Positions 1 through 39,906 of a stretch of 39,906 bases of DNA are shown here, one piece after another. A model generated the notes under the pieces. The model did no database searches. It saw only the letters and a program-made list of their open reading frames with translations, and was not told the origin of the DNA. Source of the DNA: Lewinella sp. (GTDB taxonomy: Bacteria; Bacteroidota; Bacteroidia; Chitinophagales; Saprospiraceae); NCBI GenBank assembly GCA_026421165.1, contig JAPKCQ010000002.1, positions 1-39,906 on the forward strand, read 5' to 3'. Made by a program: the position numbers and the translations under genes. Each line of letters opens with the position of its first letter. Within the stretch, counting starts at the first letter, position 1.

Positions 1-187
1 ATGGCAGCATGTTCGCCTTCAGCGTGGTCACCGTCGTGGCCGGCGGCATCCATGGTAGCATGTTCGCCTTCAGCGTGGTCACCGTCGTGGCCGGCGGCAT
101 CCATGGTAGCATGTTCGCCTTCAGCGTGGTCGCCGTCGTAACCGGCAGCACCCATAGTAGCATATTCGCCCTCAGCGTGATCGTCAC
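1..187 (-). repeat. 51-bp tandem repeat encoding the His/Asp/Glu-rich ActF tail
   Basis: Units begin at 1, 52, 103 and 154 (the last partial and diverged) and continue off the left edge. Units 1 and 2 differ at a single base; unit 3 has several changes and unit 4 more, so the array has grown recently at its left (C-terminal) side. The period is a multiple of three, so copy number can vary without breaking the actF frame. Each unit encodes HAEGEHATMDAAGHDGD. Confidence 0.95.
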
Positions 188-1256
188 CGCCTTCATGGCT
201 CATGTGCGTAAGCGTTTCCCGGGCAGCGGGCTTGATCATGTTGAAGAAATCAAACCAGTGGCCGAAAAACACAATTGCAGAAGCGAAGAACAGGGTACCA
301 AACTTTCGTTTGGTGTCGTTACGCATCAAGATGAAGAAAGGTGCGATGAAGTTCAACAATATGTTACCCCAGAAGAGTACCGGATAATTATCCATTCGTG
401 TTCGGAAGTAGATCGTTTCCTCACCAATGTTTCCGTACCAGATCAACATGAACTGGCTGAACCATACGTAGGTCCAGAAAATAGAAATGGCGAAAAGGTA
501 CTTACCAAGATCGTGGAAATGCTCCTCGTTGATACCAGGAAAGTAGCCGCGGCTCTTTAAGTAGATCAGAATCATGATGGTCAGCGCCGTCATCGCTACA
601 AAGCTCGAAGCCGAAGCGTACCAAGCAAACATCGTTGAGTACCAGTGTGCATCAAGCGACATAACCCACTGCCAGATACAGGCAGCGGTCGTGAAACCCA
701 GGATGATCAGGAAAGGAGCAGCGTACTTCTTGATCCGAGCGTGGTGGGTATAAGCCGTTGTACCGTTCTTGTCTTCATCGATGCTAATGGAGCGGATGCG
801 GCTGATAAAGAAGTACCAAAGGCCCATGAAGCCAATGGTGGCTCCGGTGTACCAAGTAGGATTAAGGAAAGCCGATTTATGCTGAAGAATAGCGTCGGTA
901 GCAACCGCGTCCGCATCATTCCAGTGGTACATGTGGTGTGCTCCGGTCCAAAGGCCCACAATAATTATGCCCATAAGGAACAGGCCGGGAAGAAGGAACA
1001 TGCCAAAACTTTCCCAAACGCGCTTGAACTGGACGAACCAGCCGGCGTAAGCCGTCGTAAAGGCCGCGTAGGCAAAGCACGCCATAAAGGAAATACCGAT
1101 GAAGAATACGGAGTTGTGCAGGAGGTTGGTCCAGAAGCGCATGTGATGTCCTTCACCTCCATCTACAAAGTAGCTGGCGATCAGCAGCAGCAGTCCGAAG
1201 ACTGCGGTACCACCGGTGACTGTTTTCGCTCTGGACGAGAATACAAAGTTCTCCAT
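1..1256 (-). CDS. actF: Alternative complex III membrane subunit ActF (3' end cut by window edge)
   Basis: The start is the ATG at 1256, beginning MENFVFSSRAK, and the frame stays open for 418 codons to the left edge, so the stop is not seen. The protein is a polytopic membrane protein with about ten hydrophobic segments (for example LLLLIASYFV, FLLPGLFLMGIIIVGLW, FAISIFWTYVWFSQFMLIW). This matches ActF, the smaller NrfD-like quinol-binding membrane subunit of alternative complex III, the bc1-replacing quinol:cytochrome c/oxidase oxidoreductase. It is the last visible gene of the act operon, 57 bp after actE. After the last membrane segment (SAIVFFGHWFDFF) the tail is His/Asp/Glu-rich and contains a 17-residue tandem repeat, HAEGEHATMDAAGHDGD, which is not needed for the family assignment. 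Family assignment is strong from order and topology; the tail's role is unknown. Confidence 0.93.
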   Translation of the reverse strand, partial: MENFVFSSRAKTVTGGTAVFGLLLLIASYFVDGGEGHHMRFWTNLLHNSVFFIGISFMACFAYAAFTTAYAGWFVQFKRVWESFGMFLLPGLFLMGIIIVGLWTGAHHMYHWNDADAVATDAILQHKSAFLNPTWYTGATIGFMGLWYFFISRIRSISIDEDKNGTTAYTHHARIKKYAAPFLIILGFTTAACIWQWVMSLDAHWYSTMFAWYASASSFVAMTALTIMILIYLKSRGYFPGINEEHFHDLGKYLFAISIFWTYVWFSQFMLIWYGNIGEETIYFRTRMDNYPVLFWGNILLNFIAPFFILMRNDTKRKFGTLFFASAIVFFGHWFDFFNMIKPAARETLTHMSHEGGDDHAEGEYATMGAAGYDGDHAEGEHATMDAAGHDGDHAEGEHATMDAAGHDGDHAEGEHAA

Positions 1257-1313
1257 CTGTTATTATTGTTTCGGGCCCGAAGACCTAAGTTTCTTAGTTG
1301 AAAGGTCTGGTTC

Positions 1314-2219
1314 TTACTTTTTGCTTTGAACAGCATCATTGTGCTCGCCTGCGCTATGATCTCCAGCTTCCATATGGTGCTCATCACCATGGGCGGCACT
1401 ACCAACCATCGCATTAAACTCCTTACCCGGAGTACCAAAGGAAGTGTTCAGGGTATTAGCCATTGGCGAGTACTCAGAACCACTTTCCGTGGATTGCAAC
1501 TCTCGGATATAATGGATTACCTGCCAGCGTTCTTCGTAGCTGATCTTGTCCTTGTATGCACCCATCGCGTTATAGCCATAGTAGATCGCGTTGTAGTAAC
1601 GGCCGTTAGAGGCCTTCAGCAGATCACCTTTAATGAAGTTGGCCGGTGCAAGTGGGTACTTTGCGTTGGGGTTCTTCTCTTCATCGTAGATGTAACCAAG
1701 GCCATTGCCCTTCTCGCCGTGACAGATGCCACAGAAGATGTTGTAAAGGTTTTTACCGCGTGCCAAACCGTCTTCCGTGATCGGGAAGGGATTGTCCACC
1801 AACTCGGCAATTGCCTGCAGGCGTCCTTCAGGCGTGTCTGCGTAGTAGTAAGGCACGTGACCGTTAGTAGGAACGCTAATGGCGTTCATATGATTGGCAT
1901 CCACCATGCTTCCGCGCATCATTTCAGCGTCGTCAAGGCTCTGCGGAACTTGCTTACCAGCTAGGTAGCCACCGGCGTAGCCGCGGGGTACAGTTCCAGC
2001 AGGAACCGTACGCGGATACACCAACTTAGCCAGCTCCACCGTAGACTCCTTATCCCAGGTATTATAATAGTAGTAGTTGTAGGTATTCGACTCCATGGCC
2101 AGCGAGTGAGCCATATCCGGCATGTACTCACTACCGGTGAAATTTTCATCCGGGTAAGAACAAGCGGTCAGGACGACGGCTAGCGTGAGGGACAATACCA
2201 GTACGCGCAAATCTTTCAT
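1314..2219 (-). CDS. actE: Alternative complex III monoheme cytochrome c lipoprotein ActE
   Basis: A 301-residue protein with a lipoprotein signal ending in LTAC (lipidated Cys20), so it should be anchored on the periplasmic face. It carries one class I heme-c site, C163-G-I-C-H167, with a likely axial Met219 in GYNAMGAY. Family knowledge: ActE is the peripheral monoheme subunit that takes electrons from the ActA heme wire or passes them on. The last 40 residues are His/Glu-rich (HGDEHHMEAGDHSAGEH), echoing the tail of ActF. It lies between actD and actF. A gap of 151 bp separates it from actD and holds an inverted repeat of GC-rich boxes. An ATG start directly before the signal peptide is clear. 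Confidence 0.94.
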   Translation of the reverse strand: MKDLRVLVLSLTLAVVLTACSYPDENFTGSEYMPDMAHSLAMESNTYNYYYYNTWDKESTVELAKLVYPRTVPAGTVPRGYAGGYLAGKQVPQSLDDAEMMRGSMVDANHMNAISVPTNGHVPYYYADTPEGRLQAIAELVDNPFPITEDGLARGKNLYNIFCGICHGEKGNGLGYIYDEEKNPNAKYPLAPANFIKGDLLKASNGRYYNAIYYGYNAMGAYKDKISYEERWQVIHYIRELQSTESGSEYSPMANTLNTSFGTPGKEFNAMVGSAAHGDEHHMEAGDHSAGEHNDAVQSKK

Positions 2220-2271
2220 GCTATATACTTCGATGGAGAAAATACTTCTCCGTGTTTATTTAAGTTTCGTG

Positions 2272-2357
2272 GGCGCGGTCGCGGGATGCAATGAACGGTT
2301 AAAGAACGGAGATTCGAACGATTTCCCTATCCCTTATTTTGCACCTGCGCTCGCGCC
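2272..2357. repeat. Facing pair of GC-rich boxes in the actD-actE gap
   Basis: GGCGCGGTCGCGGGATGCAA at 2272-2291 faces TTGCACCTGCGCTCGCGCC at 2339-2357, an imperfect inverted repeat with a 47-nt loop. The outer flanks also match in inverted form (a T-rich run before the left box, AAAAAA after the right box). This is the shortest facing pair of the dispersed box family in this window. It lies inside the act operon, so it is transcribed and could fold in the mRNA. Confidence 0.75.
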
Positions 2358-2370
2358 AAAAAATTGTCCC

Positions 2371-2916
2371 TTAAACCGGAACGACTTTGCTATGAATGCT
2401 CTCAGCTCCAGTTTTAGTGAAGTAACCTTTAAGCTTCTCAACGGCATCGCTACCAAGATCGGTAGCATCAAATGCGATGCAAAATTTATCGTCCGTGATT
2501 CGGTCGTGTAGACGGCGGGGTTCCGCGCCCGGACCGAGGCCACAGATGATGTAGAACACCAGTACCATACCAACTGCGGCAAAGAGTACCGTCAGCTCGA
2601 AAGTAATCGGGATGAAGGCGGGAACAGACCAGTACGGCTTACCGCCAAAGATAATTGGCCAGTCACGCGTAAAAACCCACGTCATGAACCCAAACCCAAA
2701 CAGACAACCGATAGTGCCGAAGATGAAGCCAGCAATGTGCAAACGGCTTTCTTCCAGGCCGAGCAGCGGATCAAGTCCGTGCACGGGAAAGGGCGTGTAC
2801 ACATCGTCGATGTCGAGGTAATCAGCGTTGGCCACCTTTACCGCATCGAGCAGTTTCACTTCGTCGTCGTAGAGTCCAAAAAGGATGTTGCGCTCTGTTG
2901 ACATTAATTCTGCCAT
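2371..2916 (-). CDS. actD: Alternative complex III subunit ActD (DUF3341)
   Basis: A 181-residue protein whose N-terminal half reads LFGLYDDEVKLLDAV, typical of the DUF3341 family. Two transmembrane segments follow at about residues 62-84 (FIFGTIGCLFGFGFMTWVF) and 100-123 (FIPITFELTVLFAAVGMVLVF), then a short soluble C-terminal domain. Family knowledge: ActD is a cofactor-free membrane subunit of alternative complex III that packs against the NrfD-like subunits. It lies between actC (90 bp upstream) and actE in the conserved order. The ATG at 2916 gives MAELMSTERN; a second in-frame ATG four codons later is possible. Confidence 0.93.
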   Translation of the reverse strand: MAELMSTERNILFGLYDDEVKLLDAVKVANADYLDIDDVYTPFPVHGLDPLLGLEESRLHIAGFIFGTIGCLFGFGFMTWVFTRDWPIIFGGKPYWSVPAFIPITFELTVLFAAVGMVLVFYIICGLGPGAEPRRLHDRITDDKFCIAFDATDLGSDAVEKLKGYFTKTGAESIHSKVVPV

Positions 2917-2961
2917 GATTATTAATTAGTGACGGGCAGTACCCGCTTTTTCTTATTGTTG

Positions 2962-2981
2962 AAACAGGGCGTACCCTGTTT
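2962..2981. other. Hairpin in the actC-actD gap
   Basis: AAACAGGG-cgta-CCCTGTTT forms a perfect 8-bp stem with a 4-nt loop inside the operon. It has no long U-run in the transcribed (minus) direction, so full termination is unlikely; partial termination or mRNA stabilisation is possible. Confidence 0.6.
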
Positions 2982-3006
2982 TACGAACCGAGTGGTTTTA
3001 CACCTC

Positions 3007-4449
3007 TTACTTATTTTCTTCTTTGTCATCGTTTACACCTTCCGTTATGGGCTCACTACGACCGTCTTGGTGGCTGTGCGCCTTATCACCGATGTACTGA
3101 TCACCAGCCGTTTTCAAGATAGACTTAATCTCCGCAATTGCAACTACAGGAGCGATGCGCGTGAAGATTAGGAATAAAGTAAAGAACAAGCCGATCGATC
3201 CGACGAAGATTCCAATCTCCACCCAGCTGGGAACGTAGTAGGACCAGCTAGAAGGAAGGTAATCACGCGCCAAAGTGGTAGCAATAATTACGAAGCGCTC
3301 GAACCACATACCAATGTTAATGAAGATCGACATGAAGAAAGTCCAGAACAAGCTCCGGCGAATTTTCTTGCTCCAAAAAATCTGAGGCGAGAGTACGTTA
3401 CACAACATCATACCAATGTAGGACCAGTAGTAAGGACCAAGAACACGGTTGAGGAAGGCAAACTGTTCGTAGATATAACCAGAATACCAGGCAATAAAGA
3501 GCTCCGTTAAGTAAGCCACACCAACGATGGAGCCAGTGAGGAGAATTACCTTATTCATCGATTCTACGTGCTCCACTGTGATGTAGTCTTCCAAGTGCAA
3601 CACCTTACGGGCAATAAGCATCAGGGTAAGTACCATCGCGAAGCCTGAGAAGATCGCACCCGCCACGAAGTAGGGAGGGAAGATCGTCGTGTGCCAACCA
3701 GGGATTACGGAAGTTGCAAAGTCAAAGGATACAATTGTGTGTACCGAAAGTACCAATGGTGTTGCTAAACCCGCAAGAATAAGAGAGAGACTCTCCCACC
3801 GCTGCCAGTGCTTAGCGGAACCGTTCCAACCAAAAGCAACGAAGCTATAAATTTTCTTACGCACGCCTTTTGCCCGGTCACGAACGGTGGCAAAGTCAGG
3901 AACCAAGCCAGCGTACCAGAACAACAGCGATACGGTGAAGTAAGTAGAGATCGCAAATACATCCCAAAGGAGCGGCGAGTTAAAGTTAACCCACAGCGGG
4001 CCCCGTGTATTGGGGTAAGGGAAAATAAAGATCGCCAACCAGATCCGGCCCATGTGAATCAGCGGGAACTGGCCCGCACAGACTACAGCGAAAATCGTCA
4101 TGGCCTCAGCCGCGCGGTTTACACCCGTCCGCCATTTCTGCCGAAAAAGCAAAAGAATGGCCGAAATCAGCGTGCCGGCGTGACCGATACCTACCCACCA
4201 AACAAAGTTGGTGATATCCCAGCCCCAGTTGACCGTTCGGTTAAGGTTCCAAGAACCAATACCGATCCAGACCGTCCAGGCAACACAGAAGGCAAATACG
4301 CCGAGGCACATCACCGACAGCATGAAGGTGATGACCCAGCTAAGCGAGGGCGCCGTTTCCGTCGGGCGGCAAATGTCTTCCGTGATCTGGTGGTAGGTTT
4401 TACTACCCGTGATCAACGGCTTACGAACGGGGGCTACATGTCCACTCAT
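3007..4449 (-). CDS. actC: Alternative complex III quinol-binding membrane subunit ActC (NrfD family)
   Basis: A 480-residue polytopic protein of the NrfD/PsrC family with about ten hydrophobic segments, starting MSGHVAPVRKPLITG. Recognisable family stretches include FVWWVGIGHAGTLISAILLL and AAEAMTIFAVVCAGQFPLIHMGR, and the tail is charged and soluble (SHQDGRSEPITEG). Family knowledge: ActC and ActF are paralogous; ActC is the main candidate for quinol oxidation and for coupling to proton movement, lying under the iron-sulfur subunit ActB. It is preceded by actB with a 143-bp gap. Length and order are as expected. Confidence 0.95.
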   Translation of the reverse strand: MSGHVAPVRKPLITGSKTYHQITEDICRPTETAPSLSWVITFMLSVMCLGVFAFCVAWTVWIGIGSWNLNRTVNWGWDITNFVWWVGIGHAGTLISAILLLFRQKWRTGVNRAAEAMTIFAVVCAGQFPLIHMGRIWLAIFIFPYPNTRGPLWVNFNSPLLWDVFAISTYFTVSLLFWYAGLVPDFATVRDRAKGVRKKIYSFVAFGWNGSAKHWQRWESLSLILAGLATPLVLSVHTIVSFDFATSVIPGWHTTIFPPYFVAGAIFSGFAMVLTLMLIARKVLHLEDYITVEHVESMNKVILLTGSIVGVAYLTELFIAWYSGYIYEQFAFLNRVLGPYYWSYIGMMLCNVLSPQIFWSKKIRRSLFWTFFMSIFINIGMWFERFVIIATTLARDYLPSSWSYYVPSWVEIGIFVGSIGLFFTLFLIFTRIAPVVAIAEIKSILKTAGDQYIGDKAHSHQDGRSEPITEGVNDDKEENK

Positions 4450-4459
4450 AGTTAAATTG

Positions 4460-4492
4460 GTATGCGATATGCGATATGGGATATTTGGTGCG
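4460..4492. repeat. Short GATATGCG-type repeats in the actB-actC gap
   Basis: The gap reads tatgcgatatgcgatatggg followed by atatttgg, a run of 7-mers of the form GATATGC/GATATGG. The same word is the core of the larger tandem array at 36896-37080. The rest of the 4450-4592 gap shows no gene. Confidence 0.7.
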
Positions 4493-4592
4493 CGCTTTTC
4501 ACGCCAATCATCTACCCTATTTCGATTACCATTTATTGTTTACGCCTAAGCGGTATTCTTTAATTAATTCGTTGACAAAACTTGCTACTTCC

Positions 4593-7500
4593 TTAAGCTT
4601 CAAGTTCTTCAAGCGGGTTGTGTACGCGGGCAGCATAGAAAACACCAGGTTGGGTGTTCACCTCCTCCAGCGTGAGGTAGTTCAACGGGTTGGTCAACTT
4701 TCCGGAGACGTCACCCTGCTTGTTGTTACGGTCACCGAAAGTGATGGCTCCGGTTGGACAGGCAGTTTGGCAGGCAGTACGAACGTCGGAGTCGCGCAGC
4801 GCACGCTTCTCTATTTTCGCAGCAAGCTTACCCTCCTGAAGGCGCTGAGTACAGAAAGAACACTTCTCGATTACGCCGCGGCTGCGGACGGTCACGTCGG
4901 GGTTCAGTACCATCCGCGTCAGGTTATCAGCACCAAAGGCCATTTCCTCATCCTGAACGCTTGGTTCGTTGGAAGAGAACATGTCACCAGTGGTGTAGTC
5001 GAGCCAGTTGAAACGACGCACTTTGTACGGACAGTTGTTAGCGCAGTAACGAGTACCGATACAGCGGTTATATACCATCTGGTTGAGGCCTTCATCACTA
5101 TGCTGGCTGGCGTTTACCGGACAAACGTTCTCACAAGGAGCGTTGTCGCAGTGCTGGCACATCATCGGCTGATAAACAGCGCGCGGGTTCTCAATATCAC
5201 CGTAGAAGTAACGGTCAATACGAAGCCACTTCATTTCGTGGTGGCGAAATACCTCGTACTTACCTACGATCGGGACATTGTTTTCAGCTACACAAGCAAC
5301 TTCACAGGCCGCACAACCAATACAGGCGGTAAGGTCTACGTGCATCGCCCACCAGTGACCCTGGCTGTAGACATCCTCTACGTACTCATCGTAAGGGTAG
5401 AGCGTTTGGTCGTTGAGGTGCTGAGCAGAACTGCGCTTCTCAGAGATGTGCTCTTTGAGATCACCGAGCTCGGCAAAAGTGCCCTGGTAAATGATAGAGC
5501 GATCAACAAGACCACCCTGCATACCTGAGCCAATCTCCATTATCGTCTTTTCATCGACGTTATAAGGCTTGACGTACTGCTTGTCTTCTTCAGTAGGTTC
5601 TTCGTAGGAGATTTCTCCGGAACGGCGGTCGTACCAGGCCATCTTGCCAGATTCGTCCTTCGTCGTCAGGCCCATCGTATGGTGGTACTGAACACAAGCG
5701 AATTCCTTCTCTTCATCAGTAGCACCGGAAACGGCAGCCTGATCAGCGAAGTACTGCACGTATCCGTCTTTGATCGGCAGCCATGGGTAAACGTTGACAC
5801 CAACATCGTGACCGATAGCACGACCGGAAACACCGGTCACCGTACGGCCGTAGCCAAGAGCAAGACCGAAAGTCTCGGGCAACTGACCGAACTGGCGTAC
5901 TGCCGTAACGTTCAGAGGTAAGCCATTCACCGTAACGGTTACGATGTCGGCTTTACCTTTATATTCTTCGTTGTTGAGATCTTGGTAAGCGGTGTAGCTG
6001 TTGCCACCTTCCCACTTTACGGGAACAGTGAGGTAGTTACCCCAGACTGTCCGTGTAACGGGGTCGGGTACTTCCTGCAGCCATGGATTACTGGCGTAGA
6101 CGCCGTTACCAATGTTAACGGTCTCAAAGAAGCTTATTTCCTGGCCGGAGCCCGAAGTGCCTGCCTGACCAGAAACCGAACCACTGTAAACAACCGCAGC
6201 ATTGGCAGGGAGGGTTACTACACCGTCCTGCAATGAGCTGTCCCAGAAAGAACGGAAAGAAGTGAAACCGGACTGAGCGCCAAAAGCAGTTGCTTCCCAG
6301 GTATCAGACACGAACTGCATGTATGGCTGTTCAGCGTCTGCCTTGAGTTTAGCTGATTGACCCCAAGTAAGAAGGCTCTGACCTTCTTGGCGCGTACCAT
6401 GGCGACCTACACTAGCAAAAATCGGAGTGATTGTAGGCTGCATAAGGCTCAACTCGCCTTCAATTGCTTCCACATCGCCCCAGCTTTCGAGGTAGTGATG
6501 GTTCGGCGCTACGTAAGCGCACAGCAGCGAGGTCTCGTTTGGCGCACCGCCCATGGAGATGGACACCTTGGCTTTGCTCATGCTTTCAGCAATCTGACCT
6601 GCCCAGGGGTTATCCCAGCATGGGTTGGATCCGTCAAGCACGATTACCGCGTCTACGCTACCAGCCGTAAGGTCGTTAGCAAATTTAGCGATGGCCTTAT
6701 CAGAACCTTTACGCTGCATACTCCACCGGTCAGTAGCGATGGTGCTTCCGTAAGCGCCGATGGCGTTGTTGATGGCGTTAACCATCTGCTGCTCGACGAG
6801 ATTATTGCTACCGCTGACGACAAGTCCGCGGCCACGATTGCTCTTCAGTGCCGTAGCGACTGCTTCAATTTTTGCTTTGGTTTCAGCCGGCAGGGTGGCG
6901 TTTCCACCACCAACGATCGCGCCGTAGAGGGCCGCAATAGCCTGGCCCTGCTCGGAAGGCTTCACCAGAATACGGTTATCCGCATTAGAACCGGTAAGGC
7001 TCATCGCGGATTCAATCTGCACATGGCGGCTCATTTTCTTAGCACTCGTTTTACGCATCTTGACGTAATCACGGGCAAACTGTACCGGGCTGACCCAGGT
7101 ACCAAGGAAGTCGCAACCGATGGCTACGATAATTTCGGCCTTATCAAAGTGGTAGCTTGGTATGGCGCGCTTGCCAAAGTCTGCTTCGTTGGCGTCGAGA
7201 AGAGCGGCGCTGGAGACAGGATCATACTGAACAAGCGTCGTATTAGCGAACCGACCTTTGAATTCTTCGACAGCGGCGAGAAGCGATGGGCTCATCACCG
7301 TGTGAGAAACGATGCTGACGCGTGAACTGGCGGGCATCTTGCCGGCGATCTCTGCGTCAATTACGTCCCAGCCATCATTATCAACGTGGTTCCTTTTAGA
7401 AACGGCTTTGCCCTCAATAACGCGGTAAGGACCATCAAAACGGCTGGTATCATACAGACCGAGTACAGAGGCCTGAACACGAGCACTGGTACCGCCACCG

Positions 7501-7865
7501 GTGATCGGGCTCATGCTATTGCCCTCAATCTTGATGGGGCGGCCCTCCCGGGTCTTAACGAGTACGGGGACGTAGTCGCCACCCTGAACAAAAGTAGAAG
7601 CGTAGTAGGCCGCAACACCGGGAACAATACTGTCCGGCTTAGTAACGTAAGGGATGGCCTTACGCACTGGTATGTCACAGGAGGCGATGGTGGCGGCAGT
7701 CATGCCGAATCCAAGGTACTTGAGGAAGTCGCGACGGCTTGATTCAAGACGTGGGCTTTCTTCGGCCTCGGGCGCACCGATTTCGTTGTCTGTTGCTTTG
7801 ATATACTCCGGGCTAGACTCGAGTTGATCGGTACCTAACCAGACTTTTTTGTTATTCTTGCTCAT
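4593..7865 (-). CDS. actB: Alternative complex III iron-sulfur / molybdopterin-oxidoreductase-like subunit ActB
   Basis: A 1090-residue periplasmic subunit. A twin-arginine signal (S-R44-R45-D-F-L-K) is followed by a hydrophobic stretch ending IASC (Cys63), so Tat export with possible lipidation. Residues about 65-800 resemble the molybdopterin oxidoreductase fold; in ActB of known complexes this part binds no molybdenum cofactor. The C-terminal ferredoxin part carries four Cys groups: C848/851/854/858, C903/906/911/915, C935/941/945 and C1002/1005/1032/1036. The third group reads CIGTRYC, with Thr where the second Cys of a 4Fe-4S motif would be, which fits the family's one 3Fe-4S and three 4Fe-4S clusters. 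It starts 74 bp after actA ends. Confidence 0.95.
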   Translation of the reverse strand: MSKNNKKVWLGTDQLESSPEYIKATDNEIGAPEAEESPRLESSRRDFLKYLGFGMTAATIASCDIPVRKAIPYVTKPDSIVPGVAAYYASTFVQGGDYVPVLVKTREGRPIKIEGNSMSPITGGGTSARVQASVLGLYDTSRFDGPYRVIEGKAVSKRNHVDNDGWDVIDAEIAGKMPASSRVSIVSHTVMSPSLLAAVEEFKGRFANTTLVQYDPVSSAALLDANEADFGKRAIPSYHFDKAEIIVAIGCDFLGTWVSPVQFARDYVKMRKTSAKKMSRHVQIESAMSLTGSNADNRILVKPSEQGQAIAALYGAIVGGGNATLPAETKAKIEAVATALKSNRGRGLVVSGSNNLVEQQMVNAINNAIGAYGSTIATDRWSMQRKGSDKAIAKFANDLTAGSVDAVIVLDGSNPCWDNPWAGQIAESMSKAKVSISMGGAPNETSLLCAYVAPNHHYLESWGDVEAIEGELSLMQPTITPIFASVGRHGTRQEGQSLLTWGQSAKLKADAEQPYMQFVSDTWEATAFGAQSGFTSFRSFWDSSLQDGVVTLPANAAVVYSGSVSGQAGTSGSGQEISFFETVNIGNGVYASNPWLQEVPDPVTRTVWGNYLTVPVKWEGGNSYTAYQDLNNEEYKGKADIVTVTVNGLPLNVTAVRQFGQLPETFGLALGYGRTVTGVSGRAIGHDVGVNVYPWLPIKDGYVQYFADQAAVSGATDEEKEFACVQYHHTMGLTTKDESGKMAWYDRRSGEISYEEPTEEDKQYVKPYNVDEKTIMEIGSGMQGGLVDRSIIYQGTFAELGDLKEHISEKRSSAQHLNDQTLYPYDEYVEDVYSQGHWWAMHVDLTACIGCAACEVACVAENNVPIVGKYEVFRHHEMKWLRIDRYFYGDIENPRAVYQPMMCQHCDNAPCENVCPVNASQHSDEGLNQMVYNRCIGTRYCANNCPYKVRRFNWLDYTTGDMFSSNEPSVQDEEMAFGADNLTRMVLNPDVTVRSRGVIEKCSFCTQRLQEGKLAAKIEKRALRDSDVRTACQTACPTGAITFGDRNNKQGDVSGKLTNPLNYLTLEEVNTQPGVFYAARVHNPLEELEA

Positions 7866-7939
7866 TCCCTGGGAAAGTTATATTCTTGATGGAGTAGCTC
7901 GCGGCGCGGTGCCTTAGAGCTAAAGGACTAAAAGACTAA

Positions 7940-9430
7940 CTAGTAGTGGCAGCGCTGGCAGTTGAGGCCACCGACATCTTCAACGGTGACGCCTTCGCGC
8001 TCGCCGTTCTTAATCTCATCGTGGTAGCGCTCGTAAGCCTTGTAATAATCATTTTCGGCGAATTCGACCTTGGTCTGGCGGTGGCAATTGATACACCAGC
8101 CCATACTAAGGGGGCTGTATTGATATACCAGCTCCATCTCCTCAACGGGTCCGTGACAATTCTGACACTTCAGGTTACCAACGGTAACGTGCTGGGCGTG
8201 GTTGAAGTAAGCGTGGTCGGGTAAGTTGTGGATACGTACCCATTCTACGGGGCCGGCGATTTTTTCGTCGCCAGTCATCTCGTTGGTCAGGGCTTCTTCG
8301 ATAGCGTCGAGTTGCTCATCGATTACATCCTCCATGTCGTCAAGATCGCGTTCGTCCTTGATGTACTCCTGGGCTATCCATTTTTTATAGACGTCCTTCA
8401 CCTCTTCGTTGGTGTAGTTTTCGTAGTCCTTAATGTATGAATCTTCAATTGGGTCGTAACCAATGGCAGCGTAAATCTTAGTAATCTCGGCGGTACCGTA
8501 GTTGCTACCCTTCTTAATGGCACGGTGGCAATTCATACAGGTGTTCACGGCAGGGATGACGGAGTGCTTAGAACGACGGGCGCCATCGTGGCAATACTGG
8601 CATTCGATCTTATTGAGGCCAGCGTGAGTAACGTGGCTGAACTTAATCGGCTGTTCAGGCTGATAATCTTGCTGTCGGCCAAGCTCGATAGCATGATTTA
8701 CAGTAGTGTAGCCACCAAGCACCACCAGAGCGAAAAGGACAAAAGCGATTATGCCCTTGCTCGTCAGTACCTCCACTAAAGTACGGCGTGTGGTAGGTGC
8801 TCCTTCCTTACTGCCAACCATGTACTTCATGTTGCTCGTGATCCGTGCGAGGATCAAAGAGAGCAGTAACAAGGCAACACCAAGAATTATGAAAAGCCAG
8901 GTGTTGTCGGTTTTTTCGGCAACTGCTGCAACAACGGGGCCGCCAACTACAACCGGTTTGCCTACCCCTGTGTATTCAGCCTTAATGAAGGTGAGCAGGT
9001 GTTCAACATCTCCATTAGAGAGGTTGGTAAAGGAGCTCATAACCGATTTGTTCCACTCAGTCCAAACGGAGACAGCCCGCTTGCTATCTCCGGAGGAAAT
9101 AAGACCCTGAGAGTTTTGAATCCAACGGTAGAGGTGCTCACGTGGTTCGGAAGCCCAACGTTCCTGGACACCACCGAGAGCGGGACCAGTAGCGTTGTCT
9201 TTCATGCTCTTTGCATGGCAAGATTGGCAACCGTTAGAATTCCAAAGAGTCTTACCCATTTTATAATCACCAGCGCCAGGAGCGACAGCGGACGGAGCAG
9301 GATCATCTTGGACGGTTGACTCAGCGGTAACCCCGTCAGCCTGTTCACCCTGTGCAAACAGAGAGACACCCCCCAAAAAGAGGCAACAGACGATGAGGAG
9401 AGATTGTATAAACTTCAAATGATATGTCAT
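7940..9430 (-). CDS. actA: Alternative complex III multiheme cytochrome c ActA with an extra N-terminal monoheme domain
   Basis: A 496-residue protein with a signal peptide (residues 1 to about 26, ending SLFAQ). It has six CxxCH heme-c sites: C68QSCH, C277QYCH, C298MNCH, C422QNCH, C446INCH and C491QRCH. The first lies in a separate class I cytochrome c domain (about 55-155, likely axial Met131 in MSSFTNLS). Two hydrophobic segments follow (about 177-197 and 227-245), then the five-heme domain that characterises ActA. The last heme motif ends one residue before the stop codon. Acidic residues cluster at 355-385 between hemes 3 and 4. It is the first gene of the operon, 62 bp downstream of a strong promoter. 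Confidence 0.95.
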   Translation of the reverse strand: MTYHLKFIQSLLIVCCLFLGGVSLFAQGEQADGVTAESTVQDDPAPSAVAPGAGDYKMGKTLWNSNGCQSCHAKSMKDNATGPALGGVQERWASEPREHLYRWIQNSQGLISSGDSKRAVSVWTEWNKSVMSSFTNLSNGDVEHLLTFIKAEYTGVGKPVVVGGPVVAAVAEKTDNTWLFIILGVALLLLSLILARITSNMKYMVGSKEGAPTTRRTLVEVLTSKGIIAFVLFALVVLGGYTTVNHAIELGRQQDYQPEQPIKFSHVTHAGLNKIECQYCHDGARRSKHSVIPAVNTCMNCHRAIKKGSNYGTAEITKIYAAIGYDPIEDSYIKDYENYTNEEVKDVYKKWIAQEYIKDERDLDDMEDVIDEQLDAIEEALTNEMTGDEKIAGPVEWVRIHNLPDHAYFNHAQHVTVGNLKCQNCHGPVEEMELVYQYSPLSMGWCINCHRQTKVEFAENDYYKAYERYHDEIKNGEREGVTVEDVGGLNCQRCHY

Positions 9431-9492
9431 TAGGAATTGACATTTAGTAAGTTGCGCGGAAAAGGAGGAAAATCACCCCTTCTCTAGAGGCA

Positions 9493-9523
9493 CAAAGATA
9501 CTTTCATGACATTTCTTTAGCAA
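9493..9523 (-). promoter_or_regulatory. Promoter of the act operon
   Basis: Reading the minus strand, TTG (9523-9521) is followed after 20 nt by TATCTTTG (9500-9493), the Bacteroidota -33/-7 consensus. Transcription should start near 9486, giving a leader of about 55 nt before the actA ATG. Confidence 0.8.
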
Positions 9524-9573
9524 GCTTGTTGGCCATTGCGGTCCTTATTTAGATGGTGTCTAAGGAAGGTTTG

Positions 9574-9932
9574 GGCGCGGACGCGGGTGCAAGGAGAGGT
9601 TTTTTGTTCTAGTCGAGACCCTCTGGGCCAAGTTCTTACGTCGCGGAGCGACGATTCCGTCAGATGATTACAGCACGGAGGTCTCTTATGGGAAAGATGG
9701 AGAATTTGCTCCTTAAGAACGCAAAATACACCTTTATTTTTTCGCGGACACTATTTTTTACCCACCTGCATTTTGTTGCTTCGCAACGGCACAAACTTGG
9801 CCTAGAAGACCTCGACCGAGACAGTGCTCGTACTAAGAGACATTGTTCCTCAAAGACCCTAGTATATAGGTCTAATCCAAACCCTTCCCTGCCCTACTCT
9901 TTTCGTCCGTTCATTGCACCCGCACTAGCGCC
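9574..9932. repeat. Facing GC-rich boxes enclosing an inverted-repeat element
   Basis: GGCGCGGACGCGGGTGCAA (9574-9592) faces TTGCACCCGCACTAGCGCC (9914-9932). The right box is preceded by CCGTTCA, which in inverted form also follows the left box at 2291-2298, so similarity extends beyond the core. The interval holds the inverted repeat at 9606-9822. The only long open frame here (9664-9954) has no recognisable protein features. The 9431-10056 gap otherwise holds the two divergent promoters. Confidence 0.7.
9606..9822. repeat. Long inverted repeat with mini-hairpin arm ends (copy 1)
   Basis: The left arm 9606-9652 and right arm 9775-9822 are imperfect reverse complements, and most mismatches are transitions that would allow G-U pairs. 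Shared blocks include GGGCCAAGTT and AACTTGGCC. The inner end of each arm is itself a hairpin: GTCGC-GGA-GCGAC on the left, GTTGC-TTC-GCAAC on the right. A related copy lies at 23792-23899. Confidence 0.7.
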
Positions 9933-9964
9933 AAAAACACCTCAAACATTTTAACAAACAAACC

Positions 9965-9994
9965 TTGTCATATCCCGGTAAAGCCTTATCTTTG
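9965..9994 (+). promoter_or_regulatory. Promoter of the yceD-rpmF operon
   Basis: TTG at 9965-9967, 19 nt, then TATCTTTG at 9987-9994. The predicted start of transcription near 10001 argues against the upstream in-frame start at 10003 and for the ATG at 10057. Confidence 0.75.
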
Positions 9995-10056
9995 CGCCCA
10001 CTTTGAAACGTCCCTGCGTGCCAACGGGCGCTAAAACTAGGATAAAACATAAGGTT

Positions 10057-10611
10057 ATGTCAGCTCAATCACCATTCATCTTACCCTTAAGCGGGCTTAG
10101 TCAGGGGGTTTACCGGTATAATCTTGTGATCGACGGAGCCTTCATCGCCACCTTCCCCGATGCGCCGGTACAATACGCCGACGTAGCACTGGAATTAACG
10201 TTGGATCGCCAGCTACGGCAACTGATCATGGATTTCGACTTTTCAGGCAGCGTACGCACCGATTGCGACCGCTGTCTAGCGAATGTTGATTTTCCGGTTA
10301 ACGGCCAAACCCAGCTAATCGTCAAGTTCAATACCGAAGCAGAAAGTCTGGAAGAAGAAGGCGAACTCCTTTACCTTCATCCGGATACCAGCCTCTTCAA
10401 CGTAGCACCTTACGCTTACGAAATGGTGATACTGGCTCTGCCGATGATTCGCACCTTCAACTGTAGAGAAGACGAACCACCCTACCCCTGCGACGAGGAA
10501 ATGCTGGACCGCATTGACGACTCCGTAGACACCGTCCCTGAAATCGCTCCCAAAAGCGAAGACGATGACGACAAGCCCAGCCCCTGGGACGCACTCAAAG
10601 ACCTCAAATAA
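10057..10611 (+). CDS. YceD / DUF177 family protein (rRNA accumulation protein)
   Basis: A 184-residue acidic soluble protein of the YceD/DUF177 family. It contains the family's CDRCL motif (in RTDCDRCLANVDFPV) and a second Cys pair in NCREDEPPYPCDEE, which may bind a metal. Family knowledge: YceD homologues are linked to 23S rRNA processing or accumulation and are almost always encoded directly before rpmF, as here (64-bp gap). The C-terminus ends in a run of Asp/Lys and PWDALKDLK. An in-frame start at 10003 exists but would lie at the predicted transcription start, so the ATG at 10057 (MSAQSPFILPL) is chosen. Confidence 0.88.
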   Translation: MSAQSPFILPLSGLSQGVYRYNLVIDGAFIATFPDAPVQYADVALELTLDRQLRQLIMDFDFSGSVRTDCDRCLANVDFPVNGQTQLIVKFNTEAESLEEEGELLYLHPDTSLFNVAPYAYEMVILALPMIRTFNCREDEPPYPCDEEMLDRIDDSVDTVPEIAPKSEDDDDKPSPWDALKDLK

Positions 10612-10675
10612 ATTATCACCGGCTGATTACATCAGTCCTACCGATACCAACCAAAGCTTAAAATTTACAATTACC

Positions 10676-10903
10676 ATGGCACATCCTAAGAGCCGGATTT
10701 CAAAGCAGCGCAAGCGCAAGCGTCGTACCCACTACAAGGCTTCTATACCTAGCCTAACCGTTTGCCAGACCACCGGCGAAACGCACCAGCCACACCGCGC
10801 CTACTTTGATTCTGAAGGCAACATGTTTTACAACGGCAATATGCTCGTTAAAGCCCCTGAGGTCTCCAGTGAAGAGGAAGCTGGCGACGAGGATGACGCT
10901 TAA
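10676..10903 (+). CDS. rpmF: Ribosomal protein bL32
   Basis: A 75-residue protein starting MAHPKSRISKQRKRKRRTHY, the unmistakable basic N-terminus of bL32. The zinc ribbon is degenerate, with a single Cys in TVCQTTGETHQPHRAYF, so this is the zinc-free form common in Bacteroidota. The tail is acidic (EVSSEEEAGDEDDA). It follows the yceD-like gene in one transcription unit and is followed by a strong hairpin. The reading frame extends upstream to 10565, but the family N-terminus fixes the start at 10676. Confidence 0.96.
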   Translation: MAHPKSRISKQRKRKRRTHYKASIPSLTVCQTTGETHQPHRAYFDSEGNMFYNGNMLVKAPEVSSEEEAGDEDDA

Positions 10904-10931
10904 GTAGTACCCTTTCCTTTTCTGGAAAGTT

Positions 10932-10964
10932 CAATAGCCCGTTAGCTTTGCTGACGGGCTATTG
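10932..10964 (+). terminator. Hairpin terminator after rpmF
   Basis: CAATAGCCCGT and ACGGGCTATTG form a perfect 11-bp stem around an 11-nt loop, 28 nt after the rpmF stop. There is no T-run after it, so termination efficiency is uncertain. Confidence 0.65.
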
Positions 10965-11060
10965 CCAGTTGTACACTTTCGCTAGAAGGATCATACTGAC
11001 GGGCATAATAATTCTCCGCTGCGCCGAAATACATGATAGGCTGATGATCGTCCAAGCCAT

Positions 11061-11092
11061 AAAAAAGCCCGCCCGAAATGAATCGGACGGGC
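11061..11092 (-). terminator. Rho-independent terminator of tRNA-Ala
   Basis: On the minus strand GCCCGTCCGA and TCGGGCGGGC pair at 9 of 10 positions around a 6-nt loop and are followed by TTTTTT. It sits 9 nt beyond the tRNA 3' end. Confidence 0.85.
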
Positions 11093-11101
11093 TTAATACA
11101 G

Positions 11102-11175
<74 letters not shown>

Positions 11176-11228
11176 GCTTGGAGCAGCTTAAAGTAGTTTC
11201 CGTCGTAGGTTACTTCTTTAAGCGGACG

Positions 11229-11236
11229 CAAAGATA
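11229..11236 (-). promoter_or_regulatory. Likely -7 promoter element of tRNA-Ala
   Basis: TATCTTTG on the minus strand, 53 nt upstream of the tRNA 5' end. No good TTG lies at the expected -33 position, so support is from the -7 box alone. Confidence 0.55.
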
Positions 11237-11322
11237 TGTGGTGTTCTGTAAATCTCATAGCCTTTAAGGAAAGTTTCTTGTTTTTTTCTTACTTCTAGGA
11301 AGAACTTGTCCATACAGTGCGC

Positions 11323-12180
11323 TTAAGTCACCTTGCGTTTTCGCTTGCTGACCTTCTTAGCTGCCTTCTTAGCTGCCTTCTTTTCGGCAGTAGCCAGTTC
11401 CTCTTCGTTCATCTGATAGCCGATAATGTGCAGGTCGCTTTTTTCGCGAAGTACAATGGCGGCGGTAACCGATGTTACCAATGGACCGAGAATAGTCCCG
11501 AAGAGTGGTATCTTGAGCATGAGCAATAGCGGTAGGCCGAGGCCAAAACAAATACCAATGTGACCACGGTAAAGATTCCTCCGGCTCTGATCAATGGAAA
11601 GATCAAATTGCTCGTTATAATTATCGGCGATCACATAGCCGAGCATGGTGGAGCGGATAAAAAGCGAAAAGATCCAGAACAGCCAACCCCCGTAAATCGC
11701 TTCCGTAACGTTAAGAATTACAGCTTCGACCGTAAGCGCTATTACAGACACGATGATCATTCGAATCTGTGCGTTCAAAAAGGGCTTGAAGGTATGAGCG
11801 TTCTCAACATCCTTCTTAAGGATAATCTGCAGTGTTTTTCGCATAAAGTGATAGATCACTACCTCCAGTAAAACGAGGGTAACCCAATTGAGCAAGCCCT
11901 CAGACAAGGATTCAGTCAATTCCGTAAACCACTGCACCAGCAAGCTCTCGCTGCTCATCATGGCGGAAAGTGGGGCATCGGCATGGCTACCGTACCAATC
12001 AACCGCTTCAAAGATGACGTAAGCGGCACCCAGCACACCGATCACGACTAATGTACGCGCTACCCAGCCATACTGCCGTAATCCCTCCCAAAGCCGGTGG
12101 TTACGCATAAAGCGCCAAGCCCGGGGAAACGCCAAGAGGGTATAGAAAAACTCGTGAATAGATAGTTTGAGGCGGTGCAT
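11323..12180 (-). CDS. EI24/CysZ-like multi-spanning membrane protein
   Basis: A 285-residue integral membrane protein with about five or six hydrophobic stretches, among them TLVVIGVLGAAYVIFEAV, LLNWVTLVLLEVVIYHFM and GICFGLGLPLLLMLKIPLFG. The pattern, the cytoplasmic basic N-terminus (MHRLKLSIHEFFYTLLAFPRAW) and the late IPLFGTILGPLVTSVTAAIVL segment resemble the EI24/CysZ superfamily. Some members transport sulfate or have no known role. The tail is strikingly Lys-rich (KKAAKKAAKKVSKRKRK), which could bind nucleic acid or phospholipid. It lies 53 bp downstream of a small membrane-anchored protein gene on the same strand, probably cotranscribed. The family call is moderate and no function is claimed. 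Confidence 0.65.
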   Translation of the reverse strand: MHRLKLSIHEFFYTLLAFPRAWRFMRNHRLWEGLRQYGWVARTLVVIGVLGAAYVIFEAVDWYGSHADAPLSAMMSSESLLVQWFTELTESLSEGLLNWVTLVLLEVVIYHFMRKTLQIILKKDVENAHTFKPFLNAQIRMIIVSVIALTVEAVILNVTEAIYGGWLFWIFSLFIRSTMLGYVIADNYNEQFDLSIDQSRRNLYRGHIGICFGLGLPLLLMLKIPLFGTILGPLVTSVTAAIVLREKSDLHIIGYQMNEEELATAEKKAAKKAAKKVSKRKRKVT

Positions 12181-12233
12181 CGAATAGCGCTGGTTGGTTA
12201 CGGGTCAGAAGTTAAGCTTTTACACGTTGCATT

Positions 12234-12548
12234 CTATTCAACGCTATCCGCCTTACAACGGGCCAGTTTTTCCTGCGTAACGGCGAGGTCTACTTTCAGC
12301 TGGGTGATTTCATCGCGCATATCCTGGACGTTTTCGAAAGTAGCGCGGTCGTTACTGGAGGAAGTCTTGGTAACGGTAGTGTTTGCGGTTTGCTCCGTAC
12401 GCGGACTGTCGTCCATGCCTATAAATTCTTTAACGGTCGCAATGGGGTCTTCACCGTTGTAGTAACTAGCGCCAACGAAAACGGTGGGAACAAAGAGAAT
12501 CATAAAAAGAAAAAACCGGCTAAAGGGAGTCATACGTGTCTTGGCCAT
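12234..12548 (-). CDS. Small membrane-anchored coiled-coil protein (hypothetical)
   Basis: A 104-residue protein with an N-terminal hydrophobic anchor (FFLFMILFVPTVFVGASYY, about residues 12-30), a Ser/Thr-rich linker, and a C-terminal heptad-like helix (VQDMRDEITQLKVDLAVTQEKLARC) predicted to form a coiled coil. I do not recognise a named family. It is the first gene of a two-gene unit with the EI24-like membrane protein 53 bp downstream, so it may accompany that protein in the membrane. Confidence 0.7.
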   Translation of the reverse strand: MAKTRMTPFSRFFLFMILFVPTVFVGASYYNGEDPIATVKEFIGMDDSPRTEQTANTTVTKTSSSNDRATFENVQDMRDEITQLKVDLAVTQEKLARCKADSVE

Positions 12549-12946
12549 GATAGGGATAATTTTGATTGTGCAACAAATAACGGCAAGCTGCCGCAGTCCA
12601 CAAAGTACGTTCTACGAAGCCGGGGGCTTTGTCGACGGATGGAATGGTGTACAGATAACCACCGCTTTCCCGTCCCCAGTATGTCGGTTAAGGTTAATGA
12701 AGGTTATTATTCGGTATTAATACGGCGTCGCTTCGCGCCGCGCGCTAATTCTTATTACATCAAGCCCCGGCACTACGCTTCGTTCCGTCACGGATTACTG
12801 TTGTAGAAACCCTACGGGATAAACGATGCCGACTAAGATCAACTACAGTGTAGAGAAAACTAAGTTGTGGTATCCATAATTTTACCCGGCGAAGATTTTT
12901 CTTGAAACTTGAAATACTACCTTTGCGCCTCAAAATAACCAACCCT
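12549..12946. other. Intergenic region with short hairpins, no gene seen
   Basis: This divergent gap has no convincing protein. It holds short GC hairpins, for example CGGCG-TCGCTTCG-CGCCG near 12723-12740, and a -7 element at 12918 for the downstream aminotransferase gene. Confidence 0.5.
12918..12925 (+). promoter_or_regulatory. Likely -7 promoter element of the DegT aminotransferase gene
   Basis: TACCTTTG 21 nt upstream of the ATG at 12947. A T-run rather than a clean TTG occupies the -33 position. It places transcription start near 12932, which excludes the upstream in-frame start at 12902. Confidence 0.55.
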
Positions 12947-14119
12947 ATGGCCACCCCCACCGCAAAAGATGGCAGCGCACAGCTCCCCCCCGTAACCAAC
13001 ATTCAGATGGTTGACCTCAAAGCCCAGTATCTAGCCATGCAGGATGAGGTTGACCAAGCCATTCTCGACGTGGTCCGTAGCGGCGCATTCATCAACGGTC
13101 CGACGGTGAAGCAATTTCAAGCCGGTTTGGAAGAATTTCTGGGCGCACAGTACGTAATTCCCTGCGCCAACGGTACGGATGCCCTTCAGATCGCACTTAT
13201 GGCCCTCGGCCTTAAGCCGGGAGACGAGGTCATAGTCCCCGCCTTTACCTACGTGGCTTCGGCCGAGATCATCGCGCTATTGCGCCTAAGTCCGGTTATG
13301 GTGGACGTAGACCCACGCACCTTCAATATTCGGGCAGAAGACATCGAGGCGGTCATTACGCCAAAGACTAAAGCCATCATCCCCGTTCATATGTTCGGGC
13401 AGAGCTGCGACATGGAGCCCATCATCGCGCTGGCCAACAAGCACAGCCTCCACATTGTAGAAGATAACGCGCAGTCCATCGGGGCTACGTATACCTTTTC
13501 CGACGGACAATCCGTCCGCACCGGTGCTATCGGCGATATCGGCTGTACCAGCTTTTACCCAAGTAAAAACCTCGGTGCCTACGGAGACGGCGGCGCTATT
13601 AACACCAATAAGGAAAAACTAGCCGAGGAGATCCGTAAGGTGGCCAACCACGGCCAGAACCGCCGCTACTACCACGACGTTGTTGGTTGTAACTCCCGAC
13701 TCGACTCTATCCAGGCAGCAGTGCTCAACTGTAAACTACCCCGCCTAGAAGGTTACTGTGACCGCCGCAGAATGGCCGCAGATTACTACGACGCTAACCT
13801 GCAAGGCCTCGACGGACTACTAACTCCAGCCCGCCAGAAAAACAGCACCCACGTTTTCCACCAGTACACCCTCCGGATTGACGGAGGCCGCCGCGACGCC
13901 CTTCAGGAACACCTGAAAGCCGCCGGCATCCCGAGTATGATCTACTACCCCGTTCCGCTCTACGACCAGGAAGCCTTCCGCGGTACAGCTGCTAACGATA
14001 TCGACTTTCTGCCCGTAACTGACATGCTCTGCAAGGAAGTAATCTCGCTGCCGATGCACTCGGAATTTGAGGAGGCTACGTTGGCGTATATCGTGGCAAC
14101 GGTCCGGAATTTCTTTTAG
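12947..14119 (+). CDS. DegT/DnrJ/EryC1/StrS family PLP-dependent aminotransferase
   Basis: A 390-residue fold-type I PLP enzyme of the sugar aminotransferase family. Visible features are MVDLKAQY at the start of the core, CANGTDAL (cofactor phosphate loop), VPAFTYVASAEII, D173 in VEDNAQSIGA, and the PLP lysine K207 in SFYPSKNLGAYGDGGAI. Family knowledge: such enzymes aminate nucleotide-linked keto-sugars for surface polysaccharide or glycan synthesis. No sugar dehydratase or glycosyltransferase genes lie nearby, so the substrate cannot be guessed. The frame opens upstream at 12902, but the promoter favours 12947. It converges with the S37 peptidase gene, with only 3 bp between the stops. Confidence 0.93.
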   Translation: MATPTAKDGSAQLPPVTNIQMVDLKAQYLAMQDEVDQAILDVVRSGAFINGPTVKQFQAGLEEFLGAQYVIPCANGTDALQIALMALGLKPGDEVIVPAFTYVASAEIIALLRLSPVMVDVDPRTFNIRAEDIEAVITPKTKAIIPVHMFGQSCDMEPIIALANKHSLHIVEDNAQSIGATYTFSDGQSVRTGAIGDIGCTSFYPSKNLGAYGDGGAINTNKEKLAEEIRKVANHGQNRRYYHDVVGCNSRLDSIQAAVLNCKLPRLEGYCDRRRMAADYYDANLQGLDGLLTPARQKNSTHVFHQYTLRIDGGRRDALQEHLKAAGIPSMIYYPVPLYDQEAFRGTAANDIDFLPVTDMLCKEVISLPMHSEFEEATLAYIVATVRNFF

Positions 14120-14122
14120 AGG

Positions 14123-15415
14123 CTAATCAATCTCCATCTGCAACCACCGTTCTAGGGCCTTAACGAAGCGGGTACGTTCCGCTTCCGTCATGCTCTTGAT
14201 ACGGGCATTGCCATGGTGCTTGCCATTAAGTACGAACCATTCCGAATCGACCCGGTCATTTTCCGGTACGGCGCTGCCCGTCCAGGTATCGATGCCGCCG
14301 TAGATGTAGGCGATACGGTTAGCTTTTTTGCCGTCGAGCCACTTGTTTACGTCCTTTATTAATTGTCCGTTGAATGCGTCGTTCATTTCCGAGGGAAAGA
14401 ACAGCGCCATCGGGTTGCGGTCCGTCGGCAGGGCTTTGATCAGGTCTTTAAACTCCCCGGATCGGTAGCCATAGTAGCCCATTTCGGTCGCCGATTGGTA
14501 GTAATGCGGAACGTACTGGTCTACGGAAGCATCGCTAAAGAAATCGATGCCGGAGACTTCGAGCAGGTAGATCAGGGCTTCGTGCAGGGGGGCTTCTGCA
14601 TCCGGAATACTGCCGCAGTCCTGGCCGTACTGCCAGAAGGAGAAGGGGTATTCCAGCACGGCATATTCGAAGGCCTCTTCCATGCTCACGTAGGTATATT
14701 TGGTACGGGCGCCGAGGCTGTAAAATGTCAGTAGTGGTAGAATTTCCTCACGTTCCGATAGTATTCTCCGCTGGAAGGCTTTGATGTCGGCCCGGCAAGC
14801 GTCGGAGCCGATGGTATCGAGGAAGGTGTAGAGTCGGGGTTCTTCGTAGGCACGGTTGATGGGGGCTACGTAGGGAACGCTTACGGTTACGTCGTCTGGG
14901 TAAAAGTAGCGGTAGAAGATGGTAGTTGCGCCGCCTTTACTGATGCCGGTGCTTATCCATTTCTGAGGATAAACCTCCCCTAGCAGTTCCCGAACATGGT
15001 GTAAATCCGCTGTAGCCTGGCGAAGGTTCAGGTAGCGGTAATTCAGTGAATCGGGCATGCTTTTGCCGAAGTAGCGGTGCTCTACTTGTACCTGATTTGC
15101 GTTTAGCAGCTTAGTCAGTTCGTAGGTACGGGGGCGGTTGCGGTTGTAGCCTTCGGTGATGATGACGGCTGGCCGGTCGTAGCCGACGTGGTTGAGGAAG
15201 ACCTTCTGGTGGAAGAAACCTTTCAGCGTATCCGTGTGGTCCACTGGTTGGCGGACCATCAGTTCGTACACATCGCCGTCTCCGGTATCGGGGGTGATCG
15301 TTTGGATCCTTACGCCGGGGAGATTTAGTAGGCGCGCACGCAGGTCCGATGTTTGGGATTGCAGGAGCGCAAGGTTTAGGACGAGGAATAGTCCTGATAG
15401 TATGATTCGTTGCAT
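14123..15415 (-). CDS. Secreted S37-family (PS-10) serine peptidase
   Basis: A 430-residue protein with a Sec signal peptide (MQRIILSGLFLVLNLALLQSQ). The alpha/beta-hydrolase nucleophile Ser159 lies in TGISKGGATT. The acid region YIYGGIDTWTG and the His in GKHHGNARI are near the C-terminus. Together with EHRYFGKSMPDSLNYRYL this matches the S37 family of tripeptidyl/prolyl aminopeptidases, exported in Bacteroidota for peptide use. The frame is open to 15547, but the extra 44 codons lie inside a palindromic element, and the signal peptide fixes the start at 15415. It is a single gene, convergent with the aminotransferase gene. Confidence 0.9.
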   Translation of the reverse strand: MQRIILSGLFLVLNLALLQSQTSDLRARLLNLPGVRIQTITPDTGDGDVYELMVRQPVDHTDTLKGFFHQKVFLNHVGYDRPAVIITEGYNRNRPRTYELTKLLNANQVQVEHRYFGKSMPDSLNYRYLNLRQATADLHHVRELLGEVYPQKWISTGISKGGATTIFYRYFYPDDVTVSVPYVAPINRAYEEPRLYTFLDTIGSDACRADIKAFQRRILSEREEILPLLTFYSLGARTKYTYVSMEEAFEYAVLEYPFSFWQYGQDCGSIPDAEAPLHEALIYLLEVSGIDFFSDASVDQYVPHYYQSATEMGYYGYRSGEFKDLIKALPTDRNPMALFFPSEMNDAFNGQLIKDVNKWLDGKKANRIAYIYGGIDTWTGSAVPENDRVDSEWFVLNGKHHGNARIKSMTEAERTRFVKALERWLQMEID

Positions 15416-15679
15416 TGGTAATAAATGGTTGGTGCTAAAGGTAAATAGCGGAGGAGGTAGGGTGATAAGACTTTCAGGCTCTAGGGAATATAGCGGTTCG
15501 CTCATCGGATGCATCTTCCAGCCTGGCGTAGCCGGATGGAAGTTCATCCGATGCGTCGAACCGCGTACGTCGAATCGCGCGCTCGTCGCAAGGCTTCGCC
15601 TTGCTAGAGACTATTATTAACCCAGACACACTTAATTGAACTATCCCGCATCGAATCGCATGCCCGCCCGCCTTTTATA

Positions 15680-15726
15680 CATCCGATAAACTTTTGCGAC
15701 TACGTCAGCAAAAGAGGTATCGGATG
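15680..15726. repeat. Inverted repeat CATCCGATA ... TATCGGATG
   Basis: CATCCGATA-aa-CTTTTGC, a 10-nt loop, then GCAAAAG-agg-TATCGGATG: two stem blocks of 9 and 7 bp separated by a small asymmetric bulge. Flanking CCTTTT and AAAAGG extend the symmetry. The outer block is a variant of the CATCSGATG word found twice in the neighbouring palindrome at 15493-15564. Confidence 0.75.
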
Positions 15727-15754
15727 AAAAAAGGCTTCGCGAGATCCTCAAGCC
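15727..15754 (-). terminator. Rho-independent terminator of the ssuD-like gene
   Basis: On the minus strand GGCTT-gaggatctcgcg-AAGCC is followed by TTTTTT, starting 13 nt after the ssuD stop codon. Confidence 0.7.
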
Positions 15755-15766
15755 AAGTAAACTAGC

Positions 15767-16915
15767 CTACCGTCGCACACCTCCAGCCAAGGGCGAATCC
15801 GGTATTCCCGCCGGCCGGCGGCCCAGCACCTCCGGCAAAGAGCAGGTCTCTAAGCGGGGCAGGACGTAACGCGCAAACAACGCACACTCTTCCAAATGCG
15901 GATAGCCGGAGAGGATGAAACTACGGATGCCCATCGCGTGGTAGCGCATCAACTTTTCATAAACCTGGTCCGGATTACCAACGATGGCAGCGCCGCAACC
16001 AGAGCGGGCGCGGCCGATGCCGGTCCAGAGGTGATCTTCTACGAAGCCGTCTTTATCCGATTGTTCGCGGAGAGCAGCTTGTTTACTTACGCCGTAAGAT
16101 TTGGCGTCGAGGGCGCGGTTGCGTAGTTCGGCGCCGGATTCATCGTCTATATTGCTCATCAAAAGCTGGCTGGCAGCGATGGCTTCGGCCTCCGTCTCCC
16201 GGACGATTACGTGAACGCGGAGACCGAAGTCCAGCTTCCGTCCATACTTTGCACCTGCGGCCGCGCCCACCTTATCGATGTGCTCCTGAATTTTATCCTC
16301 CGTCTCGGGCCACATCAGATAAACATCGCAATGCTCCGCGCAGAGGTCTACTCCGTCCGGGCTATAGCCACCAAAATAGAGCAACGGGCCACCGTTCTGC
16401 TGGTAAGGTTTCACCGGTTCCGTAGGCAGATCAAGGTCGTAAAATTCGCCTTTGAAATTCAGGTGATCCTGCGTCCAGCACTGCTTTAAAATCTCGATCA
16501 CCTCCCGGCTCTTCCGGTAACGGACCGCACTCTCCACCTTAGTACCCGGCAGGTCGCTGCTGATGATGTTGACGGTCAGTTTTCCGAGCAGCATGTGGTC
16601 CAGCGTAGCCAGCGCGCGGGCCAGCATGGGCGGATGCACCTCTCCGCAACGGATGGCCGTAAGCAAGTTCATCTGGCGGAGCTGCGGGGCAATGGCGGCG
16701 GCAAAAGTCAGCGTATCCTGCCCAACCTGGTAACTGCTGGGCAAGAGCATATTACGGTAACCAAGTTCATCGGCCGTTCGGGCAATATGCGCAGCGTTGC
16801 GGTAAGCGCTTTTGTAAAACGGATCGCGTACGCCGAGGTAGCGGTCGTCGCCGTTACAGATGGGTGCGAACCAGGAGACTTCGGCTGCGGTGAGGTGGTG
16901 AGATCGGGCTTGCAT
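15767..16915 (-). CDS. ssuD: SsuD-like FMNH2-dependent alkanesulfonate monooxygenase (LLM family)
   Basis: A 382-residue luciferase-like monooxygenase, the same length as SsuD. The N-terminal barrel has [14 protein letters not shown], and the C-terminal [21 protein letters not shown] is the SsuD substrate-loop signature. [16 protein letters not shown] and [19 protein letters not shown] are also typical. Family knowledge: SsuD cleaves alkanesulfonates to aldehyde and sulfite using FMNH2 from a partner reductase. No reductase (ssuE) or transporter (ssuABC) is in the window, so it acts alone or with distant partners. The start is ATG at 16915. Codons in the region 16249-16267 match exactly an intergenic GC-rich box found at 31519. 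Confidence 0.88.
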
Positions 16916-17036
16916 TGCTTACTTGATGATTTGGTGTAAATTTAACCTTCATAGCGCACGAACCTCATTTTGTCGTGGAAGTAGCAAAACTGGAAAGTCG
17001 GAAATATTCTAAAGTTGTACTAGAAGAAAAAGGCGA

Positions 17037-18599
17037 TCACCGCAACTCCAACCGGTAAACATCAGTCCTCCGATCCCGCAAATTATGCACCGAACCATGC
17101 TCATGTAGTTCCTTCAGTAGGTCTAAATCCACATCAGCGACCAGGATCATCTCCGTATTCGGAGTGGCTTCGGCTTTAACGCCATTGCTCGGGAAGGCAA
17201 AGTCGCAGGGCGTGAACACCATCGACTGCGCGTACTGGATATCCATATTATGCACCTTCGGCAGGTTGCCCACTGAGCCGGCGATGGCGACGTAGCATTC
17301 GTTCTCGATGGCACGGGCCTGGGCACAGTGGCGAACGCGGCTGTAGCCGTTCTGGGTGTCCGTCAGGAAGGGAACGAAAAGAATGTTCATACCCTGCTCG
17401 GCCATCAGGCGCGGCAGTTCGGGAAATTCGACGTCGTAGCAGATCACGATACCGATCTTTCCGCAGTCGGTGTCAAAAGTTTGGACCGCATTTCCGCCGG
17501 TCATCCCCCACACTTTAGCTTCATCCGGAGTGACGTGGAGCTTGTAAAATTTTTCGACCGTACCGTCGCGCTTGCAAAGATATCCGACGTTGTAGAGTTT
17601 TCCATCGTCCTCTACCGAGGGCATGGAGCCGGTGATGATATTGATATTGTACTGGATGGAAAATTCACTAAATTTTCGCATGATTGGCTCCGTAAATTCC
17701 GCTAGTTTGCGGATGGCATCAGGCTCCGAGAGGTCGTTGTATTCGGCCATGAGCGGTGCATTGAAAAACTCGGGAAACAGCGCGAAATCAGAACGATAAT
17801 TACTTACCGCCTGGACGAAGTATTCCATCTGCTCAATCAATACATCCAACGTTTTGTAAGGGCGCATTTGCCACTGTATGAGGCCAAGCCGGACGACGCT
17901 CTTTTTGGTGATCAGCTCTTTAGTTGGAGCAGTGTAAAGTACATTGTTCCACATCATCAGGGCGGCGTATTCCATGCTGTGAGCGTCGCCTTCGAGGTAG
18001 CCTTTGATGACCTTTTTGACGTAAAAATCGTTGGCGAACTGGAAATTGAGAACGGGGTCCTCGATCTCGCGGGACTTCACCTTTTCAATGTAGCCACGCG
18101 GGGCCATTTCTTCAGCGTAGAGGTGGTACTTCGGTAGCCTCCCGCCAAAGATGATGCCCTCAAGGTTAAGCTTTTCGCAAAGTTCCTTGCGGTAGTCGTA
18201 CATCCGCCGGCCAAGGCGAAGGCCACGAAATTCAGGTGCGACAAAAACGTCGATGCCGTAGAGCAGGTTTCCGTCTTCGGTGTGGGTGCTGAAGGTATAA
18301 TCTCCGGTAATTTCCCCGTAGGTGTGAGAATCGGAGAATTTCGAATAGTCAATAATAATGCTTAGCGCACAACCTGCCAGCTGGCCGTCGATGAGGATGG
18401 CGATCTGCCCGTCGGGAAAACAATCAATGAGGCTTTGAATCTCGTCGCGCTCCCAGGCGGAGTCTGGCAAAACGGCGTAAGCTTCCTCCATCAGTTCGCG
18501 GAGTTGTTTGTACTCCTGAATGCTGAGGTATTTCAATTCAATCTTTTCTATTTCCTGGCTTTCGGCGGGGACGTTAGCTACTTCTGCGGGGGTTTGCAT
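17037..18599 (-). CDS. GNAT acetyltransferase fused to a carbon-nitrogen hydrolase (nitrilase superfamily)
   Basis: A 520-residue two-domain cytoplasmic protein. Residues about 20-200 form a GNAT domain with acetyl-CoA loop VAPEFRGLRLGRRM (R125-G-L-R-L-G130). Residues about 232-515 form a nitrilase-superfamily amidase with its triad in order: Glu277 (LFPEFF), Lys353 (FYKLHVTPDE) and Cys387 (VICYDVEFPE). Such fusions are a known conserved architecture in several phyla, usually without a defined substrate; hydrolysis of an amide coupled to N-acetylation is a reasonable inference. It stands alone between ssuD and the cystathionine beta-synthase gene on the same strand, with a 121-bp gap to ssuD and a 425-bp gap upstream. 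Confidence 0.92.
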   Translation of the reverse strand: MQTPAEVANVPAESQEIEKIELKYLSIQEYKQLRELMEEAYAVLPDSAWERDEIQSLIDCFPDGQIAILIDGQLAGCALSIIIDYSKFSDSHTYGEITGDYTFSTHTEDGNLLYGIDVFVAPEFRGLRLGRRMYDYRKELCEKLNLEGIIFGGRLPKYHLYAEEMAPRGYIEKVKSREIEDPVLNFQFANDFYVKKVIKGYLEGDAHSMEYAALMMWNNVLYTAPTKELITKKSVVRLGLIQWQMRPYKTLDVLIEQMEYFVQAVSNYRSDFALFPEFFNAPLMAEYNDLSEPDAIRKLAEFTEPIMRKFSEFSIQYNINIITGSMPSVEDDGKLYNVGYLCKRDGTVEKFYKLHVTPDEAKVWGMTGGNAVQTFDTDCGKIGIVICYDVEFPELPRLMAEQGMNILFVPFLTDTQNGYSRVRHCAQARAIENECYVAIAGSVGNLPKVHNMDIQYAQSMVFTPCDFAFPSNGVKAEATPNTEMILVADVDLDLLKELHEHGSVHNLRDRRTDVYRLELR

Positions 18600-18759
18600 T
18601 GCTTAACTTTTGTTTGAGCCGGTTAAACGGTATTTCGGCGGCTGATGTGCGGTATTCGGTAATTTAACGGCGAAGTGCAGAAGTCCTTACCTGCCCAAGC
18701 CTTGTCCTTTTAAGCGGCAGCTTAGTAGGTTAGACACTTCTGAGCTCTACCACTAATTA

Positions 18760-18779
18760 GGCGCGGCCGCAGGGTGCAA
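18760..18779 (+). repeat. GC-rich box of the dispersed family
   Basis: GGCGCGGCCGCAGGGTGCAA, followed by a purine-rich tract as in other copies. The reverse complement matches the box at 31519-31537 except for one extra C. Confidence 0.7.
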
Positions 18780-18920
18780 GAAAAGAAAACGAACGCAGAA
18801 TACAACCAACAGGCTGAAGATAATCTGTTTCGTGAGGATACCGTTTTAGCGTAAGGTCAGGAATTCAAACGGTATCATTTTCATAGACGAAAACACCTAA
18901 ATGATCTCAGCCGCAAGAAC

Positions 18921-18962
18921 AGAGCGGCCAGGCTGGAACGCTAGTTCCGGCCCGGCCGCTCT
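18921..18962 (-). terminator. GC-rich hairpin downstream of the cystathionine beta-synthase gene
   Basis: AGAGCGGCC and GGCCGCTCT form a perfect 9-bp outer stem around an inner GGAAC/GTTCC stem with a 4-nt loop. No T-run follows in the minus direction, so it may be a terminator without a U-tract or another structured site. Confidence 0.5.
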
Positions 18963-18985
18963 AATTAAGAAACCAGCTCCGTTAA

Positions 18986-19024
18986 GTACTCGGACAAAAT
19001 TAATACGACATTCTGTCCGAATAC
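18986..19024 (-). terminator. Stem-loop directly after the cystathionine beta-synthase stop codon
   Basis: GTACTCGGACA (18986-18996) and TGTCCGAATAC (19014-19024) pair at 10 of 11 positions around a 17-nt AT-rich loop, immediately 3' of the stop codon on the minus strand. It lacks a long U-run. Confidence 0.5.
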
Positions 19025-20383
19025 TTATATCGCCTGAAGTATGTCATACTGCGCCACCAGAACCTTCCGCCCGGACCGGTCAGTAGTAACCACCGCGGGG
19101 TTTTCCTTAGTGATGTGCTTACCGAGTTCTGACAAGGTCATGTCTGTACCAACCTCGGGGAAAGGCTTGCGCATGATGTCAGTAACTGATTTCTCCGCGT
19201 TTTCTATCGGATTTGCCAGCAGGAAGTTCAGTACATCGGTTTCGATGACGGAGCCAACTGATTTGTCTCCGTCCACAACGGGCATCTGGCTGAACTCATG
19301 ATCCTTCATCATCTTCAGCGCTTCGCGGACGGTAGCGGACTGTTCGATGCTGGCAAAAGCAGCGTCTTTCTTTAGTGCTACCAGGTCACGGACACGGAGT
19401 TCGGTGTCGAGGAAACCACGCTCCCGCATCCACTCGTCGTTGTAGATTTTACCAACGTAGCGGCTACCGTGGTCGTGAATGACTACGACCACCAGATCGT
19501 CCGGCTTAAGTTCATCCTTCAACTGTAGGAGCCCCGCGACGGCACTTCCTGCGGAGTAGCCCAACAACAGGCCTTCCTCACGGGCGAGGCGGCGGGCCAT
19601 CACGGCACCGTCCTTATCCGTCACTTTTTCGAAGTGGTCAATAATGCCAAAATCTACGTTTTTAGGCAGGATATCTTCACCGATGCCTTCGGTGATGTAG
19701 GGGTAGATTTCCTTCTCGTCGAATTCTCCGGTCTCGTGGTATTTCTTGAAGACGGAGCCGTAGGTATCGACGCCCCATACCTTAATGTTGGGATTTTGTT
19801 CTTTCAGGTACTTACCAGTACCCGAGATGGTTCCTCCGGTGCCTACACCAACGATCATGTGGGTGATCTTACCGTCGGTCTGTTTCCAGATTTCGGGACC
19901 GGTGCTTTCGTAGTGCGCCAGGCGGTTACTAAGGTTATCGTACTGGTTGAACCAGTAGCTATTGGGAATTTCTTTGCTCAACCGCTCCGCGACGGAGTAG
20001 TAGCTCCGGGGGTCGTCGGGCGTGACGTTCGTGGGGCAAACGATCACCTCTGCGCCCATGGCTCGGAGGATGTCGAACTTTTCCTTACTCTGCTTATCGG
20101 ACGAAGTAAAGATGCAGCGGTAGCCCTTAACGCATGCTGCCAGGGCCAGGCCCATGCCGGTGTTTCCGGAAGTACATTCGATGATGGTTCCACCTGGTTT
20201 CAGGCGGCCGTCGGCTTCGGCGTCCAGTACCATCTTCAGGCCCATGCGGTCCTTGATGGAATGGCCGGGATTGAAGGTTTCTACCTTCATCAGCACGCGG
20301 CAAGGCATCTCCTTAGTCACTTTATTCAGCTGGACCATGGGCGTGTTACCGATGGTTTCGAGAATGTTATTTTTTACGTCCAT
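19025..20383 (-). CDS. Cystathionine beta-synthase with C-terminal CBS domain pair
   Basis: A 452-residue PLP enzyme of the cysteine synthase/cystathionine beta-synthase family, beginning MDVKNNILETIGNTPMVQLN. The PLP lysine is K44 in NPGHSIKDRMG. Also visible are the substrate loop TSGNTGMG (71-78) and the cofactor phosphate loop GTGGTISGTG near residue 180. A C-terminal pair of CBS domains (about 325-450, with SQMPVVDGDKSVGSVIETDVL) supports cystathionine beta-synthase over plain cysteine synthase. Substrates would be serine and homocysteine; CBS domains often sense adenosyl compounds. An in-frame start at 20419 would lie upstream of the predicted transcription start, so the ATG at 20383 is used. 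Confidence 0.88.
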   Translation of the reverse strand: MDVKNNILETIGNTPMVQLNKVTKEMPCRVLMKVETFNPGHSIKDRMGLKMVLDAEADGRLKPGGTIIECTSGNTGMGLALAACVKGYRCIFTSSDKQSKEKFDILRAMGAEVIVCPTNVTPDDPRSYYSVAERLSKEIPNSYWFNQYDNLSNRLAHYESTGPEIWKQTDGKITHMIVGVGTGGTISGTGKYLKEQNPNIKVWGVDTYGSVFKKYHETGEFDEKEIYPYITEGIGEDILPKNVDFGIIDHFEKVTDKDGAVMARRLAREEGLLLGYSAGSAVAGLLQLKDELKPDDLVVVVIHDHGSRYVGKIYNDEWMRERGFLDTELRVRDLVALKKDAAFASIEQSATVREALKMMKDHEFSQMPVVDGDKSVGSVIETDVLNFLLANPIENAEKSVTDIMRKPFPEVGTDMTLSELGKHITKENPAVVTTDRSGRKVLVAQYDILQAI

Positions 20384-20406
20384 TTGTTTGTTGAGGTTGA
20401 GAATAA

Positions 20407-20414
20407 CAAAGGTA
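20407..20414 (-). promoter_or_regulatory. -7 promoter element of the cystathionine beta-synthase gene
   Basis: TACCTTTG on the minus strand, 23 nt before the ATG at 20383. It overlaps the first unit of the 8-bp repeat array, whose complement contains several TTGACTAC words that may supply -33 elements. Confidence 0.6.
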
Positions 20415-20467
20415 GTCAAGCAGTCACGTAGTCATGTAGTCAAACGGTCACATAGTCAAACAATCAC
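20412..20467. repeat. Seven tandem 8-bp units upstream of the cystathionine beta-synthase gene
   Basis: Seven exact-length 8-mers in a row: GTAGTCAA, GCAGTCAC, GTAGTCAT, GTAGTCAA, ACGGTCAC, ATAGTCAA, ACAATCAC. The consensus is GTAGTCAM. The array abuts the -7 element. Confidence 0.85.
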
Positions 20468-20589
20468 TCGCGCAAGTGCCATTCATTTCACTACGCTCAT
20501 TCGCTAAAGGTGAGCAAGCTAACGCCAAAGGCAGCCACGGATTGAAACGCTACGAACAATACTTGTAGTAGCGACTATATGACTAGAGA

Positions 20590-20609
20590 GGCGCGACCGC
20601 AGGTTGCAG
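20590..20609 (+). repeat. GC-rich box of the dispersed family
   Basis: GGCGCGACCGCAGGTTGCAG. Same orientation as the boxes at 2272, 9574, 18760 and 20871, and diverged at the last position. Confidence 0.6.
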
Positions 20610-20870
20610 CGGAAGTTAGACGAGAAGGATAAAGAACTCCCCCCTCGGTCCATGTCTAAAACTTGGCATAATGTCCACCAAGTTCAACCGCCAAGCGACG
20701 GAACTATGCAAGCGGTTTTCCTGTTACCACACCCACAACACCTCCTATTAAAATTCACCTGTGTGGCGACTATCACCCAGTTTACTTTAATGACTTTTTA
20801 TGCAGAAACTGTAAAAGTAAGCTCGGCTGTCTGCCTGGGAAAAGCCGCTTGGTTGCCCTGTTTTCCGTTG

Positions 20871-20890
20871 GGCGAGGCCGCAGGATGCAA
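20871..20890 (+). repeat. GC-rich box of the dispersed family upstream of aceK
   Basis: GGCGAGGCCGCAGGATGCAA. A partial facing match, TTGCACCTGCGTTCAACGCC (20999-21018), lies inside the first codons of aceK. Confidence 0.6.
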
Positions 20891-20987
20891 CAAAAGTTTT
20901 TTAACCAGCAAAGTTTAACTTTCAGCTTCGTTCCTTCGGAGGTAAAACTTTACGTTATAACCGTCTCACTCAACCTTGCTCTTAAAA

Positions 20988-22772
20988 ATGAGAAACCTTG
21001 CACCTGCGTTCAACGCCCTGAAACACTACGACGCCACCCACCAGATTCTGATGGGATACATGGACTACTACTACCGCTTCAAGCTAATCACTAAGCGGGC
21101 CCGGATCCGCTTTGAACAACGCGACTGGCACGGCATTCAGGACGACGCCAAAGGCCGGATCGATCTCTACCGCGACGATGTAGACGAAACGGCCAAGGAA
21201 GTAGCCGCGCTGTTACGAGTCTACCCTGCCAACGATGATTTCTGGGTTAAAGTGAAAGCCGCCTACGCCGAAGAGATCGCCCACTTCAGCACCCGTAACA
21301 TCGCCGAGACTTTTTATAATTCCGTATACCGCCATTTCCATCAAGTTGGCGCTAACCGGGAGTTGATGTTCGTCTCCCGCACCGGGACCTACCGGGAATA
21401 CCAGGGCCATGCTGTTATCAGCTACGATTACGACCTCGGAGCCCGCAAACTCGAAGACATCCTCTCGGAAATGCTGGAGCAGTTTCCTTTAAACGCAGAT
21501 TGGGACGATCGACAGGCCGACATACAGCTGGTCGCCGATCGCTGGCAACACCACATAGACTTGCTTGGCGGACGCTCGTCAAAGGATCGTTTAGAGGTAC
21601 TTACCTCTCTGTTTTACCGCAATAAATCTGCCTACATCGTTGGCAGATTCCTAAAAGACGATTCTATTCATCCTTTCATCCTACCGTTATTGCATCCGGA
21701 CGGACGGGGTATTCTGATTGATGCGCTGTTGTTGGAAGCCGATCAGGTGACCTCCATTTTTAGCTACCACCGGTCTTACTTTCTGGCTGATATTACAGTG
21801 CCGAGCGACATGGTCGACTTCCTAAAAACATTCATGCCCACCAAAGAGATCAGCGAGTTGTACAACGCGATTGGTTTTGAGAAGCACGGCAAAACCGTTT
21901 TCTACCGAGAACTGGTACGCCACTTCCGGCTGACCGGGAAAAGCACCAACGAACCAGAAGAGCAACGAACCAACGAACCCACTGAGCAGTTCGTTACCGC
22001 CCCCGGCATCGCAGGAATGGTCATGTACGTATTCACCATGCCAAAGCTAAACATGGTCTTCAAGATCATCCGCGATAAGTTTGCGCCGCCGAAAGAGGTT
22101 ACCCCGAAGATCGTCAAGGAAAAGTACGAACTCGTAAAACGCCACGACCGCGTTGGCCGGATGGCCGATAGTTACCTCTTCGAAAAACTAAGCCTTCCGC
22201 TCGATCGCTTCGACCCCGCCTGCCTGGCTGAACTCAGGGAAACCGCCGCCTCAAAAATAGAAGTCACCGACGACGCCGTGCTGATAAGCCACGTCTACGT
22301 AGAAAAAAAGATGACACCGCTCAACATCTACATCGAAGAATCCAACGAAGCCGACGCGCAGAAGGCACTGCGGGACTACGGCCGAGCCATCAAACAGCTC
22401 GCCGCCGCCAACATCTTCCCCGGAGACCTGCTGCTAAAAAACTTCGGCGTCACCCGCGTAAAACGAGTCGTCTTCTACGACTACGATGAGATTGAACTGG
22501 TAACCGACTGCAACTTCCGCCATATCCCCGAAGCCCGGACTTACGAACAGGAAATGGCCAGCCAGCCGTGGTACAGTGTACGGCCCAACGATGTTTTCCC
22601 AGAGGAATTCCCAGGCTTCCTGATGCGGGCCGGGCCCAACCTTAGCTACTTATGTAAGAAGCACAGCGACATCTTCGACGCCGATTTCTGGAATGAACTC
22701 AAACGACGAATTGAAGCGGGAGAAATTATGGATGTGTTTCCTTACCGGACTGGCTTTCGGTTTTTACGGTAG
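20988..22772 (+). CDS. aceK: Isocitrate dehydrogenase kinase/phosphatase
   Basis: A 594-residue protein close to the usual AceK length. The N-terminal regulatory half has the family block RIRFEQRDWHGIQDDAKGRI. The kinase half has the ATP-binding stretch APGIAGMVMYVFTMPKLN, followed by VFKIIRDKFAPPKEVT, and the catalytic region LLKNFGVTRVKRVVFYDYDE with PGDLL before it. Family knowledge: AceK phosphorylates and dephosphorylates isocitrate dehydrogenase to switch flow between the TCA cycle and the glyoxylate bypass. A linker with a repeated TNEP word (residues about 321-335) separates the halves. The ATG at 20988 is preferred over a TTG four codons upstream. Neither isocitrate dehydrogenase nor glyoxylate genes are in the window. 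Confidence 0.93.
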   Translation: MRNLAPAFNALKHYDATHQILMGYMDYYYRFKLITKRARIRFEQRDWHGIQDDAKGRIDLYRDDVDETAKEVAALLRVYPANDDFWVKVKAAYAEEIAHFSTRNIAETFYNSVYRHFHQVGANRELMFVSRTGTYREYQGHAVISYDYDLGARKLEDILSEMLEQFPLNADWDDRQADIQLVADRWQHHIDLLGGRSSKDRLEVLTSLFYRNKSAYIVGRFLKDDSIHPFILPLLHPDGRGILIDALLLEADQVTSIFSYHRSYFLADITVPSDMVDFLKTFMPTKEISELYNAIGFEKHGKTVFYRELVRHFRLTGKSTNEPEEQRTNEPTEQFVTAPGIAGMVMYVFTMPKLNMVFKIIRDKFAPPKEVTPKIVKEKYELVKRHDRVGRMADSYLFEKLSLPLDRFDPACLAELRETAASKIEVTDDAVLISHVYVEKKMTPLNIYIEESNEADAQKALRDYGRAIKQLAAANIFPGDLLLKNFGVTRVKRVVFYDYDEIELVTDCNFRHIPEARTYEQEMASQPWYSVRPNDVFPEEFPGFLMRAGPNLSYLCKKHSDIFDADFWNELKRRIEAGEIMDVFPYRTGFRFLR

Positions 22773-22810
22773 CTGTTCTACACAACGGGGTAGTAGCTCT
22801 TCTTCCACCT

Positions 22811-23134
22811 TCAGCAACAACTGTCTTTAAACGAATTAAACATTCCGTTAAGTAAGGCCTGTACTTCTCGCCAACGCGCCGGGTTGATGCAGTAGCTGAC
22901 GGAAGTGCCTTCTATTGTCCCGGCAATGAGTCCGGCAGCTTTAAGTTCCTTCAGGTGGCGACTGATGGTAGGCTGCGACAGGTCAATCTCGTCCGTAAAG
23001 TCACGGCAGATGCAGCATTCGGTAGAGAATAATTTTTGTAGAATGGCAATGCGGGCCGGATGGCCTAGCGTACGGCAAAGGTCCGCAAGGCGGTTTTGCT
23101 CATCGGTGTAGGCGTCGGTTTTTGTTAATCCCAT
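22811..23134 (-). CDS. arsR: ArsR-family metalloregulator (arsenite type)
   Basis: A 107-residue winged-helix repressor. The metal site is C40-C-I-C43 at the start of the helix before the HTH (STECCICRDF), like the Cys-x-Cys arsenite site of ArsR, and the recognition helix is LSQPTISRHLKEL (52-64). The protein ends in CC. The frame is open to 23173, but the extra 13 codons lie in a palindromic repeat and encode EPQPEGC-like filler, so the ATG at 23134 is used. It is the second gene of a unit with a DUF6428 gene 82 bp upstream. It probably represses that unit through the palindrome in the promoter at 23711. Confidence 0.92.
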   Translation of the reverse strand: MGLTKTDAYTDEQNRLADLCRTLGHPARIAILQKLFSTECCICRDFTDEIDLSQPTISRHLKELKAAGLIAGTIEGTSVSYCINPARWREVQALLNGMFNSFKDSCC

Positions 23135-23140
23135 TGTTTG

Positions 23141-23214
23141 GCAGCCTTCAGGCTGCGGTTCTTCAGCCTTCAAGCTGAAAGGTTAAGTGAATTTTTAGCC
23201 TGAAGGCTGAAGAA
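23141..23214. repeat. CAGCCTTCAGGCTG palindromes between arsR and the DUF6428 gene
   Basis: GCAGCC-TTCA-GGCTGC (23141-23156) is a self-complementary hairpin. TTCTTCAGCCTTCAAGCT (23159-23176) faces AGCCTGAAGGCTGAAGAA (23197-23214), pairing at 17 of 18 positions around a 20-nt loop. All share the word CAGCCTTCA. This sits within an operon and resembles an extragenic palindrome element. Confidence 0.85.
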
Positions 23215-23216
23215 CA

Positions 23217-23684
23217 TTAGCAGCAACCGCCGCCGGGGGTACAAACTCCCGAAGACACAAGTGCAGAAAGGTCCACCGCTTTTTTCTCAGGTACACCACA
23301 AGCATCTGGTGCTAGGCAGGCTGTAGTTTTTCCGGTTAGGTGAAGCTGGCCGTTACCGACTTCCAATCCGTACTTCACGATTGAATCTTCGCCCTGGTAT
23401 TCTACTTCGATGTCCAGATCAGCAAGGCCCAGTTGTTGCTCGGCCATCTCGATGATGCTAACCAATTTCCCTGGGTGAAGGCGGTGATCATAATCATCAG
23501 CGTTCCAAAGTTGGAAGTTCGCTACCCGTTCACGGCGCAGGGTGCCGCCGCAGTCAACAAAGGTTTTACTCACCTCTCCTACTTCAGTTACGTGAAAATG
23601 GGCGGGGACGGGGGTGCCGTCCGGAAGATTGATGAGCAAGGTTTCGGTGGAAGCGAGAAAGGTCTTAATTTCTGATAAGAGCAT
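23217..23684 (-). CDS. DUF6428 family protein, arsenic-operon associated
   Basis: A 155-residue soluble protein beginning MLLSEIKTFLAS, with the family block VPAHFHVTEVG and a later ANFQLWNADDYDHRLHPGKL. Cys residues are at 45, 123, 129, 148, 154 and 155. The last four or five, in TTACLAPDACGVP and GVCTPGGGCC, could bind a thiophilic metalloid. Family knowledge: DUF6428 genes are typically found beside arsR in Bacteroidota arsenic operons; the function is unproven. Here it is the first gene, followed by arsR. No arsC or arsenite exporter gene is adjacent. An in-frame start at 23708 lies upstream of the predicted transcription start, so 23684 is used. Confidence 0.8.
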   Translation of the reverse strand: MLLSEIKTFLASTETLLINLPDGTPVPAHFHVTEVGEVSKTFVDCGGTLRRERVANFQLWNADDYDHRLHPGKLVSIIEMAEQQLGLADLDIEVEYQGEDSIVKYGLEVGNGQLHLTGKTTACLAPDACGVPEKKAVDLSALVSSGVCTPGGGCC

Positions 23685-23705
23685 GGGCCTGGAAATTTTG
23701 TTATG

Positions 23706-23737
23706 CAAACATAGCGATATTGCTATTAACTACACAA
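23706..23737 (-). promoter_or_regulatory. Promoter with embedded ArsR-type operator
   Basis: On the minus strand TTG (23737-23735) is followed after 21 nt by TATGTTTG (23713-23706). Between them lies the palindrome ATAGC-GATATT-GCTAT (23711-23726), the right form and place for an ArsR/SmtB-family operator that blocks RNA polymerase. The ArsR link is inference from the adjacent gene. Confidence 0.7.
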
Positions 23738-23791
23738 ATCTGATAAAGTTTATCTCCCAGAGAAATCTCTACTCCAGGCGACACTCATTAT

Positions 23792-23899
23792 CCCGGTCGA
23801 GCCCTTACATGGCGAGTTCCTGGGTCGCGGAGCGACTAAAAACATAATATTTTTGTTGCCTCGCAACGCAGGAGCTCGCCCTAGAAAGGCTAGACTGGG
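23792..23899. repeat. Long inverted repeat with mini-hairpin arm ends (copy 2)
   Basis: The 45-nt arms (23792-23836 and 23855-23899) match at 33 of 45 positions in inverted alignment, with many G-U-compatible differences, around an 18-nt AT-rich spacer. The inner arm ends are GTCGC-GGA-GCGAC and GTTGC-CTC-GCAAC. The left mini-hairpin is identical to the one at 9640-9652, and the left arm is related along its length (GTCGAG, then AGTTC). Confidence 0.75.
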
Positions 23900-23918
23900 A
23901 GTATATTACCACCGATAA

Positions 23919-25010
23919 ATGAAAGAAATCCGCCAAATCATAAACCTGTACGACCAGCTGAAAGCAAGTGAGGTTCCCACAGCCCTAGCCGTAGTTGTCG
24001 AGGTTGAACAGTCCAGTTACAGGAGGGTAGGTGCCCGCTTATTGGTAGGTTCTGACGGCAGGTACATCGGCGGCATCAGCGGCGGTTGCCTGGAAGGAGA
24101 CGCCTTGCGCCGCGCCCGAACAGCCATCTTATCCGACAAGCCTTCCTTCCACGTTTACGACACCCTGGACGGTGAAGACGAGGTCATCGGCATCGGATTA
24201 GGCTGCAACGGCCGCATAAAAATCATGTTTCTTCCGCTCGACTTCACTGACCCCGTTAATGAAGTGGAACGCTTGCGTGAAGTTACCGGTACCAGAATAC
24301 CAGTTCTGTTCGCCCGTCTGCTGGAAGGGAAGAACGGTAGCCTACCGCCCACCAAGCTCTTTCCCATTAATGACCTTGAAGATTTGGCGGAGTACCTGAT
24401 AGTAGAAGCTGCCTCATTGGCGCGCACCGCTAAAGAGTACCAGAGTGCAGGCAGGAGCAAGGTCGCTAAAATCAGCAATAAAGAAGGACGTGTACCGGCG
24501 GTGCTCTTCGAGATCGTCCAGCCAGAAATCCACCTCGTGGTAACCGGAACGAACTACGACATTCCCCCTACCCTGCGGGCTGCTAAAAACCTGGGCTGGC
24601 GCACCACCGTCATCGGTCCGCGCCGGAAGTTCACCCGGGAAATGGAAGCCTTAGCCAATCAATTGCTTGACTACAGCGAAGCCGAACGGTTAAAACCAGA
24701 CGCCGCCACCGCCATCGCCCTGATGTCTCATGACTACGATTGGGACCGCCGGATGGTCCAGCATTTCCTCCCGCTGAAACCGGCCTACTTTGGGATGTTA
24801 GGCCCTAGGAAAAGAGTGGAAAGCATGGCCAAAGAACTGCCCGATTTACCCCTACTCAACTTCCCCAACCTCTACTCCCCCGTCGGTCTCGACATCGGGG
24901 CGGAGACGCCGGAGGAGATCGCCGCAAGCCTGGTCTCGGAGATAATCATGGTGTTCCGGGACCGTAGCGGCGGGCCTTTACGGCAGCGGGACGGATCAAT
25001 TCACACCTAA
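23919..25010 (+). CDS. XdhC/CoxI family protein (molybdenum-enzyme maturation factor)
   Basis: A 363-residue protein. The N-terminal XdhC/CoxI domain has SSYRRVGARLLVGSDGRYIG and GGISGGCLEGDALRRA. The C-terminal Rossmann domain has NYDIPPTLRAAKNLGWRTTVIGPR, MSHDYDWDRRMVQHFLPLKPAYFGMLGPRKR, and ends with GLDIGAETPEEIAASLVSEI. Family knowledge: XdhC binds and sulfurates molybdenum cofactor before insertion into xanthine dehydrogenase-type enzymes. No such enzyme lies in the window. It is followed 14 bp later by a PqqB-like lipoprotein gene, probably cotranscribed. Start ATG at 23919 gives MKEIRQIINLYDQLK. Confidence 0.9.
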   Translation: MKEIRQIINLYDQLKASEVPTALAVVVEVEQSSYRRVGARLLVGSDGRYIGGISGGCLEGDALRRARTAILSDKPSFHVYDTLDGEDEVIGIGLGCNGRIKIMFLPLDFTDPVNEVERLREVTGTRIPVLFARLLEGKNGSLPPTKLFPINDLEDLAEYLIVEAASLARTAKEYQSAGRSKVAKISNKEGRVPAVLFEIVQPEIHLVVTGTNYDIPPTLRAAKNLGWRTTVIGPRRKFTREMEALANQLLDYSEAERLKPDAATAIALMSHDYDWDRRMVQHFLPLKPAYFGMLGPRKRVESMAKELPDLPLLNFPNLYSPVGLDIGAETPEEIAASLVSEIIMVFRDRSGGPLRQRDGSIHT

Positions 25011-25024
25011 AAACGCTCGCTTTG

Positions 25025-25993
25025 ATGAAGGCCTTTTACTTCTGTATACTTTCACTACTATTCCTCGCCTGTACTCCCGGTGAGGTTCCTGTGAACGGTG
25101 TTCCCGTCAAAAAAACCTTACCTCCCACGGCAACTTCAATAGTCGTACTGGGTACCATCCAGGACGGTGGCTCCCCCCACATAGGTTGCACGAAAGATTG
25201 TTGCCGTGACCTGTTTGAGCATCCGGACGAAAACCGCCAGGTCGTAGCCCTGGGCCTCTACGATGCGCCAAATAATAAACGCTACCTCTTCGAAGCGACC
25301 CCGGACGTCTCCCGCCAACTCAAAGCCCTGAAGAACTACGGAGCCGCTACCGACCAGGAAATGCCCGACGGCATCTTCCTCACCCACGCCCACATGGGTC
25401 ACTACACTGGGCTAATGTACCTGGGCAAAGAAGCGAAAGGTGCCAGTGACGTTTCCGTCTTCGCCATGCCAAAGATGAAAGTCTTTCTGGAAAGCAACGG
25501 ACCGTGGAGCCAACTCGTCTCGGAAAGAAACATCCGCCTACGACCACTGGAGAACAAACAGGCACATTCTCTTTCCGATCAGATCATGGTTACTCCCCTA
25601 TTGGTCCCTCACCGCGATGAATTTTCTGAAACCGTCGGCTACCGCATCTCGGGCCCAAATAAAAAGGCACTCTTTATTCCCGACATCGATAAATGGGAGA
25701 AATGGGACGAAGACATCCTTGAAGAGATCAAATCAGTAGACTACGCCTTCGTGGACGCGACCTTTTATAGCGGAGTCGAAATCGGGAACCGGGATATTGC
25801 CTTGATTCCCCACCCTTTCATTATCGAGAGTATGGAGATATTTTCAGCGTTGAGCGAAATGGAAAAGCAGAAGGTGGTATTTATTCACTTCAATCATACA
25901 AACCCGGTTATCGATAGCTCAAGTGCTGCTGCGAAAACCGTGCTAAAGCACGGATATCGCATTGCCGAGATCGGAGAAGCTTTTGAACTCTGA
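25025..25993 (+). CDS. PqqB-like metallo-beta-lactamase-fold lipoprotein
   Basis: A 322-residue protein with a lipoprotein signal (LLFLAC, Cys16). It resembles PqqB-type metallo-beta-lactamase-fold proteins: VLGTIQDGGSPHIGC near the start, a His cluster H121-A-H123-M-G-H126, LLVPHRDE, LFIPDIDKW, DYAFVDATFY and FIHFNHTNP. The usual Asp of the HxHxDH motif is Gly125, so the second metal site may be lost or changed. Four Cys lie in GCTKDCC. The substrate is unknown; a periplasmic or surface-anchored hydrolase linked to the XdhC-like upstream gene is inference. A TTG one codon upstream (25022) is an alternative start. It converges on the DUF5916 gene with a 46-bp gap. Confidence 0.82.
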   Translation: MKAFYFCILSLLFLACTPGEVPVNGVPVKKTLPPTATSIVVLGTIQDGGSPHIGCTKDCCRDLFEHPDENRQVVALGLYDAPNNKRYLFEATPDVSRQLKALKNYGAATDQEMPDGIFLTHAHMGHYTGLMYLGKEAKGASDVSVFAMPKMKVFLESNGPWSQLVSERNIRLRPLENKQAHSLSDQIMVTPLLVPHRDEFSETVGYRISGPNKKALFIPDIDKWEKWDEDILEEIKSVDYAFVDATFYSGVEIGNRDIALIPHPFIIESMEIFSALSEMEKQKVVFIHFNHTNPVIDSSSAAAKTVLKHGYRIAEIGEAFEL

Positions 25994-26039
25994 CCTATCC
26001 GCGTGCCAACGGCAGATCAAACGATGAACGCACCCACCA

Positions 26040-28472
26040 TCACCCCTTAATAAACCCAGCATAATCCAGCCAGTAAACCACCTTCAAAGACACAGACCCA
26101 TTCCGTGGCGTATCCTCCCATAAACCCATGAAGCTGTCGCCGTAGCCGCCTGACCGTTGCTGGTCAAAATCAGTGATGTTAGATTTATAAACAACGAACA
26201 TATCACTACCCGGCGCAAAACGCCAGCGGTAAATAAGGTCGACATTGAAAGCATCAAAATCCTGGTTATGGTTCTGATCGTAGTCGGTATCGGCCAGCGT
26301 ACCATCTTCGGCCAGAAGGTGAAAGCTATTGTAGCTCACACCACTCCAGTAGTGGCGCATCCGCAGGTTCAGGGTCATGTTTGCAGAGAAGCTGTACTTG
26401 CCGGAAAGGCTTGCTTCGACGGAAGTAACGTCACGCTTACCCATGTACACTTCCGTATCGGTACCGACGGTAGCCCGGTTGACGTAGCCAACTTCATTCT
26501 TCTCCCGCCCACGAAAAACACCGGCGTTGAAGCTCAGCCGATCACTGATCCGAAAGCGCGAATTGACGTTAAGGTAGAAGTCCGACCGATCAGCACCGTA
26601 ATAACCATTACTGTTGAAATTTGTAGAAAGACGGATGGCCTTGCGGTTGTCCGTACCCACCCAGCCACCGACGTTACGCTGGCCAGGATTACGCAGAAAA
26701 CGGCCCTTTACGCGCGGTTCAAAATAGTCGAATTGATCGGAGAGGCTCGTTTCCAACCAGAAGTTGACATCCCAGAAGTGCTTAGTTTGCCCATCAACCC
26801 AGACTTCCGTTTCTGCACCGGTGAATTTATCGGGTTTATAAAGCCTGCTGTATTCTAGGTCCCAGCCAGCAGCACCATTAAGGAAGAAACCGTTTAAAAA
26901 TGGCTTGCGATAATTGTAACTTATTACGCCTTCAAACTCGCGCTCGTTGTTCGCGAAAAGAATGCCCAGGTCGTTGGGGTCATAGGTATCACTCTCTTCG
27001 CCGTACTTAGCCCGCCACGTCCAGTTACCAGATATTTTTCCAATTACCAAGCTTGCTTTGTGTCCTGTCGAAGTTTCTTCCGGTAAGAAGCGCTGACTAT
27101 AGCCAAAACTACCGGCGATGGCATATTTATTGGCGTTGTTGTGCAGATCAAAAAGTAAGCCCGTTACGTTGGCATCGGGAGCGGCGCCCTCGCGCACCAC
27201 GTTGGTATTAATAAGGGTGACGGAGGAGTTATTCTTCAGGTTTTGGTCAACAACCATCACGTTATAGTTGGTGAGCGGATTCGTCAGGATTTCGCGTTCT
27301 TCGCCTTCGATACTTCGGACAACGGCCTTGTTTTCCTGCTCAACGGCGTTGAAGAAACCAATCCCCGTACCGTTGGCCGTCCGGCCGCTGATCTTAGTGG
27401 CATTGTAAAGAGAGGCGCGCTGCGAATTATCGACTACGACCTCACCTTCCAGCATTTGCGAATTTGGTGAGCCGAAATAATTACTTCCACCAACCCGACG
27501 GCTGTAGAAGAACCCTCCCTTATTGAAAAGCTCGGTGCCTTCGGTGAAGAAAGCACGTTGCTCATCGAAGCGTTGCTCGAAGGGGCCGAGGTTGAGGACC
27601 TGATCATCGGAACGGGCTTCTCCAAAATCGGGGATCAGCGTCATGTCCAGCGTGAAGGCTTCGGAGAGGCCCACTTTAAGGTCCATCCCGCCCGTGATGC
27701 TGCTTCCCGTAGAAGCTTTCCCTGCACCTGCGTCCCGCGCCGTCAAACCATACACCGCCAGGAAAGGCGTTGCCTGAATTCGAACCGGCGGATTCACGTC
27801 CCGAATGCCGGTGAGCACGCCGCACTGGTTAAGGTAGCCGTCGATGTTGGGGTCAATCGGCGTCCAAAAGCTCTGCTCCTGGTTACGCTGTACGCCCCGC
27901 GCGAAGTTGATGGTCCAGCTTTGTACATCTGTCTTCGGGAAGCGGATGGCGGAAAACGGGATAAAATACTCGACGGACCAACCATTGTCACGCACTACCG
28001 CCTTACTCTGCCAAACGGCGTCCCAATTTTCGTCGTAACCGTCGGTCGAGTACTGAGCATCGAACTGAACATTGGCCGGGGTAGTAAGGAAAGCAAACCC
28101 GTTCTGGCCGCTGTTGTAAGGATCGAGGGAGATGCCGATCCAATCAGTATTCCCAAGGTCGTCCCGTTCAGTAAGCTCCATCTGGATGCTGTCCGGATGC
28201 TCGTCGTACAGCATTCCTCCTACGTAAAAGCCTTTGTCATTATAGAGCACCCGAATGTCCGTTTTTTGCTTAGGCTTAATCCAGGGAACGGGTTGAAGGT
28301 TGGTAAAATCAGAACCGACGGGAGCGGTTTCCCAGGCTTCTTCGTCAAGAAAACCGTCTATCTTAATGATGTCAGCGGTACGAATCGCTTCCAGACTGGG
28401 CTTAGGCTGAGCCTGCCCGCAAAGAATAGTTGGCAGCAGGGTTGCCGCGAGGAATATGGTGATCAGTTTCAT
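26040..28472 (-). CDS. DUF5916 outer-membrane beta-barrel protein with CBM9-like N-terminal domain
   Basis: An 810-residue secreted protein with signal peptide MKLITIFLAATLLPTILCGQ. Residues about 30-215 form a carbohydrate-binding (CBM9-like) domain (IKIDGFLDEEAWETA, DIRVLYNDKGFYVGGMLYDE, GWSVEYFIPFSAIRFP). The remaining 590 residues are alternating aromatic/polar beta strands with family blocks TLIPDFGEARSDDQVLNL and PFEQRFDEQRAFFTEGTELF, and a short C-terminal strand ending YWLDYAGFIKG. This is the DUF5916 family, common in Bacteroidota, with no proven role; sugar binding or surface transport is inference. It is a single gene whose upstream region is shared with a divergent T9SS protein gene. 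Confidence 0.88.
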   Translation of the reverse strand: MKLITIFLAATLLPTILCGQAQPKPSLEAIRTADIIKIDGFLDEEAWETAPVGSDFTNLQPVPWIKPKQKTDIRVLYNDKGFYVGGMLYDEHPDSIQMELTERDDLGNTDWIGISLDPYNSGQNGFAFLTTPANVQFDAQYSTDGYDENWDAVWQSKAVVRDNGWSVEYFIPFSAIRFPKTDVQSWTINFARGVQRNQEQSFWTPIDPNIDGYLNQCGVLTGIRDVNPPVRIQATPFLAVYGLTARDAGAGKASTGSSITGGMDLKVGLSEAFTLDMTLIPDFGEARSDDQVLNLGPFEQRFDEQRAFFTEGTELFNKGGFFYSRRVGGSNYFGSPNSQMLEGEVVVDNSQRASLYNATKISGRTANGTGIGFFNAVEQENKAVVRSIEGEEREILTNPLTNYNVMVVDQNLKNNSSVTLINTNVVREGAAPDANVTGLLFDLHNNANKYAIAGSFGYSQRFLPEETSTGHKASLVIGKISGNWTWRAKYGEESDTYDPNDLGILFANNEREFEGVISYNYRKPFLNGFFLNGAAGWDLEYSRLYKPDKFTGAETEVWVDGQTKHFWDVNFWLETSLSDQFDYFEPRVKGRFLRNPGQRNVGGWVGTDNRKAIRLSTNFNSNGYYGADRSDFYLNVNSRFRISDRLSFNAGVFRGREKNEVGYVNRATVGTDTEVYMGKRDVTSVEASLSGKYSFSANMTLNLRMRHYWSGVSYNSFHLLAEDGTLADTDYDQNHNQDFDAFNVDLIYRWRFAPGSDMFVVYKSNITDFDQQRSGGYGDSFMGLWEDTPRNGSVSLKVVYWLDYAGFIKG

Positions 28473-28788
28473 TTGGGGACTTAGAGAAAGTGTGTGTGGT
28501 TAAACGTAATACCCTAGCAGAGACGAAAATTTATGCCGAGGGTTGCACTTTTCCTTTAAAAACTTTGACTTTCACTTTTACTTCGACTCCGCTCAGGTGT
28601 GTCAAGAACGAACCATCAATATCCCTATATTTTTTCAACCTGAAAGCACGTTTTTAACCGACTTTTGGGGTGCATGTTTACCGTATATCTGAGCATTCAG
28701 CCACTATTCTTGCTGGCTTGTCGTTGTTGATATGGTACAAGCATGACTTTCATTTTTTTTGCCGTCTTACTTTTCGACCCACCTGACC
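28473..28788. other. Divergent intergenic region, no gene seen
   Basis: Separates the DUF5916 gene and the T9SS type B gene. It is AT-rich with several T-runs. I see no clean TAnnTTTG promoter on either strand and no box of the dispersed family. Confidence 0.5.
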
Positions 28789-31362
28789 ATGCCACTGAAT
28801 ATGAAATATTTGCTTTTCCTTACTTTAACGTTACTACTGTGCACTGACTACCTCCTTTCAGCGCGAGCCGTTAAATCACCCGTTTTCGAGCATCCGACAA
28901 GACACGACCTGAGTCTACAAGGGAAAAAGGGACTGATCATTCAGCTCAAGGGCGCGGATACTTCGCCAGAAAGACTACGCGGTATCGCATACGACGGTTT
29001 CAGTACTGTATTACAGGCTAAGGGAGCGGTAGTTGCCGAAGATCCATTGCTCAATTACACAGCAGCAACGACCCTACAACCCACTTTCGTTACTGGTGCA
29101 GGCACCACAGGCGGCATCGCAACGGTCACCGACAGCACCTTCAACCTCGTCGTAGATCAAACGGATATACGCTGCAACGGAGCTATGAACGGAGCCATTA
29201 GCGTCATCGTCAACGGAAATAATTCGGCTTACGCCTTCAGCTGGGACCAAGTGGGCCTTACCGGGCCAAACGTTACCGGCCTCGCTGCCGGAACTTATAC
29301 CTTAACGATCACCGACCAGACGCCTGCGGCCTGTGCGTTCGATACTACCTTCAACATCCTTGAGCCGGCATCGGCCATTACGCTGGTAAGCGATAGTTTA
29401 CGGGACGAGACCTGCCGCAGCCTCGCCTTCGGCAGTGCAAATTACTCAGGGGGCACCGGTCAGCTCACTTATCGTTGGAGTAACGGTACTACGGGCAACG
29501 TACTTGGAGAAGTACCGGCGGCCCTTTACACCCTATCCATAACGGATGAGAGCGCTTGTGAAGTAACGCATGTATTCAACCTCCAGGACCAGACCTCGAC
29601 CGTACTGGCCGCCATCTCCGCCAGCGCCGCGGAACTGAGCTGCAGCCAGCTCTCGCTCGATCTCTCCGCCGCCCAGGACACCCAGCTTGTAGATTATGAA
29701 TGGACCAATAGCAACGGTGATCCGCTCGGCGCCACCCGCGGCATCACCATTGCCGCCCCGGGCCGCTACTACGTCCTGGTCACCAATCCAAATAATGCTT
29801 GTAGTACCGTTGACTCCATCGACATTCTCCAGAGCGACGATGTGATTAACCTCGAACTGCCCCTTGCCTACTCCCTCACTTGTACCTCCAATACCGTTGA
29901 CCTAACCGTCACTCATCCTGACTTTACCGGGCCGATGAGCTATGAGTGGACCTTCAATGGCAACCCTATTGGGAACACCGCTACCCTCTCCAATATTTCC
30001 ACTCCAGGAAACTATGAAGTAGAAGTCACCCGGACCGACAACGGCTGCCAATCCGTCGCCTTCACCGAAGTAGTAATTGACCGGACGGAGCCCAGCGTAA
30101 CCGTTCCTGAAAGAACCGTCACCACGAACTGCCAGGACTCCGAAGTGACAATCGAAGTTTCCGCCACCGGGCCAAACACCTTCGCCTGGAGCACAACCAA
30201 CGGTAACCTAACCGGAGCTACCGACCAGGCATTAACGGCGGCAGACCAAGCGGGTAGCTATACCGTAGTAGTTACCGACACGACCAACGGGTGTGCCACC
30301 ATGGAAACCGTAAGCGTCGTACTCGACGGAAGAGTACTTACCGCTATCGCCGGAACCGACCAGACTTTGGTTTGTACGGGACTCGGCACTGTACTGAACG
30401 GAAGCTTTAGCCCCAATATCAGCCGCACGGAAATGATCTGGTTTGATCCCGCAGGCACCGAAATTGGTACAGGACCGCAGGTATTTACCACCGTCTCCGG
30501 CCAGCACGTACTCGAAGTTATTCACCCAGTTTCTGGATGTAGCAATTTCGACACCGTAATGGTCATAGACAACGGGCCTACGGCGGTGACGTACACCCTG
30601 CAGCAACCTCCTTGCCCTGAGGTTGGTGGTCGTCTGTACATCAATACCGTAACCGGACTGAACGGACCTTTCGACTTTGGCAGCCCGACCGGAGAGACGG
30701 AGCCATTCATTGATGGACTACGCGGATTGCAAGTAGGAACCAACGTACTCGTCGTTACCGATCAACTTGGCTGTGTTCTGCGGGACACCTTCGTAATTTT
30801 TGATGGAGAGGACTTTACCGGCAACGCACCCGACGTGACGGTCAACCTTGGCGACGAGGCCACCCTCGGCGTAATGACCAACCGGGCGGGCGGCCAACTC
30901 GTCTCCTGGGACTGGGGTAACCTGAACGACACCCTTGCCTGCCTGACTTGCCCTGACCCGATGACCTCCCCACTAGAGTCCTTCATCGCAACCGTAACCG
31001 TAACCGACACCAACGGCTGTGCGCTGATGCTGCGCCAAAATGTGATCGTTAACGAAGGCAACCTGATTTACATGCCAACAGCCTTCAGCCCTGCTGACGG
31101 TGACGGAGTGAATGATGTGTACACTGTTTTCGGGAATCCAGAATTCGTTAGCGGCATCAATTACTTCCACATCTTTGACCGTTGGGGCAATAAGGTGTTT
31201 GGCAATGAGAACTTCTCGGTCAACGAGCCCGACGCTGGTTGGAACGGCACCATGCCCGACGGGCGGCCTTCGCCAAGCGCTGTTTACGCCTTCGTGGTCT
31301 CTTACGAGCGCTTTGGTGGAGTTACTGAGGTTAAGGTTGGTGGGGTTATGCTAGTTCGGTAG
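28789..31362 (+). CDS. Large secreted protein with Ig/PKD-like repeats and T9SS type B sorting domain
   Basis: An 857-residue protein with a Sec signal (MKYLLFLTLTLLLCTDYLLS). Its body is a series of Ig/PKD- or SprB-like beta domains of about 80-90 residues, each with phrases such as AFSWDQVGLTGPNVTGL, YTLTITDQ, YYVLVTNPNNACS, YEVEVTRTDNGCQ and YTVVVTDTTNGC with paired Cys. The last 95 residues carry the gliding-motility-type C-terminal domain (IYMPTAFSPADGDGVNDVY, FHIFDRWGNKVF, GWNGTMPDGRPSPSAVYAFVV) of T9SS type B cargo, so it should be secreted to the cell surface or medium. It likely acts as an adhesin (inference). The ATG at 28801 is equally possible; a TTG at 28759 is less likely. Confidence 0.9.
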   Translation: MPLNMKYLLFLTLTLLLCTDYLLSARAVKSPVFEHPTRHDLSLQGKKGLIIQLKGADTSPERLRGIAYDGFSTVLQAKGAVVAEDPLLNYTAATTLQPTFVTGAGTTGGIATVTDSTFNLVVDQTDIRCNGAMNGAISVIVNGNNSAYAFSWDQVGLTGPNVTGLAAGTYTLTITDQTPAACAFDTTFNILEPASAITLVSDSLRDETCRSLAFGSANYSGGTGQLTYRWSNGTTGNVLGEVPAALYTLSITDESACEVTHVFNLQDQTSTVLAAISASAAELSCSQLSLDLSAAQDTQLVDYEWTNSNGDPLGATRGITIAAPGRYYVLVTNPNNACSTVDSIDILQSDDVINLELPLAYSLTCTSNTVDLTVTHPDFTGPMSYEWTFNGNPIGNTATLSNISTPGNYEVEVTRTDNGCQSVAFTEVVIDRTEPSVTVPERTVTTNCQDSEVTIEVSATGPNTFAWSTTNGNLTGATDQALTAADQAGSYTVVVTDTTNGCATMETVSVVLDGRVLTAIAGTDQTLVCTGLGTVLNGSFSPNISRTEMIWFDPAGTEIGTGPQVFTTVSGQHVLEVIHPVSGCSNFDTVMVIDNGPTAVTYTLQQPPCPEVGGRLYINTVTGLNGPFDFGSPTGETEPFIDGLRGLQVGTNVLVVTDQLGCVLRDTFVIFDGEDFTGNAPDVTVNLGDEATLGVMTNRAGGQLVSWDWGNLNDTLACLTCPDPMTSPLESFIATVTVTDTNGCALMLRQNVIVNEGNLIYMPTAFSPADGDGVNDVYTVFGNPEFVSGINYFHIFDRWGNKVFGNENFSVNEPDAGWNGTMPDGRPSPSAVYAFVVSYERFGGVTEVKVGGVMLVR

Positions 31363-31374
31363 TCTCTATATTTT

Positions 31375-31449
31375 CCCTCTGTGAAATAAGGCTACCGCGC
31401 AGCGGCTTATGAGTTAGTGATCGCTTCGCGATAAATTTATCTCACAGGG
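31375..31449. repeat. Inverted repeat with mini-hairpin arm ends (copy 3)
   Basis: The arms 31375-31405 and 31420-31449 are imperfect reverse complements (CCCTCTGTGA against TCACAGGG at the tips). The inner arm ends are hairpins CCGC-GCA-GCGG and ATCGC-TTC-GCGAT. The plan is the same as at 9606 and 23792, but the outer sequence differs. It lies 13 bp after the T9SS type B gene and could also act as its terminator. Confidence 0.65.
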
Positions 31450-31518
31450 TTTAACAGAGTACATGATACATATAACAGGAACGCGGACACAGCCTTTTTC
31501 TTTGCCTTCCAACTTCAC

Positions 31519-31537
31519 TTGCACCTGCGGCCGCGCC
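31519..31537 (-). repeat. GC-rich box of the dispersed family
   Basis: TTGCACCTGCGGCCGCGCC on the plus strand, preceded by a pyrimidine-rich tract. An identical 19-mer lies inside the ssuD-like gene at 16249-16267. Confidence 0.75.
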
Positions 31538-31565
31538 TGATTCTTCTCCCTTCCCAACAGAATAT

Positions 31566-31573
31566 TACCTTTG
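31566..31573 (+). promoter_or_regulatory. -7 promoter element of the lipoprotein-pyrF unit
   Basis: TACCTTTG. It predicts transcription start near 31580, which makes the ATG at 31594 (leader about 14 nt) more likely than the ATG at 31579. The -33 position reads TTC, not TTG. Confidence 0.6.
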
Positions 31574-31593
31574 CCCAAATGCAAAACCGAACC

Positions 31594-32202
31594 ATGCGAA
31601 CAAGCCTTCGCACGCTGATTTTACCCGTCACCTTACTACTCTGCTTCGCCTGCGGAAAAGGGGGTAACGCAGCAGAAGAAGTAATCTCCACCTCGCTTGA
31701 AGGAGGAGATAGTAGCATACGGACCTTACAACTGGAATACCTCGACCTGGAGCTCCCCGAACGCCAATACCTTGTTTTCCGCCAGGAGCTTTCCCTGCTG
31801 GATGTAAACGGCTTCCTCGGCATGGCAACCGAAGCCCTTTCGGTTGCCGCAAGCACAGCTGGCGTCGTCGCAACCGGCCCGATGACGGCCTTCACCTACG
31901 CCTGGGATACCGAGCGCGGCTGGAGTGATGTCGCCGTCGCCCTACCGGTCGAGGCCGGGACTACACTCCCACCCTACGTGACCATTACGCTGCCCGCAAC
32001 TAAAGCAATCGCGCTGAATATGAACGGCTCCTACAGCGCCCTCTCGGCCATGCACGTTGCGCTAAGCCAGGAGATCAACCGCCGGAAACTCAAGCCCCTA
32101 CTGCCCAGCATTGAAGAATACCCCGTTGGGCCCCAACAAACGGCGGACGAAAACGAATTCGTCACCCGCATCCTTTACCAATACGAATCCCCTAAGAAAT
32201 GA
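31594..32202 (+). CDS. Lipoprotein with GyrI/AraC-effector-binding-like domain
   Basis: A 202-residue protein with a lipoprotein-type signal (TLILPVTLLLCFAC, Cys20). The rest resembles the SOUL/GyrI-like effector-binding fold: LELPERQYLVFRQELSL, MTAFTYAWDTERGWSDVAVALPVEA and, at the end, PSIEEYPVGPQQTADENEFVTRILYQ, matching the typical 'E-Y-x-x-x-P ... T-E-I' ending of GyrI-like domains. These domains bind small amphipathic ligands, and here the domain would sit in the periplasm. Its stop codon overlaps the start of pyrF by 4 nt (ATGA), so the two are translationally coupled. The upstream in-frame start at 31519 lies inside a GC-rich box and is rejected. Confidence 0.72.
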   Translation: MRTSLRTLILPVTLLLCFACGKGGNAAEEVISTSLEGGDSSIRTLQLEYLDLELPERQYLVFRQELSLLDVNGFLGMATEALSVAASTAGVVATGPMTAFTYAWDTERGWSDVAVALPVEAGTTLPPYVTITLPATKAIALNMNGSYSALSAMHVALSQEINRRKLKPLLPSIEEYPVGPQQTADENEFVTRILYQYESPKK

Positions 32203-33008
32203 CCCGTGTCGAGCTATTTGAACAAATAAAACGCAAGCAAAGCTTCCTTTGCGTAGGCCTCGATACCGACCCCGGTAAGATGCCGGCCCACCTGAACGGG
32301 GACGTACTGGCCTTCAACAAAGCCATCATCGACGCCACCCGCGACCTCTGCGTAGCCTATAAACCCAACACCGCTTTCTACGAAGCGCTCGGGCTGGACG
32401 GCATGCGCATCCTGAAGGAAACCATCGACTATATCGGTGACGAACACTTCACGATCGCGGACGCTAAACGCGGTGACATCGGCAATACCAGCCGCTACTA
32501 CGCCAGCTTTGCCTTCAATACCCTTGGGGCCGATTCCATTACCGTAGCTCCCTACATGGGCTCTGATTCCGTAGGTCCGTTCCTGGAGTATGAAGGCAAA
32601 TGGACCATCCTGCTCGCCCTTACCAGCAATAAAGGCAGCCAGGATTTCCAACACGCGAGCCAGAACGACGGCCAACCGCTCTACGCCAAAGTGATGACGC
32701 GGGCCGCAGAATGGGGATCGGCCGATCAGCTGATGTTCGTCTGCGGTGCGACCCAGGCCGAGAGGTTCGCGGAGCTGCGGGCCCTCACGCCAGATCACTT
32801 CTTCCTGGTTCCTGGCATCGGCGCGCAGGGTGGCGACCTCGAAGGCGTATGTAAACACGGCATGAACGACCACTGCGGATTACTGGTAAATAGCAGCCGC
32901 GGTATCCTCTACGCCGGTGACGGTGAGGATTTTGCAAAAAAGGCCCGGGCTTCAGCACTTGACCTGCAAACAAAAATGGCAGACGCTTTAAAAAAATACC
33001 TGCCTTAA
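32199..33008 (+). CDS. pyrF: Orotidine-5'-phosphate decarboxylase
   Basis: A 269-residue type 2 OMP decarboxylase. The catalytic D88-A-K90-R-G-D93 motif lies in FTIADAKRGDIGNTSRYY, with LCVGLDTDPGKMP at the N-terminus and FFLVPGIGAQGGDL and GLLVNSSRGILYA near the C-terminal phosphate-binding loop. It makes UMP from OMP, the last step of de novo pyrimidine synthesis. It overlaps the upstream lipoprotein gene by 4 nt. The ATG at 32199 gives MTRVELFEQIKRKQSFLCVGLD, a normal family start. tRNA-His follows 84 bp later with its own promoter. Confidence 0.96.
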   Translation: MTRVELFEQIKRKQSFLCVGLDTDPGKMPAHLNGDVLAFNKAIIDATRDLCVAYKPNTAFYEALGLDGMRILKETIDYIGDEHFTIADAKRGDIGNTSRYYASFAFNTLGADSITVAPYMGSDSVGPFLEYEGKWTILLALTSNKGSQDFQHASQNDGQPLYAKVMTRAAEWGSADQLMFVCGATQAERFAELRALTPDHFFLVPGIGAQGGDLEGVCKHGMNDHCGLLVNSSRGILYAGDGEDFAKKARASALDLQTKMADALKKYLP

Positions 33009-33034
33009 AAGTTTCACCATTGCGAGGAACTTTT

Positions 33035-33042
33035 TATCTTTG
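33035..33042 (+). promoter_or_regulatory. -7 promoter element of tRNA-His
   Basis: TATCTTTG 51 nt before the tRNA. The -33 position is T-rich (GTTTC) rather than a clean TTG. Confidence 0.55.
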
Positions 33043-33092
33043 CGGCGCTTTAAGACTAAGCAGCAATTCAACTGAGTCGAATCCATATAAAT

Positions 33093-33167
33093 GGTGATTG
33101 TAGCTCAGTTGGTTAGAGCGCCGGATTGTGATTCCGGAGGTCGCCGGTTCGAGACCGGTCTTTCACC
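33093..33167 (+). tRNA. tRNA-His(GTG)
   Basis: Extra G-1 (33093) opposite discriminator C73 (33167), the identity pair of tRNA-His. The D arm is GCTCAGTTGGTTAGAGC. The anticodon arm is CCGGA-TTGTGAT-TCCGG with anticodon GTG. The T arm is GCCGG-TTCGAGA-CCGGT. The acceptor GTGATTG against CTTTCAC leaves two U-U mismatches at 5-68 and 6-67. CCA is not encoded. An intrinsic terminator follows. Confidence 0.92.
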
Positions 33168-33187
33168 CCTAACTGACTCAGTTGTTT

Positions 33188-33220
33188 AACCCCGGTTGGC
33201 TTTGCCTTCCGGGGTTTTTT
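33188..33220 (+). terminator. Rho-independent terminator of tRNA-His
   Basis: AACCCCGG and CCGGGGTT pair perfectly around a 13-nt loop, and the stem runs into TTTTTT. Confidence 0.85.
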
Positions 33221-33403
33221 ATGTCCGGGGCCTAATTGGTCCTGTTCTTCCGGTCCCGGGGCTCCGCTGAGGGCTATCGCCTCTTTCTGCGTCCCGTGCT
33301 GGTATGACTGGATTCCTACATGATCAGTCGGCAAGTACGTTTTCGTCTCTGGTGCAGCCTTTCTTTTCGTTGGAGACCTGTACCCACAACGATGTGGGCA
33401 AAT

Positions 33404-33477
33404 GATGTTTAGAACTCAATCGGTAGAGCAGCGCGTTGTGATCGCGAAGGTCGTGGGTTCGAGCCTATCCATTCACC
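33404..33477 (+). pseudogene. Degenerate tRNA-His-like sequence
   Basis: Aligns with the functional tRNA-His at 33093. It keeps CTCAATCGGTAGAGC (D arm), an anticodon arm GCGCG-TTGTGAT-CGCGA with anticodon GTG, and GTGGG-TTCGAGC before ATTCACC. The acceptor stem (ATGTTTA against CATTCAC) has four or more mismatches, and the D and T stems have further mismatches, so it should not work as a tRNA. A hairpin CCCACA-ACGA-TGTGGG precedes it. The 33221-33403 stretch between the two holds no gene. Confidence 0.65.
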
Positions 33478-33486
33478 TTAAAAGAA

Positions 33487-33527
33487 AAATCCCCATCGGC
33501 ATAGTACCAACGGGGATTTTGTTTTTG
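33487..33527. terminator. Terminator between the tRNA-like sequence and the lectin gene
   Basis: AAAATCCCC and GGGGATTTT form a 9-bp stem around a 17-nt loop with A and T runs on either side, so it can serve the plus strand and the convergent lectin gene on the minus strand. Confidence 0.75.
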
Positions 33528-33542
33528 CGGTATAGTTCATCG

Positions 33543-34259
33543 CTATTTTCTACCGCCGAAATCGACTGCCGGCTGCACCTCAGCTTCGGCGAAGGTGAGT
33601 TTCTTGATGCAAATATCCTGAAAGTTAGTTTTGCGGCCGGTGGCGGCGGTTACGCCCCAGAAGACGGTGGAGTTGCCTCCGAATAATTCAGCGACGATGT
33701 TGGCTTTCAGGTTAGCACGTTCCACACCGTCGAGTACGACGAGGAGTTGCTTTTCGATGGGGTCCCAGTTGATCCAGAGGAGGTGTTTATTGCCGTCTTC
33801 GAGGTTCTTTACCGGTGTAGGGCCGGTGATGCTGGCGGCGTGATGGATCTGGCCGTTGATGTTGATCGCAACGTGGTCTTCGGGAGGGTCTCCGAGGTAG
33901 TAGTTTTGGTAGGTATCGAACTCAATACCCAGAGACGGGACGAGGCCCGCGAAGCCCATCCCCTCGCCCCTGTAACCAGTGCGCATAATAGGGTGAAAAA
34001 TAAAACCGATGCCGTCGGCACCCATTTCATCATTTTTCCCCAGCACCAGGCAGACGGTGATCTCAAAAGGCTGGTTCAGGTCGATCGCTTTTTCGTACCA
34101 AGCGGAGCCGCTGGCAAAAGGCATGTCGGGCGTCAGGCGGATGCATTCGTCGTTAAGGATGCGGGCGGTGCCGCCTAGTCTAAATTCTTCCACACTACTT
34201 TGGGCGCTGGCGCTGGTGCAGAATAAGGACAAAAGAAGCAAGGTCAGAAAGGTCCGCAT
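33543..34259 (-). CDS. Secreted L-type (legume-like) lectin domain protein
   Basis: A 238-residue protein with signal peptide MRTFLTLLLLSLFCTSASAQ and a single L-type lectin jelly-roll: FEITVCLVLGKNDEMGADGIGFIFHP (the GADG loop carries the conserved Asp), LGIEFDTYQNYYLGDPPEDHVAI (the EFDTYQN metal-binding segment) and HLLWINWDPIEKQLLVVLDG. These domains bind mannose- or glucose-type glycans and, in Bacteroidota, usually form part of larger surface proteins. This one is a stand-alone domain with no visible T9SS sorting domain. It is convergent with the tRNA-His region. The substrate is not predictable. Confidence 0.88.
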   Translation of the reverse strand: MRTFLTLLLLSLFCTSASAQSSVEEFRLGGTARILNDECIRLTPDMPFASGSAWYEKAIDLNQPFEITVCLVLGKNDEMGADGIGFIFHPIMRTGYRGEGMGFAGLVPSLGIEFDTYQNYYLGDPPEDHVAININGQIHHAASITGPTPVKNLEDGNKHLLWINWDPIEKQLLVVLDGVERANLKANIVAELFGGNSTVFWGVTAATGRKTNFQDICIKKLTFAEAEVQPAVDFGGRK

Positions 34260-34347
34260 ATGACGGTAATTGAGAGGTTCCCCGTCGTAACGTCGGAGGG
34301 GTCAATCGGTTGTACGTTGGTCTGGTCTAAAACAGATAAACCCACTA

Positions 34348-34738
34348 CTACTCTGCTGCCTTCACGTAGTGTTTGACTTTGTCTACGGACACAAAGCTCA
34401 CCGTGAAGAGAATGTGCGCGGTAAGAAAAGACGCCAAGCCAAAGACGAAGTTTTCACCATCCGGTAAGAATATATCTCCGATTAAGCAAAGCAATAGCCC
34501 TGCTACCGTCAAGGACCAATACATTTTTGGCGCTCGCCAGCCATAAAGCGTCGGAATAAGGGTGATAAGTACTGTCGTCAGCGGTTTGAAGACTTCATAC
34601 AACTCATGACACCCCTTAATAGTCAAGCGAAATTGCCGCAATGGTGCCCAAAAAAACAAGACCGTTAAGTATTTTAAAGAGGTAGCCACCTGGTATTGTC
34701 CTTCGTAATTTGATTGGTAAAGAAGGGAATATTAACGC
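34348..34738 (-). pseudogene. Remnant of a YhhN-family membrane protein
   Basis: Residues from FKPLTTVLITLIPTLYG through LTVAGLLLCLIGDIFLP to FVFGLASFLTAHILFTVSFVSV match the N-terminal half of YhhN (lysoplasmalogenase-type) proteins, which are about 200-230 residues long. The frame stops at 34348 after 113 codons, so the C-terminal half is missing. The first membrane helix sits in a different frame (FKILNGLVFLGTIAAISLDY, about 34680-34621) and ends in a stop, so a frameshift lies near 34600-34620. No ATG is found for either frame; only a GTG at 34689 opens the downstream part. This is decay rather than a small gene. Confidence 0.72.
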
Positions 34739-34790
34739 TTAATAGCAGTAAAATACTAACGTCCAGAATTTAAAACGAGAGGTTATTATT

Positions 34791-35888
34791 TTACCGTCCC
34801 TTAGGCTTAATCCCAAGGCGAAGAGAAATAATATGGCTGTAAGTAGACCGCCCATCATCATCCCCCAGATCAGTGTAAGCATAGTCCACATTAAGCTTTC
34901 CCACCTTGAGGCCGAGGCCGAGGCTCGGACGGGAGTTTAGCCGTTCAATCTGGTCAAAATCTTGGATGCGTTGTAGTTGGGATACACCAGCGCGGACGAA
35001 AATAAAGTCGGAGTAGGCGGCTTCGAGGCCAAAGGCGGGGTCTACCGAAATTGGATCGGCAGAGAAAAGAGTATTCCGCTTACCGTCGGTAGTGGCGATG
35101 AAGTCTAGCTCAGCGGTGAGGTTGATCTTATCGGTGAGGGTAAACTTGCGGTTGACGGCCAGGATGATGGTTGGGTTCGTCGTTTCGACGCTGTTGATCG
35201 GTACGGCGTTGTTCGTTAGCTCCAGGGTTTCTTTGTCCTGATCGGAGAAGCTGAAGGACCAAGCGTTGAAGGTGGTGGTGATGTCGCGGGCCAGAAGGGC
35301 GAAGGTCCAGTTCTTCCGATCGAGCTGGGCACCGAGGTCGAGGCCGAATCCCCAGCTGTTGGCAAATTCCCCGATGGTGCGGCGGACGACCTTCACGTTG
35401 CCACCAAGACGAATCGCTCCGTTGGGCTTGGGGTAAGCTTTGGCATAAGTACCGATAAAAGCGTAGTCTGCGGCGGAGAACTCGGTTATGTTATCAAAAT
35501 TGATGGTTCCATCGGCTTCGTACAGAGACAAAGTGTTGGGGATATTGTCGATACCAAAGCGGATGAGGCTGAAGCCGAGGCGTTGATTCTTGCCGGAGAG
35601 TGGGAGGCTGAAGCCGAGGTAATCAAAGTTACCGACACCACCGAACCATTCGGCGTGCATGGCTCCGATCTCGAGCCCGTCATCGGAGGAGAGGCCGGCC
35701 AGTCCGGCGGGATTCCAGGCGGTGGAGTAGATATCTTGCTGTCCGGCAACAACGGCCGTCCCCATACCGTGCGCGCGGGCTCCAACGCCGATGGTCAGGA
35801 ATTCATTGCTGTACTTCTGAGCTTGCATTGCATCCTGCGTCCCCGCCCAAAAAGCGGTTAGGAGTAAGATTACTAATAATTTTTTCAA
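34791..35888 (-). CDS. PorV/PorQ-family outer membrane protein (T9SS associated)
   Basis: A 365-residue protein with signal peptide MKKLLVILLLTAFWAGTQDAMQAQ, followed by the family N-terminus KYSNEFLTIGVGARAHGMG, then AVVAGQQDIYSTAWNPAGLAGL and repeated amphipathic strands ending YAYTDLGDDDGRSTYSHIISLRLGI. Family knowledge: PorV and PorQ are FadL-like barrels that shuttle or help release T9SS cargo at the outer membrane; several paralogues occur per genome, so which one this is remains open. It is a single gene. Its signal-peptide codons (35828-35848 region) resemble the dispersed GC-rich box, possibly by chance. Confidence 0.85.
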   Translation of the reverse strand: MKKLLVILLLTAFWAGTQDAMQAQKYSNEFLTIGVGARAHGMGTAVVAGQQDIYSTAWNPAGLAGLSSDDGLEIGAMHAEWFGGVGNFDYLGFSLPLSGKNQRLGFSLIRFGIDNIPNTLSLYEADGTINFDNITEFSAADYAFIGTYAKAYPKPNGAIRLGGNVKVVRRTIGEFANSWGFGLDLGAQLDRKNWTFALLARDITTTFNAWSFSFSDQDKETLELTNNAVPINSVETTNPTIILAVNRKFTLTDKINLTAELDFIATTDGKRNTLFSADPISVDPAFGLEAAYSDFIFVRAGVSQLQRIQDFDQIERLNSRPSLGLGLKVGKLNVDYAYTDLGDDDGRSTYSHIISLRLGIKPKGR

Positions 35889-36189
35889 GACGGGTATGTT
35901 TGGGGTTAGTAGTGGTTTGGCGCCTTAGTGAGTTGCTACCGCTGTTACCATTCGCCGCGCTTTGCTTACTCACCTAGAACGAGAATGCGCACAAAAGTAA
36001 AGATTACACCAACCAGTAACTGAATACGCGGCCAAGTTATTGAGTCCTTAAGTGTCGTGTACCCGTCAAGGCGAACAAGCGAAGCGCAGTGAGCGGCAGC
36101 AACTCAGTGAGTCACTAACTCGCCAACTCAGTAACTTTGTGATACCTTGAGACTGCAAAACGTTTAAGAGCGGACACAAAATATACCAA
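35889..36189. other. Divergent intergenic region with an imperfect inverted repeat
   Basis: The segments 35926-35973 (AGTGAGTTGCTACCGCT ... GCGCTTTGCTTACTC) and 36070-36110 (GGCGAACAAGCGAAGCGCAG ... GCAACTCAGTGAG) are imperfect reverse complements. Short ACTCAGTRA and ACTAACT words follow up to the ftsE promoter. No gene is seen. Confidence 0.5.
36132..36139 (+). promoter_or_regulatory. Likely -7 promoter element of ftsE
   Basis: TAACTTTG 50 nt before the ftsE ATG. No clear TTG at -33. Confidence 0.5.
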
Positions 36190-36867
36190 ATGACTCAGGC
36201 AATAGTTGAACTGCGCGCCGCAAATATCCGACAAGGCGACCGTAACGTTCTGGAAAATGTAGACTTACGTATTGCGCCCGGCGAATTCGTGTATTTGGTA
36301 GGCAAAACCGGATCCGGTAAATCAAGCCTGCTTAAGACTTTGTACGCTGCCCTTCCGCTCACCTCCGGATCGGCGACCGTAGCGGGCTTCGACCTACGTA
36401 AAACCAACCGCCGGAAAATACCGAAACTCCGCCGCCAACTCGGTATAGTCTTCCAGGATTTTAACCTATTGATGGATCGGACGGTAGAAGATAACCTCCG
36501 CTTCGTCCTCGAAGCGACCGGCTGGGAAAAGGGCACCGGCGCCGAAGAGCGGATCGACCAGGTACTGGAAGAAGTAGGCCTTACCGACCGCCGGCGCAGT
36601 ATGCCCCACACCCTGAGCGGCGGCGAACAACAACGCGTCGCCTTCGCCCGCGCTATGCTCAACGCCCCTGCCCTACTCATCGCCGATGAGGTCACCGGCA
36701 ACCTCGACCCCGAAACCAGCAAGGATATTCTGGAGCTGATGCGCAAACTCGGGCGGGAACACGGAACGGCCGTCCTCTTCGCTACCCACGACTACCGGCT
36801 GCTGGATACCTTCCAGGCACGGGTGGTAAGGTGCGAGGGAGGGAAGGTATTTAATGCAGAAGGGTGA
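36190..36867 (+). CDS. ftsE: Cell division ABC transporter ATPase FtsE
   Basis: A 225-residue single ABC ATPase domain: Walker A G38-K-T-G-S-G-K44-S, Q-loop in GIVFQDFNLL, signature LSGGEQQRVA, Walker B LLIADEVTGNLD and the switch His in FATHDYRLL. Length and QDFNLLMDRTVEDN are typical of FtsE. It would pair with FtsX (38644) in the inner membrane to control cell-wall hydrolases. Unlike many genomes, ftsE and ftsX are not adjacent: 1.8 kb with a tandem repeat and a decayed T9SS cargo gene lie between. Without ftsX so near, a LolD-type ATPase would be a weaker alternative. Confidence 0.88.
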   Translation: MTQAIVELRAANIRQGDRNVLENVDLRIAPGEFVYLVGKTGSGKSSLLKTLYAALPLTSGSATVAGFDLRKTNRRKIPKLRRQLGIVFQDFNLLMDRTVEDNLRFVLEATGWEKGTGAEERIDQVLEEVGLTDRRRSMPHTLSGGEQQRVAFARAMLNAPALLIADEVTGNLDPETSKDILELMRKLGREHGTAVLFATHDYRLLDTFQARVVRCEGGKVFNAEG

Positions 36868-37314
36868 TGCGATGCGATAAAGGGATAAGCGATTTGGCTA
36901 CCGCACGGGATATGCGTTACGGATATGCGATATGCGATTGACAATATTTGATATTTGATTGGGCTGCCGCGTGGGATGTGCGTTACGGATATGCGATATA
37001 CAATTGGTGATATTTGATTGGGCTGCCGCGTGGGATATCCGTTACGGATATGCGATATGCGATATCCGATTGGCGATATTTTCGTTTGGTCAAGAGGCGT
37101 TTAAGGGGGATTGAGTGAGGCGCAGGTGGTTAAGCTTGAAGGTGGGCGGGTATTTAGGTTGACCTCGCTTGGGAACAAGCACGCTCCTTGTGCTCTACTA
37201 CGAATACGGAGCATGCTTGTTACCAAGGGAGGGCCTAATATTTATGGCACCTACTTTACATCTCATCCGTAATCAAGTAAATTCCGGCTGGGTAAACACA
37301 CCAAAATATACACC
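36868..37314. other. Intergenic region with a GATATGCG tandem repeat, no gene seen
   Basis: Starts with short GATGCGAT words, then the array at 36896-37080. The remainder (37081-37314) includes an imperfect palindrome around 37165-37230 (GGGAACAAGCACGCTCC facing GGAGCATGCTTGTTACC). Confidence 0.6.
36896..37080. repeat. Three-unit tandem repeat of about 60 bp
   Basis: Units start at 36896, 36962 and 37021 with lengths of about 66, 59 and 60 bp. Each opens with GGCTRCCGCRYGGGAT, continues with CGTTACGGATATGCGATAT and ends with a GATATTTGATT-like tract. Length differences come from the number of GATATGC and GATATTT words inside. The core word recurs at 4460-4492. Confidence 0.85.
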
Positions 37315-38415
37315 GTGAGAAATCTCATCCTCTTATTAACCATATTCCTATTTTCTGCCGTAGACCTCTCCACCCAATGCAACGACCTGGCCGAGAACTG
37401 CCCAGAAGACCTAAGCTATAACCTAGAAGAAGGCGAAACCGATACGATGTTCATCGTTCCACCACCAGACACAAGCCAGTGCGGAGCTACTAACCTCTAC
37501 TACACCATTGACGGGTCGGTTGGAGCCGCGGGCCAGGGCGTTCCCGGTGAATTTGAGTTTCGAAGGAGAATCACCGAACTGACCTACCAGTACACCGAAA
37601 GCCGCTGCGGAGACTTCAACCAAAACGCTACGCTGTTACCCGACGGTAACGGAACCGAATACGAAGTGCCATTCTTCGTCTTGGGGATGGGCATCAATCC
37701 AACGGTGGGTGATGGAGCACAGCTACCTCGGCGACCTCGATATGTGGATCACCTGCCCGGACGGAACGGAGGTGTACATGCATGAATACAGTACGTCGAA
37801 CAACGTTCAGCGGCAATTGCTTGGACAAGGAGACCAAAACACCAACACCCCAGACCCGCTGGATTGTACTGCTGGTCCGTTGGTGCGCCAAATACCATGG
37901 CGGAGCACGTTTCGATTTTCAACGTTGGAGCTAACCAAAGCATGCCAACCATCAATTACAAACCCGAACAACTGCTCAGCCGGTTCGACACCTGCCTGAT
38001 CACCGGTGAATGGATACTGCACGTGCGGGATAACCTTTCTAATGACAACGGCTCCGTCTCCAGCATATTCATTGATTTCGGTACGAATCTAGCCCCACCT
38101 TGCATCCGGGAAGTAAAAATCAACCAGGGAACGGTATCAGCCTTCGAGCCCGGAGTTTCCGGATTAAAACTACAGGCCTACCCAAATCCGGTCTCCGATC
38201 AGCTTACCGTTGCAGCAACTGCCATCGTTGCGGGCGAAGCGACACTGGAAGTTTATGCGCCTACCGGGCAGTTACTGGTGGAGCAAGCCGTTGCGCTCTC
38301 CGTCGGAGAGAATTCGTTCCAGCTCTCGTCTGCCGACTGGCCGGTCGGGGTTTATTCCGTGCGGATTACCGACGGTAGTTCTGAGCGGCGGGTTAAGGTG
38401 GTTAAGGTACGTTAG
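37315..38415 (+). pseudogene. Frameshifted P-domain protein with T9SS type A sorting domain
   Basis: Three overlapping reading frames together spell one secreted protein of about 366 residues. Frame 1 from a GTG at 37315 gives a signal peptide (MRNLILLLTIFLFSAVD) and an N-terminal domain. Frame 2 (about 37690-37865) carries the P/Homo-B-like domain phrase MEHSYLGDLDMWITCPDGTE. Frame 1 again gives YCWSVGAPNTMAEHV, CLITGEWILHVRDNLSNDNG, and the type A sorting domain (LQAYPNPVSDQLTV ... GVYSVRITDGSSERRVKVVK). The shifts lie near the G-runs at about 37682-37690 and the C-runs at about 37848-37858, so either two compensating natural indels or homopolymer sequencing errors. It separates ftsE from ftsX. 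Confidence 0.82.
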
Positions 38416-38458
38416 TACTTATTAAGCTTAATTAACGGGCACCCCATCAATGAATGCT

Positions 38459-38466
38459 TACTTTTG
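38459..38466 (+). promoter_or_regulatory. Possible -7 promoter element of ftsX
   Basis: TACTTTTG (TA-CT-TTTG) with a leader of about 170 nt before ftsX. The -33 position does not read TTG. Confidence 0.4.
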
Positions 38467-38643
38467 TGGACAACAAAACGCAGTCAGTTCTTGTAGCTAC
38501 GCGATTTTACACCTCCGATGAACATTTTGTCTCCGGCTCCCGCCTACGAAAAATGATGCAGCGAAGGAGAAAATCACTTTACCCCAAGGAATGGCGACGT
38601 ACTCTAACTGACTAAAATACTAACGAACTAACAGACCAACCCC

Positions 38644-39501
38644 TTGCCCGCTCCCCGCCCCAACCAACTCTACGTCATCATCAGCCTCGCCCTCGTGCTC
38701 TTCCTGCTCGGGCTGGTCGGGCTATGGACCTTCCAGGCGAACTACCTGACGAAGCAGTTACAGGAAAGCCTCGACATTATCGTAGAGCTGGAGGAAGGCC
38801 ACACCGAGGCACAACGCACCGAGCTCATCACTGGCATTACCACGGCGGACTTCAACAAGCCCGGTAGCCGACCCGGGTTCATCAGCAAGCAAGCCGCGCT
38901 TGAAGCTATGGGCGACGATCTTCAGCGCGACCTCAACGACCTCGGCCTGAACAACCCGCTGCTGGACGTGGTGACCTTCAACGTGCCAATCGCCTATTTA
39001 CAGACGGACAGCCTCGCCGCCATTGCCGCCAACCTCCAGGCCAAGCCCGGCGTGGCCTCCGTATTTTACCAGGAGAACTTCGTAGACCGGATTGCCGATA
39101 ACGCCCGCCGGATGGGCTACGTATTGCTCTGTCTGGCCGGGCTCTTCGCCCTGGTGGCTGGCCTACTGATCCACAATACCGTTCGGCTGTCGCTTTACGC
39201 CAACCGCTTCACCATCAAAACCCAGGAACTGGTGGGGGCCAGCTGGGGCTTCATCAGTAGGCCGTACCTCTGGAAGGCCGTCGGTCAGGGCATCATCGCC
39301 GGACTACTGGCCATCGGCGGTGTCGTCGGGCTACAATTTTGGCTACAGACCGTTTTACCAGAACTAAACCTATTCGCAGAACCCCTGCCGCTGGCTTACC
39401 TCTACGGAGGAATCCTACTGCTGGGCCTACTGATCAACTTCGTCAGCCATTATGTCGTCGTTCGTCGCTACCTTCGCCTCCGCTTAGATGACCTTTATTA
39501 G
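38644..39501 (+). CDS. ftsX: Cell division permease FtsX
   Basis: A 285-residue protein with the FtsX plan. Membrane segment 1 is at about 10-30 (IISLALVLFLLGLVGLWTF). An extracytoplasmic domain follows (QESLDIIVELEEGHTEAQ ... YQENFVDRIADNARR), then three C-terminal segments (VLLCLAGLFALVAGLLI, GQGIIAGLLAIGGVVGLQ, YLYGGILLLGLLINFVSHYVV) with the family phrase RLSLYANRFTIKTQELVGASW. No ATG is available: an in-frame stop lies at 38629-38631 and the first start-like codon is TTG at 38644, so translation most likely starts at TTG. A run of ACTAAC-like repeats (38602-38638) lies directly upstream. The DUF3098 gene follows after 9 bp. Confidence 0.9.
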   Translation: MPAPRPNQLYVIISLALVLFLLGLVGLWTFQANYLTKQLQESLDIIVELEEGHTEAQRTELITGITTADFNKPGSRPGFISKQAALEAMGDDLQRDLNDLGLNNPLLDVVTFNVPIAYLQTDSLAAIAANLQAKPGVASVFYQENFVDRIADNARRMGYVLLCLAGLFALVAGLLIHNTVRLSLYANRFTIKTQELVGASWGFISRPYLWKAVGQGIIAGLLAIGGVVGLQFWLQTVLPELNLFAEPLPLAYLYGGILLLGLLINFVSHYVVVRRYLRLRLDDLY

Positions 39502-39510
39502 TACCGAAAT

Positions 39511-39876
39511 ATGAGTAAGCAACGTAAAAAAAAGTCCGATCGCCGCGAAGCCCAACGTGAAGCCGCAGGCCAACGCGACAACAGCCCAATCGTCAACCCA
39601 ACCCCGAAGCCAGCTACGCCCCGTAGTTCCACCCGTGTCGCAGCGGTGAAGTCCGATAATGACCGTGCACTCACCTTCGGCCAGGATACTTACATCTGGA
39701 TGGGCATCGGTTTTGCCCTCGTCGTTCTCAGTCTCCTGCTCATGAGCGGTGGCCGCGGAGACGACCCTACGGTTTTTGACGAAAGCGTCATTTACTCGTT
39801 CCGGAAAATTACGCTGGCGCCTATTGTTATGCTGGCTGGCTTGGGTACGGTTATTTATGCTATTCTAAGGAAGTAA
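39511..39876 (+). CDS. DUF3098 family membrane protein
   Basis: A 121-residue protein with a basic, disordered N-terminus (SKQRKKKSDRREAQREAAG), then FGQDTYIWMGIGFALVVLSLLLMSGG as membrane helix 1, an acidic loop DDPTVFDESVIYSFRKITLAP and a second helix IVMLAGLGTVIYAILRK. This matches DUF3098, a two-helix family found next to ftsX in Bacteroidota. The role is unknown; co-occurrence suggests envelope or division. It starts 9 bp after ftsX, so cotranscription is likely. The final 30 bases of the window after it begin a GGCGGCTTCGCC mini-hairpin. Confidence 0.9.
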   Translation: MSKQRKKKSDRREAQREAAGQRDNSPIVNPTPKPATPRSSTRVAAVKSDNDRALTFGQDTYIWMGIGFALVVLSLLLMSGGRGDDPTVFDESVIYSFRKITLAPIVMLAGLGTVIYAILRK

Positions 39877-39906
39877 GGTGGGCGGCTTCGCCTTTTAGAC
39901 GGGCTT

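Follow-up and report, generated by a model that had tools for sequence, protein, structure and literature searches.

A decayed repeat between divergent genes of a Lewinella genome: probably a REPIN-like element of a family spread by a RAYT-type transposase

An inverted repeat between divergent genes

The window analysed here is a stretch of 39,906 nucleotides from a Lewinella genome (contig JAPKCQ010000002.1; the genome is G000 below). Between two divergent open reading frames, one cytochrome c-like (7940-9430, minus strand) and one encoding YceD (10057-10611, plus strand), lies an inverted repeat at 9604-9826 with two arms, each about 50 nt long in the window sequence (Table 1). A first reading made from the sequence alone had described arms ending inwardly in a triloop mini-hairpin, and this description holds: the inner hairpins of both arms have perfect 5-bp stems. 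In addition, each arm has a second, outer triloop hairpin, which adjoins a GTCG foot, and this foot is present on both arms. A repeat search matched the arms to each other over 23 nt at 83%. The structure proposed in the sequence-only reading is also borne out by folding of both strands, since on neither strand does any of 200 dinucleotide shuffles fold as well as the 217-nt segment itself (z of -5.5 and -4.9). A search of the whole window against Rfam at gathering scores returned two tRNAs only, and the element has no family match. Both copies of the element in the window are located between long open reading frames.

Table 1. Features of the focal element and its surroundings in the window. 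The nhmmer seed profile consisted of eleven arms from other copies only, the focal arms being excluded, and was run on 29 stretches of the same genome; the R1 bit scores are not independent, as both focal arms are part of that model's alignment.
Feature	Position	Strand	Basis
Left REP arm, C-type	9604-9653	+ (reads inward)	nhmmer E 2.4e-10; model R1 51.4 bits
Foot/guide GTCGA, left arm	9612-9616	+	sequence
Core REP hairpin GACCC-TCT-GGGCC, left, worn, one A.C mismatch	9617-9629	+	alignment A1 and pair counts
Inner accessory hairpin GTCGC-GGA-GCGAC, left arm	9640-9652	+	sequence; helix 2
Loop, about 122 nt	9653-9774	no strand	spacer list
Right REP arm, T-type	9774-9826	- (reads inward)	nhmmer E 3e-10; model R1 62.7 bits
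Inner accessory hairpin GTTGC-TTC-GCAAC (written on +), right arm	9775-9787	-	sequence
Core REP hairpin GGTCT-TCT-AGGCC (- strand), right, one G-U-type pair	9799-9811	-	alignment A1
Foot/guide GTCGA, right arm	9812-9816	-	sequence
Family A, left copy, just outside left REP arm	9574-9602	+	pattern scan, up to 4 mismatches
Family A, right copy, kept with its partner in the G014 orthologue	9904-9932	-	pattern scan, up to 4 mismatches
Copy 2, ordinary REPIN, 18-nt loop	23786-23904	no strand	element and model searches

Anatomy of the arms and covariation

Read inward, the arms of the family have the approximate consensus CATTGTCCC-GGTCGA-GGCCT-TCY-AGGCC-GAGTTCCTG-C-GTYGC-GRA-GCRAC. Each thus holds a REP-like unit, in which a GGTCGA foot is followed by a 5-bp triloop hairpin (the core hairpin, consensus GGCCT-TCY-AGGCC) and then by the second, inner triloop hairpin. 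The underlying alignment (A1) contains 29 arms hand-picked from 49 aligned ones (52 profile matches) that cover both hairpins without large inserts, with at least one qualifying arm (C235) omitted. Among these 29 arms the foot reads GTCG in 15, GTTG in five, GTGG in one and otherwise in eight. At the outer end there is a weak CA dinucleotide (C in 37 of 61 at position -1 and A in 44 of 61 at position 0), which is too faint a signal to count as a cleavage site.

Both hairpins are well kept across the 29 arms, with 88% of cells paired, versus 22-36% when the partners are slid; the value is 82% for the core hairpin (helix 1) and 94% for the inner hairpin (helix 2). Cells changed on both sides number 24, versus 8.4 +/- 3.6 after shuffling, and none of 500 shuffles is as high, with the proviso that these shuffles leave the relatedness of the copies through common descent in place. 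Two weaker measures of covariation are six pairs with change on both sides, a value reached by 26 of 500 shuffles, and 13 further pair types, reached by 162 of 500.

The sequence-only reading had suggested that base pairing is under selection, and this stands for part of the structure: the hairpins inside each arm covary, whereas pairing of one whole arm with the other is no better within a copy than between copies. Over all columns, and with G-U pairs included, left and right arms pair at 0.814 in 10 pairs taken from single copies and at 0.813 in 198 combinations of arms from different copies. A long RNA hairpin or cruciform maintained by selection, as had been proposed, is therefore not supported. 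The outer 33 columns give 0.745 within versus 0.691 between copies, and the inner hairpins 0.692 versus 0.762. The inner hairpins pair less well within a copy because each REPIN joins two unlike arms, which we call C-type (GTCGC/GCGAC) and T-type (GTTGC/GCAAC).

A dispersed family of doublets

REPINs are doublets of REP sequences that RAYTs are thought to mobilise (PMC3116915). The further copies implied by the sequence-only reading do exist. At E<=0.01, a one-arm covariance model built from the 29 arms of A1 detected 70 arms in G000, 69 in the congener G003 and 0-15 in every one of the 19 remaining genomes of the genus (best E among these 3.7e-10); these per-genome counts may be low, since the 150 best candidates were scored per genome. 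Applied to 43 sequence sources, the covariance model gave 73 arms at E<=0.05. The arms are spread over dozens of different contigs. BLAST of the focal region against its own genome listed 46 matches, the window included (40 of 278 candidates scored), and those beyond the window are of two kinds, namely arms and a separate GC-rich repeat outside the arms. A near-perfect 120-bp version lies on contig C244 of G000 (631-750) and, used as a query, gave 41 matches at E<=1.

The arms converge in pairs, which is the REPIN layout. The loop between them is 16-21 nt long in 26 of 27 converging pairs, a count made from 30 rows of which three were omitted (L061 and L063, both short overlapping pairs, and the second of two rows at L052); the pairing rule used left 17 of the 73 arms unpaired. 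The sole exception in loop length is the focal copy, whose loop of 122 nt thus holds about 105 extra nucleotides. In G003, contig C107 (5780-6105) carries an array of REP arms with a mostly 34-nt period.

Typing of the arms gave 15 scorable pairs (14 rows were not scorable on both arms, and L063 is CG/TG), of which 14 are mixed C/T, one is T/T (L155, typed by eye) and none is C/C. This suggests that the doublet is propagated whole and, as far as these sequences go, that it is the unit of inheritance. It also gives another meaning to the C-G to T-A difference between the inner hairpins of the focal arms, which had been taken for a compensatory change. Because REPINs of this family combine a C-type with a T-type arm, the difference is an inherited one between arms and no repair at the focal site. 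More generally, what looks like a compensatory change within a single repeat can be an asymmetry that its two arms have inherited.

A RAYT-like transposase gene beside the family

Contig C244 also carries a Y1/HUH transposase gene at 1-465 on the minus strand, cut by the contig start, and the REPIN on this contig lies some 45 bp upstream of the part that corresponds to the start of the related G003 protein. This N-terminal stretch is homologous to the uninterrupted protein of G003 but is separated by an in-frame stop, and there is no ATG at the position matching the G003 start. The in-frame stop and the cut at the contig start make present activity of this RAYT doubtful, and the gene is probably inactive here, unless translation begins further in. 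In G003, the RAYT gene at 8271-8732 has model matches on both sides (8018-8162 and 8908-9303).

The assignment to RAYTs draws on several comparisons. The open part of the G000 protein scores 23.2 bits in one search and 22.9 in another against PF01797, whose curated cut-off is 23. Against NF047646, "REP-associated tyrosine transposase", the partial G000 protein scores 36 bits (E 4.4e-9) and five relatives score 59-70 bits; all six RAYTs tested stay below the cut-off of 80 bits, yet this model is the best NCBIfam match of all six. A profile of 13 proteins found one solved protein at E<=0.01, namely 4er8, the E. coli TnpArep (E 4.5e-7), and in the 13-protein alignment NHxH (the HUH motif), Y186 and NP are invariant. 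The corresponding motifs of the G000 protein are NHLH and YVPHNP. In G000, G003 and G005 the gene is placed after the end of the same neighbouring gene, so that it looks vertically inherited; we take this neighbour to be BamA-like.

The best copy, of 120 bp, has no tnpA of its own and the transposase gene lies outside the element, unlike in elements classed as IS200/IS605. At the end of contig C30 of G000 (1-132; L010) there is a second Y1 transposase fragment, which at 19.7 bits is below the PF01797 cut-off and which, by eye, we assume may be IS200-like. In G005, contig C68 (69283-69744; L067) carries a RAYT orthologue with one in-frame TAG, and its REPs are GTAG-footed.

Coupling of repeat and transposase across genomes

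At E<=0.001 the 120-bp element matches two of 60 genomes (its own included), G000 and G003, and these are also the two genomes with the closest RAYT versions, which are 80% identical, the next being at 56%. Moreover, the REPIN adjacent to the RAYT gene of G019 has 59 matches in G019, one weak match each in G003 and G020, and none in the other 18 of the 21 genomes.

A foot followed by a triloop hairpin recurs beside the RAYT genes of congeners. At 30 RAYT loci, the 5-mers that most often precede a 5-bp triloop hairpin are GTCGA (five loci), GTAGA (four) and GTTGA (four). The pattern GT[ACT]GA with a perfect hairpin occurs at 11 of the 30 loci, versus none or one in 20 mononucleotide shuffles. 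The other 19 loci are without it, the G000 locus included, where both core hairpins are imperfect; thus a GTNGA-hairpin rule is not universal. Near some congeners' RAYTs the foot is GTAG or GTGG, for example at L067, L072, L087 and L091. In a wider scan, in which short loci were scanned whole and some genomes are shared with the set of 30, the best 80 of 414 loci include 29 with a GTNG hairpin and a recurring stem, versus 0-2 in ten mononucleotide shuffles. Inspection by eye of the third guide base against the residue that follows the conserved W showed no pattern. Congener genomes can hold several unlike RAYTs (seven matches in G002 and five in G015), and several of their RAYT loci have a distinct REP sequence of their own.

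History of the two sites in the window

The best-aligned orthologue of the focal spacer, that of the congener G014, keeps both genes and the outer arms of a neighbouring repeat, family A, and is without the REP arms and the loop. Homology to the focal site ends near 9590 and returns near 9852, and some 160 nt of different DNA stand between these points. Since G014 has other DNA at the site, this is absence of the element rather than a clean insertion. Copy 2 is likewise missing from the corresponding spacers of G014, G005 and G018; those of G005 and G018 are without a REPIN, and G014 has a family-A pair there. The model gave no match in the orthologous spacers, its four matches in nine loci (best E 0.028) lying elsewhere, and a clean empty site was obtained for neither copy.

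Interpretation

We regard the focal feature as very probably a decayed member of a REPIN-like family, that is, a non-autonomous single-strand mobile element spread by a RAYT. The features read from the sequence on which this view is built are the family itself, its doublet layout, the covariation within arms, the arm asymmetry, and the siting beside, and co-occurrence with, the transposase gene. In the mechanism that we infer, each REP would fold into triloop hairpins in single-stranded DNA, for example on the lagging strand, and a genome-specific RAYT, a Y1/HUH tyrosine transposase, would recognise the hairpin together with its 5' GTCG foot and nick beside them; the doublet would then be moved or copied by the RAYT to new sites. 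In G000 the family is probably immobile now, because its RAYT gene has an in-frame stop near the N terminus and is cut by the contig; an uninterrupted relative is found in G003. The system looks as if it were dying in G000 while the repeat copies remain. The focal copy itself is worn, with a loop enlarged by about 105 nt, and is unlikely to serve any function of its own at the locus. What appeared to be an orphan RNA or cruciform becomes, on this reading, part of a host-specific mobile-repeat system.

How the focal copy came by its long loop is a question within the REPIN reading. Two independent REP singlets may have inserted in facing orientation on either side of older spacer DNA, and a loop so far outside the range of 16-21 nt speaks for this. 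However, the focal arms combine a C-type with a T-type, like those of intact doublets, the final seven nucleotides of the loop (GCATTTT) resemble, by eye, the loop end of another copy, and the loop has no significant match in the G014 spacer, so that we consider two separate insertions rather unlikely. The loop also has no match elsewhere among the 46 listed for its own genome, the window itself aside (40 of 278 candidates scored).

Another possibility is that the family is a DDE-type MITE of a different transposase family, near the RAYT gene by chance. Long inverted arms, dispersed copies and the lack of coding capacity would all suit a MITE, the nearby family A is also MITE-like in look, and the RAYT gene of G000 is broken. 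Nevertheless, a foot with a short triloop hairpin stands beside congeners' RAYTs far more often than in shuffled loci, and among the 60 genomes searched the family is confined to the two whose RAYTs are closely related, which together leave a DDE-type origin improbable. Least probable of all, by a little, is a structured RNA, or a 5'-UTR element belonging to the divergent genes, with pairing under selection, which the strong predicted fold on both strands, the position between divergent genes and the somewhat greater likeness of the outer arm columns within a copy would favour, but which we set aside because whole-arm pairing is no better within than between copies, G014 keeps the neighbouring genes and the outer A arms without REP arms or loop, and Rfam gave no match, the arms moreover lying on dozens of different contigs.

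Relation to known repeat-transposase systems

Like the REPIN/BIME and RAYT/TnpAREP systems, the family has inverted REPs separated by a short loop of fixed length, numerous dispersed copies, a genome-specific distribution beside a Y1/HUH transposase gene, and two unlike REP types, as also combined in the E. coli REPtron (PMC6006769, PMC3116915). In contrast, the stem foot of canonical REPs is GT[AG]G (PMC6006769), whereas the foot here is GTCG in 15 of 29 arms, each full arm has a second, inner triloop hairpin, the loop of the focal copy is oversized and the RAYT gene of G000 is broken. As the foot departs from GT[AG]G, we call the family a REP/REPIN variant and not a canonical member. What is new within this REPIN-like kind is the GTCG foot with the accessory hairpin; transposition is inferred from sequence features, and the element is no new RNA.

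Several other systems come close in part. The mostly Bacteroidetes TnpAY1 subclass 2.6, described as having "atypical secondary structures" without GT[AG]G (PMC6006769), shares the host phylum, REP-like structures without that foot and the NH[LIV]H motif, but its proteins have WQ, YIH[QN]NP and 179 aa, whereas those here mostly have W[AE] and Y[VI]LNNP-like motifs, and their open frames are in most cases 220-250 aa long. TIRtrons, in which RAYT-like genes go with other long inverted repeats (PMC3733652), resemble the present system in the RAYT-like gene and in long, moderately abundant inverted repeats, some of which are partly self-complementary; unlike in that account, a REP-like foot and hairpin can be recognised inside the arms here. 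The Marinomonas REPtron Mb (group 3) also has a perfect 5-bp stem, with a gap of two bases to the tetranucleotide and one base here, and its guide is GTAG, not GTCG (PMC8266576); the RAYT lineage studied here is known from sequence. Identity with CGTC-tagged REPs was rejected, since these are defined by a CGTC tag, an 8-9 bp stem, a 4-5 nt loop and no transposase gene (PMC3733652), whereas the stem here is 5 bp, the loop 3 nt and a transposase gene is nearby. A search of the open-licence literature on RAYT/REP in Lewinella, Neolewinella, Saprospir- and Bacteroidetes/Bacteroidota gave no description of such a system.

It is possible, if on balance doubtful, that the RAYT guide of Neolewinella/Lewinella is a variable GTNG(A) code, its third base being A, C, G or T beside different RAYTs, with one hairpin per RAYT, and that the REP of the present family gained a second hairpin in two unlike versions, one on each arm. 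If true, such a code would supply natural variants from which to learn how the guide picks the cleavage site. A change of the third base abolished cleavage in Stenotrophomonas, whereas Marinomonas tolerated changes with a shifted cut site, and under the published cross-pairing model the predicted cut for GTCG is CG, or CA by way of T2/G4 (PMC8266576). The guide variants near congeners' RAYTs (GTAG, GTGG, GTCG and GTTG) could serve as a natural test of the guide-to-cleavage-site rule.

The neighbouring repeat family A

Family A, whose repeat is GGCGCNNNCGCNGGTGCAANGNANGNTTT, flanks the focal REPIN on both sides and has further sites in the window at 2329-2357, 16239-16267, 26354-26382 and 31509-31537 (up to 4 mismatches). 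With up to 2 mismatches, it has 339 sites in G000, 455 in G014, 359 in G003, 342 in G005 and 274 in G002, 89-156 in G006, G018 and G009, and 0-28 in the other 13 congeners, and none was found in 59 genomes from other genera of the host family (the reversed-pattern control also gave 0). Some sites are paired as inverted repeats. The idea that family A is the outer part of the REPIN was rejected, given its 339 sites versus 70 arms and its presence in G014, G005 and G002 without the REPIN. The two are nevertheless 1 nt apart in a few copies, and family A lies within 250 nt of 11 of 25 REPIN loci at up to 4 mismatches (in G000, L013, L014, L018, L019, L048, L050, L051, L146, L148, L149 and L157). 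At all 11 of these loci the family-A site is in fact no more than 50 nt away, and its GGTGCAA end faces the REPIN, an orientation that gene-proximal placement of family A could cause.
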